Below, in pieces: positions 1 to 64,000 of a DNA stretch of 64,000 nucleotides. The notes under the pieces are model-generated. The model ran no database searches and had not been told where the DNA came from. It saw nothing but the letters and a program-made list of their open reading frames with translations. The position numbers and the translations under genes are program-made. Source of the stretch: Sanguibacter hominis ATCC BAA-789 (lineage in GTDB: Bacteria; Actinomycetota; Actinomycetes; Actinomycetales; Cellulomonadaceae); contig NZ_JAAXOW010000002.1 in the NCBI RefSeq assembly GCF_012396185.1, positions 1 to 64,000 on the forward strand. The letters are read 5' to 3'. Position 1 is the stretch's first letter. The number at the start of each line of letters is the position of its first letter.

Positions 1-100
1 GAGGGAAACGCCCGGTCCCATTCCGAACCCGGAAGCTAAGCCTCTCAGCGCCGATGGTACTGCCCTGGAGACGGGGTGGGAGAGTAGGACGCCGCCGGAC
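1..100 (+). rRNA. rrf: 5S ribosomal RNA, 3' part
   Basis: The window opens inside a 5S rRNA. The typical actinobacterial 5S core is readable (GGTCCCATTCCGAACCC near 14-30, GGAAGCTAAG at 31-40, GCGCCGATGGTACTG at about 48-62, GGGGTGGGAGAGTAGGACGCCGCCGGAC at 73-100, quoted in parts). The first bases lie before the window, so the gene is truncated by the window edge. It is followed directly by a strong terminator, so this is the end of an rrn operon. Confidence 0.93.
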
Positions 101-111
101 AACCATTCACC

Positions 112-142
112 AAAGGCCCACCCCCGATCGGGGTGGGCCTTT
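112..142 (+). terminator. rrn operon terminator
   Basis: A 13-bp perfect stem, AAAGGCCCACCCC / GGGGTGGGCCTTT with a 5-base loop, stands 12 bases after the 5S end. The A-run and T-run are part of the stem, as in intrinsic terminators. Confidence 0.9.
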
Positions 143-296
143 GGCGTACCCAGACAACCCCGGCCTAGGCTGAACATGTGAGGTCGCCTGCGGCGGCGGG
201 TTCAATCTATTGCGGGCGCTGGGCGGTTCGACGGCGGCGTCAAGGCGCGCTGAGGGTCCGTGCCTTGTGGGGGCCGGACGTCGCCTCAGCACCAAC

Positions 297-302
297 TAGA
301 CT
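297..302 (+). promoter_or_regulatory. -10 box of gatC (leaderless)
   Basis: TAGACT ends 6 bases before the gatC ATG. No Shine-Dalgarno sequence fits in that gap, so transcription probably starts at or next to the A of the start codon. Confidence 0.55.
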
Positions 303-308
303 GGTTCC

Positions 309-605
309 ATGTCCTCACTCTCCCGTGACGAGGTGGCGCGCGTCGCCGAGCTGGCGCGCATCGACCTCAGCCCAGAACATGTCGACAAGCTGGCCAGTGA
401 GCTCGCCGTCATCGTGACCGCGATCGAGAAGGTCAGCACGGTCGCCACGGCCGACGTCCCCGCGACGAGCCACCCGCTGCCGCTGACGAACGTCTTCCGT
501 GAAGACGTGCCCGTCGCGCCCCTCAGCCAGGAGGCCGCGCTCTCAGGGGCACCCGCCCACGAGGACGGCCGATTCCTCGTTCCCCAGATCCTCGGAGAAG
601 AGTGA
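309..605 (+). CDS. gatC: Asp/Glu-tRNA amidotransferase subunit C
   Basis: GatC is the small structural subunit that clamps GatA to GatB in the cytoplasmic amidotransferase that turns Glu-tRNA(Gln), and often Asp-tRNA(Asn), into the amide form. The 98-residue protein opens with the family pattern [20 protein letters not shown] and ends with the conserved [10 protein letters not shown]-type tail. Length is normal. It is the first gene of gatCAB, its stop overlapping a possible GTG start of gatA. The start has no Shine-Dalgarno sequence and follows a TAGACT box by 6 bases, so a leaderless mRNA is likely. The adjacent rrn operon is separated by a terminator. Confidence 0.96.
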
Positions 606-607
606 CC

Positions 608-2119
608 ATGGACCTCACCCGACTCTCGGCAGCCAAGCTGGCCGAGCTTCTCGCCGCGGGCACCGTGACCTCTGTCGAGGTCACGCAGGCCCACCTCGAC
701 CGGATCGACGCCGTCGACGGCCAGGTGCACGCCTTCCTCCACATCTCTGACGCCGAAGCGCTCAAGACCGCTGCGGACGTCGACGCACGCCGGGCTGCGG
801 GGGAGAGGCTCCACCCCCTCGCAGGCGTGCCGATCGCCATCAAGGACGTCGTCGTCACCGAGGGGCTCCCCACCACTGCTGGATCCAAGATCCTCGACGG
901 CTGGATCCCGCCCTACGACGCGACCCTCATCGAGCGGATCAAGGACGCAGGGCTGCCCATCCTCGGGAAGACCAACATGGACGAGTTTGCGATGGGGTCG
1001 TCGACGGAGCACTCCGCCTACGGCAACACGCACAACCCCTGGGACCTCGACCGGATCCCCGGCGGCTCCGGCGGTGGTTCCGCCGCCGCCGTCGCCGCAT
1101 TCGAGGCGCCCCTCGCGATCGGCACCGACACCGGTGGTTCCATCCGGCAGCCGGGCGCAGTCACCGGCACCGTCGGGGTGAAGCCCACGTACGGCTCCGT
1201 CTCGCGCTACGGCCTCATCGCCATGGCATCGTCGCTCGACCAGGCAGGACCGGTCACGCGGACCGTCCTCGACTCCGCTCTGCTCCACGAGCTCATCGGC
1301 GGTCACGACCCGCGCGACTCGACGTCGATCGACGAGCCGCTCCCGAACCTCGTGGAGGCCGCGCGCCAGGGTGCGCTCGGCGATCTGACCGGGCTGCGCG
1401 TCGGCATCGTCAAGGAGCTCTCCGGCGATGGATACCAGGACGGGGTGAGCGCCCGCTTCGCTGAGTCGGTCGCTCTCCTCGAGAAGGCGGGTGCGACCGT
1501 CGTCGAGGTCTCCTGCCCCCACTTCGAGTACGCGCTCGCCGCGTACTACCTGATCATGCCGTCCGAGGCGTCCAGCAACCTCGCCAAGTTCGACGGCATG
1601 CGTTTCGGGCTTCGTGTCGAACCCACCGACGGCCCTGCGACCGCGGAGCGCGTCATGTCCGCGACCCGCGGCGCCGGCTTCGGCGACGAGGTCAAGCGCC
1701 GCGTCATCCTCGGCACCTACGCTCTGTCGGCCGGGTACTACGACGCCTACTACGGCAGCGCGCAGAAGGTCCGTACGCTCATCCAGCGTGACTTCGACTC
1801 CGCGTTCGAGGTCGCCGACGTGCTCGTCTCGCCGACCGCCCCGACGACGGCCTTCAAGCTGGGGGAGAAGCTCGACGACCCGCTCGCGATGTACCTCAAC
1901 GACGTCGCCACGATCCCCGCGAACCTCGCAGGCATCCCCGGGATCTCCGTCCCGAACGGCCTGTCTGACGACGGGCTTCCCGTCGGCTTCCAGATCCTCG
2001 CGCCGGCGAAGGCCGACGATCGTCTGTACCGCGTCGGTGCGGCCCTCGAGGCCGCACTCGAGAACACGTGGGGTGCGCCGCTGATCGCGCAGGCCCCGGA
2101 ACTGGAGATCGCACGATGA
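608..2119 (+). CDS. gatA: Asp/Glu-tRNA amidotransferase subunit A
   Basis: GatA is the glutaminase subunit. It releases ammonia from glutamine and channels it to GatB. It is an amidase-signature enzyme of about 503 residues. The Ser-cisSer-Lys triad is visible: Lys about 79 in GVPIAIKDV, cis-Ser about 154 in [11 protein letters not shown], and the nucleophile Ser about 178 in [11 protein letters not shown] prefer ATG 608 because GGAGAAG lies 7 bases upstream; GTG at 602, overlapping the gatC stop, is the alternative. The stop overlaps the gatB start (ATGA), implying translational coupling. Confidence 0.97.
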
Positions 2120-3621
2120 GCGCCACCACCGTCGACCTCGTCGCGTACGACGACGCGGTCCGCCGCTACGACCCCGTGATCGGCATCGAGGTGCACGTCG
2201 AGCTCGGGACTCGTACCAAGATGTTCTGCGCCGCCGAGGTCGAGTTCGGCGGCGAGCCGAACTCTCAGACCACGCCGGTCTCGCTCGGCCTCCCCGGTGC
2301 CTTGCCCGTCGTCAACCGCACCGCGGTCGAGTACGCGATCCGCATCGGCCTCGCGCTCAACTGCGAGATCGCCGAGTCGTGCCGGTTCGCGCGGAAGAAC
2401 TACTTCTACCCGGACGTGCCGAAGAACTTCCAGACGTCCCAGTACGACGAGCCGATCGCGTTCGACGGTCACCTCGACGTCGAGCTGGACGACGGCTCGG
2501 TGTTCCGTGTCGAGATCGAGCGCGCCCACATGGAGGAGGACGCAGGCAAGAACACGCACGTCGGTGGCTCCACCGGCCGGATCCACGGAGCCGAGTACTC
2601 GCTCGTCGACTACAACCGTGCAGGCATCCCGCTCGTCGAGATCGTGACGCGTCCGATCGTCGGCGCAGGTGACCGCGCGCCCGAGGTCGCGCGCGCCTAC
2701 GTCCAGACGCTGCGCGACATCTTCCGCGCTCTCGACGTCTCCGAGGCCCGCATGGAGCGCGGCAACGTCCGCGCCGACGTCAACCTCTCGCTCCGCGCGA
2801 CGCCCGAGTCGCCGCTCGGCACGCGTACCGAGACCAAGAACGTCAACTCGTTCCGGTCGATCGAACGTGCCGTCCGTTACGAGGTCTCCCGCCAGGCCGC
2901 AGTGCTCGACGCGGGCGAGACGATCATCCAGGAGACCCGGCACTGGCACGAGGACACCGGCATCACGACGTCGGGCCGTGTGAAGTCCGACGCCGAGGAC
3001 TACCGGTACTTCCCCGAGCCTGACCTCGTCCCCGTCGCGCCCAGCCGCGAATGGGTCGAGGAGATCCGCACGAGCCTCCCGGAGATGCCCGTCGCACGCC
3101 GCAACCGGCTGCAGGCCGAGTGGGGCTATGCCGACCCGGAGATGCGCGACGTCGTCAACGCGGGCGCACTCGACCTCATCGAGGCGACGGTCGCCGCCGG
3201 CACGAGCGCCGCCGCCGCTCGCAAGTGGTGGATGGGCGAGCTCGCCCGACGCGCCAAGACCGACGAGATCGAGCTCGAGCAGCTGCCCGTCACCCCGCAG
3301 CAGATCGTCGAGCTCCAGCAGCTCGTCGACGACGGGAAGATCAACGACAAGATCGCGCGCCAGGTGCTCGAGGGCATCCTCGCGGGCGAGGGCAGCGCCG
3401 CACAGATCGTCGCGGACCGCGGCCTCGAGGTCGTCTCCGACGACGGTCCGCTCCTCGCCGTCATCGACGAGGTGCTCGCTGCGCAGCCCGACATCGTCGA
3501 GAAGATCAAGAGCGGTAACCTCGGCCCGATCGGTGCCGTCATCGGAGCCGTCATGAAGGCGACCCGCGGGCAGGCCGACGCCGGTCGCGTCCGCGAGCTG
3601 GTGCTCGAGAGGATCGGCTGA
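2116..3621 (+). CDS. gatB: Asp/Glu-tRNA amidotransferase subunit B
   Basis: GatB binds the misacylated tRNA and carries out the ATP-dependent activation and amidation of the glutamyl (or aspartyl) group, using ammonia from GatA. It has 501 residues, typical for the family. The signature region is intact: [16 protein letters not shown] near residue 18, the [14 protein letters not shown]-type block near 93-108, and the C-terminal tRNA-binding YqeY/helical region, ending [19 protein letters not shown] 2116 overlaps the gatA stop, with CTGGAG 8 bases upstream. Together with gltX and tRNA-Gln in this window it completes the indirect route to Gln-tRNA(Gln). Confidence 0.97.
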
Positions 3622-3624
3622 GCG

Positions 3625-4215
3625 ATGGTCGCCGGCCCCGAGAGACTCGGTGAGATGGTGCGTCTGCGGCCTATGCGGCCGTCGGATGCGCCGCGCCTGG
3701 GCGAGCTCGTCCAAGACCCCGAGGCGATGCGTCTCACCGGGTCTACCCGGACGTACACACCCGAGGAGATCCAGCGGTGGCTCGACGAGGCGCCGACGCT
3801 CGATGGCCGCTACGACTGGGCGATCACGTCGGCCGTGCAGCGCGACGGCGTGTTCGTCGCCGACGAGATGTTCGGCGAGATCGTCCTTGACGAGATCGAC
3901 GCCGAGAACTCGACGGCCAACCTGCGCCTCAACCTCCTGCCCAACTATCGGGGGAGGGGTTACGGCCGCGAGGCGATCGCGCACGTCCTGACGTTCGCGT
4001 TCGCGCCGGACGGGCTCGGCCTGCACCGGGTCTCGTTGCGCGTGCTGAGCATCAACCCGCGTGCACGCATGCTCTACGAGTCGCTCGGCTTCACGGTCGA
4101 GGGCACGCTGCGCGAAGCCGTGCGCGACGGCGAGGGGTGGGCCGACCTCGTCGTCATGGGCATCCTCGCCGACGAGCACGAGGAGCCGGGCCCGCAGGAC
4201 GACGTCGCGCTCTGA
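3625..4215 (+). CDS. GNAT N-acetyltransferase (RimJ/RimL-like)
   Basis: A 196-residue acetyltransferase of the GNAT fold that transfers acetyl from acetyl-CoA to an unknown amine. The N-terminal GEMVRLRPMRPSDAPRL segment is the usual beta1-alpha1 start. The acetyl-CoA pyrophosphate loop is YRGRGYGREAI near residues 110-120, followed by HRVSLRVLSINPRARMLYESLGF, a classic RimJ/RimL-type ending. It starts 3 bases after gatB and precedes a strong terminator, so it is probably the last gene of the gatCAB transcript. The substrate cannot be read from sequence; a link to translation is only suggested by position. Confidence 0.88.
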   Translation: MVAGPERLGEMVRLRPMRPSDAPRLGELVQDPEAMRLTGSTRTYTPEEIQRWLDEAPTLDGRYDWAITSAVQRDGVFVADEMFGEIVLDEIDAENSTANLRLNLLPNYRGRGYGREAIAHVLTFAFAPDGLGLHRVSLRVLSINPRARMLYESLGFTVEGTLREAVRDGEGWADLVVMGILADEHEEPGPQDDVAL

Positions 4216-4242
4216 CACGCCACACCTGAACGACACGCAGTC

Positions 4243-4278
4243 GAAGGACGCCGCGACCTCACGGTCGCGGCGTCCTTC
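4243..4278 (+). terminator. terminator after gatCAB-acetyltransferase
   Basis: A perfect 16-bp stem GAAGGACGCCGCGACC / GGTCGCGGCGTCCTTC with loop TCAC stands 27 bases after the acetyltransferase stop. There is no long T-run, as is common in high-GC actinobacteria. Confidence 0.85.
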
Positions 4279-4414
4279 GCGTGACTGGCCCGTGCGGCAG
4301 AGCCCGACGGCGATCACGGGACGAAACGCCAGCCGCTCAGCCGAACCACGGCGCTGTCCTCGAGCGGACCTCTTTCGGCTGTCGCGACAGCGGGCCCAGT
4401 GCGACGCTGGGGAC

Positions 4415-5080
4415 ATGGAACCTCTCGACACCGCCCGGGCCCAGGAAGCCGTCTACGACGCCGGCTGGCGCGTCGTCGCAGGAGCGATCCGCGCCCGGTT
4501 CACCACCGGCACGTTCGTCCGCGGCGTCCAGCTCGTCGAACGGCTCACCGCCGCGGCCGAGGCGCAGCAGCACCATCCCGACGTCACGTTGCGGTACACG
4601 CACGTCGACGTCGCGCTCACGACGCACGACGTCGGGGCGATCACCTCCGCCGACGTCGACCTCGCGCTCGTCATCTCCCAGATCGCCCAGGACCTCGGCG
4701 TCGCGACGAGCCAGGCGCCGGGCGTCGTCGAGATCGGGATCGACGTCATGGTCAGCGGCGCCGTCGCCCCGTTCTGGCGCGCAGTCCTGGGCTACGAGGG
4801 CGACGACGAAGACCTCGCCGACCCGCTCGGCGCGCTCCCCGGGGTCTGGTTCCAGCAGATGGATGAGCCGCGGCCGCAGCGCAACCGCATCCACCTCGAC
4901 GTGTACGTGCCCCACGACGAGGTGCAGGCGCGGCTCGACGCCGCGCTCGCCGCGGGCGGGACGCTCGTCACCGACCGCTTCGCGCCGTCGTGGTGGGTCG
5001 TCGCCGACGCCGAGGGGAACGAGGCATGCCTGTGCACCTGGCAGCCGCGCGCGAGCCAGGGGTCGCAGGACGAGGGGTGA
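4415..5080 (+). CDS. pterin-4a-carbinolamine dehydratase fused to a VOC domain
   Basis: A 221-residue two-domain protein. Residues about 5-100 match pterin-4a-carbinolamine dehydratase (PCD/DCoH), which dehydrates 4a-hydroxytetrahydrobiopterin in the aromatic amino acid hydroxylase cycle; the active-site pattern E-x3-HHP-x6-Y-x-H..D is complete (EAQQHHPDVTLRYTH near 48-62). Residues about 105-215 look like a glyoxalase/VOC metal-binding fold (MVSGAVAPFWRAVLGY, RIHLDVYVPHDEVQARL, WWVVADAEGNEACL). No hydroxylase lies nearby, so the physiological partner is unknown. ATG 4415 follows a GGGG stretch. It stands alone between two transcription units. Confidence 0.85.
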   Translation: MEPLDTARAQEAVYDAGWRVVAGAIRARFTTGTFVRGVQLVERLTAAAEAQQHHPDVTLRYTHVDVALTTHDVGAITSADVDLALVISQIAQDLGVATSQAPGVVEIGIDVMVSGAVAPFWRAVLGYEGDDEDLADPLGALPGVWFQQMDEPRPQRNRIHLDVYVPHDEVQARLDAALAAGGTLVTDRFAPSWWVVADAEGNEACLCTWQPRASQGSQDEG

Positions 5081-5126
5081 GAGGACCACGCTCCGGACGC
5101 TGACTTCGAGCGCCGCGCGTCAGCCG

Positions 5127-5132
5127 TAGGGT
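5127..5132 (+). promoter_or_regulatory. possible -10 box of ilvD1
   Basis: TAGGGT fits TANNNT and would start a transcript near 5139, leaving a 48-base leader that contains the GAGGAG ribosome site at 5172-5177. No convincing -35 box is visible. Confidence 0.35.
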
Positions 5133-5186
5133 TGGGCGACCGGCATGTCGACGTGAGTGCCGAGCAACATCGAGGAGCTGACCTGC

Positions 5187-7049
5187 ATGAGCCGTCCGCT
5201 GCGTTCCCGGACCTCCACCCACGGCCGCAACATGTCCGGCGCCCGCGCGCTCTGGCGCGCGACCGGCATGGGCTCGGAGGACTTCGGCAAGCCGATCATC
5301 GCGATCGCCAACTCGTACACGCAGTTCGTACCCGGTCACGTCCACCTCAAGGACATGGGTGACCTCGTCGCGAGCGCGATCGTGGAGGCCGGCGGCGTCG
5401 CCAAGGAGTTCAACACGATCGCCGTCGATGATGGGATCGCGATGGGCCACGGCGGCATGCTCTACTCGCTCCCGAGCCGCGACCTGATCGCCGACTCGGT
5501 CGAGTACATGGTCAACGCGCACTGCGCCGACGCGATCGTCTGCATCTCCAACTGCGACAAGATCACGCCGGGCATGCTCAACGCCGCGCTGCGCCTCAAC
5601 ATCCCCGTCATCTTCGTGTCGGGCGGGCCCATGGAGGCGGGCAAGGCTGTCGTGGCCGACGGCGTCGCACGCACCCCGCTCAACCTGGTCAACGCGATCA
5701 ACTACGCGGCCGACGACGACGTGTCCGACGATGCGCTCGCCAAGGTCGAGGAGAACGCCTGCCCCACGTGCGGCTCGTGCTCCGGCATGTTCACCGCCAA
5801 CTCGATGAACTGCCTGACCGAGGCCCTCGGCCTCTCGCTCCCCGGCAACGGCTCGACGCTCGCGACGCACGCCGCCCGCAAGGAGCTCTTCCTCGAGGCC
5901 GGTCGCACGATCGTCGAGCTCGCGAAGCGCTACTACGACGACGAGGATGACTCGGCTGCGCCGCGCTCGATCGCGACCAAGGCGGCGTTCGCGAACGCGA
6001 TGACGCTCGACGTCGCGATGGGTGGCTCGACCAACACGGTCCTGCACATCCTCGCGGCCGCCCAGGAGGCGGAGGTCGACTTCACGCTCGCCGACATCGA
6101 GGACATCTCGCGTCGCGTGCCGTGCCTGTCCAAGGTCGCGCCGAACCACCCGGCGTACCACATGGAGGACGTGCACCGTGCTGGCGGGATCCCTGCGCTC
6201 CTCGGCGAGCTCGACCGCGCCGGCCTGCTCGACCACGACGTGACGTCCGTGCACACGCCGACGCTGCGCGAGTGGCTCGACGACTGGGACGTCCGCGGCG
6301 GCAAGGCCACCGAGCGTGCGGTCGAGCTGTTCCACGCTGCCCCCGGCGGCGTGCGCACGACGCAGGCGTTCTCGACGTCCAACCGCTGGGAGTCCCTCGA
6401 CACCGATGCGGCCGGAGGCTGCATCCGCGACCTCGAGCACGCCTACACCGTCGAGGGTGGCCTCGCCGTCCTGCGCGGCAACCTCGCCGAGGACGGCGCC
6501 GTCTTCAAGACGGCGGGCGTCGACCCGGACGTCTTCCACTTCGTCGGACGGGCACTCGTCTGCGAGTCCCAGGACGAGGCGGTCGAGAAGATCCTCACCA
6601 AGCAGGTCCAGCCCGGCCACGTCGTCGTCGTGCGCTACGAGGGCCCCGCCGGCGGCCCGGGCATGCAGGAGATGCTCTACCCGACGTCGTTCATCAAGGG
6701 CCGCGGCCTGGGCAAGGTGTGCGCACTGATCACCGACGGTCGCTTCTCGGGAGGGTCGTCGGGCATCTCGATCGGACACGTCTCGCCGGAGGCCGCCGCG
6801 GGCGGCCTCATCGGCCTCGTCGAGGACGACGACGAGATCGAGATCGACGTCGACACCCGAGTCATCCGCCTCAACGTCCCCGACGAGGTGCTCGCCGAGC
6901 GCCGCGCCAAGATGGAGGCGTCCGAGAACCCGTGGCAGCCCAAGGACCGTGACCGCTACGTGTCGCCCGCACTGCAGGCGTACGCCGCGATGGCGACGTC
7001 TGCGGACCGTGGCGCCGTGCGCGACGTGTCGCTGCTGCGCCGCCGCTGA
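5187..7049 (+). CDS. ilvD: dihydroxy-acid dehydratase, E. coli-like type
   Basis: Converts 2,3-dihydroxy-isovalerate and -methylvalerate to the 2-keto acids of valine and isoleucine. The 620 residues match the roughly 616 of the E. coli enzyme. Start ATG 5187 ([16 protein letters not shown]) is chosen for the GAGGAG 9 bases upstream; an ATG 30 bases earlier lacks one. Fe-S cysteines are in CDKITPGM and [16 protein letters not shown]. At the first cysteine position of the plant/mycobacterial type it reads [12 protein letters not shown], with no cysteine, which matches the oxygen-sensitive [4Fe-4S] group. A second, different ilvD follows at 7183. Confidence 0.95.
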
Positions 7050-7059
7050 CACGCTCCTC

Positions 7060-7096
7060 GACAGGCCCGGACCGCTTCGGCGGACCCGGGCCTGTC
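7060..7096 (+). terminator. terminator after ilvD1
   Basis: GACAGGCCCGG (7060-7070) pairs with CCGGGCCTGTC (7086-7096); the loop contains a further CCGC-TTCG-GCGG mini-hairpin. It begins 10 bases after the stop. Confidence 0.75.
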
Positions 7097-7170
7097 CGTG
7101 TCCCCGGGCGCTGACGTCCCCGGGCAGGGCGCGGGCTGCTGCACCTGTGGCCTCGCGAGGGCATGCGGGT

Positions 7171-7176
7171 GATACT
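7171..7176 (+). promoter_or_regulatory. -10 box of ilvD2 (leaderless)
   Basis: GATACT ends 6 bases before ATG 7183, with no ribosome site between them. Confidence 0.45.
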
Positions 7177-7182
7177 CGCGGT

Positions 7183-8886
7183 ATGGCGAGCGACGACGCG
7201 ATCGACATCAAGCCCAGGTCACGGCAGGTCACGGACGGGATCGAGGCGACGGCCTCGCGCGGGATGCTCCGCGCCGTCGGCATGGGCGACCACGACTGGG
7301 ACAAGCCGCAGATCGGCGTCGCGAGCTCGTGGAACGAGATCACTCCGTGCAACCTGTCGCTCGACCGCCTCGCGAAGGCCGTGAAGAACGGCGTCCATGC
7401 GGGCGGCGGCTACCCACTCGAGTTCGGGACCATCTCCGTCTCCGACGGCATCTCGATGGGCCACGAGGGCATGCACTTCTCGCTCGTCTCGCGCGACGTC
7501 ATCGCGGACTCCGTCGAGACCGTGATGATGGCTGAGCGGCTCGACGGCTCAGTCCTCCTCGCGGGGTGCGACAAGTCGCTGCCCGGCATGCTCATGGCCG
7601 CCGCGCGGCTCGACCTCGCGTCCGTCTTCCTCTACGCCGGCACGATCGCTCCCGGGTGGGTCAAGCTCGAGGACGGCACCGAGAAGGACGTGACCCTGAT
7701 CGATGCCTTCGAGGCGGTCGGAGCGTGCGCGCGCGGCCTCATGAGCACGGAGGACCTGGGCCGCATCGAGCGCGCGATCTGCCCGGGGGAGGGCGCGTGC
7801 GGGGGCATGTACACGGCGAACACGATGGCGTCTGTGGCCGAGGCGATGGGCATGTCGCTGCCCGGCTCAGCGGCACCGCCCTCGGCGGACCGGCGTCGTG
7901 ACTCGTTCGCTCAGCGCTCGGGCGAGGCGGTCGTCGAGCTGCTGCGACGGGGGATCACCGCGCGGCAGATCATGACGAAGGAAGCGTTCGAGAACGCCAT
8001 CGCCGTCGTCATGGCGTTCGGCGGCTCGACGAACGCCGTCCTGCACCTCCTTGCGATCGCCCACGAGGCCGAGGTCGACCTGACGCTCGACGACTTCCGC
8101 CGCGTCGCCGCCAAGGTGCCGCACCTGGGCGACCTCAAGCCGTTCGGCCGTTACGTCATGGCGGACGTCGACCGGATCGGGGGAGTGCCTGTCGTCATGA
8201 AGGCGCTGCTCGACGCCGGGCTCCTCCACGGCGACTGCCTCACCGTCACCGGCCGCACCGTCGCGGAGAACCTCGCGGACGTCGCGCCGCCTGACCCTGA
8301 CGGCAAGATCCTGCGTGCGCTCGACAACCCGATCCACCGCACGGGCGGCATCACGATCCTCGAGGGCTCGCTCGCACCCGACGGCGCCGTCGTGAAGTCC
8401 GCCGGCTTCGACACCGACGTGTTCGAGGGCACCGCGCGCGTCTTCGAGCGTGAGCGCGCCGCGCTCGACGCCCTCGAGGACGGCGCGATCCAGGCGGGCG
8501 ACGTCGTTGTCATCCGCTACGAAGGTCCGAAGGGCGGGCCCGGCATGCGGGAGATGCTCGCGATCACCGGTGCGATCAAGGGTGCCGGGCTCGGCAAGGA
8601 CGTCCTGCTGCTCACCGACGGTCGGTTCTCCGGCGGGACGACCGGCCTGTGCGTCGGGCACGTCGCACCCGAGGCCGTTGACGCCGGCCCCATCGCGTTC
8701 GTGCGCGACGGCGACAGGATCCGCCTCGACGTCGCGAACGCGCGGCTCGACCTGCTCGTGGACGACTCCGAGCTTGCCGCCCGCAGGGAAGGGTGGGCGC
8801 CGCTGCCCCCGCGCTTCACGCGCGGCGTCCTCGCGCGGTACGCGAAGCTCGTCCAGTCCGCGTCGACAGGGGCGGTGCTCGCCTGA
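7183..8886 (+). CDS. ilvD: dihydroxy-acid dehydratase, mycobacterial/plant-like type
   Basis: A second dihydroxy-acid dehydratase, 567 residues, clearly not a recent copy of the one at 5187. It carries the three-cysteine set of the plant and mycobacterial [2Fe-2S] group: Cys in [10 protein letters not shown], in GCDKSLPGM and in [14 protein letters not shown]. Other family blocks are [30 protein letters not shown] and [13 protein letters not shown]. It has its own leaderless-type start after GATACT and is separated from ilvD1 by a terminator, so the two can be expressed independently. It may also act on other sugar acids, but the branched-chain context argues for the ilv role. Confidence 0.93.
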
Positions 8887-8973
8887 GGTCGCGCGGCAGG
8901 TGCCTGCCGCTCAGGTCCGACCGCCTCCCGCGGATGCGCACGTCTTAGGGCGTGAGACCCGCGTGCCTGGTGT

Positions 8974-9002
8974 GTGACATCAGAGAGGGGGAGGCGTAGT
9001 GT
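8974..9002 (+). promoter_or_regulatory. ilvBNC promoter
   Basis: GTGACA (8974-8979), a 17-base spacer and TAGTGT (8997-9002) make a near-consensus housekeeping promoter. The -10 box ends 7 bases before GTG 9010, so the leader peptide would be translated from the very 5' end of the RNA. Confidence 0.7.
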
Positions 9003-9009
9003 GTCGAGC

Positions 9010-9051
9010 GTGCAGACGATCCTCGTAGTACTTCCCGGGCGCGCAGCCTGA
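9010..9051 (+). CDS. ilvB attenuator leader peptide
   Basis: A 13-codon reading frame, MQTILVVLPGRAA, whose middle is five branched-chain codons in a row (ATC CTC GTA GTA CTT). GTA is rare in this genome, which would sharpen the response to low Val-tRNA. A GTG at 9001 in the same frame would give 16 residues, but GTG 9010 sits 7 bases after the -10 box and suits a leaderless start. It precedes a hairpin and T-run before ilvB, the classical attenuation layout described for ilvB in actinobacteria such as Corynebacterium. The peptide itself has no function beyond ribosome positioning. Confidence 0.75.
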   Translation: MQTILVVLPGRAA

Positions 9052-9123
9052 CACCGGACACCACCGGTCGCAGCCGCGCGCTCACCCCTCGAACGGCCCC
9101 ACCCGGGCGCGAGGGGCTTTTTT
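9052..9123 (+). promoter_or_regulatory. ilvBNC transcription attenuator
   Basis: After the leader stop, ACCGG/CCGGT (9053-9068) can form a small hairpin, and GGGCGCGC of the leader (9037-9044) can pair with GCGCGCTC (9076-9083). The terminator stem is CCCCTCG (9085-9091) with CGAGGGG (9110-9116), followed by C and six T. GCCCC/GGGGC inside is an alternative pairing. A ribosome stalled at the ILVVL codons would change which arms pair. The exact switch needs folding. Confidence 0.7.
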
Positions 9124-9203
9124 ATGCCTCGGAATGCCTGCCACACACGGCAGGGACCCGGGCAGTCCTCGAAAGTCACAGCACCACAGCCAGGGAGTAA
9201 CCG

Positions 9204-11069
9204 ATGGTCCAGGGTTCCCACCCGACGCCGCAGGCGGCGGGAGCAGTCCCGAAGCCCGCGCCCTCACCGACGCAGGCCGCCGGCGCCCACGAGCGCTCGA
9301 GGACGAGCGTCCCAGCGCGCGAGGAGATGACCGGCGCCGAGGCGATCGTCCGGTCGCTCGAGGCCGCGGGAGCGGACACTGTGTTCGGGATCCCGGGCGG
9401 GGCGATCCTCCCGACCTACGACCCGCTCATGGACTCGACCAAGCTGCGTCACATCCTCGTGCGGCACGAGCAGGGCGGCGGTCACGCGGCCCAGGGCTAC
9501 GCGTACACCTCGGGCAAGGTGGGCGTCTGCATGGCGACCTCGGGCCCGGGCGCCACGAACCTCGTCACCCCGATCGCCGACGCCAACATGGACTCCGTGC
9601 CTCTCGTCGCGATCACGGGCCAGGTCGGAGCGAGCTTCATCGGGACGGACGCGTTCCAGGAAGCCGACATCGTCGGCATCACGATGCCCGTCTCGAAGCA
9701 CAACTTCCTCGTCACCAACCCCGACGACATCCCGCGCACGATCGCCGAGGCGTTCCACATCGCGCGCACCGGCCGTCCCGGACCCGTCCTCGTCGACATC
9801 GCCAAGTCCGCGATGCAGTCCCGGACCATGTTCGAGTGGCCCACCGAGCTCTCCCTGCCTGGGTACCACCCGGTCACCAAGCCCCACACGAAGCAGATCC
9901 GCGAGGCCGCGAAGCTGCTCGCGACCGCGCGCAGGCCCGTCCTGTACGTCGGCGGCGGCGCGATCCGCTCCGGTGCGTCCGCCGAGCTGCGCAAGCTCGT
10001 CGACCTGTCAGGCGCGGCTGTGGTCACGACCCTCATGGCGCGCGGTGCCGTCCCTGACTCGCACCCCCAGAACCTCGGCATGCCCGGCATGCACGGCACC
10101 GTGCCGGCAGTCGCCGCGCTGCAGCGGGCCGACCTCGTCGTCGCGCTCGGTGCACGGTTCGACGACCGCGTCACCGGCAAGCTCTCGTCCTTCGCTCCCG
10201 GCGCCCAGATCATCCACGCGGACATCGACCCCGCGGAGATCGGCAAGAACCGCGTCGTCGACGTCCCGATCGTCGGCGATCTCAAGGAGATCATCGCGGA
10301 CCTCGTCCCCGAGCTCGCCGCCGAGCACGAGAAGCACGGCAAGCCAGACCTCGAGGCCTGGTGGCGCCAGCTCGACGACTGGCGCGAGACGTACCCGCTC
10401 GGATACACGCCGACCGACGACGGCGCCCTGGCGCCGCAGGCCGTCATCGCCAAGCTCGGCGAGATGGCCGGCCCGGAGGCTGTCTACGTCGCGGGCGTGG
10501 GCCAGCACCAGATGTGGGCCGCGCAGTTCATCCGCTACGAGCGCCCCAACGCCTGGCTCAACTCCGGCGGCCTGGGCACGATGGGCTTCTCGATCCCCGC
10601 CGCGATGGGCGCCAAGGTCGGCGACCCGGACCGCGAGGTGTGGGCGATCGACGGCGACGGCTGCTTCCAGATGACCAACCAGGAGCTCGCGACCTGCACG
10701 ATCAACGAGATCCCGATCAAGGTCGCGCTCATCAACAACTCGTCGCTCGGCATGGTCCGCCAGTGGCAGACCCTCTTCTACGAGAAGCGCTACTCCAACA
10801 CCGACCTGCACACCGGGTCGGGCACGGCGCGAGTGCCGGACTTCGTCAAGCTCGCGGACGCGTACGGGTGCGTCGGCATCCGCGTCGAGCACGCCTCCGA
10901 GGTCGAGGCCGCGATCAAGCGCGCCAGGGAGATCGACGACCAGCCGGTCGTCATCGACTTCAACGTCTCACGCGACGCGATGGTCTGGCCGATGGTCGCC
11001 GCAGGCGTGAGCAACGACGACATCCAGTACGCGCGCGGCATCTCGCCCGCGTGGGACCGTGAAGACTGA
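9204..11069 (+). CDS. ilvB: acetolactate synthase large subunit
   Basis: ThDP-dependent acetohydroxyacid synthase: condenses two pyruvates, or pyruvate with 2-oxobutyrate, as the first common step to Val/Leu and Ile. The 621 residues include a Pro/Ala-rich 40-residue N-terminal extension before [17 protein letters not shown]. The catalytic Glu is about residue 89 in [28 protein letters not shown] precedes it. The ThDP-Mg motif is [12 protein letters not shown] with [12 protein letters not shown] downstream. GGGAG precedes ATG 9204 at good spacing. It is followed by ilvN at 15 bases and then ilvC, and is controlled by the attenuator just upstream. Confidence 0.97.
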
Positions 11070-11084
11070 GAAGGGAACCCCACG

Positions 11085-11609
11085 ATGACCCGGCACACCC
11101 TCTCCGTCCTCGTCGAGAACAAGCCCGGCGTGCTCACGCGCGTCGCTGGCCTGTTCGCCCGGCGCTCGTTCAACATCCACTCCCTGGCCGTCGGCCCGAC
11201 CGAGCACGAGGAGATCTCGCGCATCACGGTCGTCGTCGACGTCGACGAGCTCCCGCTCGAACAGGTGACGAAGCAGCTCAACAAGCTCATCAACGTCATC
11301 AAGATCGTCGAGCTCGACCCGGGTGCCTCCGTCCAGCGCGAGCTGCTGCTCGTCAAGGTCAAGGCCGACACCTCGAGCCGCGGGCACGTCCTGCAGGTCG
11401 TCGAGCTGTTCCGCGCGCACGTCGTCGACGTCGTCACGGACGCCGTGACGATCGAGGCGACCGGCAACCCCGACAAGCTGCGCGCGCTCCTCGCGGCGCT
11501 CGAGCCGTTCGGCATCCGCGAGATCGTCAAGTCCGGGACCGTCGGCATCGGCCGCGGCTCCCGCTCGATCACCGACCGGGCGCTCGAGCGCGTCTCACGC
11601 CTCGCATGA
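11085..11609 (+). CDS. ilvN: acetolactate synthase regulatory subunit
   Basis: Small subunit of acetohydroxyacid synthase: it activates IlvB and confers feedback inhibition, usually by valine. It has 174 residues, normal length. The N-terminal ACT domain starts HTLSVLVENKPGVLTRVAGLFARRSFNI; the C-terminal half (QRELLLVKVKA, IVKSGTVGIGRG) is the second domain of the family. A purine-rich AGAAGGGAA precedes the ATG. It lies between ilvB and ilvC in one transcript. Confidence 0.96.
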   Translation: MTRHTLSVLVENKPGVLTRVAGLFARRSFNIHSLAVGPTEHEEISRITVVVDVDELPLEQVTKQLNKLINVIKIVELDPGASVQRELLLVKVKADTSSRGHVLQVVELFRAHVVDVVTDAVTIEATGNPDKLRALLAALEPFGIREIVKSGTVGIGRGSRSITDRALERVSRLA

Positions 11610-12728
<1,119 letters not shown>

Positions 12729-12741
12729 CCCATCGATCGTC

Positions 12742-12779
12742 CGACGGCCCGTCCGCACCTCGGTGCGGACGGGCCGTCG
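12742..12779. terminator. bidirectional terminator between ilvC and the META lipoprotein
   Basis: A near-perfect 18-bp stem, GACGGCCCGTCCGCACC / GGTGCGGACGGGCCGTC plus the flanking C-G pair, stands between two convergent genes and can serve both. Confidence 0.88.
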
Positions 12780-12806
12780 CCCGCTCTGGGCGTCCAGCGG
12801 GGCGAG

Positions 12807-13721
12807 CTAGACGGTGATCGACGGGTCGGCGAGAGAGTCTGAGAGGTCGCGCACGAAGCGGCCGGTCGTCGTGCCGTCCTCGTCGAGCGCGACGAGCGCA
12901 CCGTCGACGTCGAACGTGAGCGCGACAGATGAAGCGAGCGCCCGGCCGACGTCGAACCCGCCGCACCCGATCTCCGTCTGAGCCCAGGTCCCGGTGCGGA
13001 ACCAGCCGCTCGGTTCGAGCAGCCACACGCTGCCCTGCCCGTTGCAGCCGTCGCTCCCCGCCCAGGTGCCGTCTGCGCGGAGCTCGAGCCACGCGGCGTC
13101 GGGGTTGGCCGGCGAGTGCCGGTCCGGGTACCACCGTCCGGTCACCTCGTCCTCAGCCGCGGGTGTCAGGCCCGCGGGTGTCTCGATCGCCGGTGCGGTC
13201 AGCGTCGCCTCGACCTCGTCGGTGAGCACCGGATCGTCGGCCAGCTCTGGTGCGATCGAGTCGTGCACCGGGGGAGTGCCGCCACGCTCGAGGGTTGCGA
13301 GACGCGTGCCGTCAGCGCCCTCGAGAATGAGCCTCTCGCCGTCAGCGTCAAGGGTCGTGGCCGCCTCGAGCCAGGGGAGGCCAGCATCGACGTCGCACGC
13401 ACCCCCGCCGCCCTGGAGCCGGACGCGCAGCCGGCCGGTGGGGCCGACGAGCGCCGCGTAGTCGAGCGTGCCGCACTCGCGCCACAGCGTCGCGTACGAC
13501 CCGTCGAGCTGGAGGACAGAGCCCTCGAAGGGCGCGGAGACGTCGTGCACCGTCCACGTGCCGACGGCGTGGGCGGCGAGCGGCAGCGGCGTCGCCCGCG
13601 TGCCAGGGCCGGAGCCTGCTGGCAGTAGCGCCGGGTCGGCGCACGCCCCGAGGAGCGCGAAGAGGGCGAAGACTCGCAGGAGGCGTGACTGTGCGCGTGG
13701 CCGGCGGGCGCGGGTTCGCAT
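12807..13721 (-). CDS. META-domain lipoprotein
   Basis: A 304-residue predicted lipoprotein of unknown function. ATG 13721 gives MRTRARRP, a hydrophobic stretch LLRVFALFALL and the lipobox LGAC near residue 25-28, so it would be lipidated and anchored outside the membrane. The C-terminal part (WLELRADGTWAGSDGCNGQGS) matches META/HslJ-type domains. An earlier segment (GTWTVHDV..VLQLDGSYATLWRECGT) has the same cadence and may be a diverged first copy. AGGA precedes the start by 5 bases. It is convergent with ilvC and has no obvious link to amino acid synthesis. Confidence 0.82.
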   Translation of the reverse strand: MRTRARRPRAQSRLLRVFALFALLGACADPALLPAGSGPGTRATPLPLAAHAVGTWTVHDVSAPFEGSVLQLDGSYATLWRECGTLDYAALVGPTGRLRVRLQGGGGACDVDAGLPWLEAATTLDADGERLILEGADGTRLATLERGGTPPVHDSIAPELADDPVLTDEVEATLTAPAIETPAGLTPAAEDEVTGRWYPDRHSPANPDAAWLELRADGTWAGSDGCNGQGSVWLLEPSGWFRTGTWAQTEIGCGGFDVGRALASSVALTFDVDGALVALDEDGTTTGRFVRDLSDSLADPSITV

Positions 13722-13847
13722 GTCTGTCCTGTGTCGCCGAGGCGGATCTTCTTGCGCGACCCCGCTCATGCGGCGGAGCCGGGCTTCCGGGCCGTCGAGC
13801 CGGACGCTGCACGGCCCGAGAGACGCACTCGACTGCCGGAACGATCT

Positions 13848-13867
13848 GTCTCAGAATTTGGTGAGAC
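13848..13867. promoter_or_regulatory. candidate operator upstream of leuB
   Basis: GTCTCAGAATTTGGTGAGAC is an inverted repeat with 6-base arms (GTCTCA/TGAGAC). It lies 41-60 bases before the predicted leuB transcription start, an activator-like position. A related GTCTC..GAGAC repeat is found at the leuC/ndgR promoters. Confidence 0.4.
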
Positions 13868-13895
13868 GGTCGTCCGCGCGGGTTCCCGCACGGCG

Positions 13896-13901
13896 TAGCA
13901 T
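13896..13901 (+). promoter_or_regulatory. -10 box of leuB (leaderless)
   Basis: TAGCAT ends 6 bases before ATG 13908. No ribosome-binding site is present. Confidence 0.6.
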
Positions 13902-13907
13902 TCCGGC

Positions 13908-14951
13908 ATGACGCGCAACATCAATCTCGCAGTCGTCGCTGGAGACGGCATCGGTATCGAGGTCGTCGAGCAGGGCCTCAAGGTCCTCGAGGCCGCCCTC
14001 GCCTCGTCCGACGTGAAGGTCGACCAGACCGCCTTCAACCTCGGTGCGAAGCGCTGGCACGCGACCGGCGAGACCCTCACCGACGAGGACCTCGCCGCGA
14101 TCCGCACGCACGACGCGATCCTGCTCGGCGCCATCGGCGACCCGACGGTGCCGTCGGGCGTGCTCGAGCGCGGGCTCCTCCTCAAGCTGCGCTTCAGCCT
14201 CGACCACTACGTCAACCTCCGCCCTGGCAAGCTCTACCCGGGCGTGCAGTCGCCGCTCGCCAACCCTGGCGAGATCGACTTCGTAGTCGTCCGCGAGGGC
14301 ACCGAGGGGCCGTACGTCGGCAACGGCGGGTCCATCCGCACCGGGACGCCGCACGAGGTCGCCAACGAGGTGTCCGTGAACACCGCGTTCGGCGTCGAGC
14401 GCGTCGTCCGCGACGCCTTCGCCCGCGCCCAGGCGCGTCCCCGCAAGCACCTCACGCTCGTGCACAAGCACAACGTCCTCGTGCACGCGGGCCACCTGTG
14501 GCGCCGCACGGTCGAGGCCGTCAACGCCGAGTTCCCTGACGTCACGACGGACTACCTGCACGTCGACGCGGCCACCATCTTCCTGACGACCAACCCGTCG
14601 CGCTTCGACGTGATCGTCACGGACAACCTCTTCGGCGACATCCTCACCGACCAGGCCGCGGCCATCACCGGCGGCATCGGGCTCGCAGCGTCCGCGAACA
14701 TCAACCCGGACCGCACCGCCCCGTCCATGTTCGAGCCGGTCCACGGCTCGGCGCCCGATATCGCGGGACAGGGCAAGGCGGACCCCACCGCCACCGTCCT
14801 GTCGGTCGCGATGCTGCTCGCCCACCTGGGCTACGACGCCGAGTCGGCGAAGGTCGAGGCGGCCGTCGCGGCTGACCTCGCCGAGCGGGCCGGACGAGTA
14901 CGGTCGACGGCCGAGATCGGCACCGACCTCGCACAGCGCGTGGCCGACTGA
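13908..14951 (+). CDS. leuB: 3-isopropylmalate dehydrogenase
   Basis: NAD-dependent oxidative decarboxylation of 3-isopropylmalate in leucine synthesis. The same enzyme can act on 3-methylmalate in the citramalate route to isoleucine, which fits cimA nearby. It has 347 residues, slightly short, like other actinobacterial forms. It opens [17 protein letters not shown]; substrate-binding blocks are [17 protein letters not shown] and [20 protein letters not shown], with [20 protein letters not shown] near the C terminus. The start is leaderless-type (TAGCAT 6 bases upstream). It is followed by ilvE 96 bases later. Confidence 0.96.
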
Positions 14952-15047
14952 CCCTTCCGGGTCAGTGCCCTCGGCCGTCTTCACCGGGTAACGTCCGTTG
15001 TGGCGGGCTGCGCGCCGTGCGCGCCCGCCGGGTGAAAGGCCATCAAG

Positions 15048-16172
15048 ATGAGCAACACCAGCACCACCACCGCATCGCTGTCCGACGCCGCGGCGGCTTT
15101 CGACGTCCGCCTCACGGACACGCCCACGCCTGCCGAGCAGCGCGAGGCGAGTCTTGCGGCGCCGAAGTTCGGCACCGTGTTCACGGACCACATGGCACGC
15201 ATCAGGTGGACGGCCGAGGGAGGCTGGGCCGACCGCCGCGTGGAGAAGTACGGTCCTCTGCGGCTCGATCCCGCGGCTGCCGTCCTGCACTACGGGCAGG
15301 AGATCTTCGAAGGGCTCAAGGCGTACCGCCACGCAGACGGCTCGGTGTGGACCTTCCGTCCCGAGGCTAACGCCGCGCGGTTCGCCGCCTCGGCTCGTCG
15401 CCTAGCTCTGCCAGAGCTCTCCACCGAGGACTTCCTCGGGTCTCTCGAGGCGCTCGTGCGGGCGGACCTTGCGTGGATACCGTCGGGGGACGAGGCGAGC
15501 CTGTACCTTCGTCCGTTCATGTACGCCTCCGAGACCTTCCTCGGGGTGCGTGCCTCGCGCGAGGTCGAGTACCTCGTGATCGCCTCACCGGTCGGTCCGT
15601 ACTTCGCCAAGGGCGTCAACCCGGTCTCGATCTGGGTGGCACAGGACTTCCATCGCGCTGGCGCCGGCGGCACCGGTGCTGCGAAGTGCGGTGGCAACTA
15701 CGCTGCGAGCCTTCTGCCGCAGCAGGAAGCCGCCGACAAGGGCTGCGACCAGGTCGCTTTCCTCGACGCGTCAACGAACACCGCGCTCGAAGAGCTCGGG
15801 GGCATGAACCTGTTCGTCGTGGGTGCGGACCGCACCGTGTCGACGCCAGCGCTCACCGGCTCGATCCTCGAAGGGGTCACGCGTCGCTCGATCCTCGAGC
15901 TCGTGGCCGACCGTGGCTACGACGTCCAGGAGCGCACCATCACCCTCGCGGAGGTTCGCCAGGGCCTCGAGGACGGATCGATCCTCGAGCTCTTCGCGTG
16001 CGGGACAGCCGCTGTGCTCACACCGATTGGGCGGCTCGCGGGGGAGGGCTTCGACCTCAAGGTCGGCGACGGTACCTCAGGTGAGCTGACCATGTCCGTG
16101 CGTGAAGAGCTGACGGACATCCAGAACGGCAAGCGTCCCGACACGCGCGGGTGGATGCACCGCCTCGCCTGA
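15048..16172 (+). CDS. ilvE: branched-chain amino acid aminotransferase
   Basis: PLP fold-type IV enzyme that transfers amino groups between glutamate and the keto acids of Leu, Ile and Val, the last step of all three pathways. It has 374 residues, close to actinobacterial IlvE. The PLP lysine is about residue 213 in GAAKCGGNYAAS. Other family blocks are LHYGQEIFEGLKAYRH and ALEELGGMNLF. ATG 15048 follows AAAGG by about 9 bases. TAACGT at 14989-14994 is a possible -10 box giving a leader of about 45 bases. A strong terminator follows. Confidence 0.96.
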   Translation: MSNTSTTTASLSDAAAAFDVRLTDTPTPAEQREASLAAPKFGTVFTDHMARIRWTAEGGWADRRVEKYGPLRLDPAAAVLHYGQEIFEGLKAYRHADGSVWTFRPEANAARFAASARRLALPELSTEDFLGSLEALVRADLAWIPSGDEASLYLRPFMYASETFLGVRASREVEYLVIASPVGPYFAKGVNPVSIWVAQDFHRAGAGGTGAAKCGGNYAASLLPQQEAADKGCDQVAFLDASTNTALEELGGMNLFVVGADRTVSTPALTGSILEGVTRRSILELVADRGYDVQERTITLAEVRQGLEDGSILELFACGTAAVLTPIGRLAGEGFDLKVGDGTSGELTMSVREELTDIQNGKRPDTRGWMHRLA

Positions 16173-16180
16173 CGCGCAGA

Positions 16181-16231
16181 CGACAGGAGCGCCCGGGCTC
16201 GTCCTCACGGACGGCCCGGGCGCTCCTGTCG
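16181..16231. terminator. bidirectional terminator after ilvE
   Basis: A 17-bp perfect stem CGACAGGAGCGCCCGGG (16181-16197) / CCCGGGCGCTCCTGTCG (16215-16231) stands between convergent genes. Confidence 0.88.
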
Positions 16232-16245
16232 TACCGAGGCGGAGG

Positions 16246-17055
16246 TCAGCGGACCTTCGCGACCGTGGACTTGTACGCCGGGGCGTACTTCGCCTTGGTG
16301 ACCTTGAAGTAGAGCTTGTCGCCCTTGCGCAGGTTCTTGACGCTGAACTTCGCAGACGAGCGGTAGCCGTCCTCGCGAAGCTTCTTGGTCGAGTGCTTGA
16401 CGTACTTCTTCTTGCCCTTCTTCTTCACGTAGAGGGTCGCCTTGGCGCCACGCTGGTAGTCGGGCGCGCGGAGCGTGAGCTTCGCGGTCTGACCCGCACG
16501 CCAGTACGAGGAGGCGAGGCTGGTCTCGCTGACGGAGACCTTCTTGTTGGCGTAGACCGTGAACTTCGCGGTGGCCATCTTGGTGCTCTCGACGTACTGG
16601 CTTCCGACGTAGGCCAACTGCTTGACCGGGAACGTCACCGAGTAGACGCCGGGGGATGTCGAGGCCGAGACGCGGATCGTCGCTGTGATCTTCGAGCCGG
16701 GGACCGGGTTCGAATCCTTGGCCACGTTGACCACGTAGGGCTTGTTGGGGCTGGCGACTCGTGAGCTCACGAGCTTCAGCTCGGGGTAGCTCGCCAAGTA
16801 CCAGAGGCCGACGCCGTCGCCGTTCTTGTCCGAGTAGCCGCCGTCGCTAGCGGTGCCGGAGAACGTGGCGGTGATCTTGAAGCTCTTCCCGCCGGACGTC
16901 GAGGAGGTCGTGACCTTGCCGGGGTTGCTGGCGATGGTCACCGCGTGGGTGCGCGCGACCGCAGCCTGCGCCGGGGTGGTCGCCACGAGCGCGGCGCCCG
17001 CGGTGAGCGCAAGCGTGGTCCCGAGCGCGAAGGCGCGCCTAGTCAGTGTCTTCAT
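16246..17055 (-). CDS. secreted lysine-rich protein of unknown function
   Basis: A 269-residue exported protein that I cannot assign. The N terminus MKTLTRRAFALGTTLALTAG resembles a twin-arginine signal (TRRAFAL) with a hydrophobic core and an AQA-type cleavage site near residue 31. The mature protein is rich in Ser, Thr, Lys and Tyr and looks all-beta (FKITATFSGTAS, TARIRVSAS-type strands), ending in a lysine-rich segment (YVKKKGKKKYVKHSTKK). ATG 17055 has AGGGAC upstream. Its 5' region shares blocks with that of the next gene at 17311-18093, so both are probably expressed together or respond to one signal. Confidence 0.8.
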   Translation of the reverse strand: MKTLTRRAFALGTTLALTAGAALVATTPAQAAVARTHAVTIASNPGKVTTSSTSGGKSFKITATFSGTASDGGYSDKNGDGVGLWYLASYPELKLVSSRVASPNKPYVVNVAKDSNPVPGSKITATIRVSASTSPGVYSVTFPVKQLAYVGSQYVESTKMATAKFTVYANKKVSVSETSLASSYWRAGQTAKLTLRAPDYQRGAKATLYVKKKGKKKYVKHSTKKLREDGYRSSAKFSVKNLRKGDKLYFKVTKAKYAPAYKSTVAKVR

Positions 17056-17225
17056 GCTGTCCCTGTCGTTCAGCGGGGCCCCTGCCCCGCGGTCTTGCTG
17101 GATATGACATGAGCGGCTCCTGCCACTGGCGAAGACAGTGATGCGGAGCGTGATGCGCGCGGCGACAACCCGCAGCTCGGGCGGCGACGCGCGACGAGGA
17201 AGGAGATCTCAGGGTTCAAGACTCA
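17056..17225 (-). promoter_or_regulatory. conserved upstream element, copy 1
   Basis: Read on the + strand, three blocks recur in the same order as upstream of the paralogous neighbour: CTCCTGCC..CGAAGA (17117-17136), GATGCGCGCG (17152-17161) and CTCAGGGTTCAAGACTCA (17208-17225). The last two are separated by 46 bases here and 47 in the other copy. The GCGGGGC..GCCCCG hairpin and CCCTGTCGTT block next to the start codon are shared too. Its nature (promoter, operator or RNA switch) is unknown. Confidence 0.5.
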
Positions 17226-17310
17226 GCGGAGGTGGCCACCTGCGGCCCGTGCGCGGGCCGCAGGTGGGGCGGAGGGCTGCTTCTGGATAAGCCGCCCCCC
17301 CGCCCGGACG

Positions 17311-18093
17311 CTATGCGGTCACCGTGACGGTGATCCACGACGAGTGGACGTAGTCGTCGAACGCGTAGCCGGGGGTGTAGAACGCCTTGAACTTGTGGGT
17401 TCCCACCGGAAGCTTCTCAGCGACGCGGGCGAGCCAGGACGAGGAGAACGAGAACTTCCCGTCCTGGACGCCCGTCATCGTGATGTAGTCGGGCGAGGAA
17501 GCCCCGCCCTTGGTCTTGCCGTTGCGGTAGATGTCGACGTAGCCCTTCTTGGCGGGCTTGCCCTTGTACTTGACCGTGCCCGTGAGCTTCTGACCCTCGG
17601 CTGCGACCGGGTCGAGGTTGAAGCCGTACGGGTCAGACTTGGAGACCGTGAACTCCGCCTTCGTGACCTTGAGCGCGGAGTTGTGGACCGTGATCTTGAC
17701 GGACTTCGACGCCTTGCCGTACTTCGCCGTGATCTTGTGCTTGCCGACCTTGAGGCTCGACTTCAGGCGGATCGTGGCCTTGCCCTTCTTGAGCTTGACC
17801 GTCTTGATCTTCTTCTTGCCGTCGAAGAAGGTGACCTTTCCGCTTGCAGCCTTGCTGCCCTTCTTCACGGCGACCGTGATCTTCGGGCCGGTCTGGCCGT
17901 GGTGGAAGGACTTGGCGGACGCCTTGATCGCGATCTTCGTGCCAGCCTTGGCGGTCGCGACCTTGGCCGTCGCAACGGCGGTCGCGGGCGCTGCCGTGCT
18001 GACGGGGGCGGCCGAGGCGGTGGCGGGCAGTGCGCCGACCGAGAGAGCAAGGGCTGCTGCGACCGTGACGGCGCGCTTTGCGAGATTCTTCAT
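17311..18093 (-). CDS. secreted Ig-like repeat protein
   Basis: A 260-residue exported protein. ATG 18093 gives MKNLAKRAVTVAAALALSVGALPATASA, an ordinary Sec signal with an ASA-type site near residue 28. AGGGA precedes it by 6 bases; an upstream extension of the frame has no ribosome site. After an Ala/Thr-rich linker, residues about 55-145 form a bacterial Ig-like domain (KITVAVKKG..GKVTFFDGKKKI..TIRLKSSLKVGKHKITAKY). A second beta domain follows (LTGTVKYKGKPAKKGYVDIYRNG). Likely a surface or extracellular protein; the partner is unknown. The lysine codons make the gene less GC-rich than its neighbours. Confidence 0.82.
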   Translation of the reverse strand: MKNLAKRAVTVAAALALSVGALPATASAAPVSTAAPATAVATAKVATAKAGTKIAIKASAKSFHHGQTGPKITVAVKKGSKAASGKVTFFDGKKKIKTVKLKKGKATIRLKSSLKVGKHKITAKYGKASKSVKITVHNSALKVTKAEFTVSKSDPYGFNLDPVAAEGQKLTGTVKYKGKPAKKGYVDIYRNGKTKGGASSPDYITMTGVQDGKFSFSSSWLARVAEKLPVGTHKFKAFYTPGYAFDDYVHSSWITVTVTA

Positions 18094-18258
18094 GGGTTCC
18101 CTGTCGTTCTGCGGGGCTTGCCCCGGGTGTGCTGGGGGGTAGGTGCGTCTCCTGCCCGTCGCGAAGATACTGTTCATGCGTTCGATGCGCGCGTCGAGAA
18201 CCGGCAAACCGGACAGTGTGCCCGGAAAACGGCCTCCGCTCTCAGGATTCGAGACTCA
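18094..18258 (-). promoter_or_regulatory. conserved upstream element, copy 2
   Basis: The second copy of the blocks described at 17056-17225: CTCCTGCC..CGAAGA (18149-18167), GATGCGCGCG (18184-18193) and CTCAGGATTCGAGACTCA (18241-18258), plus CCCTGTCGTT and a GCGGGGC..GCCCCG hairpin beside the start codon. Confidence 0.5.
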
Positions 18259-18333
18259 CGGGATGCTGCCCGACGCTCGCGGGACGGCGTTCCGGGATGC
18301 GACCGGTGCTCTCGAGCGGGCAGGTGCGTGTGG

Positions 18334-18339
18334 CATCAT
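18334..18339 (+). promoter_or_regulatory. -10 box of the cimA leader
   Basis: CATCAT preceded by TGG forms an extended -10. It ends 6 bases before GTG 18346, the leaderless spacing seen throughout the window. Confidence 0.5.
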
Positions 18340-18345
18340 GGCCGT

Positions 18346-18375
18346 GTGATCGACCTCACCGTGATTATCGACTAG
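18346..18375 (+). CDS. cimA attenuator leader peptide
   Basis: A nine-codon frame, MIDLTVIID, then TAG. Five of its codons are Ile, Leu or Val, including the run GTG ATT ATC near the end; ATT is a rare codon in this genome. It starts 6 bases after a -10 box and is followed at once by a hairpin and a terminator upstream of cimA, so it reads as a control peptide for attenuation by isoleucine or branched-chain tRNA charging. It has no similarity to any protein and is too short to be judged except by context. Confidence 0.72.
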   Translation: MIDLTVIID

Positions 18376-18434
18376 CGCGCCCGGCACCACCTATGCCGAG
18401 CGCGCTGACCCTCCGTCCTCCGGGGGGTCTTTTT
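18374..18434 (+). promoter_or_regulatory. cimA transcription attenuator
   Basis: The first hairpin, AGCGCGC (18374-18380) with GCGCGCT (18400-18406), is extended by CGGCA/TGCCG and overlaps the leader stop codon. It is followed without gap by the terminator GACCCTCCG / CCGGGGGGTC (18407-18429) and TTTTT. Leader translation must interfere with the first hairpin, so ribosome position can decide whether the terminator forms. Confidence 0.72.
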
Positions 18435-18495
18435 GTTGGACCGCTGCAGGTCGGTGCCTCGCGCGGCGCCGGACTCGATGTGAAGAGAGCGACCG

Positions 18496-20085
18496 ATGAG
18501 CTTCCACGTGTACGACACCACCCTGCGCGACGGCGCGCAGCAGGAAGGCATGAACCTGTCCGTGACGGACAAGCTCGCGATCGCGCCCCTGCTCGACGAG
18601 CTGGGCGTCGGCTTCATCGAGGGCGGCTGGCCCGGCGCGGTTCCCAAGGACACCGAGTTCTTCGCACGTGCGGCGAGCGAGCTGAAGCTCAAGAATGCTG
18701 TGCTGGCCGCGTTCGGCGCGACGCGAAAGGTCGGCGTCAAGGTCGAGGAGGACCCCCAGGTCCGCGCGCTGCTCGACTCCCAGGCGCCCGTCGTCACGCT
18801 CGTCGCGAAGTCTGACGTGCGCCACGTCGAGCGTGCCCTGCGGACGACCGCCGAGGAGAACCTCGCGATGATCGAAGACACGGTCCGGTTCCTCACGAGC
18901 GAGGGGCGCCGGGTCTTCGTCGACGCCGAGCACTTCTTCGACGGCTACCGCTTCGACCGGACGGCCTCCCTCGCGGCTGTCGCAGCCGCCTTCGAGGCGG
19001 GCGCCGAGGTCGTCGCGCTGTGCGACACGAACGGCGGGATGCTACCCGGCTGGGTCGGCGAGATCGTCGCGGACGTCCGTGACGCCGTCGGGCTGGACCA
19101 TCGGCTAGGGGTGCACGCCCACAACGACACGGGTTGCGCCGTCGCGAACTCGCTCGCCGCGGTCGAGGCCGGCGCGAGCCACGTCCAGGGCACCGTCAAC
19201 GGCTACGGCGAGCGCACCGGCAACGCCGACCTCATCACGGTCGTCGCGAACCTCGAGCTCAAGCACGGGCGCGCCCTGCTCGCCGGGCGCGGTCTCGCGG
19301 AGGCGAGCCGCATCGCGCACGCCATCTCCGAGCTGACCAACATCTCGCCCTACGCGCGCCAGCCGTACGTCGGCGCGAGCGCCTTCGCTCACAAGGCTGG
19401 CCTGCACGCGAGCGCGATCAAGGTGGACCCGGACCTCTATCAGCACATCGACCCGCGCGCCGTCGGCAACGACATGCGGATGCTCATCTCCGACATGGCC
19501 GGTCGCGCATCGATCGAGCTCAAGGGTCGCGAGCTCGGCTTCGACCTCGCCGGTCAGAGCGACGTCCTATCCCGGGTGACGAACCGCATCAAGGACGCCG
19601 AGGCGAACGGCTACACGTACGACGCCGCGGACGCGTCGTTCGAGCTCATCCTCCGCGAGGAGGTCACCGGCGAGCGTCCCGCGTACTTCACGGTCGAGTC
19701 GTGGCGCTCGATCGTCGAGCGCACCGGCAGCCGCGGCACCGAGACTGCCTCCGAGGCGACCGTGAAGCTCCGTGCCGGAGGCGAGCGCATCGTCTCGACG
19801 GGCGAAGGCAACGGTCCCGTGAACGCGCTCGACCAGGCGCTGCGTCAGGCGCTCGGCCGTGTCTACCCGGAGATCGAGAAGTTCGAGCTGATCGACTTCA
19901 AGGTGCGCATCCTCGACCAGACGCACGGCACCGACGCGATCACGCGCGTCCTCATCGAGACGACGGACGGCGAGCGGTCGTGGTCGACCGTCGGCGTCGG
20001 TCCGAACCTGCTCGAGGCGTCCTGGGAGGCGCTCACGGACTCCGCGATCTTCGGCTTGCTCAAGTCGGGCGTGAGCCCGCGCTGA
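18496..20085 (+). CDS. cimA: (R)-citramalate synthase
   Basis: Condenses pyruvate and acetyl-CoA to citramalate, the entry to threonine-independent isoleucine synthesis. It has 529 residues, typical of the long CimA subfamily rather than LeuA. The HMGL-like TIM barrel begins FHVYDTTLRDGAQQEGMNLS; metal-binding HAHNDTGCAVANSLAAVEAG and QGTVNGYGERTGNADL follow. The C-terminal LeuA-type regulatory domain spans about residues 380-529. LeuCD (46174-48332) and LeuB (13908) can carry the following steps. Expression appears to be governed by the attenuator just upstream. Confidence 0.95.
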   Translation: MSFHVYDTTLRDGAQQEGMNLSVTDKLAIAPLLDELGVGFIEGGWPGAVPKDTEFFARAASELKLKNAVLAAFGATRKVGVKVEEDPQVRALLDSQAPVVTLVAKSDVRHVERALRTTAEENLAMIEDTVRFLTSEGRRVFVDAEHFFDGYRFDRTASLAAVAAAFEAGAEVVALCDTNGGMLPGWVGEIVADVRDAVGLDHRLGVHAHNDTGCAVANSLAAVEAGASHVQGTVNGYGERTGNADLITVVANLELKHGRALLAGRGLAEASRIAHAISELTNISPYARQPYVGASAFAHKAGLHASAIKVDPDLYQHIDPRAVGNDMRMLISDMAGRASIELKGRELGFDLAGQSDVLSRVTNRIKDAEANGYTYDAADASFELILREEVTGERPAYFTVESWRSIVERTGSRGTETASEATVKLRAGGERIVSTGEGNGPVNALDQALRQALGRVYPEIEKFELIDFKVRILDQTHGTDAITRVLIETTDGERSWSTVGVGPNLLEASWEALTDSAIFGLLKSGVSPR

Positions 20086-20136
20086 GGTGCTCGAGCCCGT
20101 GACCGACGCCACGGTGGCCGCCCGCCGGGGCGGGCT

Positions 20137-20142
20137 TAGGCT
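20137..20142 (+). promoter_or_regulatory. -10 box of the lipoate ligase gene (leaderless)
   Basis: TAGGCT ends 8 bases before GTG 20151. Confidence 0.45.
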
Positions 20143-20150
20143 TGGTGACC

Positions 20151-21218
20151 GTGAGAGGCGAATACAAGGTCCCAGGTGGCAAGCTCGTCGCGGTCGACGT
20201 CGAGACGACCGACGAGGGTGAGGCAGGTCCGGCGCGGCTGACGCACGTCGCGATCTCGGGCGACTTCTTCCTCGAGCCCGACACGGCTCTCGAGGACATC
20301 GACGCCGCGCTGCTCGGCATGCCGGCCACCGCCGGCGTCGGGCAGCTCGCGAGCGCGATCGAGGGAGCTCTCGGTGACGACGTCACGATGATCGGCTTCA
20401 CGGCCGAGGCCGTCGCGATCGCCGTGCGCCGCGCGCTCGGCCACGCGACCGGTTGGCACGACCACACGTTCGAGATCGTGCACGAGCCCGCCCAGTCGCC
20501 CGCGATGCACATGGCGCTCGACCAGGCGCTCGCAGAGTCGGTCGATGCCGGCGAGCGCAGGCCCACCCTGCGGATCTGGGAGTGGGGCGCCCCCGCCGTC
20601 GTGATCGGGTCGTTCCAGTCCCTCAAGAACGAGGTCGACCCGGAGGGTGCCGAGAAGCACGGGATCACGGTCGTGCGTCGGATCTCCGGTGGCGGCGCGA
20701 TGTTCATCGAGCCGGGCAACACGATCACGTACTCGCTCACGGTTCCGGGCTCGCTCGTCGAGGGGCTGAGCTTCGAGCAGTCCTACGCGTTCCTCGACGA
20801 CTGGGTCCTCGGCGCCCTCGGCGAGCTCGGTATCAAGGCGACCTACCAGCCGCTCAACGACATCGCGTCGCCCGCAGGGAAGATCGCGGGCGCGGCGCAG
20901 AAGCGCCTGGTGGGCGGCTCCGTGCTGCACCACGTGACGATGGCCTACGACATCGACGCGGACAAGATGCTCGAGGTGCTGCGCATCGGCCGCGAGAAGA
21001 TGAGCGACAAGGGTACGAAGAGCGCGAACAAGCGCGTCGACCCGCTGCGCTCGCAGTCGGGGATGTCCCGCGCGGACGTCATCGAGGCGTTCAAGGCGCA
21101 CTTCCGGTCGCGCTACGACGCGGTCGAGGGTGGGGTCACGGACGCCGAGCGTGCTCGCGCGGAGGAGCTCGTCGAGACGAAGTTCGGCACGCAGGAGTGG
21201 ACCGCGCGCGTCCCGTGA
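20151..21218 (+). CDS. lplA: lipoate-protein ligase with N-terminal accessory domain
   Basis: Activates lipoate with ATP and attaches it to lipoyl domains of 2-oxoacid dehydrogenases and GcvH. About 355 residues. The N-terminal about 90 residues (RGEYKVPGGKLVAVDVE) resemble the LplB/LplA C-terminal accessory domain, placed here before the catalytic domain, a reversed order compared with E. coli LplA. The ligase domain shows PAMHMALDQAL, RIWEWGAPAVVIGSFQ, TVVRRISGGGAMFIEPGN and the lipoyl-lysine pocket AGKIAGAAQKRL. GTG 20151 is chosen for its leaderless spacing; TTG 20142 or GTG 20145 are alternatives. Confidence 0.88.
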   Translation: MRGEYKVPGGKLVAVDVETTDEGEAGPARLTHVAISGDFFLEPDTALEDIDAALLGMPATAGVGQLASAIEGALGDDVTMIGFTAEAVAIAVRRALGHATGWHDHTFEIVHEPAQSPAMHMALDQALAESVDAGERRPTLRIWEWGAPAVVIGSFQSLKNEVDPEGAEKHGITVVRRISGGGAMFIEPGNTITYSLTVPGSLVEGLSFEQSYAFLDDWVLGALGELGIKATYQPLNDIASPAGKIAGAAQKRLVGGSVLHHVTMAYDIDADKMLEVLRIGREKMSDKGTKSANKRVDPLRSQSGMSRADVIEAFKAHFRSRYDAVEGGVTDAERARAEELVETKFGTQEWTARVP

Positions 21219-21234
21219 CGCGCTGCGGCCGAGA

Positions 21235-21278
21235 ACGACGAGAGGGGCACGCGCCGCGGCGCGTGCCCCTCTCGTCGT
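21235..21278. terminator. bidirectional terminator after lplA
   Basis: A 21-bp perfect stem (21235-21255 with 21258-21278; it begins ACGACGAGAGGGG), with a GC centre, stands between convergent genes. Confidence 0.9.
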
Positions 21279-21287
21279 GCGTGAGGT

Positions 21288-21710
21288 TCAGTGCCGCCGG
21301 CCCTGGACGACGTACGCGACGATCGCGACGGCGAGGAGCGCGTAGAGCAGGATCGTGAGGGTCGGGAGTGCGGGCGCCCCGACCGCCACCGCGGCCGTCG
21401 CGATCGCGGAGGCCGGCAGGGAGACGACGCCCACGATCGCGAGCGCTGCCGTCGCTACGGCGTCGTCGCGCTCGTCGCCGGTCCGCGTGAAGACACGGTC
21501 GAGCGTCGACGTCGACTCGGGGCGCCGCATGGCTCGCCACGCGGCGAGCGCGAACCCGACGAGCACGGCGCTGCCGCCGACGGCCGCTCCACGCCCCATG
21601 TCGCCGGGACCGTAGCGGTTCAGGATGAGCACGAGCGGGACGAGGACCGCGGTCGCTGCGAGCAGGCCGACGCTCGCCTTGAGGACGAGCTTGCGCTGAT
21701 CAGTCGACAT
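21288..21710 (-). CDS. small membrane protein of an XRE operon
   Basis: A 140-residue protein with four likely membrane helices: LVLKASVGLLAATAVLVPLVLIL, AVGGSAVLVGFALAAW, TAALAIVGVVSLPASAIATAAVAV and LTILLYALLAVAIVAYVV (quoted in parts). Its start at 21710 overlaps the end of the XRE regulator gene by 11 bases, so the pair is translationally coupled. This arrangement, a short XRE repressor with a DUF2178-like membrane protein, recurs widely in bacteria with no established function. I do not assign one. Confidence 0.78.
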   Translation of the reverse strand: MSTDQRKLVLKASVGLLAATAVLVPLVLILNRYGPGDMGRGAAVGGSAVLVGFALAAWRAMRRPESTSTLDRVFTRTGDERDDAVATAALAIVGVVSLPASAIATAAVAVGAPALPTLTILLYALLAVAIVAYVVQGRRH

Positions 21711-21891
21711 GGAAGATCTCCTCGATGGTGGTGCCGAAGCGGCGGGCGATGGCGAAGGCGAGGGGGAGCGAGGGGTCGTACTTCCCGGTCTCGATCGAGT
21801 TGACGGTCTGGCGGGAGACGCCCAGCTCGGCGCCGAGCGCCGCCTGCGAGAGTCCTTCGGCCTCGCGGAGCGCACGGACGTCGTTGCGCAT
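21700..21891 (-). CDS. small XRE-family regulator
   Basis: A 63-residue Cro/C1-type helix-turn-helix protein made of little more than the DNA-binding domain: MRNDVRALREAEGLSQAALG, then GVSRQTVNSIETGKYDPSLPLAF and a short IEEIFHVD tail. It belongs to the YozG/HigA-like group of minimal repressors found with small membrane proteins. It overlaps the upstream gene by ATGA and the downstream one by 11 bases, making a three-gene operon. The three TCAAG..GCTTGA sites at 22124-22183 are its probable operators. Confidence 0.9.
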   Translation of the reverse strand: MRNDVRALREAEGLSQAALGAELGVSRQTVNSIETGKYDPSLPLAFAIARRFGTTIEEIFHVD

Positions 21892-22109
21892 CACGCGCCC
21901 TCGGTGCGCCCGGCCTCGAGGCCGAGGCGAGCGCGCACGCCTGGGTGGCGTCCGGCGAGGAGCGCGACGATGCCGACGACGACCCCGGTGACGATGCCCG
22001 CGACCGTCGGTGCGGACAGGAGCGTGCCGGCCTCCGCCTGCCGGACGAGGCCAACTACCCCGATGAGGAGCAGGGGTGCGGTGGTGAGGGTGAGCTGTGA
22101 GCGGTTCAT
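21891..22109 (-). CDS. small membrane protein, first gene of the XRE operon
   Basis: A 72-residue protein with two predicted helices (LTTAPLLLIGVVGLV and APTVAGIVTGVVVGIVALLAG) and a basic C-terminal tail. ATG 22109 has GGAGG 6 bases upstream, one of the best ribosome sites in the window; an ATG 36 bases earlier has none. Its stop overlaps the XRE start. No family is recognisable beyond a small integral membrane protein. Confidence 0.78.
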   Translation of the reverse strand: MNRSQLTLTTAPLLLIGVVGLVRQAEAGTLLSAPTVAGIVTGVVVGIVALLAGRHPGVRARLGLEAGRTEGA

Positions 22110-22123
22110 CGGGACCTCCGGTG

Positions 22124-22183
22124 TCAAGGACGCTTGATACGTCAAGCATGCTTGACAGGGTTGGGTGTGTCAAGGTCGCTTGA
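22124..22183. promoter_or_regulatory. three-site operator of the XRE operon
   Basis: Three copies of a 14-base palindrome: TCAAGGACGCTTGA (22124-22137), TCAAGCATGCTTGA (22142-22155, perfect) and TCAAGGTCGCTTGA (22170-22183). They sit upstream of the operon start codon at 22109 and cover its promoter, a layout expected for an autorepressor. Confidence 0.75.
22145..22173 (-). promoter_or_regulatory. promoter of the XRE operon
   Basis: On the minus strand TTGACA (22173-22168), 17 bases and CATGCT (22150-22145) form a promoter whose -35 box overlaps the third operator and whose -10 box lies inside the second. Confidence 0.55.
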
Positions 22184-22229
22184 CGCCACGAGCTGCGCGC
22201 GTACCCGCACGGACCGGCGGGCCGAAGTG

Positions 22230-22955
22230 TCAGCCCGCGACCGGGCGGGCGCCGAGGATCGCCGTGCCGACGCGCACGATCGTGGCGCCCTCGGCGATCG
22301 CGAGCTCGAGGTCGGCGCTCATGCCCATGCTCAGCTCGGTCGCCTCCTCGGTGCCGGGCGCACCGGACGCGAGCACGGCGTCGCGCAGCTCGCGCAGGCG
22401 GGCGTAGCCCGCTCGGACGAGCGCCGCGTCGCGGGAGTTCGCACCGATCGTCATGAGGCCGCGCAGGCGCAGCCCCGGCACAACGGCGACGGCCGTCGCG
22501 AGCGCGACCGCGTCGTCGGGCGTCGCGCCCGCCTTGGTCTCCTCGCCCGACACGTTGACCTGCACGAGCACGTCGAGAGTGCGGCCCGCGGCCGCGGCCC
22601 GGGACCCGAGAGCCTGCGCGAGCGACAGGGAGTCGACCGTCTCGACGCACGTGACGACGTCGCCCGCCCGCAGCAGGGCGTTGATCTTGTTCGACTGCAG
22701 CCGGCCGATCATGTGCACGCGGGGTCGCTCAGCGAGAGCGGCGAGCGTCGGCGCCTTCGCGGCGACGTCCTGGACGCGGCTCTCCCCGAGGAGGGCAGCG
22801 CCGGCCCGGACAGCCTCGACCGTCCGCTCCGTCGTCACGGTCTTCGTCGCGACGACGAGCGCGACGTCCTGCGGGTCGCGTCCGGCGGTCGCGCACGCGG
22901 ACTCGATCCGCGCCGTGACCTGCGCGATCGCGGCGGAGATCGCTTCGGTGTTCAT
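22230..22955 (-). CDS. yggS: PLP homeostasis protein, YggS family
   Basis: A cytoplasmic PLP-binding protein (PLPBP/YggS), a single TIM-barrel without a known catalytic role that buffers pyridoxal phosphate and affects amino and keto acid pools, including the Val/Ile branch in E. coli. It has 241 residues. The PLP lysine is in ALVVATKTV near residue 38; HMIGRLQSNKIN, LVQVNVSGEETKAG and the phosphate-binding LSMGMSADLELAIAEGATIVRVG (quoted in parts) are conserved. In many actinobacteria it sits near ftsZ, so its position here is different. TACCAT stands 8 bases before the ATG. Confidence 0.94.
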   Translation of the reverse strand: MNTEAISAAIAQVTARIESACATAGRDPQDVALVVATKTVTTERTVEAVRAGAALLGESRVQDVAAKAPTLAALAERPRVHMIGRLQSNKINALLRAGDVVTCVETVDSLSLAQALGSRAAAAGRTLDVLVQVNVSGEETKAGATPDDAVALATAVAVVPGLRLRGLMTIGANSRDAALVRAGYARLRELRDAVLASGAPGTEEATELSMGMSADLELAIAEGATIVRVGTAILGARPVAG

Positions 22956-22963
22956 GACGGTCC

Positions 22964-22969
22964 ATGGTA
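22964..22969 (-). promoter_or_regulatory. -10 box of yggS (leaderless)
   Basis: TACCAT on the minus strand ends 8 bases before ATG 22955. Confidence 0.45.
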
Positions 22970-22988
22970 GTCGCGCGGGTCCATGCAC

Positions 22989-22994
22989 CATGAT
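22989..22994 (+). promoter_or_regulatory. possible -10 box of the DUF2079 gene (leaderless)
   Basis: CATGAT ends 6 bases before ATG 23001. The match is weaker than at other leaderless starts. Confidence 0.35.
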
Positions 22995-23000
22995 GGGCCC

Positions 23001-24455
23001 ATGACGCAGACGGCAGCCGGCGCCCAGACCCGTGAGCGCGGCGCAGCCCCGACACCGGCTCCCACCTCCGCGTGGCCTGCCGCCGCGCTCGCGGCCGTCG
23101 CGTTCGGCGCCTACCTGACGCTCAGCCTCGCGCGGTGGAACCGCTGGGACACCCCGAGCTGGGACAACGCGATCTTCGAGCAGGGCATCCGCGGATGGGC
23201 CGGGCCTGGCTGGCCGATCGTCGACATCAAGGGGCACGAGTTCAACCAGCTCGGCGACCACTTCTCGCCGATCATCGCGCTCGTCGCGCCGTTCTACCGC
23301 GTGTTCCCGTCGCCCGTGACGCTGCTCGTCGCGCAGTGCGTGCTCGTCGCGATCTCGGTCGTGCCGCTGACCGTCCTCGCGCGCCGTCGGCTGGGCGCTG
23401 TGCCCGGCCTGCTGGTCGGTGCCGCGTACGCCTCGTCGTGGGGCGTGCAGTCGGCGATCGACGTGCAGTTCCACGAGTACGCGTTCGCCGCACCGATCCT
23501 CGCCTTCGGCCTCAAGGCCGCCCTCGAGAAGCGGTGGACGCCCGCGTGCGTCTGGATCGCCCTCCTGCTGCTCGTCAAGGAGGACATGGGCCTGACCGTG
23601 GCCGGCTTCGGGGCGGTGCTGTGGCTCTGGGGGGAACGCCGCCGCGCGTGGCAGATGGTCGCGATCGGGCTCGGGGGCATGGCCCTCGTCCTCGGGGCGG
23701 TCATCCCGCTGTTCAACCCGCGTCACCAGTACGACTACTGGGGCAAGCTCGGTGAGGACGGCGGCGACACTGCTACATCTGCGGGTTCGCTCCTCGCGGG
23801 CCTGTGGCGGATCGTCACCCACTTCTTCGTCCCCGGGCAGAAGATCACGACGCTCCTGCTCATCGTCGTGATCTCGGGGCTCGTTGCCCTGCGCTCGCCG
23901 CTCCTGCTCATGATCGTGCCCACGATGGTGTGGCGGTACGCGGGCTCGACCGAGTTCTACTGGGGGCCGACCTGGCACTACTCGCTCATCCTCATGCCGA
24001 TCGTGTTCGTCGCAGCGATCGACGGATGCGAGCGGCTCCTCGGGTCACGCTCGCGCGTGCTGCGCGGGTACGGACGCGCGGCACCGGTCGTGATGGTGCT
24101 CGTGAGCGCCGCGCTGCTGCCGTCGTTCCCGCTCGGCGATCTCGCGCGCCCCAGCACGTACGAGGTCCCTGAGCACGCCGCCGCCGGGGCCGCAGCCCTG
24201 GCGACGATCCCGCCAGGCTCGTCCGTGACGACGGACCTCGGGCTGATCGTCCGGCTCGCGACGGAGCACCGTGCCTACTGGGTCGGCACCGACGGGAACC
24301 CGGCGACCGACTACGTCGCGATCCGCACCGAGCACGGCTGGGGCCCGGACGGCCCGACCGACGCGGCCGAGTACGCCGAGCTGCTCTACCCTGGGCACAC
24401 CTACGAGACGGTGTTCGACGACGGCGGCTACCTCGTCGCCCGCCGCACCTCCTGA
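23001..24455 (+). CDS. DUF2079 polytopic membrane protein
   Basis: A 484-residue integral membrane protein of the DUF2079 family, which resembles GT-C type glycosyltransferases; the substrate is unknown. About ten helices are visible. Family hallmarks are WDTPSWDNAIFEQGIRGW early on, HEFNQLGDHFSPIIAL, IDVQFHEYAFAAPILAFGL and VKEDMGLTVAGFG, all with acidic residues in loops next to helices, as in GT-C folds. The C-terminal domain (YWVGTDGNPATDYVAI, YETVFDDGGYLVARR) is probably extracellular. The start is leaderless-type; a frame extension to 22983 adds only six residues. The next gene follows 28 bases later. Confidence 0.88.
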   Translation: MTQTAAGAQTRERGAAPTPAPTSAWPAAALAAVAFGAYLTLSLARWNRWDTPSWDNAIFEQGIRGWAGPGWPIVDIKGHEFNQLGDHFSPIIALVAPFYRVFPSPVTLLVAQCVLVAISVVPLTVLARRRLGAVPGLLVGAAYASSWGVQSAIDVQFHEYAFAAPILAFGLKAALEKRWTPACVWIALLLLVKEDMGLTVAGFGAVLWLWGERRRAWQMVAIGLGGMALVLGAVIPLFNPRHQYDYWGKLGEDGGDTATSAGSLLAGLWRIVTHFFVPGQKITTLLLIVVISGLVALRSPLLLMIVPTMVWRYAGSTEFYWGPTWHYSLILMPIVFVAAIDGCERLLGSRSRVLRGYGRAAPVVMVLVSAALLPSFPLGDLARPSTYEVPEHAAAGAAALATIPPGSSVTTDLGLIVRLATEHRAYWVGTDGNPATDYVAIRTEHGWGPDGPTDAAEYAELLYPGHTYETVFDDGGYLVARRTS

Positions 24456-24483
24456 CCACGCCCACCCTCTCGAGAGGACATTC

Positions 24484-24870
24484 GTGCGCACGATCCTGAA
24501 CGTCGTCTGGCTCGTCTTCGCCGGGTTCTGGCTCGCGGTCGGCTACCTCGTCGCCGGGGTGATCTGCTGCCTGCTGATCGTCACCATCCCGTTCGGCATC
24601 GCCTCGTTCCGCATCGCGAGCTACGTCTTGTGGCCGTTCGGTCGGACCGTCGTGCCCAAGCCCGGCATGCGGGTGGGTGCGACCATCGGGAACGTGATCT
24701 GGGTGCTCGTCGCCGGCTGGTGGCTCGCGCTCGAGCACCTCGTCACCGGCATCGCCCTGTGCGTGACGATCATCGGCATCCCGATGGGCATCGCGTGCTT
24801 CAAGCTCATCCCGGTGTCGCTCGTCCCGCTCGGCAAGGACATCGTGCCGACCGCCCGCGCAGGGTTCTGA
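24484..24870 (+). CDS. YccF-domain inner membrane protein
   Basis: A 128-residue membrane protein built of two YccF repeats: ILNVVWLVFAGFWLAVGYLV with IPFGIASFRIASYVLWPFG, then IGNVIWVLVAGWWLALEHLV with IPMGIACFKLIPVSLVPLG (quoted in parts). The length and the twin repeat are as in the family. The function is unknown. GTG 24484 is preceded by GAGAGGA. It may be cotranscribed with the DUF2079 gene and is convergent with ybaK. Confidence 0.88.
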   Translation: MRTILNVVWLVFAGFWLAVGYLVAGVICCLLIVTIPFGIASFRIASYVLWPFGRTVVPKPGMRVGATIGNVIWVLVAGWWLALEHLVTGIALCVTIIGIPMGIACFKLIPVSLVPLGKDIVPTARAGF

Positions 24871-24888
24871 ACTGGGGCGCACGAGTGC

Positions 24889-25398
24889 CTAGCGGCGTGC
24901 CCCCTGACCGATCGGCGCGACGACCGCGCCCGTCAGCGCGACGAGGTCACCGGGCGCGAGGCTGAGGTCGAGGCCGCGCCGCCCGCCCGAGACGAGCACC
25001 GTCTCGTGCTCGAGGGCGCTGTCGTCGACGACCGTGCGCAGCCGCTGGCGCTGGCCGAGCGGCGAGATCCCGCCGACGACATAGCCCGTCGCGCGCTCCG
25101 CGGCGGCAGGCTCGGCCATGACCGCCTTCTTCGCGCCGACCGCGTGCGCGAGCGCCTTGAGGTTGAGCTGCCCGGAGACGGGGACGACACCAACCACGAG
25201 TGCGCCGTCGGCCACCGCGAGGAGCGTCTTGAACACCCTCGCCGGGTCGACGCCGATCGCGTGCGCGGCCTCGAGGCCGTAGCCGAGATCGCTGCGCGGG
25301 TCGTGCTCGTACGCGTGCACGGTGTGGGCCACGCCCGCGGCCTCGAGAGCCGCGACCGCCGGGGTCCCGCCGCGTGCTGCGCCCGACTTCTTCGCCAT
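24889..25398 (-). CDS. ybaK: YbaK/EbsC-type aminoacyl-tRNA deacylase
   Basis: Probably hydrolyses Cys-tRNA(Pro) and similar mischarged tRNAs in trans. The 169-residue protein is a single YbaK domain: TPAVAALEAAGVAHTVHAYEHD, then VFKTLLAVADGALVVGVVPVSGQLNLKALAHAVGAKKAVMAEP (quoted in part) with the conserved Lys in VFKTL, and the GYVVGGISPLGQRQRLRTVVD block ending in a GGRRGLDLSLAPGDL motif. TATCGT lies 7 bases before the ATG on the minus strand. Confidence 0.92.
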   Translation of the reverse strand: MAKKSGAARGGTPAVAALEAAGVAHTVHAYEHDPRSDLGYGLEAAHAIGVDPARVFKTLLAVADGALVVGVVPVSGQLNLKALAHAVGAKKAVMAEPAAAERATGYVVGGISPLGQRQRLRTVVDDSALEHETVLVSGGRRGLDLSLAPGDLVALTGAVVAPIGQGARR

Positions 25399-25405
25399 GC
25401 GAGCG

Positions 25406-25411
25406 ACGATA
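25406..25411 (-). promoter_or_regulatory. -10 box of ybaK (leaderless)
   Basis: TATCGT on the minus strand ends 7 bases before ATG 25398. Confidence 0.5.
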
Positions 25412-25452
25412 TCCGTTCGGGGCGCCACGGTCTGACGTGGTTTCATGGCGAG

Positions 25453-26070
25453 ATGGCGCTACCTGGAACCCCCCGCTTCCCCGACGACGTCCCGACCTTG
25501 ACGGAGGGCGACGTGACGCTTCGCGCGCACCGCGAGCAGGACGCGCCCGACGTCGTCGTGCAGTGCACCGACCCGGTCTCCGTCCGGTGGACGACCGTGC
25601 CGCACCCGTACGACCTCGAGATGGGGCGCGGCTGGATCCGTGAGGTCGTCCCGGGTGGCTGGGAGGCCGGCACCGAGCACGCGTTCGCGATCGAGTCGAC
25701 CCACCCCGACGGCGTTCGCCGCTTCTCCGGCACGGTCTCCGTGCGTGACGCCGGCCCAGGGCGCGGTGAGATCGCGTTCGGCGCGCACCCCGACATCCGC
25801 GGGCGCGGGGTCATGACGACCGCCGTCGACCTGCTGCTGCGCTACGCCTTCGACATGCTCGGCCTGCGGGTCGTCGTCTGGTACGCGAACGTCGGCAACG
25901 TCGGCTCGCGCCGTGTCGCCTGGAAGAGCGGGTTCACGTTCGGCGGCACGATGCACGCGTGGCTCGACCATCGCGGCGAGTCGACCGACGCGTGGGTCGC
26001 TACGCGGCACCGCGACGACCCTGCAGGGCCGCAGGGCCCGTGGGACGACGGCTCCGGCCAGACGGCCTAG
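25453..26070 (+). CDS. GNAT N-acetyltransferase
   Basis: A 205-residue GNAT acetyltransferase close to the RimJ/RimL branch. The TLTEGDVTLRAHREQDAPDVV start, the acetyl-CoA loop HPDIRGRGVMTTAVDLLLRYAF near residues 113-135 and the WYANVGNVGSRRVAWKSGF segment are all present. The substrate is unknown. ATG 25453 is the first in-frame start that keeps the domain complete; no ribosome site is obvious. Its TAG stop shares the palindrome CTAG (26067-26070) with the TAG stop of the convergent regulator gene. Confidence 0.86.
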   Translation: MALPGTPRFPDDVPTLTEGDVTLRAHREQDAPDVVVQCTDPVSVRWTTVPHPYDLEMGRGWIREVVPGGWEAGTEHAFAIESTHPDGVRRFSGTVSVRDAGPGRGEIAFGAHPDIRGRGVMTTAVDLLLRYAFDMLGLRVVVWYANVGNVGSRRVAWKSGFTFGGTMHAWLDHRGESTDAWVATRHRDDPAGPQGPWDDGSGQTA

Positions 26071-27047
26071 CGGGACGCGGCGCGGGCTGCGCGTTCGGCG
26101 AGGCCTGCGAAGGCGGCTCGCAGCTCGTCGGGCCCGACGACGTCGACGTCCGCCTCGAAGCGGGCGAGCGACGCCGCGAGCCCGGTCCACGACCACGACC
26201 CGCTCGTGACCTCGCACCGGTCGGCGTCGACCGGTATGACGACGCCGTCGGGCACGAAGGGCGCGACCTCCCCGGCGGGGCGGTGCAGGACTGCCGTGCC
26301 CTCGCACGGCCAGCGGTCCTCGGCTGCCGCGCCCTTGAGGCGTGCGGCGACGTACGCCGCGACGTCGGGGTTCGGCAGGTCGCGCGGCGTGAAGCGGGCC
26401 CCGCGGGGCGTGCGGAGGGTCATGCGATCGGCACGGAACAGGCGCCAGTCGTCACGGTCGAGGTCCCAGGCGAGCAGGTACCAGCGCCCGCGGGCGGCAA
26501 CGAGACGGTGCGGTTCGACGCGCCGAGGCGAGGCCGGGAGGCTCTCGCTGGCGGGTGTGGTGGCCCGCTCGTAGGCGAAGCGCAGCACCTCCCGTGCCCG
26601 GACCGAGGCCGAGATCTCGACGAGCGTCTCGTGCGGCACCACGGCATCCGACGCAGGGAGGGCGACCGTGAACTCGAGGGCTTCGAGGCGCCGGCGCAGG
26701 CGTGCCGGCATCACCTGCTTGAGCGTCGTGAGGGCGCGCAGCGCGGCCTCCTCGATCCCGGCGTCGGTCGCGGTCGCCGCCTGGAGGGCGAGCGTGAGGG
26801 CGAGAGCCTGGTCGTCGTCGAACAGGAGGGGCGGCAGCTCGCGGCCGTGGTCGAGACGGTATCCGCCGTCGGTGCCGGGCGTCGCGTCGATCGCGTACCC
26901 CAGGTCGCGGAGCCGGTCGACGTCGCGGCGGACGGTCCGGTGGCTGACCGCCAGGCGGCGCGCGAGCTCGGGACCGGACCAGGGGCGGCCAGCCTGCAGG
27001 AGCGAGAGGAGCCCGAGCAGCCGCGCGGTGCTCGACGAGGTCGTCAT
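26067..27047 (-). CDS. WYL-domain transcriptional regulator (YafY family)
   Basis: A 326-residue regulator. An N-terminal HTH_11 winged helix (ARLLGLLSLLQAGRPWSGPELA, RRLAVSHRTVRRDVDRLRDLGY, quoted in parts) is followed by a WYL domain near residues 140-230 (RVEPHRLVAARGRWYLLAWDLDRDDWRLFRADRM) and the C-terminal WCX extension. WYL domains bind nucleic acid or small ligands. It is divergent from a VOC-family gene, with a palindrome between them, so it probably controls itself and that gene. The start is leaderless-type (TAGGTT 6 bases upstream). Confidence 0.9.
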   Translation of the reverse strand: MTTSSSTARLLGLLSLLQAGRPWSGPELARRLAVSHRTVRRDVDRLRDLGYAIDATPGTDGGYRLDHGRELPPLLFDDDQALALTLALQAATATDAGIEEAALRALTTLKQVMPARLRRRLEALEFTVALPASDAVVPHETLVEISASVRAREVLRFAYERATTPASESLPASPRRVEPHRLVAARGRWYLLAWDLDRDDWRLFRADRMTLRTPRGARFTPRDLPNPDVAAYVAARLKGAAAEDRWPCEGTAVLHRPAGEVAPFVPDGVVIPVDADRCEVTSGSWSWTGLAASLARFEADVDVVGPDELRAAFAGLAERAARAASR

Positions 27048-27053
27048 GCGCTC

Positions 27054-27059
27054 AACCTA
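27054..27059 (-). promoter_or_regulatory. -10 box of the WYL regulator (leaderless)
   Basis: TAGGTT on the minus strand ends 6 bases before ATG 27047. Confidence 0.5.
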
Positions 27060-27070
27060 GCCGCGATCGA

Positions 27071-27085
27071 GGACAGGACCTGTCC
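27071..27085. promoter_or_regulatory. palindromic operator between WYL regulator and VOC gene
   Basis: GGACAGGACCTGTCC has perfect 7-base arms around a central A. It lies 12 bases upstream of the regulator's -10 box, overlapping its -35 region, and 53 bases before the VOC start codon. Confidence 0.6.
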
Positions 27086-27137
27086 GCATCGCCCTCGAGA
27101 GTGGTCTCGTCAGCATCCACGCACCCAAGGAGCAACC

Positions 27138-27602
27138 ATGAGCATCTCGACGACCCCCCACCTGAACTTCCGCGGAACCGCCCGCGCCGCCCTCGAGCGC
27201 TACCAGGAGGTGTTCGGCGGCGCTCTGACTCTCACCACCTACGCCGAGGTCGGCATGCCGGCCGACGCGCCCGGGGCAGGGCTCGTCGTCTTCGGCCAGG
27301 TCGACACGGGCGACGGCTTCCGCCTCATGGCCTATGACGTGCCCGGCACGGGCGACGGCGTACCGATCACCGCGGGAACGACACGCCGCGAGAACGGCGC
27401 GACGCTCACCGAGCAGCCGTTCTTCGTGTCCGTGCGCGGCTCCGGGCTCGCCGAGGTGCAGCGCCTGTTCGAGGGACTCGCCGAGGGCGGGAGCGTCGTC
27501 GAGCCGCTCGCAGCATCCGCGTGGAGCCCAGGCTTCGGCATGCTCGTCGACCCGTTCGGTGTCACCTGGGTGATCGACGTCGCACCCGCGCACGCAGCCT
27601 GA
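27138..27602 (+). CDS. VOC family protein (PhnB-like)
   Basis: A 154-residue protein of the vicinal oxygen chelate superfamily, PhnB/3-demethylubiquinone-methyltransferase-like branch. TTPHLNFRGTARAALERYQEVFGGALT opens the first beta-alpha-beta-beta-beta unit; PFFVSVRGSGLAEVQRLFEGLAEGG and FGMLVDPFGVTWVIDV close the second (quoted in parts). Such genes often sit beside WYL/YafY regulators, as here. Reaction unknown. AAGGAG precedes ATG 27138 at good spacing. Confidence 0.88.
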   Translation: MSISTTPHLNFRGTARAALERYQEVFGGALTLTTYAEVGMPADAPGAGLVVFGQVDTGDGFRLMAYDVPGTGDGVPITAGTTRRENGATLTEQPFFVSVRGSGLAEVQRLFEGLAEGGSVVEPLAASAWSPGFGMLVDPFGVTWVIDVAPAHAA

Positions 27603-27609
27603 CGGGACT

Positions 27610-27639
27610 CCCTGCGGCGGCCGGTGCCGCCGCAGGGAC
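27610..27639. terminator. bidirectional terminator
   Basis: A 12-bp perfect stem TCCCTGCGGCGG / CCGCCGCAGGGA stands between the convergent VOC and helicase genes. Confidence 0.82.
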
Positions 27640-27644
27640 GCGCG

Positions 27645-30263
27645 TCAGAGCGTCCCGACCTCGGTCACCTGGAGCACGACCTCGCCCGCCTCGTCCGACG
27701 CGTCGAGGTCGACGACGGCGCGGACGTGCCACGCCCGGTCACCGTCCGGGTCGTCGAGGACCTGGCGCACGGCCCAGCGGCGCGGGTCGCCGTCGACCTG
27801 CTCGGTGATCTCCACGAGCTTCGGCGACCGTGCCGCGCCGGTGATGCCGATCGCGTCGTCGCCGTACTCCTCGAACATCGGGTCGAGCGCGTCCGCCCAC
27901 GCGTCGGCGTCCCAGCCGTCCGCGGCGTCGAGCGCGCCGAGCGCCGAGTACGCCTCGCGCGACGCGAGCTCGACGCGGCGGAACATGGCGTTGCGGACGA
28001 GCACGCGGAACGAGCGGACGTTGCCCGTGACGGGGCGCGCGGGCGCCTCCGCGCCGGTGCCCGAGAGGGGTCCGTCGCCCGTGAGCGTGTCCGCGTCGTC
28101 GTCGACCGGGTTGGCGAGCCGCTCCCACTCGTCGAGCAGGCTCGAGTCCGTGCCGTGCACGACCTCGCCGAGCCACTCGACGAGCTCCTCGACCTCCTCG
28201 GTGCGGTGCTCGGCCGCGACCGTCTGCCGCAGCGTGCGGTACGCATCAGCGAGGTAGCGCAGCAGCACGCCCTCGGTGCGGTCCAGCTGGTAGCGCGAGA
28301 CGAACTCCGAGAACGTCTGCGCCCGCTCGATCATGTCCCGCACGACCGACTTCGGGCTCAGCTCCTGGTCCGCGACCCAAGGGTTGCCCTTCTTGTACGA
28401 CGCGAACGCGGGGACGAGCAGGTCCTCGAGCGGCTTGGGCCACGAGACCTCCTCGAGCAGCGCCATCCGCTCCTCGTACTCGTAGCCCTCGGCCTTGAGC
28501 GCGCCGATCGCCTCGCCCCGGGCCGCCCGCTCCTGCGCGTACAGCACCTGCCGCGGGTCCGAGAGCGTCGCCTCGACGATCGAGACGACGTCGAGCGCGT
28601 GCGTCGGCGAGTCGACGTCGAGCAGCTCTTGCGCCGCGAGCGCGAAGGGGGACAGCGGCTGGTTGAGCGCGAAGTCCCGCGGCAGGTCGACCGTGAGGCG
28701 CACGGTCGGGCGCGTCATGCCGTCTGGCCCCGTCACGCGGGACTTCTCGACGATGCCCGCCTGCCGCAGCGACCGGTAGATGCGGAACACCTGGCGGACG
28801 TGCCGCGCCTTCGCCGCGTCCGCGTCGTGGTTGGCGGTGAGCAGGTGGCGCATCGCCGTGATCGCGGCGGTCCCGTCGTCGTCCCGCTCGGCGCGGGCCA
28901 GCACGTTGAGGACCATCGCGTGGTTGACGGTGAAGTGGCTCGTGAGCGGCTCCGGATCGGCGTCGCGCAGGCGCTCGAACGTCTTGTCGGTCCAGTTGAC
29001 CGACCCTTCCGGGGCCTTCTTGCGGACGATCTTCTTGAGCTTCTTCGGGTCGTCGCCGGCCTTGGCGAGCAGCTTGCGGTTCTCGATGACGTGCTCGGGC
29101 GCCATGACCAGCACGTCGCCGACCGTGTCGAAGCCTGCGCGCCCTGCGCGCCCGGCGATCTGGTGGAACTCGCGCGCCGTGAGGTGGCGCATGCGCTCGC
29201 CGTCGTACTTGACGAGGCTCGTGAACAGGACCGTGCGGATCGGCACGTTGATGCCGACGCCGAGCGTGTCCGTCCCGCACACGACCTTGAGCAGGCCCTG
29301 CTGCGTGAGGCGCTCGACGACACGGCGGTACTTCGGCAGCATCCCCGCGTGGTGCACACCGATGCCCGCCCGCAAGAACTTGCTGAGCACCCGGCCGAAG
29401 CCCGACGAGAACCGGAAGTCTCCGAGCTCCGTGGCGATCGCGTCGCGCTCCGCGCGCGTCGCGACGTTCATGGAGAGCAGCGCCTGCGCGCGGTCGACGG
29501 CGTCCTTCTGCGTGAAGTGCACGATGTAGACGGGCGCGCGGTGCGTCTGCACGAGCTCCTCGATGACGTCGCCGAGCGGTTCGACGACGTACTCGAAGCT
29601 GAGCGGTACGGGACGCTCGGCACCCGTGACGAGCGCGACCGGACGACGCGTGCGCTTCTCGATGTCCTCGACGAAGAACGACGTGTCGCCGAGCGTCGCG
29701 CTCATCAGCAGGAACTGGGTGTCGGGCAGCTCGAGCAGCGGCACCTGCCATGCCCAGCCGCGCTGCGGGTCGGCGTAGAAGTGGAACTCGTCCATGACGA
29801 CCTGCGAGATCGCGTCCTGCCCCGTGCGCGTGCCGCCGTCGCGCAGCGCGATGTTCGCGAGGATCTCCGCCGTGCAGCAGATGATCGGCGCCTCCGGGTT
29901 GACCGCGGAGTCGCCCGTCATCATGCCGACGTTCTCCGAGCCGAACACGTCGACGAGCGCGAAGAACTTCTCGCTCACGAGCGCCTTGAGCGGAGCCGTG
30001 TAGTACGTCCGCCCGCCGGTTCCCGCGCGGTACGCGGCGAGGGCCGCGAAGTGCGCGCCCGTCGCGACGAGCGACTTTCCCGACCCGGTCGGCGTGGACA
30101 GGATCACGTGCGAGCCCGACACGAGCTCCATGAGCGCCTCGGACTGCGCCGGGTACAGCGCGAGCCCTCGTCCGGCGGTCCACTCCTCGAACGCCTCGAA
30201 CAGGGCGTCAGCGTCGGTCGTGGCAGGGAGGGCAGCGGTCAGGCTCGCGGTGTGGATGCTCAT
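27645..30263 (-). CDS. superfamily 2 DEAD/DEAH-box helicase with DUF3516
   Basis: A large 872-residue ATP-dependent helicase of the Ski2/Mtr4-like SF2 group. Motif I is STPTGSGKSLVA near residue 56-67, motif Ia TAPLKALVSEKFF, motif II VVMDEFHFY (a DEFH variant), motif III LMSATLGD. Motifs V and VI are VVCGTDTLGVGINVPI and HQIAGRAGRAGFD. The C-terminal half is the DUF3516 region typical of actinobacterial members. The role in RNA or DNA metabolism is not established. ATG 30263 has GGAG 6 bases upstream. It is divergent from a DUF488 gene. Confidence 0.92.
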   Translation of the reverse strand: MSIHTASLTAALPATTDADALFEAFEEWTAGRGLALYPAQSEALMELVSGSHVILSTPTGSGKSLVATGAHFAALAAYRAGTGGRTYYTAPLKALVSEKFFALVDVFGSENVGMMTGDSAVNPEAPIICCTAEILANIALRDGGTRTGQDAISQVVMDEFHFYADPQRGWAWQVPLLELPDTQFLLMSATLGDTSFFVEDIEKRTRRPVALVTGAERPVPLSFEYVVEPLGDVIEELVQTHRAPVYIVHFTQKDAVDRAQALLSMNVATRAERDAIATELGDFRFSSGFGRVLSKFLRAGIGVHHAGMLPKYRRVVERLTQQGLLKVVCGTDTLGVGINVPIRTVLFTSLVKYDGERMRHLTAREFHQIAGRAGRAGFDTVGDVLVMAPEHVIENRKLLAKAGDDPKKLKKIVRKKAPEGSVNWTDKTFERLRDADPEPLTSHFTVNHAMVLNVLARAERDDDGTAAITAMRHLLTANHDADAAKARHVRQVFRIYRSLRQAGIVEKSRVTGPDGMTRPTVRLTVDLPRDFALNQPLSPFALAAQELLDVDSPTHALDVVSIVEATLSDPRQVLYAQERAARGEAIGALKAEGYEYEERMALLEEVSWPKPLEDLLVPAFASYKKGNPWVADQELSPKSVVRDMIERAQTFSEFVSRYQLDRTEGVLLRYLADAYRTLRQTVAAEHRTEEVEELVEWLGEVVHGTDSSLLDEWERLANPVDDDADTLTGDGPLSGTGAEAPARPVTGNVRSFRVLVRNAMFRRVELASREAYSALGALDAADGWDADAWADALDPMFEEYGDDAIGITGAARSPKLVEITEQVDGDPRRWAVRQVLDDPDGDRAWHVRAVVDLDASDEAGEVVLQVTEVGTL

Positions 30264-30348
30264 CGTGGCTCCATCGTCTCAGGTCGCTGCGGCCCGAGGG
30301 GTGATCCGCCCGCTCGCGGACTGCACGGTGCAGTGCTAGCAACGAAGC

Positions 30349-30879
30349 ATGGTCCAGCTTCTGACGGTCGGTCATGGCACGCTCGATCGCGCGGGCCTCG
30401 GTGAGCTGCTGCGGGCTGCGGGGGTTGCCACGCTCGTCGACGTCCGGCGCTTCCCGGGCTCGCGGCGCAACCTCGACGTGTCACGGGACGTGCTGCCGTC
30501 GTGGCTCCCCGAGGAAGGGATCTCGTACCGGTGGGACGAGCGCCTCGGTGGTCGCCGACGCATCCGGCCGGGTGAGGAGCCGCGTGACACGTGGTGGCGC
30601 GTCGAGGCGTTCCGCGCCTACTCCGCCTGGACGCGCACTCCCGAGTTCGGTGAGGCGCTCACCGAGCTGCTCGACGACGCGGCCGCGCGCACGGTCGCGA
30701 TCATGTGCAGCGAGTCGGTCTGGTGGCGCTGCCACCGCCGCGTGATCTCGGACGTCGCGGCGCTCGCCCGCTCGGCAGAGGTACGTCACCTCATGCACGA
30801 CGGCCGCCTCGTCGACCATGCCCCTGCAGAAGGCGCACGCCTCGTCAGCGAAGGCGTCGTCTGGGACGGACCTGCCTGA
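30349..30879 (+). CDS. DUF488 family protein
   Basis: A 176-residue DUF488 protein of unknown biochemical role. The family pattern is clear: LLTVGHGTLDRAGLGELL, VDVRRFPGSRR, the EEGISYRWDERLGGRR block and AIMCSESVWWRCHRRVISD with its conserved cysteines near residues 122 and 129. Some DUF488 proteins are found with DNA repair or restriction genes; here it is divergent from a helicase with 85 bases between starts. No ribosome site is visible before the ATG. Confidence 0.85.
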   Translation: MVQLLTVGHGTLDRAGLGELLRAAGVATLVDVRRFPGSRRNLDVSRDVLPSWLPEEGISYRWDERLGGRRRIRPGEEPRDTWWRVEAFRAYSAWTRTPEFGEALTELLDDAAARTVAIMCSESVWWRCHRRVISDVAALARSAEVRHLMHDGRLVDHAPAEGARLVSEGVVWDGPA

Positions 30880-31009
30880 GCGCAGCCAGGATGTCCCGAC
30901 CGGTTCACCCGGGGGACGCCCCTCGGACGGTGTGCAGACATCAGCCCAGGTCAAGGTGTCGGTGACGGTCCGGACGGACCCCTCCCGAGCCTTGAAGGAC
31001 GACGATCCC

Positions 31010-32158
31010 ATGTCAGTGCACAGCCGCTGGACGGCCACCGCTCTCGCCGCCACGATGACTCTCGCCCTCGCCGCGTGCGGCACCGGCGCAGCCGCAGACA
31101 CCCCGGCCACGTCCGCGTCGGGCGGCGCCTCGAAGGCGGCCACGGCCACGACCGCCGCCGACCTCGGGGGCCTCGACGCCCTCGTCGCGGCTGCGAAGGC
31201 GGAGGGGCAGATCAACGTGATCGCACTCCCGGACGACTGGGCCAACTACGGCGCCGTCAAGGCTGGCTTCCAGAAGAAGTACGGGATCACGGTCAACTCG
31301 ATCCTCCCCGACGCCTCCTCGAAGGAGGAGATCGCGGCTGCCGAGGCGAACAAGGGGACCGATCAGGCGCCCGACGTCTTCGACCTGGGGACGAACGTCG
31401 CACTCGAGTCGACCGCCTACTTCGCGCCCTACAAGGTCGAGGCGTGGGAGAAGATCCCCGCCGAGAACAAGGACGCCTCTGGCCTGTGGGTCAACGACTA
31501 CACGGGCATCATGAGCGTCGGCTACAACGCGACGAAGTACGGTGAGATCACGTCGCTCGACCAGCTGACCGACGAGAAGTTCCGCGGAGCCGTCGCGCTC
31601 AACGGCAAGCCTGCGGAGGCGGGCGCCGCGTTCAACGGCTTCCTCATGACCAACGCGGCGAAGGGTGGCACGTTCGACGACCTGCAGCCCGGGCTCGACT
31701 TCTTCGCGAGCCTCGCCGAGGCGGGCACGCTCAACGTCAAGGACGTGACGGCCGGCACCGTCGACGCCGGCGAGCACGGCGTCGTCATGGACTGGTCCTA
31801 CAACCAGCTCTCGACGCAGGCGCGCCTCGCCGAGAAGGGCGTCGAGTGGAAGGTGTTCGTCCCTGAGGGTGGCGAGATCGCCTCGTTCTACAACCAGGCC
31901 ATCAACAAGGACGCGCCGCACCCGGCGGCGGCCCGCCTGTGGCAGGAGTACCTCTTCTCGCCCGAGGCCCAAAACCTCTGGCTCGCCGGGGGCGCCCGCC
32001 CCGTGCTGTTCGACGCGCTCGAGGCTGACGGGAGCCTCGACACGGCCGCTGCTGACACGCTGCCCGAGGTGTCCGGGACTCCTCAGACGCCGACGATCGA
32101 GCAGGCCGAGAAGGCCAACACCGTCCTCGCGCAGAGCTGGGAATCCACGGTCTCCTGA
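31010..32158 (+). CDS. ABC importer substrate-binding lipoprotein
   Basis: A 382-residue periplasmic-type binding lipoprotein of the PotD/FbpA/ThiB class. The signal MSVHSRWTATALAATMTLALAAC ends in lipobox LAAC near residue 20-23, followed by a Ser/Ala-rich linker. The binding fold follows (EGQINVIALPDDWANYGAVKAGFQKKYGITVNSI, quoted in parts, with DVFDLGTN and the hinge region MSVGYNATKYG). The ligand could be a polyamine, thiamine, phosphonate or iron chelate; sequence reading alone does not decide. It is the first gene of a tightly packed four-gene importer operon, with AAGGA upstream. Confidence 0.88.
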   Translation: MSVHSRWTATALAATMTLALAACGTGAAADTPATSASGGASKAATATTAADLGGLDALVAAAKAEGQINVIALPDDWANYGAVKAGFQKKYGITVNSILPDASSKEEIAAAEANKGTDQAPDVFDLGTNVALESTAYFAPYKVEAWEKIPAENKDASGLWVNDYTGIMSVGYNATKYGEITSLDQLTDEKFRGAVALNGKPAEAGAAFNGFLMTNAAKGGTFDDLQPGLDFFASLAEAGTLNVKDVTAGTVDAGEHGVVMDWSYNQLSTQARLAEKGVEWKVFVPEGGEIASFYNQAINKDAPHPAAARLWQEYLFSPEAQNLWLAGGARPVLFDALEADGSLDTAAADTLPEVSGTPQTPTIEQAEKANTVLAQSWESTVS

Positions 32159-33081
32159 TGGTGACAGCCACCTTGCCCGTCGGGAGCGTGCGCGCCGCGC
32201 GCCCCGCGGCTCCTGCTCGCAGCCGGGCCGCCGCCCGGCTGCGAGCGGGAGCGGGCCTCGCGCCCTTCTTCGGGTACACGGCCGTGTTCCTGCTGCTGCC
32301 GACGCTCATCGTGGTCGACGGCGCCTTCCGAGGAGCCGACGGCGCGCTCACGCTCGACGGGCTGCGGGACGCCGCGACGGCCCGCACCGCTCAGGTGTTC
32401 TGGACCTCCACGTGGCTGTCCGCCGTCACGGCGGCGATCGGCACCGTCGTCGGTGGCGTGCTCGCCTACGCGCTGTCCACGGCGCCGGTCACGAGCGTCC
32501 CGCGGAAGGTGCTCACGGGCTTCTCCTCGGTCCTCGCGCAGTTCGGCGGGGTGATGCTCGCGTTCGCGTTCATCGCGACGCTCGGCACCAACGGCATGGT
32601 GACGCGGGTCGTGCACGAGCAGCTCGGCCTGCAGGTCCCGCCCGACCTGCTGTCGAGCATGACGGGGCTCGTCGTCGTGTACGCCTACTTCCAGGTGCCG
32701 CTCATGGTCATCGTCTTCCTGCCTGCGCTCGACCGGGTGCGCCCGCAGTGGCGCGAGGCGACCGCCGTCATGGGTGGGACGACCGCGCAGTTCTGGCGTC
32801 GTGTCGCCGGGCCGATCCTCCTGCCTCAGGTCCTCGGAGCCTTCCTGCTGCTGTTCGCGAACGCGTTCTCCGCGTTCGCGACCGCTGCCGCCCTGATCTC
32901 GCAGCAGACGGTCCTCGTGCCGATGGCGATCGAGTCGGCGATCCGCAACGAGAACAACACCGGCATGGATTCGTACGCGCAGGTGCTCGCGCTCGGCATG
33001 GTCGTGGTCGTCGCCCTGGTCATGGGCGCGCACGCCCTCCTGCTGCGCCGAGCCGCCCGCTGGACGAAGGACGCCCGATGA
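32158..33081 (+). CDS. ABC importer permease 1
   Basis: A 307-residue membrane permease with six or so helices, binding-protein-dependent transport type. The cytoplasmic EAA loop is WREATAVMGGTTAQFWRRVAGPILLP near residues 198-223, the contact point with the ATPase. The ATG overlaps the last base of the binding-protein stop (TGATG), and its own stop overlaps the next start. It pairs with the second permease at 33078 to form the channel. Confidence 0.9.
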   Translation: MVTATLPVGSVRAARPAAPARSRAAARLRAGAGLAPFFGYTAVFLLLPTLIVVDGAFRGADGALTLDGLRDAATARTAQVFWTSTWLSAVTAAIGTVVGGVLAYALSTAPVTSVPRKVLTGFSSVLAQFGGVMLAFAFIATLGTNGMVTRVVHEQLGLQVPPDLLSSMTGLVVVYAYFQVPLMVIVFLPALDRVRPQWREATAVMGGTTAQFWRRVAGPILLPQVLGAFLLLFANAFSAFATAAALISQQTVLVPMAIESAIRNENNTGMDSYAQVLALGMVVVVALVMGAHALLLRRAARWTKDAR

Positions 33082-33983
33082 CCGCCCCCACGCTCACAGC
33101 CGGCACCTCGCACGCTGGCCGTGCCAGGCGACGTCAGGCCGTGATGCGCCGCACCGTCCTCAGCGTCGGGACGGTCGCGATGCTCGTCCCGGTCGTCGCG
33201 CTCCTCGAGTACTCCGTGCGTTTCCCGCTCACGGGAGCCGTCGACCTCTCGGCATGGCGCAAGATCGTCGCGGGCCGCACGACCGAGTACCAGTCGCTCG
33301 CCCCGCTGTGGTCCGGCCTGACGAGCTCCCTGGTCATGTGCGCGCTGACGGTCGCGATCATGCTCGGCCTCCTGCTGCCGACCATGGTGTGGGTGCGGCT
33401 GCGTGCCCCCCGGGCGGCTCGCACGCTCGAGCTCGTGTGCCTGCTGCCGCTGTCCATCCCCGCGGTCGTGCTCGTCGTCGGCCTCGCGCCCGTGTACCGC
33501 TTCCTCGCGGGGACGCCGCTCGGGTCGTCGACCGTCTGGCTGTCGTTCGCCTACGTGATCCTCGTCCTGCCGTTCGCGTTCCGGGCGCTCGACGCCGGGC
33601 TGCGGGCGATCGACCTCGTCACGCTCGCGGAGGCCGCTCGCACGCTCGGGGGCGGCTGGTCCCGCATCCTGCTGCGGGTCGTCGTGCCGAACCTCCGCCC
33701 GGCGATCGTGTCCTCGTCGTTCGTGACGGTCGCCGTCGTGCTGGGGGAGTTCACGGTCGCGCGGCTGCTCGCGCGCGAGAACCTCCAGACCGCCCTGTTC
33801 CAGGTGAACCTGTCCGACAGCCAGGTCGCCGCCGCGATGGCGTTCGTGCTCCTGGCCGGCACGACGGTACTGCTCGTCACGCTCGAGCTGCTCGCCACGC
33901 GCACTGCCCGCACCGCCCGTCCGCGCGGCACCGAGCCTTCCCGGCCCGGCGTCGGGCGTGAGCCCCGAGGAGACCGTCGATGA
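33078..33983 (+). CDS. ABC importer permease 2
   Basis: The second permease, 301 residues, six predicted helices (VGTVAMLVPVVALLEYSV, TSSLVMCALTVAIMLGLLLP, LLPLSIPAVVLVVGLAPVY and others, quoted in parts). The EAA loop is VTLAEAARTLGGGWSRILLRVVVPNLRPA, with the conserved EAA..G core. ATG 33078 overlaps the permease 1 stop and its stop overlaps the ATPase start. The frame is open upstream of the start, but no start codon there has a ribosome site and the upstream part is antisense-like coding noise. Confidence 0.9.
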   Translation: MTAPTLTAGTSHAGRARRRQAVMRRTVLSVGTVAMLVPVVALLEYSVRFPLTGAVDLSAWRKIVAGRTTEYQSLAPLWSGLTSSLVMCALTVAIMLGLLLPTMVWVRLRAPRAARTLELVCLLPLSIPAVVLVVGLAPVYRFLAGTPLGSSTVWLSFAYVILVLPFAFRALDAGLRAIDLVTLAEAARTLGGGWSRILLRVVVPNLRPAIVSSSFVTVAVVLGEFTVARLLARENLQTALFQVNLSDSQVAAAMAFVLLAGTTVLLVTLELLATRTARTARPRGTEPSRPGVGREPRGDRR

Positions 33984-35140
33984 TCACCCAGCCCGCCCCG
34001 ACCGTGCCCGCCTCCGACGCCGGCCCTCGGCCCGAGACGTTGGACGTGGCCACCGCCCGGCGTCGCACGGCCGACGGAGACGCGTCCGACGTCGTGCTCG
34101 ACGGCCTGTGGCGTCGCCTCGGCGACGTGCAGGCTCTCGCCGGCATGAGCCTGACGGTCCCGGCCGGGACGCTCGTCGCGCTGCTCGGCCCGAGCGGCTG
34201 CGGCAAGACGACGGCTCTGCGCGTGCTCGCCGGGCTCGAGGACCTCGACGCCGGCGCGGTGCGGGTCGCGGGCCGGGACGTCTCCCACGTCCCGGCGCAC
34301 CGCCGTGACAACGCGATGGTCTTCCAGGCGTTCTCCCTCATGCCGCACATGACGGCAGGCGAGAACGTCGCCTTCGCGCTCGAGCTGCGCGGCGTCCCGC
34401 GGCGGGCGCGGGCCGCGATCGTCGACGAGCATCTCGAGCTGGTCGGGCTGGGCTCGCACCGCGACCGGTACGCCCACCAGCTCTCGGGCGGGCAGCAGCA
34501 GCGCGTCGCCCTCGCCCGCGCGCTCGCGGTGCGCCCCGCCGTGCTCCTGCTGGACGAGCCGTTGTCCGCTCTCGACGCCAAGGTGCGCGTGTCGCTGCGT
34601 GACGAGATCCGACGCATCCAGTCGCAGACCGGCATCACGACGCTGTTCGTGACTCACGACCAGGAGGAGGCGCTCGTCGTCGCCGACCAGGTCGCGGTCA
34701 TGCGCGCAGGCGCGGTCGTGCAGGTCGACACGCCGCAGGGGCTCTACCAGCGGCCGCGTGACGAGTTCGTCGCGACGTTCATCGGCGCGACGAACCGTGT
34801 GCGTGCACTCGCGTCGGACGGGACGGCACTCGTCGAGGGGTGGGGGCCGGTGCCGCTGCTTCCTGGGTCGGCGCAGGGCGAGGTGACGCTCCTCGTGCGC
34901 CCTGAGCACGTGCGTGTCGGCGCCGCCGACTCCCGAGGTGCGCGCGTCGCGGACGTGTCATTCCTGGGCACGCACGCCCAGGTGCGGGTCGCGCTCCCGG
35001 GGCGGCTCGACGTCGTCGCGCAGCTCCGGGTCGACGACGCTGCCTCGCTGCGCCCGGGGGACGCGGTCGGCCTGACGTTCGACACGGTGCCTGCGCTCGC
35101 GGTCGAGCGGTCGGCGGCGGACGGCGTGGACGTGCGCTGA
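33980..35140 (+). CDS. ABC importer ATP-binding protein with TOBE domain
   Basis: The ATPase of the importer, 386 residues. Walker A is LLGPSGCGKTTALRVLAG near residue 72-89, the Q-loop is MVFQAFSLMPHMT, the signature LSGGQQQRVALARAL, Walker B VLLLDEPLSALDAKVR and the H-loop FVTHDQEEAL. The C-terminal about 100 residues form a TOBE_2-type regulatory domain (VTLLVRPEHVRVG), as in PotA, FbpC and UgpC. An unusual Thr/Asp-rich 40-residue N-terminal extension precedes the domain. The start overlaps the permease stop (ATGA). The operon ends here. Confidence 0.92.
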   Translation: MITQPAPTVPASDAGPRPETLDVATARRRTADGDASDVVLDGLWRRLGDVQALAGMSLTVPAGTLVALLGPSGCGKTTALRVLAGLEDLDAGAVRVAGRDVSHVPAHRRDNAMVFQAFSLMPHMTAGENVAFALELRGVPRRARAAIVDEHLELVGLGSHRDRYAHQLSGGQQQRVALARALAVRPAVLLLDEPLSALDAKVRVSLRDEIRRIQSQTGITTLFVTHDQEEALVVADQVAVMRAGAVVQVDTPQGLYQRPRDEFVATFIGATNRVRALASDGTALVEGWGPVPLLPGSAQGEVTLLVRPEHVRVGAADSRGARVADVSFLGTHAQVRVALPGRLDVVAQLRVDDAASLRPGDAVGLTFDTVPALAVERSAADGVDVR

Positions 35141-35162
35141 CCTGGGCGGTGGGCGCCGCGGC

Positions 35163-36086
35163 CTAGTTGATGGTGCCGAGCGCGTCGTCGCACACCGCGA
35201 CGAGACGTTCGCGCAGGGACGCTGCGCGGTCCGCGAAGCCGCGCTGCCGGGCGGAGTACTCGGCCTTGCCCTCGGCCGTCTCGATCGCGACGGCCGGCAG
35301 GCCGTACGACGAGACGTCGTAGGGGGAGGCCTGCATGTCGAGGTAGCGCACGTCCCGTGCCAGCTCGAAGCAGTCGAGCAGGAGCGTGCCGGGTACGGCG
35401 GGGCCGAGCTTCTCGGCCCACTTGAACAGGTCCATGTTGGCGTGCAGGCAGCCGGGCTGCTCGAGCTCGGGCTGGTTCTCGCGCGTCGGCTGCAGCCGGT
35501 TGAGCGGTGCTGCCTCGGGCGTGAAGAAGCGGAACGCGTCGAAGTGCGAGCACCGCACGGGATGGGACTCGACGACCTCGTCGGTGCCGCGGGCGCCGAG
35601 GCGCAGGGGGAGGGGGTGCCGGGTCGCGTCACCCTGGCGGTACACCATCGCCCACTCGTGCAGGCCGAAGCAGCCGACGTTCGCGGGGCGGCTGGAGGTG
35701 CGGGCGAGCAGGTTGCGCACGTAGCGCACCGTGTCGCCACGATCGGCGAGGAACGCCGCGACGTCGAGCGTCACGCCGTCGCCGGCGGGCGCGTGCCAGC
35801 GCCAGGTGAGGCGCTCGCGGACCTCCGTGACGTCGTCGGGTGCCGATCCTGGCAGGAGCGTCTCGCCGACGCCGGGGTGCCAGCGGCGAAGTCGCGCCGG
35901 GCGGGCTGCGTAGTACGTGAAGAGGAAGTCCTCGACCGCGTGCTTCTCGCCGTGCTGGCGGCGCTCCCGGAAGACGGCGGTGAGCTCGTCGGCGCGTCCG
36001 GCGTGCGCCGCCAGGGCCTCGCGCCACTGTGCGGCCTCGAGGGGGCGGGCGCGCGAGGTGGTGCGGTCCGCTGCGGTCATGCTCAC
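35163..36086 (-). CDS. conserved actinobacterial protein, often named 3-methyladenine DNA glycosylase
   Basis: A 307-residue protein of a family common in actinobacteria, commonly annotated as 3-methyladenine DNA glycosylase, though I see no known glycosylase helix-hairpin-helix motif and treat the name with caution. Conserved-looking blocks are RRQHGEKHAVEDFLFTYYAARPARLRRWHPG, VGCFGLHEWAMVYRQ, SHFDAFRFFTPEAAPLN, LEQPGCLHANMDLFKWAEKL and YGLPAVAIETAEGKAEY (quoted in parts), with several His, Cys and Asp that could bind metal. The start is GTG 36086 in leaderless spacing; ATG 36080 is the alternative. Confidence 0.72.
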   Translation of the reverse strand: MSMTAADRTTSRARPLEAAQWREALAAHAGRADELTAVFRERRQHGEKHAVEDFLFTYYAARPARLRRWHPGVGETLLPGSAPDDVTEVRERLTWRWHAPAGDGVTLDVAAFLADRGDTVRYVRNLLARTSSRPANVGCFGLHEWAMVYRQGDATRHPLPLRLGARGTDEVVESHPVRCSHFDAFRFFTPEAAPLNRLQPTRENQPELEQPGCLHANMDLFKWAEKLGPAVPGTLLLDCFELARDVRYLDMQASPYDVSSYGLPAVAIETAEGKAEYSARQRGFADRAASLRERLVAVCDDALGTIN

Positions 36087-36092
36087 CTGTCC

Positions 36093-36098
36093 AGGCTA
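36093..36098 (-). promoter_or_regulatory. -10 box of the 35163-36086 gene (leaderless)
   Basis: TAGCCT on the minus strand ends 6 bases before GTG 36086. Confidence 0.5.
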
Positions 36099-36127
36099 GG
36101 GCACGGCCGGGGGAGGTCCGTGAGAGA

Positions 36128-36166
36128 GCGGACCCCCGACCGCCGGGGGTGCAGTCAGGGGTCCGC
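36128..36166 (-). terminator. terminator of the chemoreceptor gene
   Basis: GCGGACCCC (36128-36136) pairs with GGGGTCCGC (36158-36166); inner CCCC/GGGG pairing is also possible. It lies 15 bases beyond the receptor stop on the minus strand. Confidence 0.7.
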
Positions 36167-36180
36167 GTCCAGGGGGCGGC

Positions 36181-37815
36181 TCAGAAGGTGAAGCCGGACA
36201 CCTTCTCGCGCAGGTCCGCGGAGAGCCGCGCGAGCTCGTCGACCGCAGTCGTGGACTGGGCGACGACGTCGCTCGTCGTGGTCGCGGCGTGCGCCACGCC
36301 GTTGATGTTCTGCGCGATGTCGCCCGAGCCGGTGGCGGCTTCGGAGACGGAGCGGGACATCTCGTTGGTGGTGGCGGTCTGCTCCTCGACGGCGGAGGCG
36401 ATCGTGAGCTGGTAGTCGTTGATCTTGGCGATGACGCCGGAGATCTCGGTGATGGCGTGGACGGCGTTGTCGGTGTCGGCCTGGATGGCCTCGACCTTGC
36501 GGGCGATGTCCTCGGTGGCGCGTGCGGTCTCCTGGGCGAGGTCCTTGACCTCGGAGGCGACGACGGCGAAGCCCTTGCCGGCCTCGCCGGCGCGGGCGGC
36601 CTCGATCGTGGCGTTGAGGGCGAGGAGGTTGGTCTGCTCGGCGATCGAGGTGATGGACTTGACGACGTTGCCGATCTCCTGGCTGGAGGTGCCCAGGCGG
36701 GTGACGGTCACGGTCGCGTCGGCTGCCTGGGTGGTGGCGCGGTTGGCGACGTCGGCGGCCTCGGAGGCGTTCTGGGCGATCTCGCGGATGGAGGCACCCA
36801 TCTGCTCGGCGCCGGCGGCGACGGTCTGGACGTTGCGGGAGACCTGCTCGGCAGCGGCAGCGACGACGCCAGCCTGGACCGAGGTCTCCTCGGCGCCTGC
36901 GGCGACCTGGGTGTTGGACGCGGCCAGCTCCTCGGAGGACGCGGCCACGGTGTGCGCGGTCTCGACGACGCCCGAGAGGGTCGCGGTCAGGTTGCGCTGC
37001 GCGGTCGTGAGCGCGGCTGCCATCTGACCGATCTCGTCCTTCGAGGTGATCTCGACGGTCGAGGTGAGGTCACCGGTCGCGAGGGACTGGAGGGCGTCGC
37101 GGACGGTCTCGATCGGGCGGCGGATGCGGCCGGCGACGAAGAGGCCGAAGGCGAGGCACAGGACGATGACGCCGACGATGACCCCGGCGACGATCGCGAT
37201 GGTCGCCGTGGCCTGGGCGTTGGCGCTCTCGCGGATCTCGTTGACCGCCGCGTCGACGTGCTCCATCGTGGTCGTCAGCTCGGTGATGAGGGCGTCGCCT
37301 GCGAGCGCGGCGTCTCCGGTGCGCAGCCGCTGGGCGGTGGTCCGGTCTCCGGTCAGGATCGCGGGTGCGAGCCCTTCGGTCACGACGGACACGTACTTCT
37401 CCCAGCCCGTCACGAGGGTCTCCCGGTTCGGAAGGTCCGCGCCGATGAAGCGGGTGTAGTCCTGGAAGAGTGCGGCTGCGGCAGCGTCGGCGCTGGTCTG
37501 CACGGTCTCGATCTTCGCGATCTCCTCGTCGACCTGGTCCGGCTCGGCGGCCATGAGCGAGAGCGCGGCTGCGCGGGTGGCCCAGACCTCGTCGTTGAGC
37601 GCCATGGCGTCAGCGTTGAGCTCTCCGGCTGTGCTGCCCACCTCTGCCATGCTCGCCCGCGCCTGGAGGAGGCCCCAGGTGCCGAGAAGACCGATCAGCA
37701 CGCAGCCGACGATGCCGGTGGCGACGAGCTGGAGGATCTTGGTGCGGATAGGTGCGTCGTAGAACCGGGCCATGAGGCCACGGTGCTTCGGTGTGGGGAG
37801 GGCAGGGTCGGACAT
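36181..37815 (-). CDS. methyl-accepting chemotaxis protein
   Basis: A 544-residue chemoreceptor. TM1 is about residues 26-48 (ILQLVATGIVGCVLIGLLGTWG), a helical extracytoplasmic sensor (4HB_MCP-like) spans about 50-200, TM2 about 203-228, then a HAMP domain (RRPIETVRDALQSLATGDLT) and the signalling coiled coil with the hairpin tip SIAEQTNLLALNATIEAARAGEAGKGFAVVA (quoted in parts). The start is ATG 37815: GGGAG is 7 bases upstream of it but only 1 base from the ATG at 37821. It implies motility. No chemotaxis or flagellar genes are next to it, so it is an orphan receptor feeding a Che system elsewhere. Confidence 0.94.
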   Translation of the reverse strand: MSDPALPTPKHRGLMARFYDAPIRTKILQLVATGIVGCVLIGLLGTWGLLQARASMAEVGSTAGELNADAMALNDEVWATRAAALSLMAAEPDQVDEEIAKIETVQTSADAAAAALFQDYTRFIGADLPNRETLVTGWEKYVSVVTEGLAPAILTGDRTTAQRLRTGDAALAGDALITELTTTMEHVDAAVNEIRESANAQATATIAIVAGVIVGVIVLCLAFGLFVAGRIRRPIETVRDALQSLATGDLTSTVEITSKDEIGQMAAALTTAQRNLTATLSGVVETAHTVAASSEELAASNTQVAAGAEETSVQAGVVAAAAEQVSRNVQTVAAGAEQMGASIREIAQNASEAADVANRATTQAADATVTVTRLGTSSQEIGNVVKSITSIAEQTNLLALNATIEAARAGEAGKGFAVVASEVKDLAQETARATEDIARKVEAIQADTDNAVHAITEISGVIAKINDYQLTIASAVEEQTATTNEMSRSVSEAATGSGDIAQNINGVAHAATTTSDVVAQSTTAVDELARLSADLREKVSGFTF

Positions 37816-38036
37816 GGGCATGCTCCCGAGACGTGGGGGGTGTGCCCCGGAGGCCGCTGGTGGTCAGGGCGCGGGGCGCGGGCGCCGTTCGGCGCTGCGT
37901 TGTGCCCGATCGGTCGGACCATGCACGGTGGTAGGAACCCGAAAGGACGAAAGTCCCCACGTCAAGGGTGCTTCCACCTGTGCCGCGCGTTGGTGCGGAT
38001 CGGATAGGTGGCCTGTGACGGGCGTCACGTGCAGGG
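37816..38036 (-). other. upstream region of the chemoreceptor
   Basis: A 221-base gap. It contains a small perfect hairpin GGAC-GAAA-GTCC (37945-37956, + strand) and TTGAC on the minus strand at 37965-37961. No convincing housekeeping or FliA-type promoter can be read. Nothing else is recognisable. Confidence 0.4.
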
Positions 38037-39071
38037 CTAGAAGAGCGCCACCTTCGGCGCCGGGGGGAAGATCTCGTCGAGCGCCGCAAGATCCTGCGCC
38101 GTCAGACGGCGCACAGCGCGCGCGTTCTGCACGACCTGCTCCGGACGCGTCGCGCCCGCGATCACCGAGGCGACCTGGGGGCGGGACGCCAGCCACGAGA
38201 ACGCCACCTCGATCTCGGTCATCCCGCGCTCCGACGCGAACGCGGAGAACCTCTCGAGCTGGTCCCAGTCGGCCGTCTCGAGCAGGTAGCGCCGCGAGTG
38301 GGTCAGGCGCGAGCCCGCAGGGGCCTCGCCCCTGCGGTACTTTCCGCTGAGCAGGCCGTTCGCGAGCGGGAAGTACGGCAGGACCCCCAGGCCGTACGCC
38401 TCGGCGGCCGGGAGGACCTCGAGCTCCGCCCGCCTGTCGAGCAGGTTCAGGTGGTTCTGCGCCGACACGAACCGCTCGGTGCCGATCGCACGAGCCACGT
38501 GCTCGGCGTCGGCGATCTGCCAGCCCGCGCGGTTCGAGTGCCCGACGTAGACGACCTTCCCCGCGTGCACGAGGTCGTCGAGCGCGCGCAGCGTCTCCTC
38601 GATCGGCGTGCCGACGTCGGGGGTGTGCAGCTGCAGCAGGTCGATCCGGTCGGTCCCGAGCCTGCGCAGCGACCCCTCGACCGCGCGCACGATGTAACGA
38701 CGCGACCCGCGAGCCCCGCGGTCCGGACCGTTCAGCCCGCGCACGTCCATGCCGAACTTCGTCGCGACCACGACGTCGTCACGGTCGCTCCCCAGCGCGC
38801 CCCCCAGCAGCGTCTCGCTCAGACCGGGCTCGGCACCGTAGTTGTCGGCGGTGTCGAAGAAGGTGATCCCGGCGTCGAGCGCCGCGCGCACGACGGCGGT
38901 CGCGCCTTCCGCGTCGCGCGTCGCGGTCCCCGTCCTGCCGAGGTTGTTGCAGCCCAGCCCGACGACCGACACGACGAGGCCGGAGCGGCCGAGCCGGCGC
39001 AGACCGGGGCCCGCGCCGGGCGAGGCGTCGAGGTCCGGAGCGGTCGCGGGAACGGTCTGCGGCGTCGTCAT
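38037..39071 (-). CDS. aldo/keto reductase
   Basis: A 344-residue NADPH-dependent oxidoreductase of the aldo/keto reductase superfamily, YhdN/IolS-like. The catalytic tetrad is visible: Asp in FDTADNYG, the tetrad Tyr in the same segment, Lys in VVATKFGMDVRG and His in LLQLHTPDV. Substrate binding and C-terminal cofactor segment VIAGATRPEQVVQNARAV are typical. A 25-residue Pro/Ala-rich N-terminal tail precedes RRLGRSGLVVSVVGLGCNN. The physiological substrate is unknown. TACGTT lies 6 bases before the ATG. Confidence 0.92.
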   Translation of the reverse strand: MTTPQTVPATAPDLDASPGAGPGLRRLGRSGLVVSVVGLGCNNLGRTGTATRDAEGATAVVRAALDAGITFFDTADNYGAEPGLSETLLGGALGSDRDDVVVATKFGMDVRGLNGPDRGARGSRRYIVRAVEGSLRRLGTDRIDLLQLHTPDVGTPIEETLRALDDLVHAGKVVYVGHSNRAGWQIADAEHVARAIGTERFVSAQNHLNLLDRRAELEVLPAAEAYGLGVLPYFPLANGLLSGKYRRGEAPAGSRLTHSRRYLLETADWDQLERFSAFASERGMTEIEVAFSWLASRPQVASVIAGATRPEQVVQNARAVRRLTAQDLAALDEIFPPAPKVALF

Positions 39072-39077
39072 GGGGCC

Positions 39078-39083
39078 AACGTA
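39078..39083 (-). promoter_or_regulatory. -10 box of the aldo/keto reductase (leaderless)
   Basis: TACGTT on the minus strand ends 6 bases before ATG 39071. Confidence 0.5.
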
Positions 39084-39095
39084 GCCCCCGCCCGG

Positions 39096-39695
39096 TCAGG
39101 CGAGCGAGCGCACGACCCGTGCCGGGTTGCCCACCACGACGACGTCGCTCGGCACGTCGCGCACGACGACCGAGCCCGCTCCGACGACGCTGCGCGCACC
39201 GATCGTCACTCCCGGCAGCACGACGACGTTCCCGCCGAGCCACACGTCGTCCTCGATCGTCACAGGCTCCACCCGCTCCCACCCGGCTCGCCGGCTCTCG
39301 ACGTCCATCGCGTGCTGCGGGGTGTAGATGCGGGCCGACGGCCCGATGAGCACGTTGCGCCCGATCGTCACGAGACCGCCGCCGAGCGCCAGGAAGTCCG
39401 CGTTGATGAAGGTGCCGTCGCCGACGTGCAGGCGCGTCCCGTAGTCGAGGTACAGCGGCGGGCGGAAGTCGACGCCCTCGCCGACCGAGCCGAGCATGTC
39501 GCGGAACATCTGCTCGGCGGCAGGCCGGTCCGTGTCGTACAGCTCGGTGATGCTGCGGCACGTGCGCTGGGTCGACGTCGTCATCTCCGCGAGCGCAGGG
39601 TCGAGGCGGTAGCGGTACCAGTCGCCGGCGACCATCTTGTCGTGCTCGCTGCGGGGATCGTCGGCGGCGTCGGCCGGGGGAGCGCTGAGAGTCAT
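39096..39695 (-). CDS. maltose/galactoside-type O-acetyltransferase
   Basis: A 199-residue acetyltransferase of the left-handed beta-helix (hexapeptide repeat) class, closest to maltose O-acetyltransferase (Maa) and LacA. The N-terminal helical domain (SEHDKMVAGDWYRYRLDPAL) is the Maa motif. Repeats run through VGDGTFINADFLALGGG, VTIGRNVLIGPSARIYTPQHAMD with the catalytic His, and VWLGGNVVVLPGVTIGARSVVGAGSVV (quoted in parts). ATG 39695 is chosen for its leaderless spacing (TACGCT 6 bases upstream) and because the longer frame adds only low-complexity sequence. Confidence 0.92.
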   Translation of the reverse strand: MTLSAPPADAADDPRSEHDKMVAGDWYRYRLDPALAEMTTSTQRTCRSITELYDTDRPAAEQMFRDMLGSVGEGVDFRPPLYLDYGTRLHVGDGTFINADFLALGGGLVTIGRNVLIGPSARIYTPQHAMDVESRRAGWERVEPVTIEDDVWLGGNVVVLPGVTIGARSVVGAGSVVVRDVPSDVVVVGNPARVVRSLA

Positions 39696-39701
39696 GGTCC
39701 G

Positions 39702-39707
39702 AGCGTA
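39702..39707 (-). promoter_or_regulatory. -10 box of the O-acetyltransferase (leaderless)
   Basis: TACGCT on the minus strand ends 6 bases before ATG 39695. Confidence 0.5.
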
Positions 39708-39761
39708 CGGGCGTGCGGGCCCACCATGTGGTCGGGCGGGGTGGGCGAGCGGCCCCGCGAC

Positions 39762-39767
39762 TAGCAT
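39762..39767 (+). promoter_or_regulatory. -10 box of the methyltransferase (leaderless)
   Basis: TAGCAT ends 8 bases before ATG 39776. Confidence 0.5.
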
Positions 39768-39775
39768 CCTGGCCC

Positions 39776-40621
39776 ATGACCTCGAGCACCGACGACGTCG
39801 CAGGGGCGACGCACCCGCGTGACGCCTACACCCACGGGCACCACGACTCGGTCCTGCGCTCTCACCGCTGGCGCACCGCCGAGAACTCCGCCGCCTACCT
39901 CCTGCCGCACCTCGCGAGCGGGCTCAGCGTCCTCGACGTGGGCTGCGGGCCGGGCACGATCACAGTGGACCTCGCGCGCACCGTCGCGCCCGGCGTCGTG
40001 ACGGGGATCGACACGTCCGCCAAGGTGCTCGAGCAGGCGACGTCGTTCGCCGCCGACCAGGGCGTGCGGAACGTGACGTTCGTCGAGGCGGACGTCTACG
40101 AGCTCCCGTTCGAGGACGGCGCGTTCGACATCGTGCACGCCCACCAGGTGCTCCAGCACCTGTCCGACCCGGTCGCGGCGCTGCGCGAGATCAAGCGCGT
40201 CACGAAGGAGGGCGGCCTCGTCGCGGTCCGTGACGCCGACTACGCGGCGATGGCCTGGTACCCGCAGAGCGAGGCGCTCACGGAGTGGAACGAGCTCTAC
40301 CACGAGGTGACGGCCGCCAACCGCGCGCAGGCTGACGCCGGGCGCCGGTTGCTGTCCTGGGTCCGCGAGGCAGGTTTCCCGCCGGAGGGCATCACCCCCT
40401 CGGCGGGCGTGTGGTGCTACGCGACCGAGGCCGACCGGACGTGGTGGGGCAACCTCTGGGCCGACCGCTGCTTGTCGTCGCAGTTCGGCATCCAGGCTCG
40501 CTCGACGGGCCTCGCCGACGACGTCGCGCTCGAGGAGATCGCGGCTGGCTGGCGCGACTGGGCCCGCGAGCCCGACGGGTGGTTCGCCATCACGCACGGT
40601 GAGGTCCTCGCGCGGAAGTAG
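39776..40621 (+). CDS. class I SAM-dependent methyltransferase
   Basis: A 281-residue methyltransferase of the UbiE/Methyltransf_11 type. Motif I is LSVLDVGCGPGTITVDLA near residue 49-66; GIDTSAKVLEQA binds the SAM ribose, VEADVYELPFEDGAFDIVHAHQVLQHL gives motifs II and III (quoted in part). The N terminus (YTHGHHDSVLRSHRWRTAENSAAYLLP) resembles arsenite or menaquinone-type relatives, but no substrate can be assigned. Its TAG stop at 40619-40621 is also the first half of the -10 box TAGGCT of the next gene. Confidence 0.9.
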   Translation: MTSSTDDVAGATHPRDAYTHGHHDSVLRSHRWRTAENSAAYLLPHLASGLSVLDVGCGPGTITVDLARTVAPGVVTGIDTSAKVLEQATSFAADQGVRNVTFVEADVYELPFEDGAFDIVHAHQVLQHLSDPVAALREIKRVTKEGGLVAVRDADYAAMAWYPQSEALTEWNELYHEVTAANRAQADAGRRLLSWVREAGFPPEGITPSAGVWCYATEADRTWWGNLWADRCLSSQFGIQARSTGLADDVALEEIAAGWRDWAREPDGWFAITHGEVLARK

Positions 40622-40624
40622 GCT
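40619..40624 (+). promoter_or_regulatory. -10 box of the FAH gene (leaderless)
   Basis: TAGGCT overlaps the stop codon of the methyltransferase and ends 7 bases before GTG 40632. Confidence 0.5.
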
Positions 40625-40631
40625 GGGACTC

Positions 40632-41414
40632 GTGCGTATCGCGAGATTCTCCCAGGGCAACGATCCACGCTATGCCGTCGTCGACGGCGAGCCGGGCCAC
40701 GAGGTGCTCCGTGTCATCACGGGCGACCCGATCTACACGCCGGTCCAGGAGACGGGCGAGGTCGTCCCGATCACGGACGACGTCCGCCTGCTCGCCCCGG
40801 TGATCCCGCGCTCGAAGATCGTGGGTGTCGGCCGCAACTACGCGGACCACGTCAAGGAGATGGGCAACGAGGTCCCCACGACCCCGCTGCTGTTCTTCAA
40901 GCCGAACACGGCCGTCATCGGCCCGGATGACCCGATCGTCCTCCCGCCCTTCTCGCACGAGGTCTCCTACGAGGCCGAGCTCGCCGTCGTCATCGGCAAG
41001 GTGACCCGCAACGTGAGCCCCGAGCAGGCGCTCGGCAAGGTCTTCGGCTACACGGTCGCCAACGACGTGACGGCGCGCGACGTGCAGCGCGCCGAGGACC
41101 AGTGGGCGCGCGCCAAGGGGTTCGACTCGTCGTGCCCCATCGGTCCGTGGATCACGACGGGCCTCGACGTCGAGGACCTGGCCGTGCGCTCCCGGGTCAA
41201 CGGTGAGACCCGCCAGGACGGCCGCACGTCGCAGATGGTCTTCGACACGGCCTACCTCATCTCCTACATCTCGGAGGCGTTCACGCTCCTCCCGGGCGAC
41301 GTCATCCTCACGGGCACGCCCGCCGGGGTCGGCGAGATCGTGCACGCCGACGTCGTCGAGTGCGAGGTCGAAGGGGTCGGCGTGCTGCGCAACCCCGTCA
41401 TCCGCCGCGACTGA
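40632..41414 (+). CDS. fumarylacetoacetate hydrolase family protein
   Basis: A 260-residue FAH-fold enzyme; relatives are acylpyruvases, 2-keto-3-deoxy-sugar-acid enzymes and oxaloacetate decarboxylases. After a short N-terminal domain the catalytic core starts KIVGVGRNYADHVKEMG. Metal ligands are the two Glu of SYEAELAVVIGKV and Asp of VANDVTARDVQ; GPWITTGLDVEDL, LISYISEAFTLLPGDVILTGTPAGVG follow (quoted in part). GTG 40632 (MRIARFSQ) is chosen for the leaderless spacing and family start. It is followed by gltX, a neighbourhood common in actinobacteria. Confidence 0.92.
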   Translation: MRIARFSQGNDPRYAVVDGEPGHEVLRVITGDPIYTPVQETGEVVPITDDVRLLAPVIPRSKIVGVGRNYADHVKEMGNEVPTTPLLFFKPNTAVIGPDDPIVLPPFSHEVSYEAELAVVIGKVTRNVSPEQALGKVFGYTVANDVTARDVQRAEDQWARAKGFDSSCPIGPWITTGLDVEDLAVRSRVNGETRQDGRTSQMVFDTAYLISYISEAFTLLPGDVILTGTPAGVGEIVHADVVECEVEGVGVLRNPVIRRD

Positions 41415-41471
41415 CCCACCTCTCTGCCTCCCTGTCACCCCCACCCGAACGACCCGAAACCCAGGTGCGTC

Positions 41472-43106
41472 TTGACCACTGACACCGTCTCTCCGATCCC
41501 GTCCGGCTCGGACGTCCGCGTCCGCTTCTGCCCGTCCCCGACAGGGACGCCGCACGTGGGCCTGATCCGGACGGCGCTGTTCAACTGGGCGTACGCCCGT
41601 CACGTCGGCGGCACGTTCGTGTTCCGCATCGAGGACACCGACGCCGCACGCGACTCCGAGGAGAGCTACCAGCAGGTCCTCGAGGCGCTGCGCTGGCTCG
41701 GGCTCGACTGGGACGAGGGCGTCGAGGTGGGCGGGCCGCACGAGCCGTACCGGCAGTCGCAGCGCGGTGAGCTGTACCGCGACGTCGCGCGCCGGCTGCT
41801 CGAGGGCGGCTACGCGTACGAGTCGTTCTCGACGCCCGAGGAGATCAAGGAGCGCAACCTCGCGGCCGGGCGCCCCGAGGCGATGGGCTACGACGGTTTC
41901 GACCGTGACCTGACCGAGGAGCAGAAGGCCGCGTTCCGCGCGGAGGGCCGCGAGCCGGTGCTGCGTCTGCGCATGCCGGACGAGGACGTCTCGTTCACGG
42001 ACCTCGTTCGCGGCGAGGTCACGTTCAAGGCGGGCTCGGTCCCGGACTATGTGATCGTGCGGGGCAACGGCCAGCCGCTCTACACGCTCGTCAACCCGGT
42101 CGACGACGCCCTCATGGAGATCACGCACGTGCTGCGCGGTGAGGACCTGTTGTCCTCGACCCCGCGCCAGGTGGTCCTGTACCGCGCGCTGCGCGAGCTC
42201 GGCGTCGCGAAGGTGACGCCGCAGTTCGGGCACCTGCCGTACGTCATGGGTGAGGGCAACAAGAAGCTCTCGAAGCGTGACCCGGAGTCGAACCTCTTCC
42301 TGCACCGCGAGCGTGGTTTCACGCCCGAGGGCCTCCTCAACTATCTCGCGCTGCTCGGATGGTCCATCGCCGCGGACCGCGACATCTTCTCCGTCGAGGA
42401 GCTCGTCGCGGCGTTCGACATCGCCGACGTCAACCCGAACCCGGCGCGCTTCGACCTCAAGAAGGCCGAGGCGATCAACGCGACGCACCTGCGCATGCTG
42501 GCGCCCGAGGACTTCCGCGGGCGGCTCGTGCCGTACCTGCACGCGGCCGGTCTCGTCACGGCTGACTCGTACGACGCGCTCCCTGCCGCCCAGGCTCGGC
42601 TGCTCGACGCGGGTGCGCCGCTCGTGCAGGAGCGCATGACGCTGCTCGGCGAGGTCGTCGGGATGCTCGGCTTCCTCTTCGTGGCGGACGACGCGGTCGC
42701 GCTCGACCCGGAGTCGCTCGCGGCGCTCGTCGACAAGAACACGTTCAAGGGTGTGCTGACGGGCGTCGACGCGGTGTTCGACGAGCTGCCCGCAGACGCG
42801 CCGAAGGGCACCCCCCTCACGCTCTCCGAGGGGTCGAAGGAGCAGGTGCGCGAGCGTCTGCGCGAGATGCTCGACGTGTCTGTCGCGACGATCGAGGGCC
42901 TCACGGCGTTCGACCCGGAGACGACGCAGGACGCGCTGAAGGCTGCCCTCATCGAGGGCATGGGGGTCAAGCCGAAGTTCGCGTTCGCGCCGCTGCGCGT
43001 CGCGATCACGGGTCGGCGCGTCTCGCCGCCGCTCTTCGAGTCGATGGAGATCCTCGGCAAGGAGTCGTCGCTCGCGCGGCTGCGCGCACTGCGTGCTGCG
43101 CTGTGA
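41472..43106 (+). CDS. gltX: glutamyl-tRNA synthetase
   Basis: Charges tRNA-Glu, and in organisms without GlnRS also tRNA-Gln, with glutamate. The class I HIGH motif appears as [11 protein letters not shown] near residue 20-30 and KMSKS as KKLSKRD near 264-270. The C-terminal helical anticodon-binding domain ends [20 protein letters not shown]. It has 544 residues, long as in actinobacteria. The only sensible start is TTG 41472 ([12 protein letters not shown]); no ATG or GTG precedes the catalytic core in frame. GatCAB at the left of the window and tRNA-Gln nearby suggest a non-discriminating enzyme. Confidence 0.95.
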
Positions 43107-43873
43107 CGGGGTACGGCATCGAGGGAGTCCTGTTCGACGTCGACGACACGCTCGTCGACACGCGCGGCGCGTTCGCGTCGGCGATGTCGGTGCTGGCCGG
43201 CGTCTACCTGCCGCACCTGCCGCCCGAGCGGCACGGGGACGTGCTCGCCGTCTGGCGGCGCGACGTCGGTGGGCACTACCGCGCCTACACGCGCGGTGAG
43301 GTGGACTTCCGGACGCAGCGCATGACGCGGGCGAACGAGCTGCACGCGCAGTTCGCTGGTCCCGTGCTCGACGACGCGGCGTTCGACGCGTGGGACGGCG
43401 TCTTCGAGTCGGCGTTCGCCGCCGCGTGGCGCGCGTTCGACGACGCACCCCGTGCGGTCGACGCGCTCCTGGCGGACGGCGTCCGCGTGGGCGCGCTGTC
43501 CAACGCCGCCGTCGAGTACCAGGTGCGCAAGCTCGCCACGGTCGGTCTGGGTGACCGGGTGCCGATGCTCGTCGGCGTCGACACGCTCGGCGTGGGCAAG
43601 CCTGCGCCGGAGGTCTTCGTGGAGGCGTGCCGGCGGTTGGGCACGGACCCGGGACGCACGCTGTACGTCGGTGACGAGCTCGACATCGATGCGACCGCGG
43701 CGCGTCGGGCTGGTCTGCGCGGGGTGTGGCTGGACCGGCCTGGGACCCGCCGGGGTGGCGTGCACCTCGAGGACCCTGCTGCGGCTGCCGAGGCGGGGGT
43801 CGACGTCGTCACGACGCTCGACGCGCTCCCGGGCCTCGTCGCTGCGCGCCCCGACGGCGTGCTGCGCGCCTGA
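43103..43873 (+). CDS. HAD-superfamily hydrolase
   Basis: A 256-residue phosphatase-like protein of the HAD superfamily, subfamily IA. Motif I is [13 protein letters not shown] near residue 9-21 (nucleophile and acid Asp), motif II is the Ser in [12 protein letters not shown], the Lys is in [16 protein letters not shown] and motif IV is [19 protein letters not shown] helical cap (residues about 22-110) lies between motifs I and II. The substrate is unknown. GTG 43103 overlaps the gltX stop (GTGA), so it is cotranscribed and coupled with gltX. Confidence 0.9.
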
Positions 43874-43876
43874 GCG

Positions 43877-44536
43877 TCAGCGGACCGACGAGTCCCAGCG
43901 CCACCGTGTGCGACGCGGCTGGTCGCCGAGAGCGATCCGCCCCGTGCACCAGAGGAGCCGCTGCCCGGCGGGTTCGGAGGCGAGGGAGTCCGGGACGTCC
44001 GGGAAGAGTCGCGCGAGGACTGCGGCCGACATGTCTTCGGGGAGGTCGACGCTCTGGCCCGTGAGACCGATCTGGACGTCGTGCGCGTGCACGAGGATCT
44101 CGAGGACGCCCATCGCGGCGAAGCCCTCCGCGTCGGACAGCCCGAAGGGGTGGAAGGCGCGCGCCTCGGGGCCTGCTGACGCGACCTGCGTCGCGAGGAG
44201 CGCCGCCGAGGCCCGCAGCGCCTCGGACAGGCCGAGCGGACCGCTCTCGGGGTCGACGTGCGCGATCTCGTCCTCGCCGCGTGGTCCGACGAGCGGGACG
44301 TAGGCGAGCGGCGCCTGGGCGGCGAGCTGGAGCGCGTAGGCGATCAGGTCGTCGATCACGTGCTCGACGGCGCGCCAGCACGTCCAGGCGAGGGTGCCTG
44401 CGTAGCGCGAGAGGTCCTTCTCGGGCGCGTTCTCGAGCTGGGAACCGAACCATGCGGCGGCCGCCACGACGTCCTCCCCCGAGATGCGGTCGGCGAGGGC
44501 TGCGCCGGGCGCACGGGACGGTGGAGGCGTGATCAC
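43877..44536 (-). CDS. maleylpyruvate isomerase/DinB-like protein
   Basis: A 219-residue protein of the DinB-like four-helix fold used by mycothiol-dependent maleylpyruvate isomerase-type enzymes. Helix one (ISGEDVVAAAAWFGSQLENA), the RAVEHVIDDLIAYALQLAAQ segment with a potential metal His, and MGVLEILVHAHDVQIGLTG with two more His form a plausible metal site. The C-terminal segment ends LLWCTGRIALGDQPRR. The function is not assignable. GTG 44536 is chosen because TACTGT lies 6 bases upstream; TTG 44554 would add six residues. Confidence 0.75.
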   Translation of the reverse strand: MITPPPSRAPGAALADRISGEDVVAAAAWFGSQLENAPEKDLSRYAGTLAWTCWRAVEHVIDDLIAYALQLAAQAPLAYVPLVGPRGEDEIAHVDPESGPLGLSEALRASAALLATQVASAGPEARAFHPFGLSDAEGFAAMGVLEILVHAHDVQIGLTGQSVDLPEDMSAAVLARLFPDVPDSLASEPAGQRLLWCTGRIALGDQPRRTRWRWDSSVR

Positions 44537-44542
44537 CTCTCG

Positions 44543-44548
44543 ACAGTA
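44543..44548 (-). promoter_or_regulatory. -10 box of the DinB-like gene (leaderless)
   Basis: TACTGT on the minus strand ends 6 bases before GTG 44536. Confidence 0.45.
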
Positions 44549-44686
44549 GGTCAAAGTGATGGGATGACCCGGGTCGGGACGGGAGTTCGCGCCGAGGTGT
44601 TATCAGGCCGAGACCGTTCCGAGACGTTTCGCCCCGAGTCGTCCGTGCGGGTCGGCGGGGGAGAGGCCGCACGGACGGCGCTGGTT

Positions 44687-44714
44687 TTGACCCGTGGCGA
44701 TCCTCAGGTAGTGT
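44687..44714 (+). promoter_or_regulatory. promoter of tRNA-Gln
   Basis: TTGACC (44687-44692), 16 bases and TAGTGT (44709-44714) form a good promoter about 90 bases upstream of tRNA-Gln. 44549-44686 shows nothing else recognisable. Confidence 0.65.
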
Positions 44715-44803
44715 TCTTCCTCGGGACAACCCCTGGAAAACGGGTCAGTCACGTGGTGCGCAAGCGTCGCGAGGGCTGGCGACGGACTGGTGGGTTACCC
44801 CCT

Positions 44804-44875
44804 TGGGGTATGGTGTAATTGGCAACACAACGGTTTCTGGTACCGTCATTCTAGGTTCGAGTCCTGGTACCCCAG
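44804..44875 (+). tRNA. tRNA-Gln (anticodon CTG)
   Basis: A full cloverleaf: acceptor TGGGGTA/TACCCCA, D-stem GTGT/ACAC, anticodon stem ACGGT/ACCGT with loop TTCTGGT (anticodon CTG, reads CAG), T-arm CTAGG-TTCGAGT-CCTGG and discriminator G. CCA is not encoded. A 5' leader TACCCC (44796-44801) can compete with the 3' acceptor strand. It shares a transcription unit with the tRNA-Glu 76 bases downstream. Confidence 0.97.
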
Positions 44876-44951
44876 CTGCGAGAGCGGCACGATCCTGCGG
44901 ATCGTGAGCGCTGTCGTGAAGCGTGACAACCTCGGTTCGATCGCAGTTCTA
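44876..44951 (+). other. structured spacer between tRNA-Gln and tRNA-Glu
   Basis: The ends CTGCGA (44876-44881) and TCGCAG (44941-44946) are complementary, and inside lies a perfect 8-bp hairpin CACGATCC-TGC-GGATCGTG (44888-44906), then GGTTCGATC near 44935, which recalls a T-loop. It does not fold into a proper tRNA. It may be a degraded tRNA or a processing structure. Confidence 0.35.
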
Positions 44952-45024
44952 GCCCCCGTCGTCTAGCGGCCTAGGACGCCGCCCTCTCACGGCGGTAACA
45001 CGGGTTCAAATCCCGTCGGGGGTA
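44952..45024 (+). tRNA. tRNA-Glu (anticodon CTC), copy 1
   Basis: 73 bases: acceptor GCCCCCG/CGGGGGT, anticodon stem CCGCC/GGCGG with loop CTCTCAC (anticodon CTC, reads GAG), T-arm ACGGG-TTCAAAT-CCCGT and discriminator A. It is identical to the copy at 45196-45268. A terminator follows 6 bases later. Confidence 0.97.
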
Positions 45025-45030
45025 CGTCTG

Positions 45031-45062
45031 AGCCCGACCGCCATCTGGCGGTCGGGCTTTTT
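45031..45062 (+). terminator. terminator after tRNA-Gln/tRNA-Glu
   Basis: A 13-bp perfect stem AGCCCGACCGCCA / TGGCGGTCGGGCT with a TC loop is followed by TTTT. Confidence 0.92.
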
Positions 45063-45113
45063 CGTGCGCCAACACGCAGCGGGAGAGCCGTGGCGCGCAT
45101 CACAGGTCGACGA

Positions 45114-45144
45114 TTGGCATTCAGCCCCGGCGTCTGTGTAATGT
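45114..45144 (+). promoter_or_regulatory. promoter of the second tRNA-Glu
   Basis: TTGGCA (45114-45119) and TAATGT (45139-45144) are separated by 19 bases, a little long; TGTG before the -10 box gives an extended -10 character. Confidence 0.5.
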
Positions 45145-45195
45145 TCCTACCCGGCGCACAGCGCAGGCCGAATGGTCAGCGCGAACGTCGGTCCG

Positions 45196-45268
45196 GCCCC
45201 CGTCGTCTAGCGGCCTAGGACGCCGCCCTCTCACGGCGGTAACACGGGTTCAAATCCCGTCGGGGGTA
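45196..45268 (+). tRNA. tRNA-Glu (anticodon CTC), copy 2
   Basis: It is base-for-base identical to the tRNA-Glu at 44952-45024 and has its own promoter and terminator, so the two copies are independent units 171 bases apart. Confidence 0.97.
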
Positions 45269-45274
45269 CAGCGC

Positions 45275-45310
45275 AAGAGGCCCGGTCATCTCACGATGAC
45301 CGGGCCTCTT
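45275..45310. terminator. bidirectional terminator between tRNA-Glu and ndgR
   Basis: A 15-bp perfect stem AAGAGGCCCGGTCAT / ATGACCGGGCCTCTT with a 6-base loop and a partial T-run can serve both convergent units. Confidence 0.88.
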
Positions 45311-45337
45311 CTGCGTGGTGGATCGGGACGGGCGGGC

Positions 45338-46057
45338 TCAGCTCGCCGCGCGGCGCAGGACCTCGGTGAGGCGGTTGGCGGCCGCGACGACCGAACCGGC
45401 GTGCAGGCGCCCAGGCTGGCGGCTGAGGCGCTCGACGGGCCCGGAGATCGACACGGCTGCGACGATACGGCCCGAGGGGCCGCGGACCGGGGCGGAGACG
45501 GACGCGACGCCCGGCTCACGCTCGCCGACGGACTGGGCCCAGCCGCGACGACGCACGCCCGAGAGGATCGTCGCGGTGAACTTGGCGCCCTGCAGCCCGC
45601 GGTGCAGGCGGTCGGGCTCCTCCCATGCAAGGAGGATCTGGGCGGCGGAGCCGGCCTGCATCGTGAGCGTCGCGCCGACGGGGATCGAGTCGCGCAGACC
45701 GATCGGGCGCTCTGCCGCAGCGACGCAGATGCGCTGGTCGCCCTGGCGGCGGTACAGCTGCGCGCTTTCACCGGTATGATCGCGCAAAGCCGTCAGGACA
45801 GGGTTGGCTGCGGCGAGCAGCCGATCCTCACCTGCGGCGGTCGCGAGCTCGTTGAGACGCGGCCCCAGGACGAACCGTCCCTGCATGTCGCGTGCCACGA
45901 GGCGGTGGTGCTCGAGGGCGACGGCGAGGCGGTGGGCCGTGGGCCTGGCCAGATGAGTCGCTGCCACGAGCTGTGCGAGCGTCGCCGGGCCGGCCTCGAG
46001 AGCACCGAGAACCGAGGCGGCCTTGTCCAGCACGCCAACTCCGCTAGAATTGTCCAT
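45338..46057 (-). CDS. ndgR: IclR-family regulator of leucine genes (NdgR/LtbR-like)
   Basis: A 239-residue IclR-type regulator divergent from leuCD. This synteny and length are those of NdgR (Streptomyces) and LtbR (Corynebacterium), which control leuCD and other amino acid genes. The N-terminal winged helix is VLDKAASVLGALEAGPATLAQLV with recognition helix RPTAHRLAVALEHH; the C-terminal effector domain includes GDQRICVAAAERPIGLRDSIPVG and RIVAAVSISGPVERL (quoted in parts). ATG 46057 is 6 bases after CAATAT on the minus strand. The leuCD promoter lies inside the first codons of this gene, so mutual control is likely. Confidence 0.9.
   Translation of the reverse strand: MDNSSGVGVLDKAASVLGALEAGPATLAQLVAATHLARPTAHRLAVALEHHRLVARDMQGRFVLGPRLNELATAAGEDRLLAAANPVLTALRDHTGESAQLYRRQGDQRICVAAAERPIGLRDSIPVGATLTMQAGSAAQILLAWEEPDRLHRGLQGAKFTATILSGVRRRGWAQSVGEREPGVASVSAPVRGPSGRIVAAVSISGPVERLSRQPGRLHAGSVVAAANRLTEVLRRAAS
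46023..46050 (+). promoter_or_regulatory. leuCD promoter
   Basis: TTGTCC (46023-46028), 16 bases and TAGAAT (46045-46050) form a promoter on the + strand inside the 5' end of ndgR. Transcription would start near 46057, giving leuC a leader of about 115 bases. Confidence 0.6.
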
Positions 46058-46071
46058 AGGACGATATTGCA

Positions 46072-46088
46072 GTCTCGAAGGCTGAGAC
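46072..46088. promoter_or_regulatory. candidate operator in the ndgR/leuC region
   Basis: GTCTCGAAGGCTGAGAC is an inverted repeat with 5-base arms. It lies just upstream of the ndgR -10 box and just downstream of the leuC start of transcription, and resembles the repeat upstream of leuB. Confidence 0.4.
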
Positions 46089-46127
46089 GCAAGTGCAGAG
46101 CACGGCGAGTCGTCGCAATTCTTGAGC

Positions 46128-46149
46128 CGCTCCCTCGCGCGAGGGAGCG
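46128..46149. repeat. 22-bp perfect palindrome in the leuC leader
   Basis: CGCTCCCTCGC is followed at once by its reverse complement GCGAGGGAGCG. In RNA it makes a strong hairpin ending 8-10 bases before the leuC ribosome site. No T-run follows, so it is not a standard terminator. Confidence 0.6.
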
Positions 46150-46173
46150 CTGCAGTGATCGAGAGGACGCACC

Positions 46174-47655
46174 ATGGCGGGGACGCTGGCAGAGAAGGTT
46201 TGGGACGCACACCTCGTGCGTCGTGGGAGCGACGGCGCGCCGGACCTCCTCTACATCGACCTCCACCTCCTGCACGAGGTGACGAGCCCCCAGGCATTCG
46301 AAGGGCTCCGCCTCGCAGGCCGTCAGGTCCGCCGCACCGACCTGACGATCGCGACCGAGGACCACAACACCCCGACGCTCGACATCGACCTGCCGATCGC
46401 GGACCTCACGAGCCGTACGCAGATCCAGACGCTGCGCAACAACGCCCAGGAGTTCGGCGTCCGCATCCACTCGCTCGGCGACGCCGACCAGGGGATCGTG
46501 CACCAGGTCGGGCCGCAGCTCGGCCTGACGATGCCGGGCCTCACCGTCGTCTGCGGCGACTCGCACACCTCGACGCACGGCGCTTTCGGTGCCCTCGCGT
46601 TCGGCATCGGCACGAGCGAGGTCGAGCACGTCCTCGCGACGCAGACCCTCCCGCTCGCTCCGTTCAAGACGATGGCGATCACGGTCGACGGCGAGCTGCC
46701 CCCCGGCGCCACGTCGAAGGACATCATCCTCGCGATCATCGCGAAGATCGGCACCGGTGGCGGCCAGGGCTACGTGCTCGAGTACCGCGGCGAGGCCATC
46801 CGCAAGCTCTCGATGGAAGCGCGGATGACCATCTGCAACATGTCGATCGAAGCCGGCGCCCGCGCCGGCATGATCGCGCCCGACGAGACGACGTTCGAGT
46901 ACCTCAAGGGCCGCCCGCACGCGCCCGAGGGCGCCGACTGGGACGCCGCCGTCGAGTACTGGAAGACGCTGCGCACCGACGACGACGCGACGTTCGACGC
47001 CGAGGTCGTGTTGCACGCCTCCGACCTCGAGCCGTTCATCACGTGGGGCACGAACCCCGGCCAGGGCCTCCCGCTCTCCGCGAACGTCCCGGTCCCCGAG
47101 CTCATCGCCGACGAGAACGAGCGCGTCACCGCCGAGCGTGCGATCGAGTACATGGGTCTCGTCCCGGGCACCCCGCTGCGCGACATCAAGGTCGACACGG
47201 TCTTCATCGGCTCGTGCACGAACGGCCGTATCGAGGACCTGCGGTCCGTCGCCAAGGTCCTCCGGGGCCGCACGAAGGCCGACGACGTGCGCGTCCTCGT
47301 GGTGCCCGCCTCCGCACGCGTCCGCCTCCAGGCCGAGGCCGAGGGCCTCGACAAGATCTTCCTCGACTTCGGTGCGGAGTGGCGCAACGCCGGCTGCTCG
47401 ATGTGCCTCGGCATGAACCCCGACCAGCTCGCCCCGGGCGAGCGCGCTGCGTCGACGTCGAACCGTAACTTCGAGGGCCGCCAGGGCAAGGGCGGGCGCA
47501 CGCACCTCGTGTCTCCGCTCGTCGCCGCAGCGACCGCGATCCGCGGCACGCTGTCCTCGCTGTCCGACCTCGACCTGCCGGCCGACGTCGACCTGACGTC
47601 CTTCGACGGGACGCCGCTGGCGCCGCTCGACCCGAACGTCCTCGTTCAGGTCTGA
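46174..47655 (+). CDS. leuC: 3-isopropylmalate dehydratase large subunit
   Basis: The [4Fe-4S] large subunit of isopropylmalate isomerase; with LeuD it converts 2- to 3-isopropylmalate in leucine synthesis and can handle citramalate in the isoleucine route started by CimA. It has 493 residues. Cluster cysteines are in [12 protein letters not shown] near residue 348 and in [13 protein letters not shown] near 409-412. ATEDHNTPT and [24 protein letters not shown] are active-site blocks. ATG 46174 is preceded by GAGAGGA. The leader carries a palindrome and an inverted repeat of unknown effect. Confidence 0.97.
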
Positions 47656-47690
47656 CCGCCGCACGCCGAGAACCCGAAGGGACCAGTTCC

Positions 47691-48332
47691 ATGGAGAAGT
47701 TCACCACCCACACCGGTGTCGGAGTGCCGCTGCGTCGCAGCAACGTCGACACGGACCAGATCATCCCCGCCGTGTACCTCAAGCGGGTCACGCGCACGGG
47801 CTTCGAGGACGCGCTGTTCGCCGCCTGGCGCGGCGACGAGTCGTTCGTCCTCAACCAGCCTGCTTACGCGAACGGCAGCGTCCTCGTGGCGGGCCCCGAC
47901 TTCGGTACGGGCTCGTCGCGCGAGCACGCCGTGTGGGCCCTCAAGGACTACGGCTTCAAGGCCGTCCTGTCCTCGCGCTTCGCCGACATCTTCCGCGGCA
48001 ACTCGGGCAAGCAGGGCCTCGTCGCTGCGATCGCCGCGCAGGAGGACATCGAGCTGCTGTGGAAGGTCCTCGAGAACGAGCCGGGCACCGAGGTCACCGT
48101 CGACATCGTCGAGCGCACGGCGTCCGCCGGCGACGTGACCGTGCAGATCCACCTGGACGACTACACGCGCTGGCGCCTCATGGAGGGCCTCGACGACATC
48201 GGGCTCACGCTCCAGCACGAGGACGAGATCAAGGCGTTCGAGGCGAGCCGCGAGGCGTGGCGTCCCAAGACCCTGCCGGCGAAGCACCTGCCGAAGGTCG
48301 ACATCGAGGCCGCGCGACCGGTCGACGCCTGA
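47691..48332 (+). CDS. leuD: 3-isopropylmalate dehydratase small subunit
   Basis: The swivelling small subunit that completes the LeuCD active site. It has 213 residues, normal for actinobacteria. [21 protein letters not shown] near the N terminus and [22 protein letters not shown] with the substrate-binding GTGSSREH segment are diagnostic, and [10 protein letters not shown] follows (quoted in parts). It starts 36 bases after leuC, preceded by GAAGGGA. A long stem-loop follows the stop. Confidence 0.97.
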
Positions 48333-48343
48333 CACGATCGACG

Positions 48344-48388
48344 ACGCCGGGTGCGTCCTCCAGGAACATCGGAGGGCGCACCCGGCGT
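48344..48388 (+). terminator. terminator after leuCD
   Basis: ACGCCGGGTGCG (48344-48355) pairs with CGCACCCGGCGT (48377-48388), with an inner CCTCC/GGAGG extension. The stem is long but there is no T-run. Confidence 0.78.
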
Positions 48389-48504
48389 TCGTCATGTCGG
48401 CACGCGCCCTTCCTCGGGCGATGCACGGGCCCGTGCACGAACTCCACACGACTCGTTCCCACCAACAGGCGAACCCGAACCGAGCGATAGGCGACGATAG
48501 GACA

Positions 48505-49821
48505 ATGAACGATCTCCTCACGGTCAACGGCGGCACGCCGCTCAACGGCACGATCACCGTCCGCGGCGCCAAGAACTTCGTGTCCAAGGCGATGGTCGCC
48601 TCGCTCTTGGGGGAGGGGCCGAGCGAGCTGCGTAACGTGCCGCTCATCCGCGACGTCGAGATCGTGTCCGGCCTGCTCGAGCTCCACGGGGTCCACGTCG
48701 ACTACGACGCGGCTGCAGGCGTGCTCCGTCTCGACCCGTCGAACGTCGAGTCTGCTCACGTGGCGGACATCGACGCGCACGCCGGGTCGAGCCGCATCCC
48801 GATCCTGTTCTGCGGCCCGCTCCTGCACCGCCTCGGTGAGGCGTTCATCCCCGACCTGGGTGGCTGCCGCATCGGCGACCGGCCGATCAACTACCACCTC
48901 GACATCCTGCGCCAGTTCGGTGCCGTCGTCGACAAGCGCGCCCAGGGCATCCACCTCACCGCCCCGAACGGCCTGCGCGGCACCAAGATCTCGCTGCCGT
49001 ACCCGAGCGTCGGTGCGACCGAGCAGCTCCTGCTGACCGCGGTCCGTGCCGAGGGCATCACCGAGCTGTCGAATGCGGCGATCGAGCCCGAGATCATGGA
49101 CCTCATCAACGTCCTGCAGAAGATGGGCGCGATCATCTCGGTCGACACCGACCGCGTCATCCGGATCGAGGGCGTCGAGAAGCTCCGCGGCTTCCGGCAC
49201 ACGGCTCTCGGGGACCGGATCGAGGCTGCCTCATGGGCCTCGGCGGCTCTCGCGACGGGTGGAGACATCGTCGTCAAGGGCGCGACCCAGCCCGAGATGA
49301 CCGCGTTCCTCAACACCTTCCGCAAGGTCGGCGGGGAGTTCGAGGTCGAGGACGACGGCATCCGCTTCTACCACCCGGGCGGCGAGCTGCGCTCGATCGT
49401 GCTGGAGACCGACGTGCACCCCGGCTTCATGACCGACTGGCAGCAGCCGCTGGTCGTCGCGCTGACCCAGGCGTCAGGACTGTCGATCGTCCACGAGACC
49501 GTCTACGAGAACCGCTTCGGATTCACCGACGCCTTGCGCGGCATGGGCGCGAACATCCAGGTCTACAAGGAGTGCCTCGGCGGGCGGCCCTGCCGCTTCG
49601 GCCAGCGGAACTTCTACCACTCCGCCGTGATCTCCGGCGCGACGCCCCTCGAGGCGGCCGAGATCGAGGTGCCGGACCTTCGTGGCGGCTTCTCCCACCT
49701 GATCGCTGCGCTCGCCGCGAAGGGCACGTCGAAGGTCCGCGGCATCGGGCTCATCGACCGGGGCTACGAGTCGTTCACGGACAAGCTCGCAGCGCTCGGC
49801 GCAGACTTCAGCCGCGACTGA
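48505..49821 (+). CDS. murA: UDP-N-acetylglucosamine 1-carboxyvinyltransferase
   Basis: Transfers enolpyruvate from PEP to UDP-GlcNAc, the first committed step of peptidoglycan synthesis. It has 438 residues. VRGAKNFVSKAM carries the Lys-Asn pair of the active site. LGGCRIGDRPINYHL keeps the catalytic Cys (Cys115 of E. coli) that fosfomycin alkylates, unlike the Asp of mycobacterial MurA. The PEP loop and C-terminal RGFRHTALGDRIEAASW and DLRGGFSHLIAALAAKGTS segments are intact (quoted in parts). AGGACA directly precedes ATG 48505, so the ribosome site is weak or unusually close. Confidence 0.95.
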   Translation: MNDLLTVNGGTPLNGTITVRGAKNFVSKAMVASLLGEGPSELRNVPLIRDVEIVSGLLELHGVHVDYDAAAGVLRLDPSNVESAHVADIDAHAGSSRIPILFCGPLLHRLGEAFIPDLGGCRIGDRPINYHLDILRQFGAVVDKRAQGIHLTAPNGLRGTKISLPYPSVGATEQLLLTAVRAEGITELSNAAIEPEIMDLINVLQKMGAIISVDTDRVIRIEGVEKLRGFRHTALGDRIEAASWASAALATGGDIVVKGATQPEMTAFLNTFRKVGGEFEVEDDGIRFYHPGGELRSIVLETDVHPGFMTDWQQPLVVALTQASGLSIVHETVYENRFGFTDALRGMGANIQVYKECLGGRPCRFGQRNFYHSAVISGATPLEAAEIEVPDLRGGFSHLIAALAAKGTSKVRGIGLIDRGYESFTDKLAALGADFSRD

Positions 49822-49849
49822 CACCCGCCCCGCCCGGCACCGCCGACGG

Positions 49850-49855
49850 TAGGAT
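49850..49855 (+). promoter_or_regulatory. -10 box of plsC (leaderless)
   Basis: TAGGAT ends 8 bases before GTG 49864. Confidence 0.5.
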
Positions 49856-49863
49856 CGCTCCTC

Positions 49864-50673
49864 GTGACGATCGCTCATCCCGCCAGCAGGACGTACCGCG
49901 CCATCGCGGCCGTCGTCAGGCCGTTCCTGTTCTCGATCACGAAGCGTGACTGGAGAGGCGGGGAGCACCTGCCGTCCTCCGGCGGCTTCATCGCGGCGGG
50001 CAACCACATGTCGAACATCGACCCGCTGACGTTCGCGCACTTCCTGTACGACCACGGCCACGCTCCGCGCGTCCTCGCGAAGGCGTCGTTGTTCACGATC
50101 CCGGTCGTGGGCACGCTGCTCCTGCGCACCGGACAGATCCCCGTGCTGCGCAACTCGTCGGCGGCCGCGCACTCCCTGACGACCGGCGTCGAGGCGCTGC
50201 GTGAGGGGTCGTGCGTCGCGGTGTTCCCCGAGGGGACGCTCACGCGCGACCCGGACCTGTGGCCGATGGTCGCGAAGACGGGTGTCGCCCGGCTCGCCCT
50301 CGAGGCTCGCGTGCCGGTCGTCCCGATCGCGCAGTGGGGGATGCAGAACATCCTCCCGCAGTACTCGAAGAGGTTCCGGCCGCTCCCCCGCAAGCTCGTG
50401 AGCGTGTGGGCAGGACCGCCCGTCGACCTCGATGACCTTTACGACCGGCCTCGTGACGCGGCGACGCTCCACGAGGCGACGAACAGGGTCATGGACGCGA
50501 TCACGGCCCTCCTCGAGGAGATCCGTCAGGAGAAGGCGCCGGAAGGTCGCGTGGACCCGCGGACGGGTGATCGTGTCCCGCAGCGCGCAGCGGACGCACC
50601 AGAGCAGACCACGACCGAGAACGAGCCCGACAGCACCCGTCCGTCGGGCGACGAGGAGAACCCGCATGACTGA
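49864..50673 (+). CDS. plsC: 1-acyl-glycerol-3-phosphate acyltransferase
   Basis: Membrane-associated acyltransferase that adds the second acyl chain in phosphatidic acid synthesis. It has 269 residues. The catalytic NHMSNID motif (NHx4D) is near residue 43-49 and the glycerophosphate-binding VFPEGTLTRD near 120-129; VPVVPIAQWGMQ is the fourth block. The last about 40 residues are a charged, disordered tail (TTTENEPDSTRPSGDEEN). GTG 49864 is leaderless-type. The stop overlaps the gpsA start region by 8 bases, coupling two steps of phospholipid synthesis. Confidence 0.93.
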   Translation: MTIAHPASRTYRAIAAVVRPFLFSITKRDWRGGEHLPSSGGFIAAGNHMSNIDPLTFAHFLYDHGHAPRVLAKASLFTIPVVGTLLLRTGQIPVLRNSSAAAHSLTTGVEALREGSCVAVFPEGTLTRDPDLWPMVAKTGVARLALEARVPVVPIAQWGMQNILPQYSKRFRPLPRKLVSVWAGPPVDLDDLYDRPRDAATLHEATNRVMDAITALLEEIRQEKAPEGRVDPRTGDRVPQRAADAPEQTTTENEPDSTRPSGDEENPHD

Positions 50674-51712
50674 GCCCCTGACGACCGAGCCGACGGCGAC
50701 CACCGAGCCCCGCCTCCGGGCTGCCGTCCTCGGCTCGGGGGCCTGGGGCACGACCTTCGCGATGGTTCTCGCCGACGCCGGTTGCGACGTGACGATCTGG
50801 GGCCGCAGCCAGCAGGTGTGCGACCAGATCATGAGCGAGCACCGCAACTCGCGGAACCTCCCGGGCATCCGGCTGCCGGAGTCGATCCGGGCGACGACCG
50901 ATGCGGCCGCTGCGCTCGACGGCGCGGAGCTCGTGGTCATCGCCATCCCGTCGCAGAGCGCCCGCGAGACGCTCACGGCGCTCCGCGCCGACGTCCCGGA
51001 CGGTGCCGTCGTCGTCTCCCTCATGAAGGGCGTCGAGCTCGAGACCGACCGCCGCATGAGCGAGGTCGTCGCCGAGGCGCTCGGTATCGACGACGCCCGC
51101 GTCGTCGTCGTGTCGGGTCCGAACCTCGCTCGTGAGATCGCGGAGCGTCAGCCGACGGCGACGGTCGTTGCCGGCACGGACGCCGCAGCGACCTCGCTCG
51201 TCGCGCGGGCGTGCTCGACACCGTACTTCCGTCCGTACACGAACGCCGACGTCGTCGGCGTCGAGCTGTGCGGCGCGGTCAAGAACGTCATCGCGGTCGC
51301 GGTCGGTATCGCGCAGGGTTGCGGCTACGGCCTCAACACGACCGCGACGGTCATCACGCGCGGTCTCGTCGAGATCACCCGGCTCGGCCTCGCGCTCGGC
51401 GCGAACGTCGAGACATTCCCCGGCCTCGCGGGCATGGGCGACCTCATGGCGACGTGCGCGTCGCCCCTCTCGCGCAACCACACGCTCGGCAAGCACATCG
51501 GTGCGGGTCTCACGCTCGACGAGGCGATCACCGCGACGGGCGGCACCGCCGAGGGCGTGAAGTCGTCACGCTCGGTGCTCGAGCTCGCTCGCGCCCACGG
51601 CGTCGAGATGCCCATCACCGCGGCGGTCGCGGGCGTCCTGCACGAGGGGCTGCCCGTCGAGGAGATGGCGTCGTCGCTGCTCGCACGGCCGAAGCGCGCT
51701 GAAGGGCTCTGA
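50666..51712 (+). CDS. gpsA: glycerol-3-phosphate dehydrogenase [NAD(P)+]
   Basis: Reduces dihydroxyacetone phosphate to sn-glycerol-3-phosphate, the backbone for phospholipids. It has 348 residues, including a Thr-rich 18-residue N-terminal tail. The Rossmann motif is AAVLGSGAWGTTFAMVLADAG (quoted in part: GSGAWGTTFA); the catalytic Lys is in ELCGAVKNVIAVAVGIAQG and SSPLSRNHTLG-type substrate residues appear as CASPLSRNHTLGK. ATG 50666 has GAGGAG 7 bases upstream. It overlaps plsC and is followed by a weak GC-rich stem before the convergent gene. Confidence 0.95.
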   Translation: MTEPLTTEPTATTEPRLRAAVLGSGAWGTTFAMVLADAGCDVTIWGRSQQVCDQIMSEHRNSRNLPGIRLPESIRATTDAAAALDGAELVVIAIPSQSARETLTALRADVPDGAVVVSLMKGVELETDRRMSEVVAEALGIDDARVVVVSGPNLAREIAERQPTATVVAGTDAAATSLVARACSTPYFRPYTNADVVGVELCGAVKNVIAVAVGIAQGCGYGLNTTATVITRGLVEITRLGLALGANVETFPGLAGMGDLMATCASPLSRNHTLGKHIGAGLTLDEAITATGGTAEGVKSSRSVLELARAHGVEMPITAAVAGVLHEGLPVEEMASSLLARPKRAEGL

Positions 51713-51775
51713 CGCCCAGTCTGCGCCCGTCGGCGGGTACGGCCAGCGGCCTCGGTCCGCCGGGCGACGCCTGCG

Positions 51776-52936
51776 TCAGAGCAGGGTGCGCAGCGCTGCG
51801 TCCAGGTCTGCCCACAGGTCCTCGACGTCCTCGACGCCCACGCTCATGCGCAGCAGGTCCTCCGGCACGGTGAGCGACTCGGTCGCGAACCGCCGACGCC
51901 GCTCGAGGCTCGACTCGACACCTCCGAGGCTCGTCGCCGGCACCCACAGGCGGAGGGCCTCGACGACCCGGTCCGCGCCGTCGGCCCCGCCGACCGGCCG
52001 GAGGCCGATGATCGAGCCGTAGCCCTCCATGAACTTCGTGGCGCGCTCGTGGCCGGGGTCGTCGGGCAGGCTCGGGTGCCGCACGTCGACGACCGCTGGG
52101 TGGCCGTGCAGGCGTACCGCGATCTCGGCGGCGTTCGCCTGCGAGCGCTCGACCCTCAGCGCGAGCGTGCGCAGCCCGCGCAGGGCGAGCCACACCTCGA
52201 ACGGTCCGGCGATCGCGCCGTGCAGCGTCCGGTAGGCGCGCACGGCGTCGACGATCGCGGCGTCGCGCGAGACGACGACACCGAGGACGACGTCCGAGTG
52301 CCCCGCGAGGTACTTCGTCGCGGAGTGCACGACGACGTCGGCACCCATCTCGAGCGGTCGCTGGACGAGCGGCGTCGCGAACGTGCTGTCGACCGCGACG
52401 ATCGCGCCCGCGGCGCGACCCGCAGCGGCGAGCGCAGGGATGTCCGCGACCTCGAGCATGGGGTTCGTGGGGGACTCGACCCACAGCAGGTCGGCGCCCT
52501 CGAGCTCCGCGACGACGGCGTCCGTGTCGTCGATGTCGACGCGGACGACGGTCGTGCCGTAGCGCGCCGCGAGGTCGTCGAACAGGCCGAGCGTGACCTG
52601 GTAAGCGTGCCGCGCGACGACGATGCGGCCACCTGCGGGGACGAGCGACGCGACCGCCGCGATCGCGGCCATGCCCGACGACATCACCACGCCCGGCAGG
52701 TCCGTGGACTCGAGCGACGCGACGGCCTCCTCGAACGGCTCCCACGTCTCGGTGCCGATCCGCGCATAGAGCTTCTCGCCCGGTCCCTGGACGCCGCGGG
52801 AGACGTACGTCGAGGACAGCACGACGGGCGGGTTCACCGGGTCGCCCTGCGCGCGGCCGGGGCGCCCGACGACGACGGCGCGGGTCGATGCGGCGAGCGA
52901 GTCCTGAGGATGGGCGGCTGCGTGCGGCTCGGTCAT
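51776..52936 (-). CDS. cystathionine gamma-lyase/synthase family enzyme
   Basis: A PLP enzyme of the Cys/Met metabolism family, 386 residues. The PLP lysine is in VVHSATKYLAGHSDVVLG near residue 200; LYARIGTETWEPFEEAVASLE, SSGMAAIAAVASLV, WVESPTNPMLEV and VAVDSTFATPL are the family blocks. Whether it is a gamma-synthase, gamma-lyase or O-acylhomoserine sulfhydrylase cannot be decided by eye. It interrupts an otherwise same-strand run (murA to thiL) and is divergent from ddl with a 76-base shared promoter region. TACGCT lies 7 bases before the ATG. Confidence 0.9.
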   Translation of the reverse strand: MTEPHAAAHPQDSLAASTRAVVVGRPGRAQGDPVNPPVVLSSTYVSRGVQGPGEKLYARIGTETWEPFEEAVASLESTDLPGVVMSSGMAAIAAVASLVPAGGRIVVARHAYQVTLGLFDDLAARYGTTVVRVDIDDTDAVVAELEGADLLWVESPTNPMLEVADIPALAAAGRAAGAIVAVDSTFATPLVQRPLEMGADVVVHSATKYLAGHSDVVLGVVVSRDAAIVDAVRAYRTLHGAIAGPFEVWLALRGLRTLALRVERSQANAAEIAVRLHGHPAVVDVRHPSLPDDPGHERATKFMEGYGSIIGLRPVGGADGADRVVEALRLWVPATSLGGVESSLERRRRFATESLTVPEDLLRMSVGVEDVEDLWADLDAALRTLL

Positions 52937-52943
52937 GCGCCAG

Positions 52944-52949
52944 AGCGTA
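52944..52949 (-). promoter_or_regulatory. -10 box of the transsulfuration gene (leaderless)
   Basis: TACGCT on the minus strand ends 7 bases before ATG 52936. Confidence 0.5.
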
Positions 52950-52998
52950 CGCCGCAGCGCTCCCGCCCGTCGCCGGTGTCCGTGGCCGGTCCGGCGGG

Positions 52999-53004
52999 TA
53001 CGCT
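52999..53004 (+). promoter_or_regulatory. -10 box of ddl (leaderless)
   Basis: TACGCT ends 8 bases before ATG 53013 and 5 before an in-frame GTG at 53010. Confidence 0.5.
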
Positions 53005-53012
53005 CGTGCGTG

Positions 53013-54191
53013 ATGGACACGAACGCACCGGCGCCAGGCGCCGCCCCGACCACTGCTGTCTCGCCCGTCCCCACCCCGCAGGAGCCGCGTCGTCGCGTCA
53101 TGGTCCTGTTCGGCGGGCGCTCGGGCGAGCACGCGATCTCCTGCGCGACGGCGGGCGCCGTCCTGCGCGCGATCGACCGGGACCGCTGGGACGTCGTCCC
53201 GGTCGGCATCACGACGGCGGGCCAGTGGGTGCTCGCGGTCGACGACCCGGACCGCTGGGCCATCACCGACGGCACGCTGCCGTTCGTCCCGGGCTCGGAC
53301 GGCGACGTCGTCCTGCCCATGGCGTCGGGGGAGCGCACGCTCCAGGTGATCGAGCCGGGCCAGGTCCCGTCGGCGATCGGCGACGTCGACGTGGTGCTGC
53401 CGCTCCTGCACGGTCCGTTCGGCGAGGACGGCACGCTCCAGGGTCTCCTCGAGATGTCCGACGTGCGCTACGTCGGTGCGGGCGTGCTCGCGTCGGCGGT
53501 CGGCATGGACAAGGACTTCATGAAGATCGTGCTCGCGGGACGCGGGCTGCCGGTCGCGCCGTGGACAGTCATCCTCCCCGGTCAGTGGGAGCGGGACGAG
53601 GCGGGCTGCCGCGCTGAGATCGACAAGCTCGGGCTGCCCGTGTTCGTCAAGCCTGCACGCGCCGGTTCGAGCCTCGGGATCACTCGGGTCGCCGACCTCG
53701 CCGACCTGCCCGCAGCGATCGCGGAAGCCAGGCGCCACGACCCGAAGGTCATCGTCGAGCAGGGCGTCGTCGGTCGTGAGATCGAGTGCGCCGTGCTGGG
53801 CGGCCGCGCGGGGGACCGCGCTCGTGCCTCCCTCCCGGGCGAGATCGTCGTCCACGGGGACAAGCACGCGTTCTACGACTTCGAGGCGAAGTACCTCGAC
53901 GAGTCGTCCGTCGAGCTGACGTGCCCGGCCGACCTGGCACCCGAGCTGGTCGAGCGTGTGCGCGAGCTCGCGGTGCGCACGTTCGAGGCCGTCGGTTGTG
54001 AGGGTCTTGCCCGCGTCGACGTGTTCGTGACCCCCGAGGGCGACGTGATCGTCAACGAGATCAACACGATGCCCGGCTTCACGCCGTTCTCGATGTACCC
54101 GCGCATGTGGGAGCGCACCGGCCTGCCCTACGGCGAGCTGATCGACGAGCTGATCGAGCTCGCGCTCGAGCGTCCGACGGGTCTGCGCTGA
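53013..54191 (+). CDS. ddl: D-alanine--D-alanine ligase
   Basis: ATP-grasp enzyme that makes the D-Ala-D-Ala dipeptide for peptidoglycan. It has 392 residues, including a Pro/Thr-rich 25-residue N-terminal tail. VMVLFGGRSGEHAISCATAGAVLRAID is the N-terminal signature (first Glu of the active site), LHGPFGEDGTLQGLLEM the second, and LPVFVKPARAGSSLGITRV the ATP loop. EINTMPGFTPFSMYPRMW closes the site with the metal-binding Glu and Asn (quoted in parts). With murA and gpsA/plsC it forms a cell-envelope gene run. The 3' end forms one arm of a stem shared with the convergent lipoprotein gene. Confidence 0.95.
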   Translation: MDTNAPAPGAAPTTAVSPVPTPQEPRRRVMVLFGGRSGEHAISCATAGAVLRAIDRDRWDVVPVGITTAGQWVLAVDDPDRWAITDGTLPFVPGSDGDVVLPMASGERTLQVIEPGQVPSAIGDVDVVLPLLHGPFGEDGTLQGLLEMSDVRYVGAGVLASAVGMDKDFMKIVLAGRGLPVAPWTVILPGQWERDEAGCRAEIDKLGLPVFVKPARAGSSLGITRVADLADLPAAIAEARRHDPKVIVEQGVVGREIECAVLGGRAGDRARASLPGEIVVHGDKHAFYDFEAKYLDESSVELTCPADLAPELVERVRELAVRTFEAVGCEGLARVDVFVTPEGDVIVNEINTMPGFTPFSMYPRMWERTGLPYGELIDELIELALERPTGLR

Positions 54192-54250
54192 GCCGGCAGG
54201 TCGCGGCTGAGCAGGCCCGTCGCGGGCTGAACCGGTCGGAGCCGGCTCAG
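54188..54250. terminator. bidirectional stem spanning two stop codons
   Basis: CTGAGCCGGC (54188-54197) and GCCGGCTCAG (54241-54250) are perfect reverse complements. The left arm contains the ddl TGA, the right arm the TGA of the convergent lipoprotein gene. Confidence 0.6.
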
Positions 54251-54744
54251 TAGCAGTGCCGCGACTGCGGCGCGAGGCTCACCGCACGGTTGAGGTCGAC
54301 GACGGGGGCTGTCGCGACGCCGTCGGGCACGGTCACCTCGACGGCCGGGACCCGGCCGTACGTCGTGAAGACCCACGAGCCCTCGTCCTCGTCCTCGACG
54401 ACGAGCCAGTCGACGCTCGTGCCGGACACGTCCTCGATCGCCTGGCAGGCCTCGGTCGTCGGGCCGGGCGGCTCGACGCCGCACCGCAGCGTGATCGCGC
54501 TGCTCTGCGTGCCCCACGCGGTCGTCGCCTGGCTCGTGGTGCGCAGGCGTTCGGCGCCGCCGAGCTCCTCGGGCAGCGCGAGCACGATCGACGCGCACAG
54601 CGGGTCCGTCGCGTCCGGCGCCACCTCGACCGTGATCGTCGGCGTGCAGGCGCCGAGAGTGACGAGGCCGACGGCGGCAGCGGCGCCCGACCAGCGTCGG
54701 GCGCGTGGAGACCGGGCAGGGGAGCGGGGGGCGAGCGACGGCAC
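54247..54744 (-). CDS. DUF3515 lipoprotein
   Basis: A 165-residue predicted lipoprotein of the actinobacterial DUF3515 family, function unknown. The signal region (ARRWSGAAAAVGLVTLGAC) ends in lipobox LGAC near residue 30-33. The mature domain is DATDPLCASIVLALPEELGG, WGTQSSAITLRCGVEPPGPTTEACQAIEDVSGTSVDWLVVED (quoted in parts) with four cysteines that could form disulfides. Family members usually lie next to thiL, as here. The start is GTG 54744, 6 bases after TACCGT on the minus strand. Confidence 0.9.
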   Translation of the reverse strand: MPSLAPRSPARSPRARRWSGAAAAVGLVTLGACTPTITVEVAPDATDPLCASIVLALPEELGGAERLRTTSQATTAWGTQSSAITLRCGVEPPGPTTEACQAIEDVSGTSVDWLVVEDEDEGSWVFTTYGRVPAVEVTVPDGVATAPVVDLNRAVSLAPQSRHCY

Positions 54745-54750
54745 GCCACC

Positions 54751-54756
54751 ACGGTA
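54751..54756 (-). promoter_or_regulatory. -10 box of the DUF3515 gene (leaderless)
   Basis: TACCGT on the minus strand ends 6 bases before GTG 54744. It is 16 bases from the opposite-strand -10 box of thiL. Confidence 0.55.
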
Positions 54757-54772
54757 CCGGGCTGCGCTGCGC

Positions 54773-54778
54773 TAGCGT
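54773..54778 (+). promoter_or_regulatory. -10 box of thiL (leaderless)
   Basis: TAGCGT ends 6 bases before GTG 54785. Confidence 0.55.
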
Positions 54779-54784
54779 GACCGG

Positions 54785-55804
54785 GTGCATCCGAACCCCT
54801 CCGACGCGCCCGCCGCCACCGTCGCAGACCTGTCTGAGACCGAGCTGCTCGCGCGGATCTTCCCGCTGCTCGCCCCGGCGAACGCGACGATCGTGGGACC
54901 AGGGGACGACGCGGCGGTCGTGGCGTCGCCCGACGGCCGGACGGTCGTGTCGACGGACGTCCTCGTGGAGGACCGTCACTTCCGGCGCGAGTGGTCTTCT
55001 GGCTACGACGTCGGGTGGCGCGCAGCGATGCAGAACCTGGCCGACGTCGCGGCGATGGGGGCCGTGCCGACGGCGTTCGTGGTTGCGCTCGCTCTGCCCG
55101 GTGATGTCGAGGTGGGCTGGGTCGAGGACCTCGCGCGCGGGTTGTCGGACGCCGCAGCCCCGTGGGGTGCCGGCGTGGTCGGGGGCGACCTGAGCGGCGG
55201 ACCTGCCACCGTCGTCGCCGTCACGGTGCACGGATCGCTCGAGGGACGTGACCCTGTGCTCCGCTCAGGCGCACGACCGGGGGACGTCGTCGTGCATGCG
55301 GGGGTGCGCGGCCGCTCTGCGGCCGGGCTCGCGCTCCTGTCGGCCGGGCTGGGCGCAGCAGGGAGCCGGGATCTCGACGCGGTGCGTGCAGGCTACCTTC
55401 GCCCGGTCGCGGCCGTCGACGCCGGGCTCGCCGCCTCGCGAGGGGGTGCGCGAGCGATGATCGACGTGTCGGACGGCCTCGTGCGCGACGCGCGCCGTCT
55501 CGCGGCGGCGTCGGGCGTGACGCTCGCGCTCGACGAGCCGCTCGACGTGTTCGCGGACGAGGCGGCGCTCCTCGCTCCGGCTGCCGCGTCGCTCGGCGAT
55601 CCCGCGCTCGTGCGGGCCTGGATCCTCACGGGGGGTGAGGATCACGGGATGCTCGCGGTTCTGCCGCCCGACGTCGAGCTGCCGCCGGGGTTCCGTGCGA
55701 TCGGTGCGGTCCTCGATCGGGCTGAGGACGAGGTGCTCGTCGCTGGCCAGCCGGCGTCACGGGGCGGGGGCTGGGACCACTTCGGAGGGACCGCGCGCAC
55801 CTGA
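54785..55804 (+). CDS. thiL: thiamine-monophosphate kinase
   Basis: Phosphorylates thiamine monophosphate to the coenzyme thiamine diphosphate, which IlvB needs among others. It has 339 residues. AIR-synthase-like fold: IVGPGDDAAVVASPDGRTVVSTD, DVLVEDRHFRREWSSGYDVGWRAA, VVGGDLSGG, ARAMIDVSDGLVRDARRLA and ILTGGEDHGMLAVLP hold the Mg-ATP and substrate aspartates (quoted in parts). GTG 54785 is leaderless-type. No thiamine riboswitch is visible upstream. It is the last gene of the envelope/cofactor run. Confidence 0.94.
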   Translation: MHPNPSDAPAATVADLSETELLARIFPLLAPANATIVGPGDDAAVVASPDGRTVVSTDVLVEDRHFRREWSSGYDVGWRAAMQNLADVAAMGAVPTAFVVALALPGDVEVGWVEDLARGLSDAAAPWGAGVVGGDLSGGPATVVAVTVHGSLEGRDPVLRSGARPGDVVVHAGVRGRSAAGLALLSAGLGAAGSRDLDAVRAGYLRPVAAVDAGLAASRGGARAMIDVSDGLVRDARRLAAASGVTLALDEPLDVFADEAALLAPAAASLGDPALVRAWILTGGEDHGMLAVLPPDVELPPGFRAIGAVLDRAEDEVLVAGQPASRGGGWDHFGGTART

Positions 55805-55823
55805 CTGCGAGAGCTGCCGCGCG

Positions 55824-56345
55824 TCAGGTGGTGGGCCGGACGTACCTGACCTCGGTCAGGGCGATCCCGCCGAAGGGTTCACGACGTTCGACGCCGTCGG
55901 GCACGAGGCCGTTGCGCCGGTAGAAGTGGCGGGCGCGCTCGTTCTCCTCTATGACCCAGAGCGAGAGCCGGACCTGCTGAGGCGCCGCCGCGAGCACGGT
56001 GCGCAGGAGCGTGCGCGCGATGCCCTGGCCCCATGCGTCGGGGTCGAGGTAGATCGAGTACAGCTCGAGGTCACCCCGCTCGGCGTCCTCGTCGCGTGCG
56101 GGGCCGAGCGTCGCGAACCCGAGGACGTCGGTGCCGTCGCTCGTCGCGATCCACGTCGTGACGTCCGGGTCGCCGAGGAGGGCTGCGACGCGGTCGTAGC
56201 GGTCCGCAGGGTCGAGAGAGGCGAGGTACTCGGCTGAGACGATGCCCGTGTAGGCCTCGCGCCAGGAGGCGACGTTGACCTCGGCGATCTGCCGTGCGTC
56301 GTCGAGGGTCGCCGGTCTGATGATGAGGTCGTCGCTGTCCGTCAT
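55824..56345 (-). CDS. GNAT N-acetyltransferase
   Basis: A 173-residue GNAT acetyltransferase. DDLIIRPATLDDARQIAEVNVASWREAYTGIVSAEYL is the typical N-terminal half; the acetyl-CoA site is LYSIYLDPDAWGQGIARTLLRTVL with the (R/Q)xxGxG/A loop WGQGIA near residue 107; NERARHFYRRNGL closes the fold (quoted in parts). The substrate is unknown. The ATG lies 6 bases after CAGTCT, and a 9-base-arm inverted repeat stands just upstream (56356-56393), suggesting a dedicated regulator. Confidence 0.88.
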   Translation of the reverse strand: MTDSDDLIIRPATLDDARQIAEVNVASWREAYTGIVSAEYLASLDPADRYDRVAALLGDPDVTTWIATSDGTDVLGFATLGPARDEDAERGDLELYSIYLDPDAWGQGIARTLLRTVLAAAPQQVRLSLWVIEENERARHFYRRNGLVPDGVERREPFGGIALTEVRYVRPTT

Positions 56346-56355
56346 AGAGTCAGAC

Positions 56356-56393
56356 TGCCATCGAATCGGTCATGCGCCAACCGGTCGATGGCA
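56356..56393. promoter_or_regulatory. inverted repeat upstream of the GNAT gene
   Basis: TGCCATCGA (56356-56364) and TCGATGGCA (56385-56393) are perfect 9-base arms around 20 bases, with an inner CGGT/ACCG pairing. The near arm overlaps the probable -10 region of the GNAT gene. Confidence 0.5.
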
Positions 56394-56446
56394 AAGCGCA
56401 GGGAAAGGCGGGTCCTGTGCGCGTGCGGACGGCGGCGTCATCACGC

Positions 56447-56484
56447 ACGAGAGCCCGCGAACCGTGCGGTTCGCGGGCTCTCGT
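56447..56484 (-). terminator. terminator of rpmB
   Basis: A 17-bp perfect stem ACGAGAGCCCGCGAACC / GGTTCGCGGGCTCTCGT with a GTGC loop lies 14 bases beyond the rpmB stop on the minus strand. Confidence 0.85.
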
Positions 56485-56498
56485 CGAAGCGGTGCGGC

Positions 56499-56690
56499 TC
56501 AGGCGGGGCGCTGGACCTTGCCGGCCTTGAGGCATGAGGTGCACACGTTGAGGCGCTTGGGGGCGCCGTTCACGATCGCGCGCACACGCTGGATGTTCGG
56601 GTTCCAGCGGCGCTTGGTGCGCACGTGCGAGTGCGAGATGGAGTGCCCGAAGCTCGGGCCCTTGGCGCAGACGTCGCAGTTGGCGGCCAC
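56499..56690 (-). CDS. rpmB: 50S ribosomal protein L28, zinc-binding form
   Basis: Ribosomal large-subunit protein L28, 63 residues. It opens [20 protein letters not shown] and carries two CxxC pairs, Cys5/Cys8 and Cys50/Cys53 ([12 protein letters not shown]), so it is the zinc-ribbon form and not the cysteine-free type used under zinc limitation. The start is GTG 56690 with AGGAG at good spacing; this makes the otherwise longer frame end at the right family start. A promoter is visible about 135 bases upstream. Divergent from the DAK2/recG genes, a conserved actinobacterial and firmicute neighbourhood. Confidence 0.95.
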
Positions 56691-56820
56691 TGTCTCTCCT
56701 GAAAGTCGTGCAACGCCGCATCTGCGGCGAAAACCTGGTCGGTGGGTGGCGCGGCCCTGGGCGACCACAAGGCCGTCCGGAGCGCACGCAGGTGCCGAGT
56801 TCAACCCGGGCAACCTGGAT

Positions 56821-56850
56821 AGAGTACCTGAAGACGTGCCGGGACCTCAA
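56821..56850 (-). promoter_or_regulatory. rpmB promoter
   Basis: On the minus strand TTGAGG (56850-56845), 18 bases and TACTCT (56826-56821). The mRNA leader would be about 125 bases; its function is unknown. The rest of 56691-56988 holds only the DAK2 gene's ribosome site. Confidence 0.5.
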
Positions 56851-56988
56851 ACCTCGGCCGCACAGATGCCCGCGCGTCACGTGTCACCCTCGTCACACGG
56901 CGTCGCCAGCACGGCCGCGTCGGTGGTTCGTGGCATCGTGGTCGAGGTTCGCACACAGGCGGCGAGCCGGACGAGCGGGAGGAGAGCG

Positions 56989-58560
56989 GTGACGCAGGAC
57001 GTGGCGTTCGACGCCGGAGCCGTGCGGGCCTGGGCCATGCTCGCGTCCGAGGCGCTCGCTGGCGCGAGGGACCGTATCGACGCTGCGAACGTCTTCCCGG
57101 TCGCGGACTCGGACACGGGCACCAACCTCTGGCTGACGATCAGCGCGGGCGCCGCGGCGATCGACCTAGCTGAGCAGGACGCCGCGGGCGCTCTCGAGGA
57201 CTTCGCGCAGGGAGCGCTCCTCGCGGCGCGCGGCAACTCCGGGATCATCGCGAGCGAGCTGCTGCGCGGGATGGCCGTCTCCCTGCTCGCCGAGGGCTCG
57301 TCGTCGGCTGCGGGCGCCCGGGTGGCGCGTGCCCTGCGCGCAGGAGCCGACGCGGCGCACGCCGCGGTCGCAAGGCCAGCCCCCGGGACGATGCTCACCG
57401 CTGCGGCTGGCGCGGCGACGGCCGCGGAGCACGTGGCCACGGGCGCGCCGGACGACGTCGTCCGCGTCGCCGAGGGCGCGCTCGCGGGCGCACGCGCGGC
57501 CGTGCTCGGTTCGCCCGAGCAGCTCGAGGTGCTCGCGCGGCACGGCGTGCTCGATGCAGGCGCCTACGGCCTCACGCTCGTGTTCGGCGCCCTGTGCGCT
57601 GCAGTCACCCGGACGGACCTGGCCGAGGACAGCCCGGGGGAATCCGTCGGGCTCCCGCCCCGGCTCGTGATCTCCGGCGGACGCGACCCCGAGCCGTCCG
57701 CGCCGCCGGTGCACGGCCACGGGAGGTGCGACGACCCGGACGGCGAGTTCGAGGTCATGTACGTCGTCGAGGCGGCCCCCGAGTGCGGCTCCGACGTCGC
57801 GCGCGGACTGCGTGCCGGCCTCGAGGAGATCGGTGAGTCCGTCGTCGTCGTGGGCGGCAACGGGCTGTGGCAGGTGCACGTCCACACCGACGACCCGGCC
57901 GCGGCTCTCGCCGCGGCTGGCGTCGCCGCGCTGAGACAGGTCCGGATACGGAGCCTCGTGGCGCGGCCGGCCGAGGCCGAGGGCGCCCTGCGGTCTGGCG
58001 TCGTCGCGGGCGTCCGCAGCCCTGCTCTCCTCGCGGAGACGGCTCGGAGCGGGGCCGTCATCCTCGCGCGCACCGACCGGTCCTGGGCTCCCGACGAGCT
58101 CCGTCGCGTCCTCGAGGACGCGGCGAGCGACCGTGTGGTCGCGATCCTGCGCCAGGACTCGACCTCGACCCTGCGGCGCACGCTGCACCGCCTGCCCGGT
58201 CTCGCGGTCGACACGATCGTCGTGCCCGACGACCTGCATGTCGTCGCGGCGCTCGCCGCGCGCGAGGAGGCTCTCGGCAGGGGCGCCGACGACGACGAGG
58301 CGCTCGTCGCGATGCGCGGCGCGGTCGGCTCGCTCACGTGGGGACGGGCTGACGCCGCCGACGCGGACGTCCTCGTCGACGACCTGGTCGCCCGCGCGCC
58401 CGAGCGGGAGGTCGGTCTCGCGATGCTGCTCGTCGGGGCGCACGTGCCCACGGCGACCGTGACCGCCGCGAGCGACCGTCTCGCGTCCGGGCTCGGTGCC
58501 GAGGTCGTGACCCTCCCCTCGGGGCATGCGGACGCTGTCGTCCGGGCGGGGACGCTGTGA
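56989..58560 (+). CDS. DAK2-domain protein (YloV/FakA-like)
   Basis: A 523-residue protein with an N-terminal DhaL/DAK2 kinase domain (residues about 5-195) and a C-terminal DAK1-like/FakA C domain. The nucleotide site is VFPVADSDTGTNLWLTISAGAAAI with the Mg-binding Asp residues; ARGNSGIIASELLRGMA, APGTMLTAA and HGVLDAGAYGLTLVFGAL follow (quoted in parts). Firmicute FakA phosphorylates fatty acids bound to FakB; whether this one does is unknown. The start is GTG 56989, directly after GGGAGGAGAG, the best ribosome site nearby; a frame open further upstream has none. It overlaps recG. Confidence 0.9.
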   Translation: MTQDVAFDAGAVRAWAMLASEALAGARDRIDAANVFPVADSDTGTNLWLTISAGAAAIDLAEQDAAGALEDFAQGALLAARGNSGIIASELLRGMAVSLLAEGSSSAAGARVARALRAGADAAHAAVARPAPGTMLTAAAGAATAAEHVATGAPDDVVRVAEGALAGARAAVLGSPEQLEVLARHGVLDAGAYGLTLVFGALCAAVTRTDLAEDSPGESVGLPPRLVISGGRDPEPSAPPVHGHGRCDDPDGEFEVMYVVEAAPECGSDVARGLRAGLEEIGESVVVVGGNGLWQVHVHTDDPAAALAAAGVAALRQVRIRSLVARPAEAEGALRSGVVAGVRSPALLAETARSGAVILARTDRSWAPDELRRVLEDAASDRVVAILRQDSTSTLRRTLHRLPGLAVDTIVVPDDLHVVAALAAREEALGRGADDDEALVAMRGAVGSLTWGRADAADADVLVDDLVARAPEREVGLAMLLVGAHVPTATVTAASDRLASGLGAEVVTLPSGHADAVVRAGTL

Positions 58561-60773
58561 CGTTCGATCCCGACGCGCCGCTCGAGCGGCTCGTCGGCAA
58601 GCGCACCGCCGACGGCCTGGCGACGCTCGGCCTGACGACCGCGGGGAGCCTCCTGCGCCACTACCCGCGCCGTTATGCCGAGCCGGGCGAGCTCACCGAC
58701 CTCGGATCGCTCGAGAACGGCGCGCACGTGACCGTCATGGCGCGCATCGTCTCGACGACCGTGCGGCAGATGCGGGCACGTCACGGCGCCCTCCTCGAGA
58801 CGCGCGTCACGGACGGGTCCCGCGAGCTGAGCCTCACGTTCTTCGGGAAGTCCTCAGGGTTCCTGCGCAGCCACGAGAGCAGGCTCGTCCCGGGGCGCAC
58901 CGGCCTGTTCTCCGGGACCGTCCAGCTCTACCGCGGCGCGCCGCAGCTCACGCACCCCGACTACTGGTTCCTCGACGAGGACGAGGAGTCCGCCGAGGAG
59001 GCGTTCGAGCGGACCGTCCGGCCGAGCCCCATCTACCCGGCATCGACGCGCATCGCGTCGTGGAAGGTCGCGAACGCCGTCGGCGTCGTGCTCGGCCCGC
59101 TCACGGCCGCCGACCTTCCCGACCCGGTGCCAGCCGCCCTCCTCGCACGGCACGGGTACCCGTCGCTCTTCGACTCGCTCACGAGCATCCACACGCCCGC
59201 GACGGTCGCAGACGCCCACAAGGCCCGGGCCCGGCTGCGGTACGAGGAGGCGCTCGTGCTGCAGGCCGAGCTCGTTCGGCGTCGTGCGCTCACCGTCGAC
59301 CTGCCGGCCAGAGCCCGTCCGCGCTCCGGCGGTGGCACGCTCCTCGCCGACTTCGACGCCGCGCTGCCCTTCGCACTGACCGCCGGCCAGCGCGAGGTCG
59401 GCGAGGAGATCGCCGCCGACCTCGAACGGCCCCACCCCATGCAGCGGCTCCTGCAGGGCGACGTCGGGTCAGGCAAGACGGTCGTCGCGCTGCGCGCGAT
59501 GCTCCAGGTCGTCGACGCGGGAGGCCAGGCAGCGCTGCTCGCACCGACCGAGGTGCTCGCGGCGCAGCACGCTCGGACGATCACCGCGATGCTCGGGCCG
59601 CTCGCGCACGAGGGGATGCTCGGCGGCGCGGACCACGCGACGCGCGTCACCCTGCTCACGGGCTCGCTCGGCGCCGCGGCCCGCAAGGAGGCGCTCCTCG
59701 ATGCGGCGTCCGGCCGCGCCGGGATCGTCGTCGGCACGCACGCGCTCCTCGGCGAGAAGGTCCAGTTCGCCGACCTCGGTCTGGTCGTCGTCGACGAGCA
59801 GCACCGCTTCGGTGTCGAGCAGCGCGACGCGCTGCGCAACCGCGCCGAGGTCGCGCCCCACATGCTCGTCATGACCGCCACCCCGATCCCGCGCACCGTC
59901 GCGATGACCGTCTTCGGCGACCTCGAGGTGTCGACGCTCACCGAAGTCCCGGCCGGGCGCACCCCCGTGACGACGCACGTCGCGCTCGCGGACCGGCCGC
60001 GCTGGATGGCGCGCGTGTGGCAGATCGTCCGCGAGCGCCTCGACGCGGGCGAGCTCGCGTACGTCGTCTGCCCGCGCATCGACCCCGACGACGCGAACCC
60101 CGCGGACGACGACGGCGGCGAGCCGATGGTGACGGACGAGAGCGCGGGCGCCCGCCCGCCTCTGCGGGCGGTCCTCGAGGTCGCGGAGCAGCTGGCCGCG
60201 GAGCCCGCGCTGCGCGGTGCGTCGATCGGCGTCATGCACGGGCGCCTCGCGCCGTCCGACAAGGACCGTGTGATGACGGACTTCACGCAGGGCCGCTCGC
60301 CGGTGCTCGTCTCGACGACCGTGATCGAGGTCGGTGTCGACGTCCCTGCCGCGACCGTCATGGTCATCTTCGACGCGGACCGGTTCGGCATCTCCCAGCT
60401 CCACCAGCTCCGCGGCCGCGTCGGCCGTGGCGACCGCCCGGGGACGTGCTTCCTCGTGACGTCCGCCGAGGAGGGGACGGCGTCGTTCGAGCGTCTGACG
60501 CGGCTCGCCGCGACGACCGACGGCTTCGAGCTCGCGCAGCTCGACCTCGAGACGCGCAGCGAGGGCGACGTCCTGGGGGCGTCGCAGTCGGGCCGCGGGA
60601 CGTCGCTGCGGCTGCTGCGGGTCGTCCGCGACGCGGACGTCATCGCGCGCGCGCGTGCTGACGCCGAGGAGCTCGTGGGCGAGGACCCGACGCTCGAGAC
60701 CTGGCCGGGGCTCGCGGCGGCCGTGCGGGCGCGTCTCGCCGAGGTGGACCCGGAGTTCCTCGAGCGAGCCTGA
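58557..60773 (+). CDS. recG: ATP-dependent DNA helicase RecG
   Basis: Remodels stalled replication forks and branched recombination intermediates. It has 738 residues, slightly longer than E. coli RecG (693). The N-terminal wedge/OB domain (EPGELTDLGSLENGAHVTVMARIVS) is followed by the helicase core: LLQGDVGSGKTVVALRAM near residue 300, LVVVDEQHRFGVEQR near 410, VMTATPIPRTVAMTVFGDLE, STTVIEVGVDVPAATVMVI and QLRGRVGRGDRPGTCFLV (quoted in parts). An acidic insert (DDANPADDDGGEPMVTDE) lies in the second RecA domain. GTG 58557 overlaps the preceding stop (GTGA). Confidence 0.96.
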   Translation: MTFDPDAPLERLVGKRTADGLATLGLTTAGSLLRHYPRRYAEPGELTDLGSLENGAHVTVMARIVSTTVRQMRARHGALLETRVTDGSRELSLTFFGKSSGFLRSHESRLVPGRTGLFSGTVQLYRGAPQLTHPDYWFLDEDEESAEEAFERTVRPSPIYPASTRIASWKVANAVGVVLGPLTAADLPDPVPAALLARHGYPSLFDSLTSIHTPATVADAHKARARLRYEEALVLQAELVRRRALTVDLPARARPRSGGGTLLADFDAALPFALTAGQREVGEEIAADLERPHPMQRLLQGDVGSGKTVVALRAMLQVVDAGGQAALLAPTEVLAAQHARTITAMLGPLAHEGMLGGADHATRVTLLTGSLGAAARKEALLDAASGRAGIVVGTHALLGEKVQFADLGLVVVDEQHRFGVEQRDALRNRAEVAPHMLVMTATPIPRTVAMTVFGDLEVSTLTEVPAGRTPVTTHVALADRPRWMARVWQIVRERLDAGELAYVVCPRIDPDDANPADDDGGEPMVTDESAGARPPLRAVLEVAEQLAAEPALRGASIGVMHGRLAPSDKDRVMTDFTQGRSPVLVSTTVIEVGVDVPAATVMVIFDADRFGISQLHQLRGRVGRGDRPGTCFLVTSAEEGTASFERLTRLAATTDGFELAQLDLETRSEGDVLGASQSGRGTSLRLLRVVRDADVIARARADAEELVGEDPTLETWPGLAAAVRARLAEVDPEFLERA

Positions 60774-60792
60774 CGCGCGGCCCACGGGCCTC

Positions 60793-60798
60793 TACCCT
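60793..60798 (+). promoter_or_regulatory. -10 box of rsmD (leaderless)
   Basis: TACCCT ends 6 bases before GTG 60805, although GGGAGG also stands directly before the start and could act as a very close ribosome site on longer transcripts. Confidence 0.45.
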
Positions 60799-60804
60799 GG
60801 GAGG

Positions 60805-61377
60805 GTGACGAGAATCGTGGCCGGCTCCGCCGGAGGACGCAGCCTGCGGGTGCCGCCGAAGGGCACCCGACCCACGAGCGAGAAGGTGCGCGAGGCGCTC
60901 TTCTCCCGTCTCGAGCACCTCGACGTCGTCGACGACGCGCGCGTGCTCGACCTGTACGCAGGATCGGGTGCCCTCGGCCTCGAGGCGGCGAGCCGGGGTG
61001 CGGCACACGTGACGCTCGTCGACTCCTCGCGCCAGGCCGTCGAGGTGTGTCGCCGCAACGTCCGCGAGCTCGGGCTGACGGTGGTCTCGGTCGTCCTCGA
61101 CCGTGCGGAGCGGTTCGTCCTCGACGTGCCCACGGCGCCGTGGGACCTCGTCCTGCTCGACCCGCCGTACGACGTCCCGGAGGGTGTCGTCGACGCAGTG
61201 CTCGAGGCGCTCGCCGTTCCGGAGATGCTCACGCCCGGCGCGATCGTCGTCGTCGAGCGCTCGAAGCGCTCGGCTCCGCCGACGTGGCCGACCGGCTGGG
61301 AGGCGCTCACCCACAAGGACTACGGGGAGACGAGCGTCTGGCTCGCGGGGCCTGCGGAGGACGACACCCCGGCCTGA
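60805..61377 (+). CDS. rsmD: 16S rRNA (guanine-966-N2)-methyltransferase
   Basis: Methylates G966 (E. coli numbering) of 16S rRNA. It has 190 residues. The start MTRIVAGSAGGRSLRVPPKGTRPTSEKVREALFSRL is the family signature (RIVAG..GTRPTsdrvrEa). The SAM-binding motif is LDLYAGSGALGLEAASRGA, and the catalytic LVLLDPPYDVPEG holds the DPPY motif (quoted in parts). GTG 60805 is the first codon of the signature. coaD follows 63 bases after its stop, the usual neighbour. Confidence 0.94.
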   Translation: MTRIVAGSAGGRSLRVPPKGTRPTSEKVREALFSRLEHLDVVDDARVLDLYAGSGALGLEAASRGAAHVTLVDSSRQAVEVCRRNVRELGLTVVSVVLDRAERFVLDVPTAPWDLVLLDPPYDVPEGVVDAVLEALAVPEMLTPGAIVVVERSKRSAPPTWPTGWEALTHKDYGETSVWLAGPAEDDTPA

Positions 61378-61428
61378 GTGGCCGCGTCGCCGCACGCTCG
61401 CACCCCGTGCGACCGCGAGCACCTGTAC

Positions 61429-61434
61429 TACCGT
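61429..61434 (+). promoter_or_regulatory. -10 box of coaD (leaderless)
   Basis: TACCGT ends 6 bases before GTG 61441. Confidence 0.55.
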
Positions 61435-61440
61435 GACAAC

Positions 61441-61938
61441 GTGACTGTCGCCGTCTGCCCCGGGTCGTTCGACCCCTTCACGCTCGGCCACCTCGACGTG
61501 GTCCGCCGCGCTGCGTCCCTCTTCGACGTCGTCGTCGTGGGCGTCGCCCGGAACTCCGCGAAGAACGCGCTCCTCGACCCTGAGACGCGGGTCCGGCTCG
61601 CGAGGGAGGCCGTCGCGGACCTCCCCAACGTGCGTGTCGACGTGGTCCCGGGGCTGCTCGTCGACTTCTGTCGCGAGGTCGGGGCACGGGCGATCGTCAA
61701 GGGCCTGCGTGGAGGCGCAGACCTCGACGCCGAGACGCCGATGGCCCTCATGAACCGGCATCTCGTCGGCGTCGAGACCGTCTTCGTCATCGGCGACCAG
61801 TCCCTCGCGCACGTCGCCTCGTCGATGGTCAAGGACGTCGCCCGCTACGGCGGCCCGGTCGACGACCTCGTTCCGTCCGGCGTCGCGGACGCCGTCCGTG
61901 CCGCACTCGCCGCTCGTACCCAGGAGGCCGGCCGATGA
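61441..61938 (+). CDS. coaD: phosphopantetheine adenylyltransferase
   Basis: Transfers AMP from ATP to 4'-phosphopantetheine, the penultimate step of coenzyme A synthesis. It has 165 residues, normal. The nucleotidyltransferase motif is VCPGSFDPFTLGHLDVVRRA near residue 5-24 (TxGH form); GLRGGADLDAETPMALMNRHL binds the pantetheine side, and VASSMVKDVARYGG near the C terminus is the SSxxR-like block with Lys-Asp instead of the more usual Arg-Glu. GTG 61441 is leaderless-type. The stop overlaps the next start (ATGA). Confidence 0.95.
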   Translation: MTVAVCPGSFDPFTLGHLDVVRRAASLFDVVVVGVARNSAKNALLDPETRVRLAREAVADLPNVRVDVVPGLLVDFCREVGARAIVKGLRGGADLDAETPMALMNRHLVGVETVFVIGDQSLAHVASSMVKDVARYGGPVDDLVPSGVADAVRAALAARTQEAGR

Positions 61939-62420
61939 CCGACGACACCCAGCAGCAGGACCCGCTCGCGCTGCTCGACGCCCTCACCGACATCGTGCAC
62001 AGCGCCCGCGCCATGCCGATGTCGGCGTCCGTGCTCGTCAACCGTGCTGAGATGCTCGACCTCCTCGACCAGGTCCGCGCCGCGCTGCCCGAGCAGCTCT
62101 CGCGCGCCGACGAGGTGCTCTCGGAGGCGGACCAGCGGCTCGCCGACGCCGAGGAGCAGGCTGAGCGCATCATCGCGGCCGCCCGGGCACGAGCCACCCA
62201 GCTCGTCACGCAGGAGCAGGTCGCCGTCCAGGCGCAGGCGCACGCCCACGAGCTCGTCACGCGGGCGCAGGAGGAGACGACGCAGATGCGCCTCGAGGCC
62301 GACGACTACTGCGACCGCAGGCTCGCCGAGTTCGAGATCGACCTCGGCAAGGTCCTCACGCAGGTGCAGGCCGGCCGTGCACGCCTCGCCGAACGGCTCG
62401 ACGAGGGCGCCGGCAGATAG
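61935..62420 (+). CDS. coiled-coil protein of the coaD-yceD interval
   Basis: A 161-residue, very charged and largely helical protein that I cannot name with certainty. Residues about 8-50 form a compact helix pair (LALLDALTDIVHSARAMPMSASVLVNRAEMLDLLDQVRAALP, quoted in parts); residues about 55-155 are a long coiled coil rich in Ala, Glu, Gln and Arg. Similar proteins are found at this position in many actinobacteria, often named as DivIVA-like or ATPase-like. Its start overlaps coaD. No membrane segment is visible. Confidence 0.8.
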   Translation: MTDDTQQQDPLALLDALTDIVHSARAMPMSASVLVNRAEMLDLLDQVRAALPEQLSRADEVLSEADQRLADAEEQAERIIAAARARATQLVTQEQVAVQAQAHAHELVTRAQEETTQMRLEADDYCDRRLAEFEIDLGKVLTQVQAGRARLAERLDEGAGR

Positions 62421-62473
62421 CAGGACTGCGAGACCTGGCACACGGTCCACCAGGTGCGACGGCGTCAGGCCAC

Positions 62474-62504
62474 TAGGATGGGGTGTTCTCCGGTGGACCC
62501 GGAG
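62474..62504 (+). promoter_or_regulatory. possible yceD-rnc promoter and leader hairpin
   Basis: TAGGAT (62474-62479) would start a transcript near 62486, followed at once by the hairpin CTCCGG-TGGAC-CCGGAG (62488-62504). No clear -35 box. Confidence 0.4.
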
Positions 62505-62533
62505 GACGAGGCAACCGAGCAGGAGTGAGAACC

Positions 62534-63142
62534 GTGGACACCAGAACGCCTGACCGTCGATCCCCCTGGGTCGTCGACGTTCACGACCTGTCGCACCGTC
62601 CCGGGTCGATGCGCACCCTGACACGGACCGTCCCTGCTCCTGCCGAGCTCGGCAGCGGTGTCATCGGGGTGCCGGAGGGCGACGAGCTCGAGCTCGACCT
62701 GCGTCTCGAGTCGGTCATGGAGGGCGTGCTCGTGACGGGCACGGTGATCGGCGAGGCTGTCGGCGAGTGCGTGCGCTGCCTCGACGAGGTCCGCCAGGAC
62801 CTCGACACGGATCTCACCGAGCTGTTCGTCTACCCGGAGCGCGCGGCGGCGGCCGCAGCGGAGGGGGACGACGAGGAGGCCGACGAGGTCTTCGAGGTCC
62901 GCGACGAGCTGCTCGACCTCGAGCCTGTCGTGCGCGACGCCGTCGTCATGTCGCTGCCGTTCCGCCCGTTGTGCCAGCCTGACTGCCGCGGACTGTGCTC
63001 CGAGTGCGGCGTGCGCCTGAGCGACTCGGGCAACGAGGATCACCACCACGAGTCGATCGACCCGCGCTGGAAGGCGCTCCAGGGCCTGCCCGCGCTCGGC
63101 GAGGAGGGCGAGGGGAGCGACGCCGAGGAGACGGACCGGTGA
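62534..63142 (+). CDS. yceD: YceD/DUF177 family protein
   Basis: A 202-residue DUF177 protein, a family tied to 23S rRNA accumulation and to ribosome assembly by its linkage to rpm[21 protein letters not shown] opens the domain; [35 protein letters not shown] and the cysteine cluster [16 protein letters not shown] near residue 140-156 could bind zinc. The start is GTG 62534, 8 bases after AGGAG. Normally rpmF (L32) follows; here rnc follows with a GTGA overlap and rpmF is missing. Confidence 0.92.
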
Positions 63143-63840
63143 GCGTCACTGCCCGTCCCACTCCCGCCCAGCTCGCGGAGACCCTCGGGGTCGAGCTCGA
63201 CCCGGACATCCTGGTGCTCGCCCTGACGCACCGCAGCTTCGCTCACGAGGCGGGCGGCATCCCGACGAACGAGCGCCTCGAGTTTCTCGGGGACTCGGTC
63301 CTCGGCGTCGTGGCGACCGAGGCGCTCTACCGCCGCTTCCCGGACCTGCCCGAGGGCGAGCTCGCGAAGATGCGGTCGGCGGTCGTGTCGCAGCGCGCGC
63401 TCGCCGAGGTGGCGCGGACGCTCGACCTGGGCTCGTACATCCTCCTGGGCAAGGGGGAGACGCGGACGGGCGGTGCCGACAAGGACTCGATCCTCTCGGA
63501 CACGGTCGAGGCGATCATCGGCGCGGTGTACCTGAGCCACGGCCTCGAGACCGCGCGGACGTTCGTGCACTCGCTCGTCGACCCGCTGCTCGCGACCGCA
63601 GCTGGTCTCGGCGCGGGACTCGACTGGAAGACGAGCCTGCAGGAGGCGGCCGCGGAGCAGGCGCTCGGCGTCCCGCACTATGAGTCCGTCGCCGAGGGGC
63701 CCGACCATGCGCGCGTGTTCACCTCACGCGTCCGGCTGAGCGGCGAGGTGCGGGGGATCGGCACCGGGTCGGCGAAGAAGCACGCCGAGCAGCAGGCTGC
63801 CGAGGCGGCCTACCGCTGGGTCACCGGGCAGGATGCCTGA
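63139..63840 (+). CDS. rnc: ribonuclease III
   Basis: Double-strand-specific RNase that processes rRNA precursors and structured mRNAs. It has 233 residues. The catalytic signature [15 protein letters not shown] (near residue 39-53) has both acidic residues; the second acidic pair is in [19 protein letters not shown]. The C-terminal dsRNA-binding domain runs from about 160 ([36 protein letters not shown], quoted in parts). GTG 63139 overlaps yceD and the stop overlaps mutM, a fully coupled trio. Confidence 0.96.
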
Positions 63841-64000
63841 GCTTCCCGAGGTCGAGACAGTCCGGGACGGGGTCGCGCGGCACGTCGTCGGCGGTCGTGT
63901 CAGCGACGTGCAGGTGTTCCGGGACTACTCCGTGCGCCGGCACGTCGGTGGCCCGGTGGATCTCGCGGCCCGCCTCGACGGCGCGCGGCTCGAGGGCGCG
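63833..64000 (+). CDS. mutM: formamidopyrimidine-DNA glycosylase, 5' part
   Basis: The first 56 codons of MutM/Fpg, cut by the window end. Fpg removes 8-oxoguanine and ring-opened purines from DNA and cleaves the strand. [20 protein letters not shown] is the diagnostic N terminus: Pro2 is the Schiff-base nucleophile and Glu3 the catalytic acid, and the start is fixed because Pro must follow the initiator Met. It overlaps the end of rnc by 8 bases. Confidence 0.95.

Follow-up and report, generated by a model that had tools for sequence, protein, structure and literature searches.

A putative isoleucine-responsive transcription attenuator upstream of the citramalate synthase gene cimA in Actinomycetes

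Background

In the trp, his and ilv attenuators of enterobacteria, the position of the ribosome on control codons decides termination, and the antiterminator and terminator helices overlap. Branched-chain leaders are also known in actinobacteria, where they have been described for ilvB, leuS and leuA (PMC1262725, PMC10272879, PMC11857589, PMC8079986). Closest to the element analyzed here are those of Corynebacterium ilvBNC and ilvB-II, in which a leaderless or nearly leaderless upstream open reading frame (uORF) with branched-chain codons precedes a hairpin and an adjacent intrinsic terminator; as set out in PMC11857589 and PMC10272879, these leaders serve ilvB, and their antiterminator either shares three boundary bases with the terminator or uses the P1 loop. 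The Streptomyces ilvL and leuL leaders are likewise reported as leaderless leader peptides with a hairpin and a U-run (PMC8079986, PMC1262725), the leuA leader being given in PMC8079986 as one without a typical terminator. In the LEU element of leuA, presented in PMC1262725 as a pseudoknot with Leu codons, a control-codon uORF lies upstream of a synthase homologous to citramalate synthase. The Streptomyces ilvB and leuA leaders were thus reported earlier and their mechanism stayed unclear: according to experiments cited in PMC1262725, mutating the control codons of the ilvB leader of S. coelicolor had no effect, and mutations of this type in leuA gave results at odds with classical attenuation.

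The cimA gene encodes citramalate synthase, the entry enzyme of an isoleucine route found in many actinobacteria. An earlier note on a 64,000-nt stretch of the Sanguibacter hominis ATCC BAA-789 genome (the window, meaning the whole stretch that was analyzed) had proposed that its cimA is controlled by an attenuator with an isoleucine-type leader peptide, while knowing of no established case of cimA attenuation. Searches of open PMC text for citramalate or cimA and, by titles and the beginnings of abstracts, for actinobacterial attenuation agree with the latter statement, with no cimA case among the matches listed; Lopatovskaya 2010 (Mol Biol 44:128) could contain one. No cimA leader is among the eight leader peptides given for S. 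lividans in PMC8079986, the main text of which has no hit for either citramalate or cimA, and the main texts of PMC4833913, PMC2965389 and PMC8269248 have none for citramalate.

Results

The region upstream of cimA in the window yields the features collected in Table 1. Read directly, the leader codons are GTG ATC GAC CTC ACC GTG ATT ATC GAC TAG, and they confirm the nonapeptide and the GTG ATT ATC run of the earlier note. Its other structural claims were recovered as well: a hairpin across the leader stop by folding, a terminator with TTTTT by folding and a terminator scan, and a citramalate synthase gene downstream by homology. The span it had assigned to the element, 18334-18434, fits the boundaries found here. 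Between 18346 and 18434 the RNA folds at -42.4 kcal/mol (z = -5.45), a stability equalled by none of 200 dinucleotide shuffles, and the terminator scan of 17800-18800 returns three sites, which overlap one another, where shuffled sequence gives 0.8 on average (sd 0.9); a sigma-70 promoter scan called no promoter. The start of cimA lies 61 nt past the terminator end, and the GTTG that directly follows the U-run (18435-18438) is kept in most leaders of the family.

Table 1. Coordinates of the cimA and ilvB leader features in the window.
Feature	Position	Strand	Basis or remark
-10-like region, TGTGGCATCAT	18329..18339	+	read from sequence; no -35 assigned
-10-like hexamer CATCAT	18334-18339	+	6 nt before GTG of leader frame
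Putative leaderless uORF / leader peptide MIDLTVIID	18346..18375	+	GTG start, TAG stop
Putative control codon ATT	18364-18366	+	leader peptide frame
Putative control codon ATC	18367-18369	+	leader peptide frame
Leader stop TAG	18373-18375	+	overlaps hairpin 1 base
Hairpin 1, proposed antiterminator	18374..18406	+	fold; compensatory changes; begins within stop codon
Intrinsic terminator	18407..18434	+	hairpin 18407-18429 and TTTTT 18430-18434; no linker to hairpin 1
cimA, citramalate synthase, proposed regulated gene	18496..20085	+	TIGR00977, 624.7 bits, cut-off 450
ilvB leader, related design	8997..9123	+	fold z -3.82, 0/200 shuffles; hairpin and terminator ending TTTTTT
ilvB leader box TAGTGT	8997-9002	+	sequence
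ilvB leader uORF, MQTILVVLPGRAA	GTG 9010 to TGA 9051	+	by eye
ilvB	9327-11024	+	homology match

At the site, an Rfam search at gathering scores found no match to the T-box or any other RNA family; an anti-hemB match from a search admitting E values up to 1 (17.4 bits, gathering score 49.5, E 0.11) was taken as chance. The Leu codon run of the LEU element is absent from the window leader, which has Ile codons in its place, and the cimA element has a terminator where the LEU element is described as a pseudoknot. The genome of the window holds a threonine deaminase as well (TIGR01127, 420.7 bits, cut-off 378.75), a second entry to isoleucine, and hence cimA need not be the sole one. Between ilvE and cimA this genome carries two reverse-strand frames of secreted-protein-like character (16246-17055 and 17311-18207).

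Conservation was assessed in a set of relatives comprising the best 80 cimA loci from a genome scan. The same element occurs within 900 nt upstream of cimA in 76 of the 80, and these same 76 loci are recovered by a covariance model (R1) built from 64 of their leader sequences (Ile leaders of the family set). A chance origin of the element can be dismissed on account of this conservation. Where the element is absent, the contig ends within 60 nt (L010, L067 and L072) or, in Sanguibacter suaedae (L013), ilvE ends 88 nt before cimA. In an alignment of the 64 distinct leaders (A1), 96.6 % of the cells pair, and changes on both sides are seen in 8 of the 18 pairs, a number reached in 1 of 500 shuffles. 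Neither any slid version nor any of 500 shuffles equalled the covariation score of A1; for one of the five covariation measures, that of further pair types, 57 of 500 shuffles did equal it. Compensatory changes in hairpin 1 and the terminator were also seen on a second alignment, itself fitted to the structure. When the stem was anchored from both ends by a procedure independent of any aligner, 283 of the 330 cells at positions 6-11 were paired (shuffle mean 215, maximum 237). In hairpin 1, the outermost four base pairs (A1 columns 51-54 with 81-84) are invariant in the 64 family sequences, although any strong pairs would serve. At L061, the leader model has an additional match in inverted orientation at the contig end (32-114, reverse strand), which is probably an assembly artefact.

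The reading frame of the leader has independent support in the 77 leaders formed by the 76 of the relatives and that of the window. A TRTGnCAnnnT box is present in 71 of the 77, and in all 71 a GTG or ATG in frame with the stop lies 6-7 nt beyond this -10 box, a distance typical of leaderless starts, which suggests leaderless translation. Counting back from the hairpin base, Ile occupies codon -3, codon -2 or both in 77/77 leaders (63 at -3 and 72 at -2), Leu replacing it at -2 in five. Of the 63 Ile codons at -3, 49 are ATT, a codon that makes up 7 of the 1663 Ile codons of the cimA genes at these loci. All but two of the 77 leaders have TAG as the stop at the hairpin base; among the 36 cimA genes in which the stop was reached, 34 end in TGA and two in TAG. 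At three loci of family f15 (L122, L127 and L131) the leader no longer has this TAG and its frame continues into the hairpin, with the stop located by eye. The peptides, in turn, range from 8 to at least 18 residues, their N-termini are unrelated and their ends mostly follow the pattern (L/V/I)-I-(I/L)-x-stop. Given such variation in length and N-terminal sequence, what is conserved appears to be the Ile codons and their place rather than the peptide. The earlier note would have been refuted by a lack of conservation in close relatives, and its proposal passes this check: the Ile codons, both hairpins and the terminator are kept at the level of family, order and class, as well as in three cimA genes beyond the class. 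The rest of the peptide sequence is not conserved.

The geometry of the element was measured on 145 cimA leaders, 4 of 149 having been set aside because they did not fold into two hairpins, with the frame taken as that richest in Ile codons. Under this choice of frame, 113 of the 145 leaders have their last Ile codon beginning 8 nt ahead of hairpin 1. The stop overlaps hairpin 1 in 133 (in 20 of them sitting deeper, in the 5' arm or the loop), and in the remaining 12 no more than 2 nt separate its end from the hairpin. The linker between hairpin 1 and the terminator measures 0 nt in 120 leaders, 1 nt in 23 and 2 nt in two; in ilvB leaders it is 0 nt in 20 of 22 and 3 nt in the other two. A first comparison set of other terminators was contaminated by further leaders and a second comprises just 12, including the ilvB leader of the window (linker of 0-1 nt in four, no upstream hairpin in three), so that the abutment is to be read as a strong regularity and not as a tested departure from a null expectation.

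Folding of free transcripts produces both hairpin 1 and the terminator in 76 of 76 leaders. The mean unpaired probability of the terminator 5' arm is 0.93 with the ribosome stalled, 0.76 in free RNA and 0.74 with the ribosome at the stop, and in transcripts ending before the terminator 3' arm, 123 of the 145 minimum-energy folds of stalled leaders leave the 5' arm without any pairs. With the ribosome footprint masked and the RNA truncated, no alternative pairing of the leader or hairpin 1 with a terminator arm stood out in the stalled state; a pairing of the hairpin 1 3' arm with GTTG, seen in some sequences with the ribosome at the stop, was rejected as too weak and irregular. The commonest boundary between the two hairpins, CGCGC|A|GACC (48 of 77 leaders), opposes A to A, so that the hairpin cannot extend by pairing there. 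The boundary trinucleotide shared by the two hairpins of the C. glutamicum 'fast' attenuator is absent from this boundary, and in the window one base at most could be shared, while the hairpin adjacency of that attenuator recurs here (0-1 nt in 143 of 145 leaders). The cimA element hence differs from Corynebacterium ilvBNC in its gene, in its Ile codons and in having, in most leaders, no bases common to both hairpins, just as it differs from the enterobacterial trp, his and ilv attenuators in that no overlapping antiterminator and terminator helices were found in cimA leaders. Since no bases are shared, hairpin 1 is not a textbook antiterminator, and we do not file the element as a classical member.

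The only R1 match in the S. hominis genome is the site in the window. Across the order, the model matches 169 of 396 genomes at E <= 0.01 (cimA is present in 212 of the 396), and cimA lies downstream in all 49 order loci inspected, which partly repeat the 80-locus set; another 20 weaker loci comprise 12 ilvB, five leuS, one cimA and two chance matches. Across the class, 242 of 394 genomes are matched, corresponding to 235 of 310 genomes with cimA and 7 of 84 without it, figures that count matches anywhere in the genome and hence include some ilvB or leuS leaders. Among 66 class loci inspected, the gene downstream is cimA in 46, ilvB in 10, leuS in three and a threonine deaminase-like ilvA in three, the remaining four being one locus without an assigned gene and three that look like chance. 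In the phylum, 54 of 346 genomes are matched at E <= 0.001, 13 of them within the class; the 20 loci fetched beyond the class comprise 14 ilvB, three cimA, two leuA and one unassigned, and the three cimA leaders among them end in 3-4 consecutive Ile codons (by eye). The loci inspected in order, class and phylum were hand-picked to span families and are not random samples. Altogether, 152 cimA, 36 ilvB, eight leuS, three ilvA and two leuA leaders were gathered, the cimA leaders of the wider genome set partly repeating the 80-locus set. Weak matches at L154, L159, L180, L181 and L188 were rejected as chance.

Some of the loci so retrieved are of interest in themselves. In one family (f36; L172, L175 and L176), a leader with a single Ile codon precedes a threonine deaminase-like ilvA, the other entry to isoleucine, and outside the class Leu control codons precede leuA (2-isopropylmalate synthase) at L253 and L269, in an arrangement unlike the LEU element. 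Two R1 matches, L257 and the Ile leader L164, have no assigned gene; the latter (1501-1607, reverse strand) is an Ile-rich leader (..VIIM-TAG) with two hairpins, at a locus without a cimA, ilvB, leuS or ilvA match, and the next small frame occupies 1120-1443.

The codons of these leaders were tallied from -5 to -1, in a frame set solely by the TAG at the hairpin base; repeats and leaders without such a TAG were left out, which retained 96 of 152 cimA, 24 of 36 ilvB, three of eight leuS, two of two leuA and two of three ilvA leaders. In cimA leaders, Ile takes up 190 of 480 codons (Leu 68, Val 36), and in ilvB leaders 13 of 120, Val reaching 45 and Leu 31. Leu makes up 7 of 15 codons in leuS leaders and 6 of 10 in leuA leaders, with no Ile in either, and the 10 codons of the ilvA leaders include two each of Ile, Leu, Met and Thr. 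Neither this frame nor that of the -10 box and start codon count depends on Ile content. The control codons thus tend to match the gene product, in the direction that tRNA sensing predicts, in a comparison limited by the few leuS, leuA and ilvA leaders and by R1 itself, which was trained on Ile leaders of the family, matches those by construction and leans to Ile-like codons elsewhere.

Related leaders also connect the element to described systems. The ilvB leader of the window (Table 1) is missed by the R1 search of its own genome, but elsewhere the model does find ilvB and leuS leaders, and one of these ilvB leaders (L184, genome G662) encodes MRTRILVLGKRVG, which is identical to the IlvL peptide of S. 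lividans given in PMC8079986. IlvL is listed there as leaderless in an RNA-seq paper, and R1 therefore detects a kind of element that has been seen by RNA-seq. The same genome carries a cimA leader as well (L167), and its family (f37) is, from the IlvL identity, probably Streptomyces.

The presence of the leader follows the position of ilvE. An ilvE gene lies upstream on the same strand in 61 of the 80 loci of the relatives; in 60 of them it is at least 300 nt away and the leader is present, the exception to both being the S. suaedae locus. We also read 20 cimA genes without an adjoining R1 match, 19 from genomes without any match and one from a genome (G297) that matches only at ilvB. The end of ilvE was found upstream in 16, and for all but one of the 16 it lay no further than about 230 nt from where the fetched stretch ends. 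As the leader is absent where ilvE is close and present where it is at least 300 nt away, the element seems to go with room for a separate cimA promoter.

Discussion

We interpret the element as an isoleucine-responsive, ribosome-mediated transcription attenuator of cimA, a reading to which we assign a probability of roughly three in four and under which cimA would probably be switched on solely when isoleucine runs short. The link to Ile-tRNA charging made in the earlier note is supported by the excess of ATT, the in-frame starts and the tendency of control codons to match the gene product. Building on the parts, conservation, covariation, codon choice and geometry established from the sequence, we infer a start site, a stalling event, a direction of response and a steric effect that would combine as follows. 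The transcript would start at or beside the GTG, and a ribosome would begin leaderless translation. With charged Ile-tRNA scarce, it would stall at ATT/ATC, its front edge just reaching the base of hairpin 1, which could then fold. Lying flush to the terminator, hairpin 1 would block the closing of the terminator stem inside the RNA polymerase exit channel, and cimA would be transcribed. With isoleucine plentiful, the ribosome would proceed to the stop at or inside hairpin 1 and melt it; the terminator would then close, and transcription would end near 18434. The position of the Ile codons, some 8 nt before hairpin 1, and of the stop, at or in it, is what leads us to expect that a stalled ribosome should spare hairpin 1 and a passing one should open it.

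A less certain step in this scheme is the ON state. A terminator stem closes within the exit channel of the polymerase, and its closure should therefore be hindered by a rigid helix lying directly against the 5' side of the stem; since both hairpins form in free folds and the 5' arm is left unsequestered, the ON state rests on this steric argument, which we put forward tentatively, as a possibility somewhat short of probable. Two other accounts bear on this step and are compatible with isoleucine-responsive attenuation as such. A classical antiterminator sharing bases with the terminator may have been missed, for instance one pairing leader codons with the terminator 5' arm in the manner of the C. 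glutamicum ilvBNC 'fast' type. The window fold does pair A18374 with T18406, the first terminator base could be drawn into an additional U-G pair, and adjacent hairpins sharing three bases are described in PMC11857589; the 5' arm left wholly unpaired in most stalled folds and a commonest boundary that cannot extend nevertheless make this account of mutually exclusive pairing, which opposes the steric step alone, an unlikely one. About equally doubtful is that hairpin 1 merely pauses the polymerase and synchronizes it with the ribosome, the true switch lying elsewhere. The strength of hairpin 1 and the invariance of its outer pairs, beyond what pairing needs, would suit a pause hairpin, but a fixed distance to the terminator would then be unneeded, and no other switch was found in free, stalled or at-stop folds.

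Two further explanations would do away with the sensing of tRNA charging altogether. The hairpins might simply set a low, constant level of cimA as an unregulated promoter-proximal terminator, the uORF being incidental. The formation of hairpin and terminator in all free folds fits this notion, as do the S. coelicolor ilvB codon mutants that stayed regulated according to the work cited in PMC1262725, a result that counts against the tRNA-sensing model. It seems improbable all the same, there being no obvious reason for such a terminator to keep Ile codons in every leader, the rare ATT, in-frame starts and codons that follow the product of the gene. Less probable still, and to our mind very much so, is a nascent-chain arrest peptide responding to free isoleucine or to a metabolite of the pathway; the conserved C-terminal end of the peptides would be in keeping with it, but their lengths and N-termini are at odds with an arrest sequence and there is no conservation beyond the sensing codons, while the like architecture carries Leu codons at leuS and leuA and Val, Leu and Ile codons at ilvB, as the sensing of tRNA charging predicts.

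A further possibility, which we would not yet call likely, is an old attenuator design shared by actinobacteria, in which a GC-clamped, flush hairpin acts without base competition and which has been reused for cimA, ilvB, leuS, ilvA and leuA mainly by changing control codons, with cimA as a widespread and so far unreported user. More immediately, the element is a likely point of control over isoleucine synthesis by way of citramalate across much of the class Actinomycetes, with Streptomyces probably among the genera concerned, and the leaders gathered here make an old puzzle testable, namely how ineffective codon mutations in ilvB can be squared with codon identities that tend to match the gene product. 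Abutting hairpins, if they do operate in the manner suggested, would offer a simple means of rendering a terminator conditional and might prove useful in engineering citramalate pathways. Finally, inverted repeats of the GTCC..GGAC kind are discernible by eye ahead of the -10 box at loci of Cellulomonas (for example L037 and L052) and likewise at the ilvB promoters of L153 and L156, and they are possibly a regulator site common to cimA and ilvB promoters.
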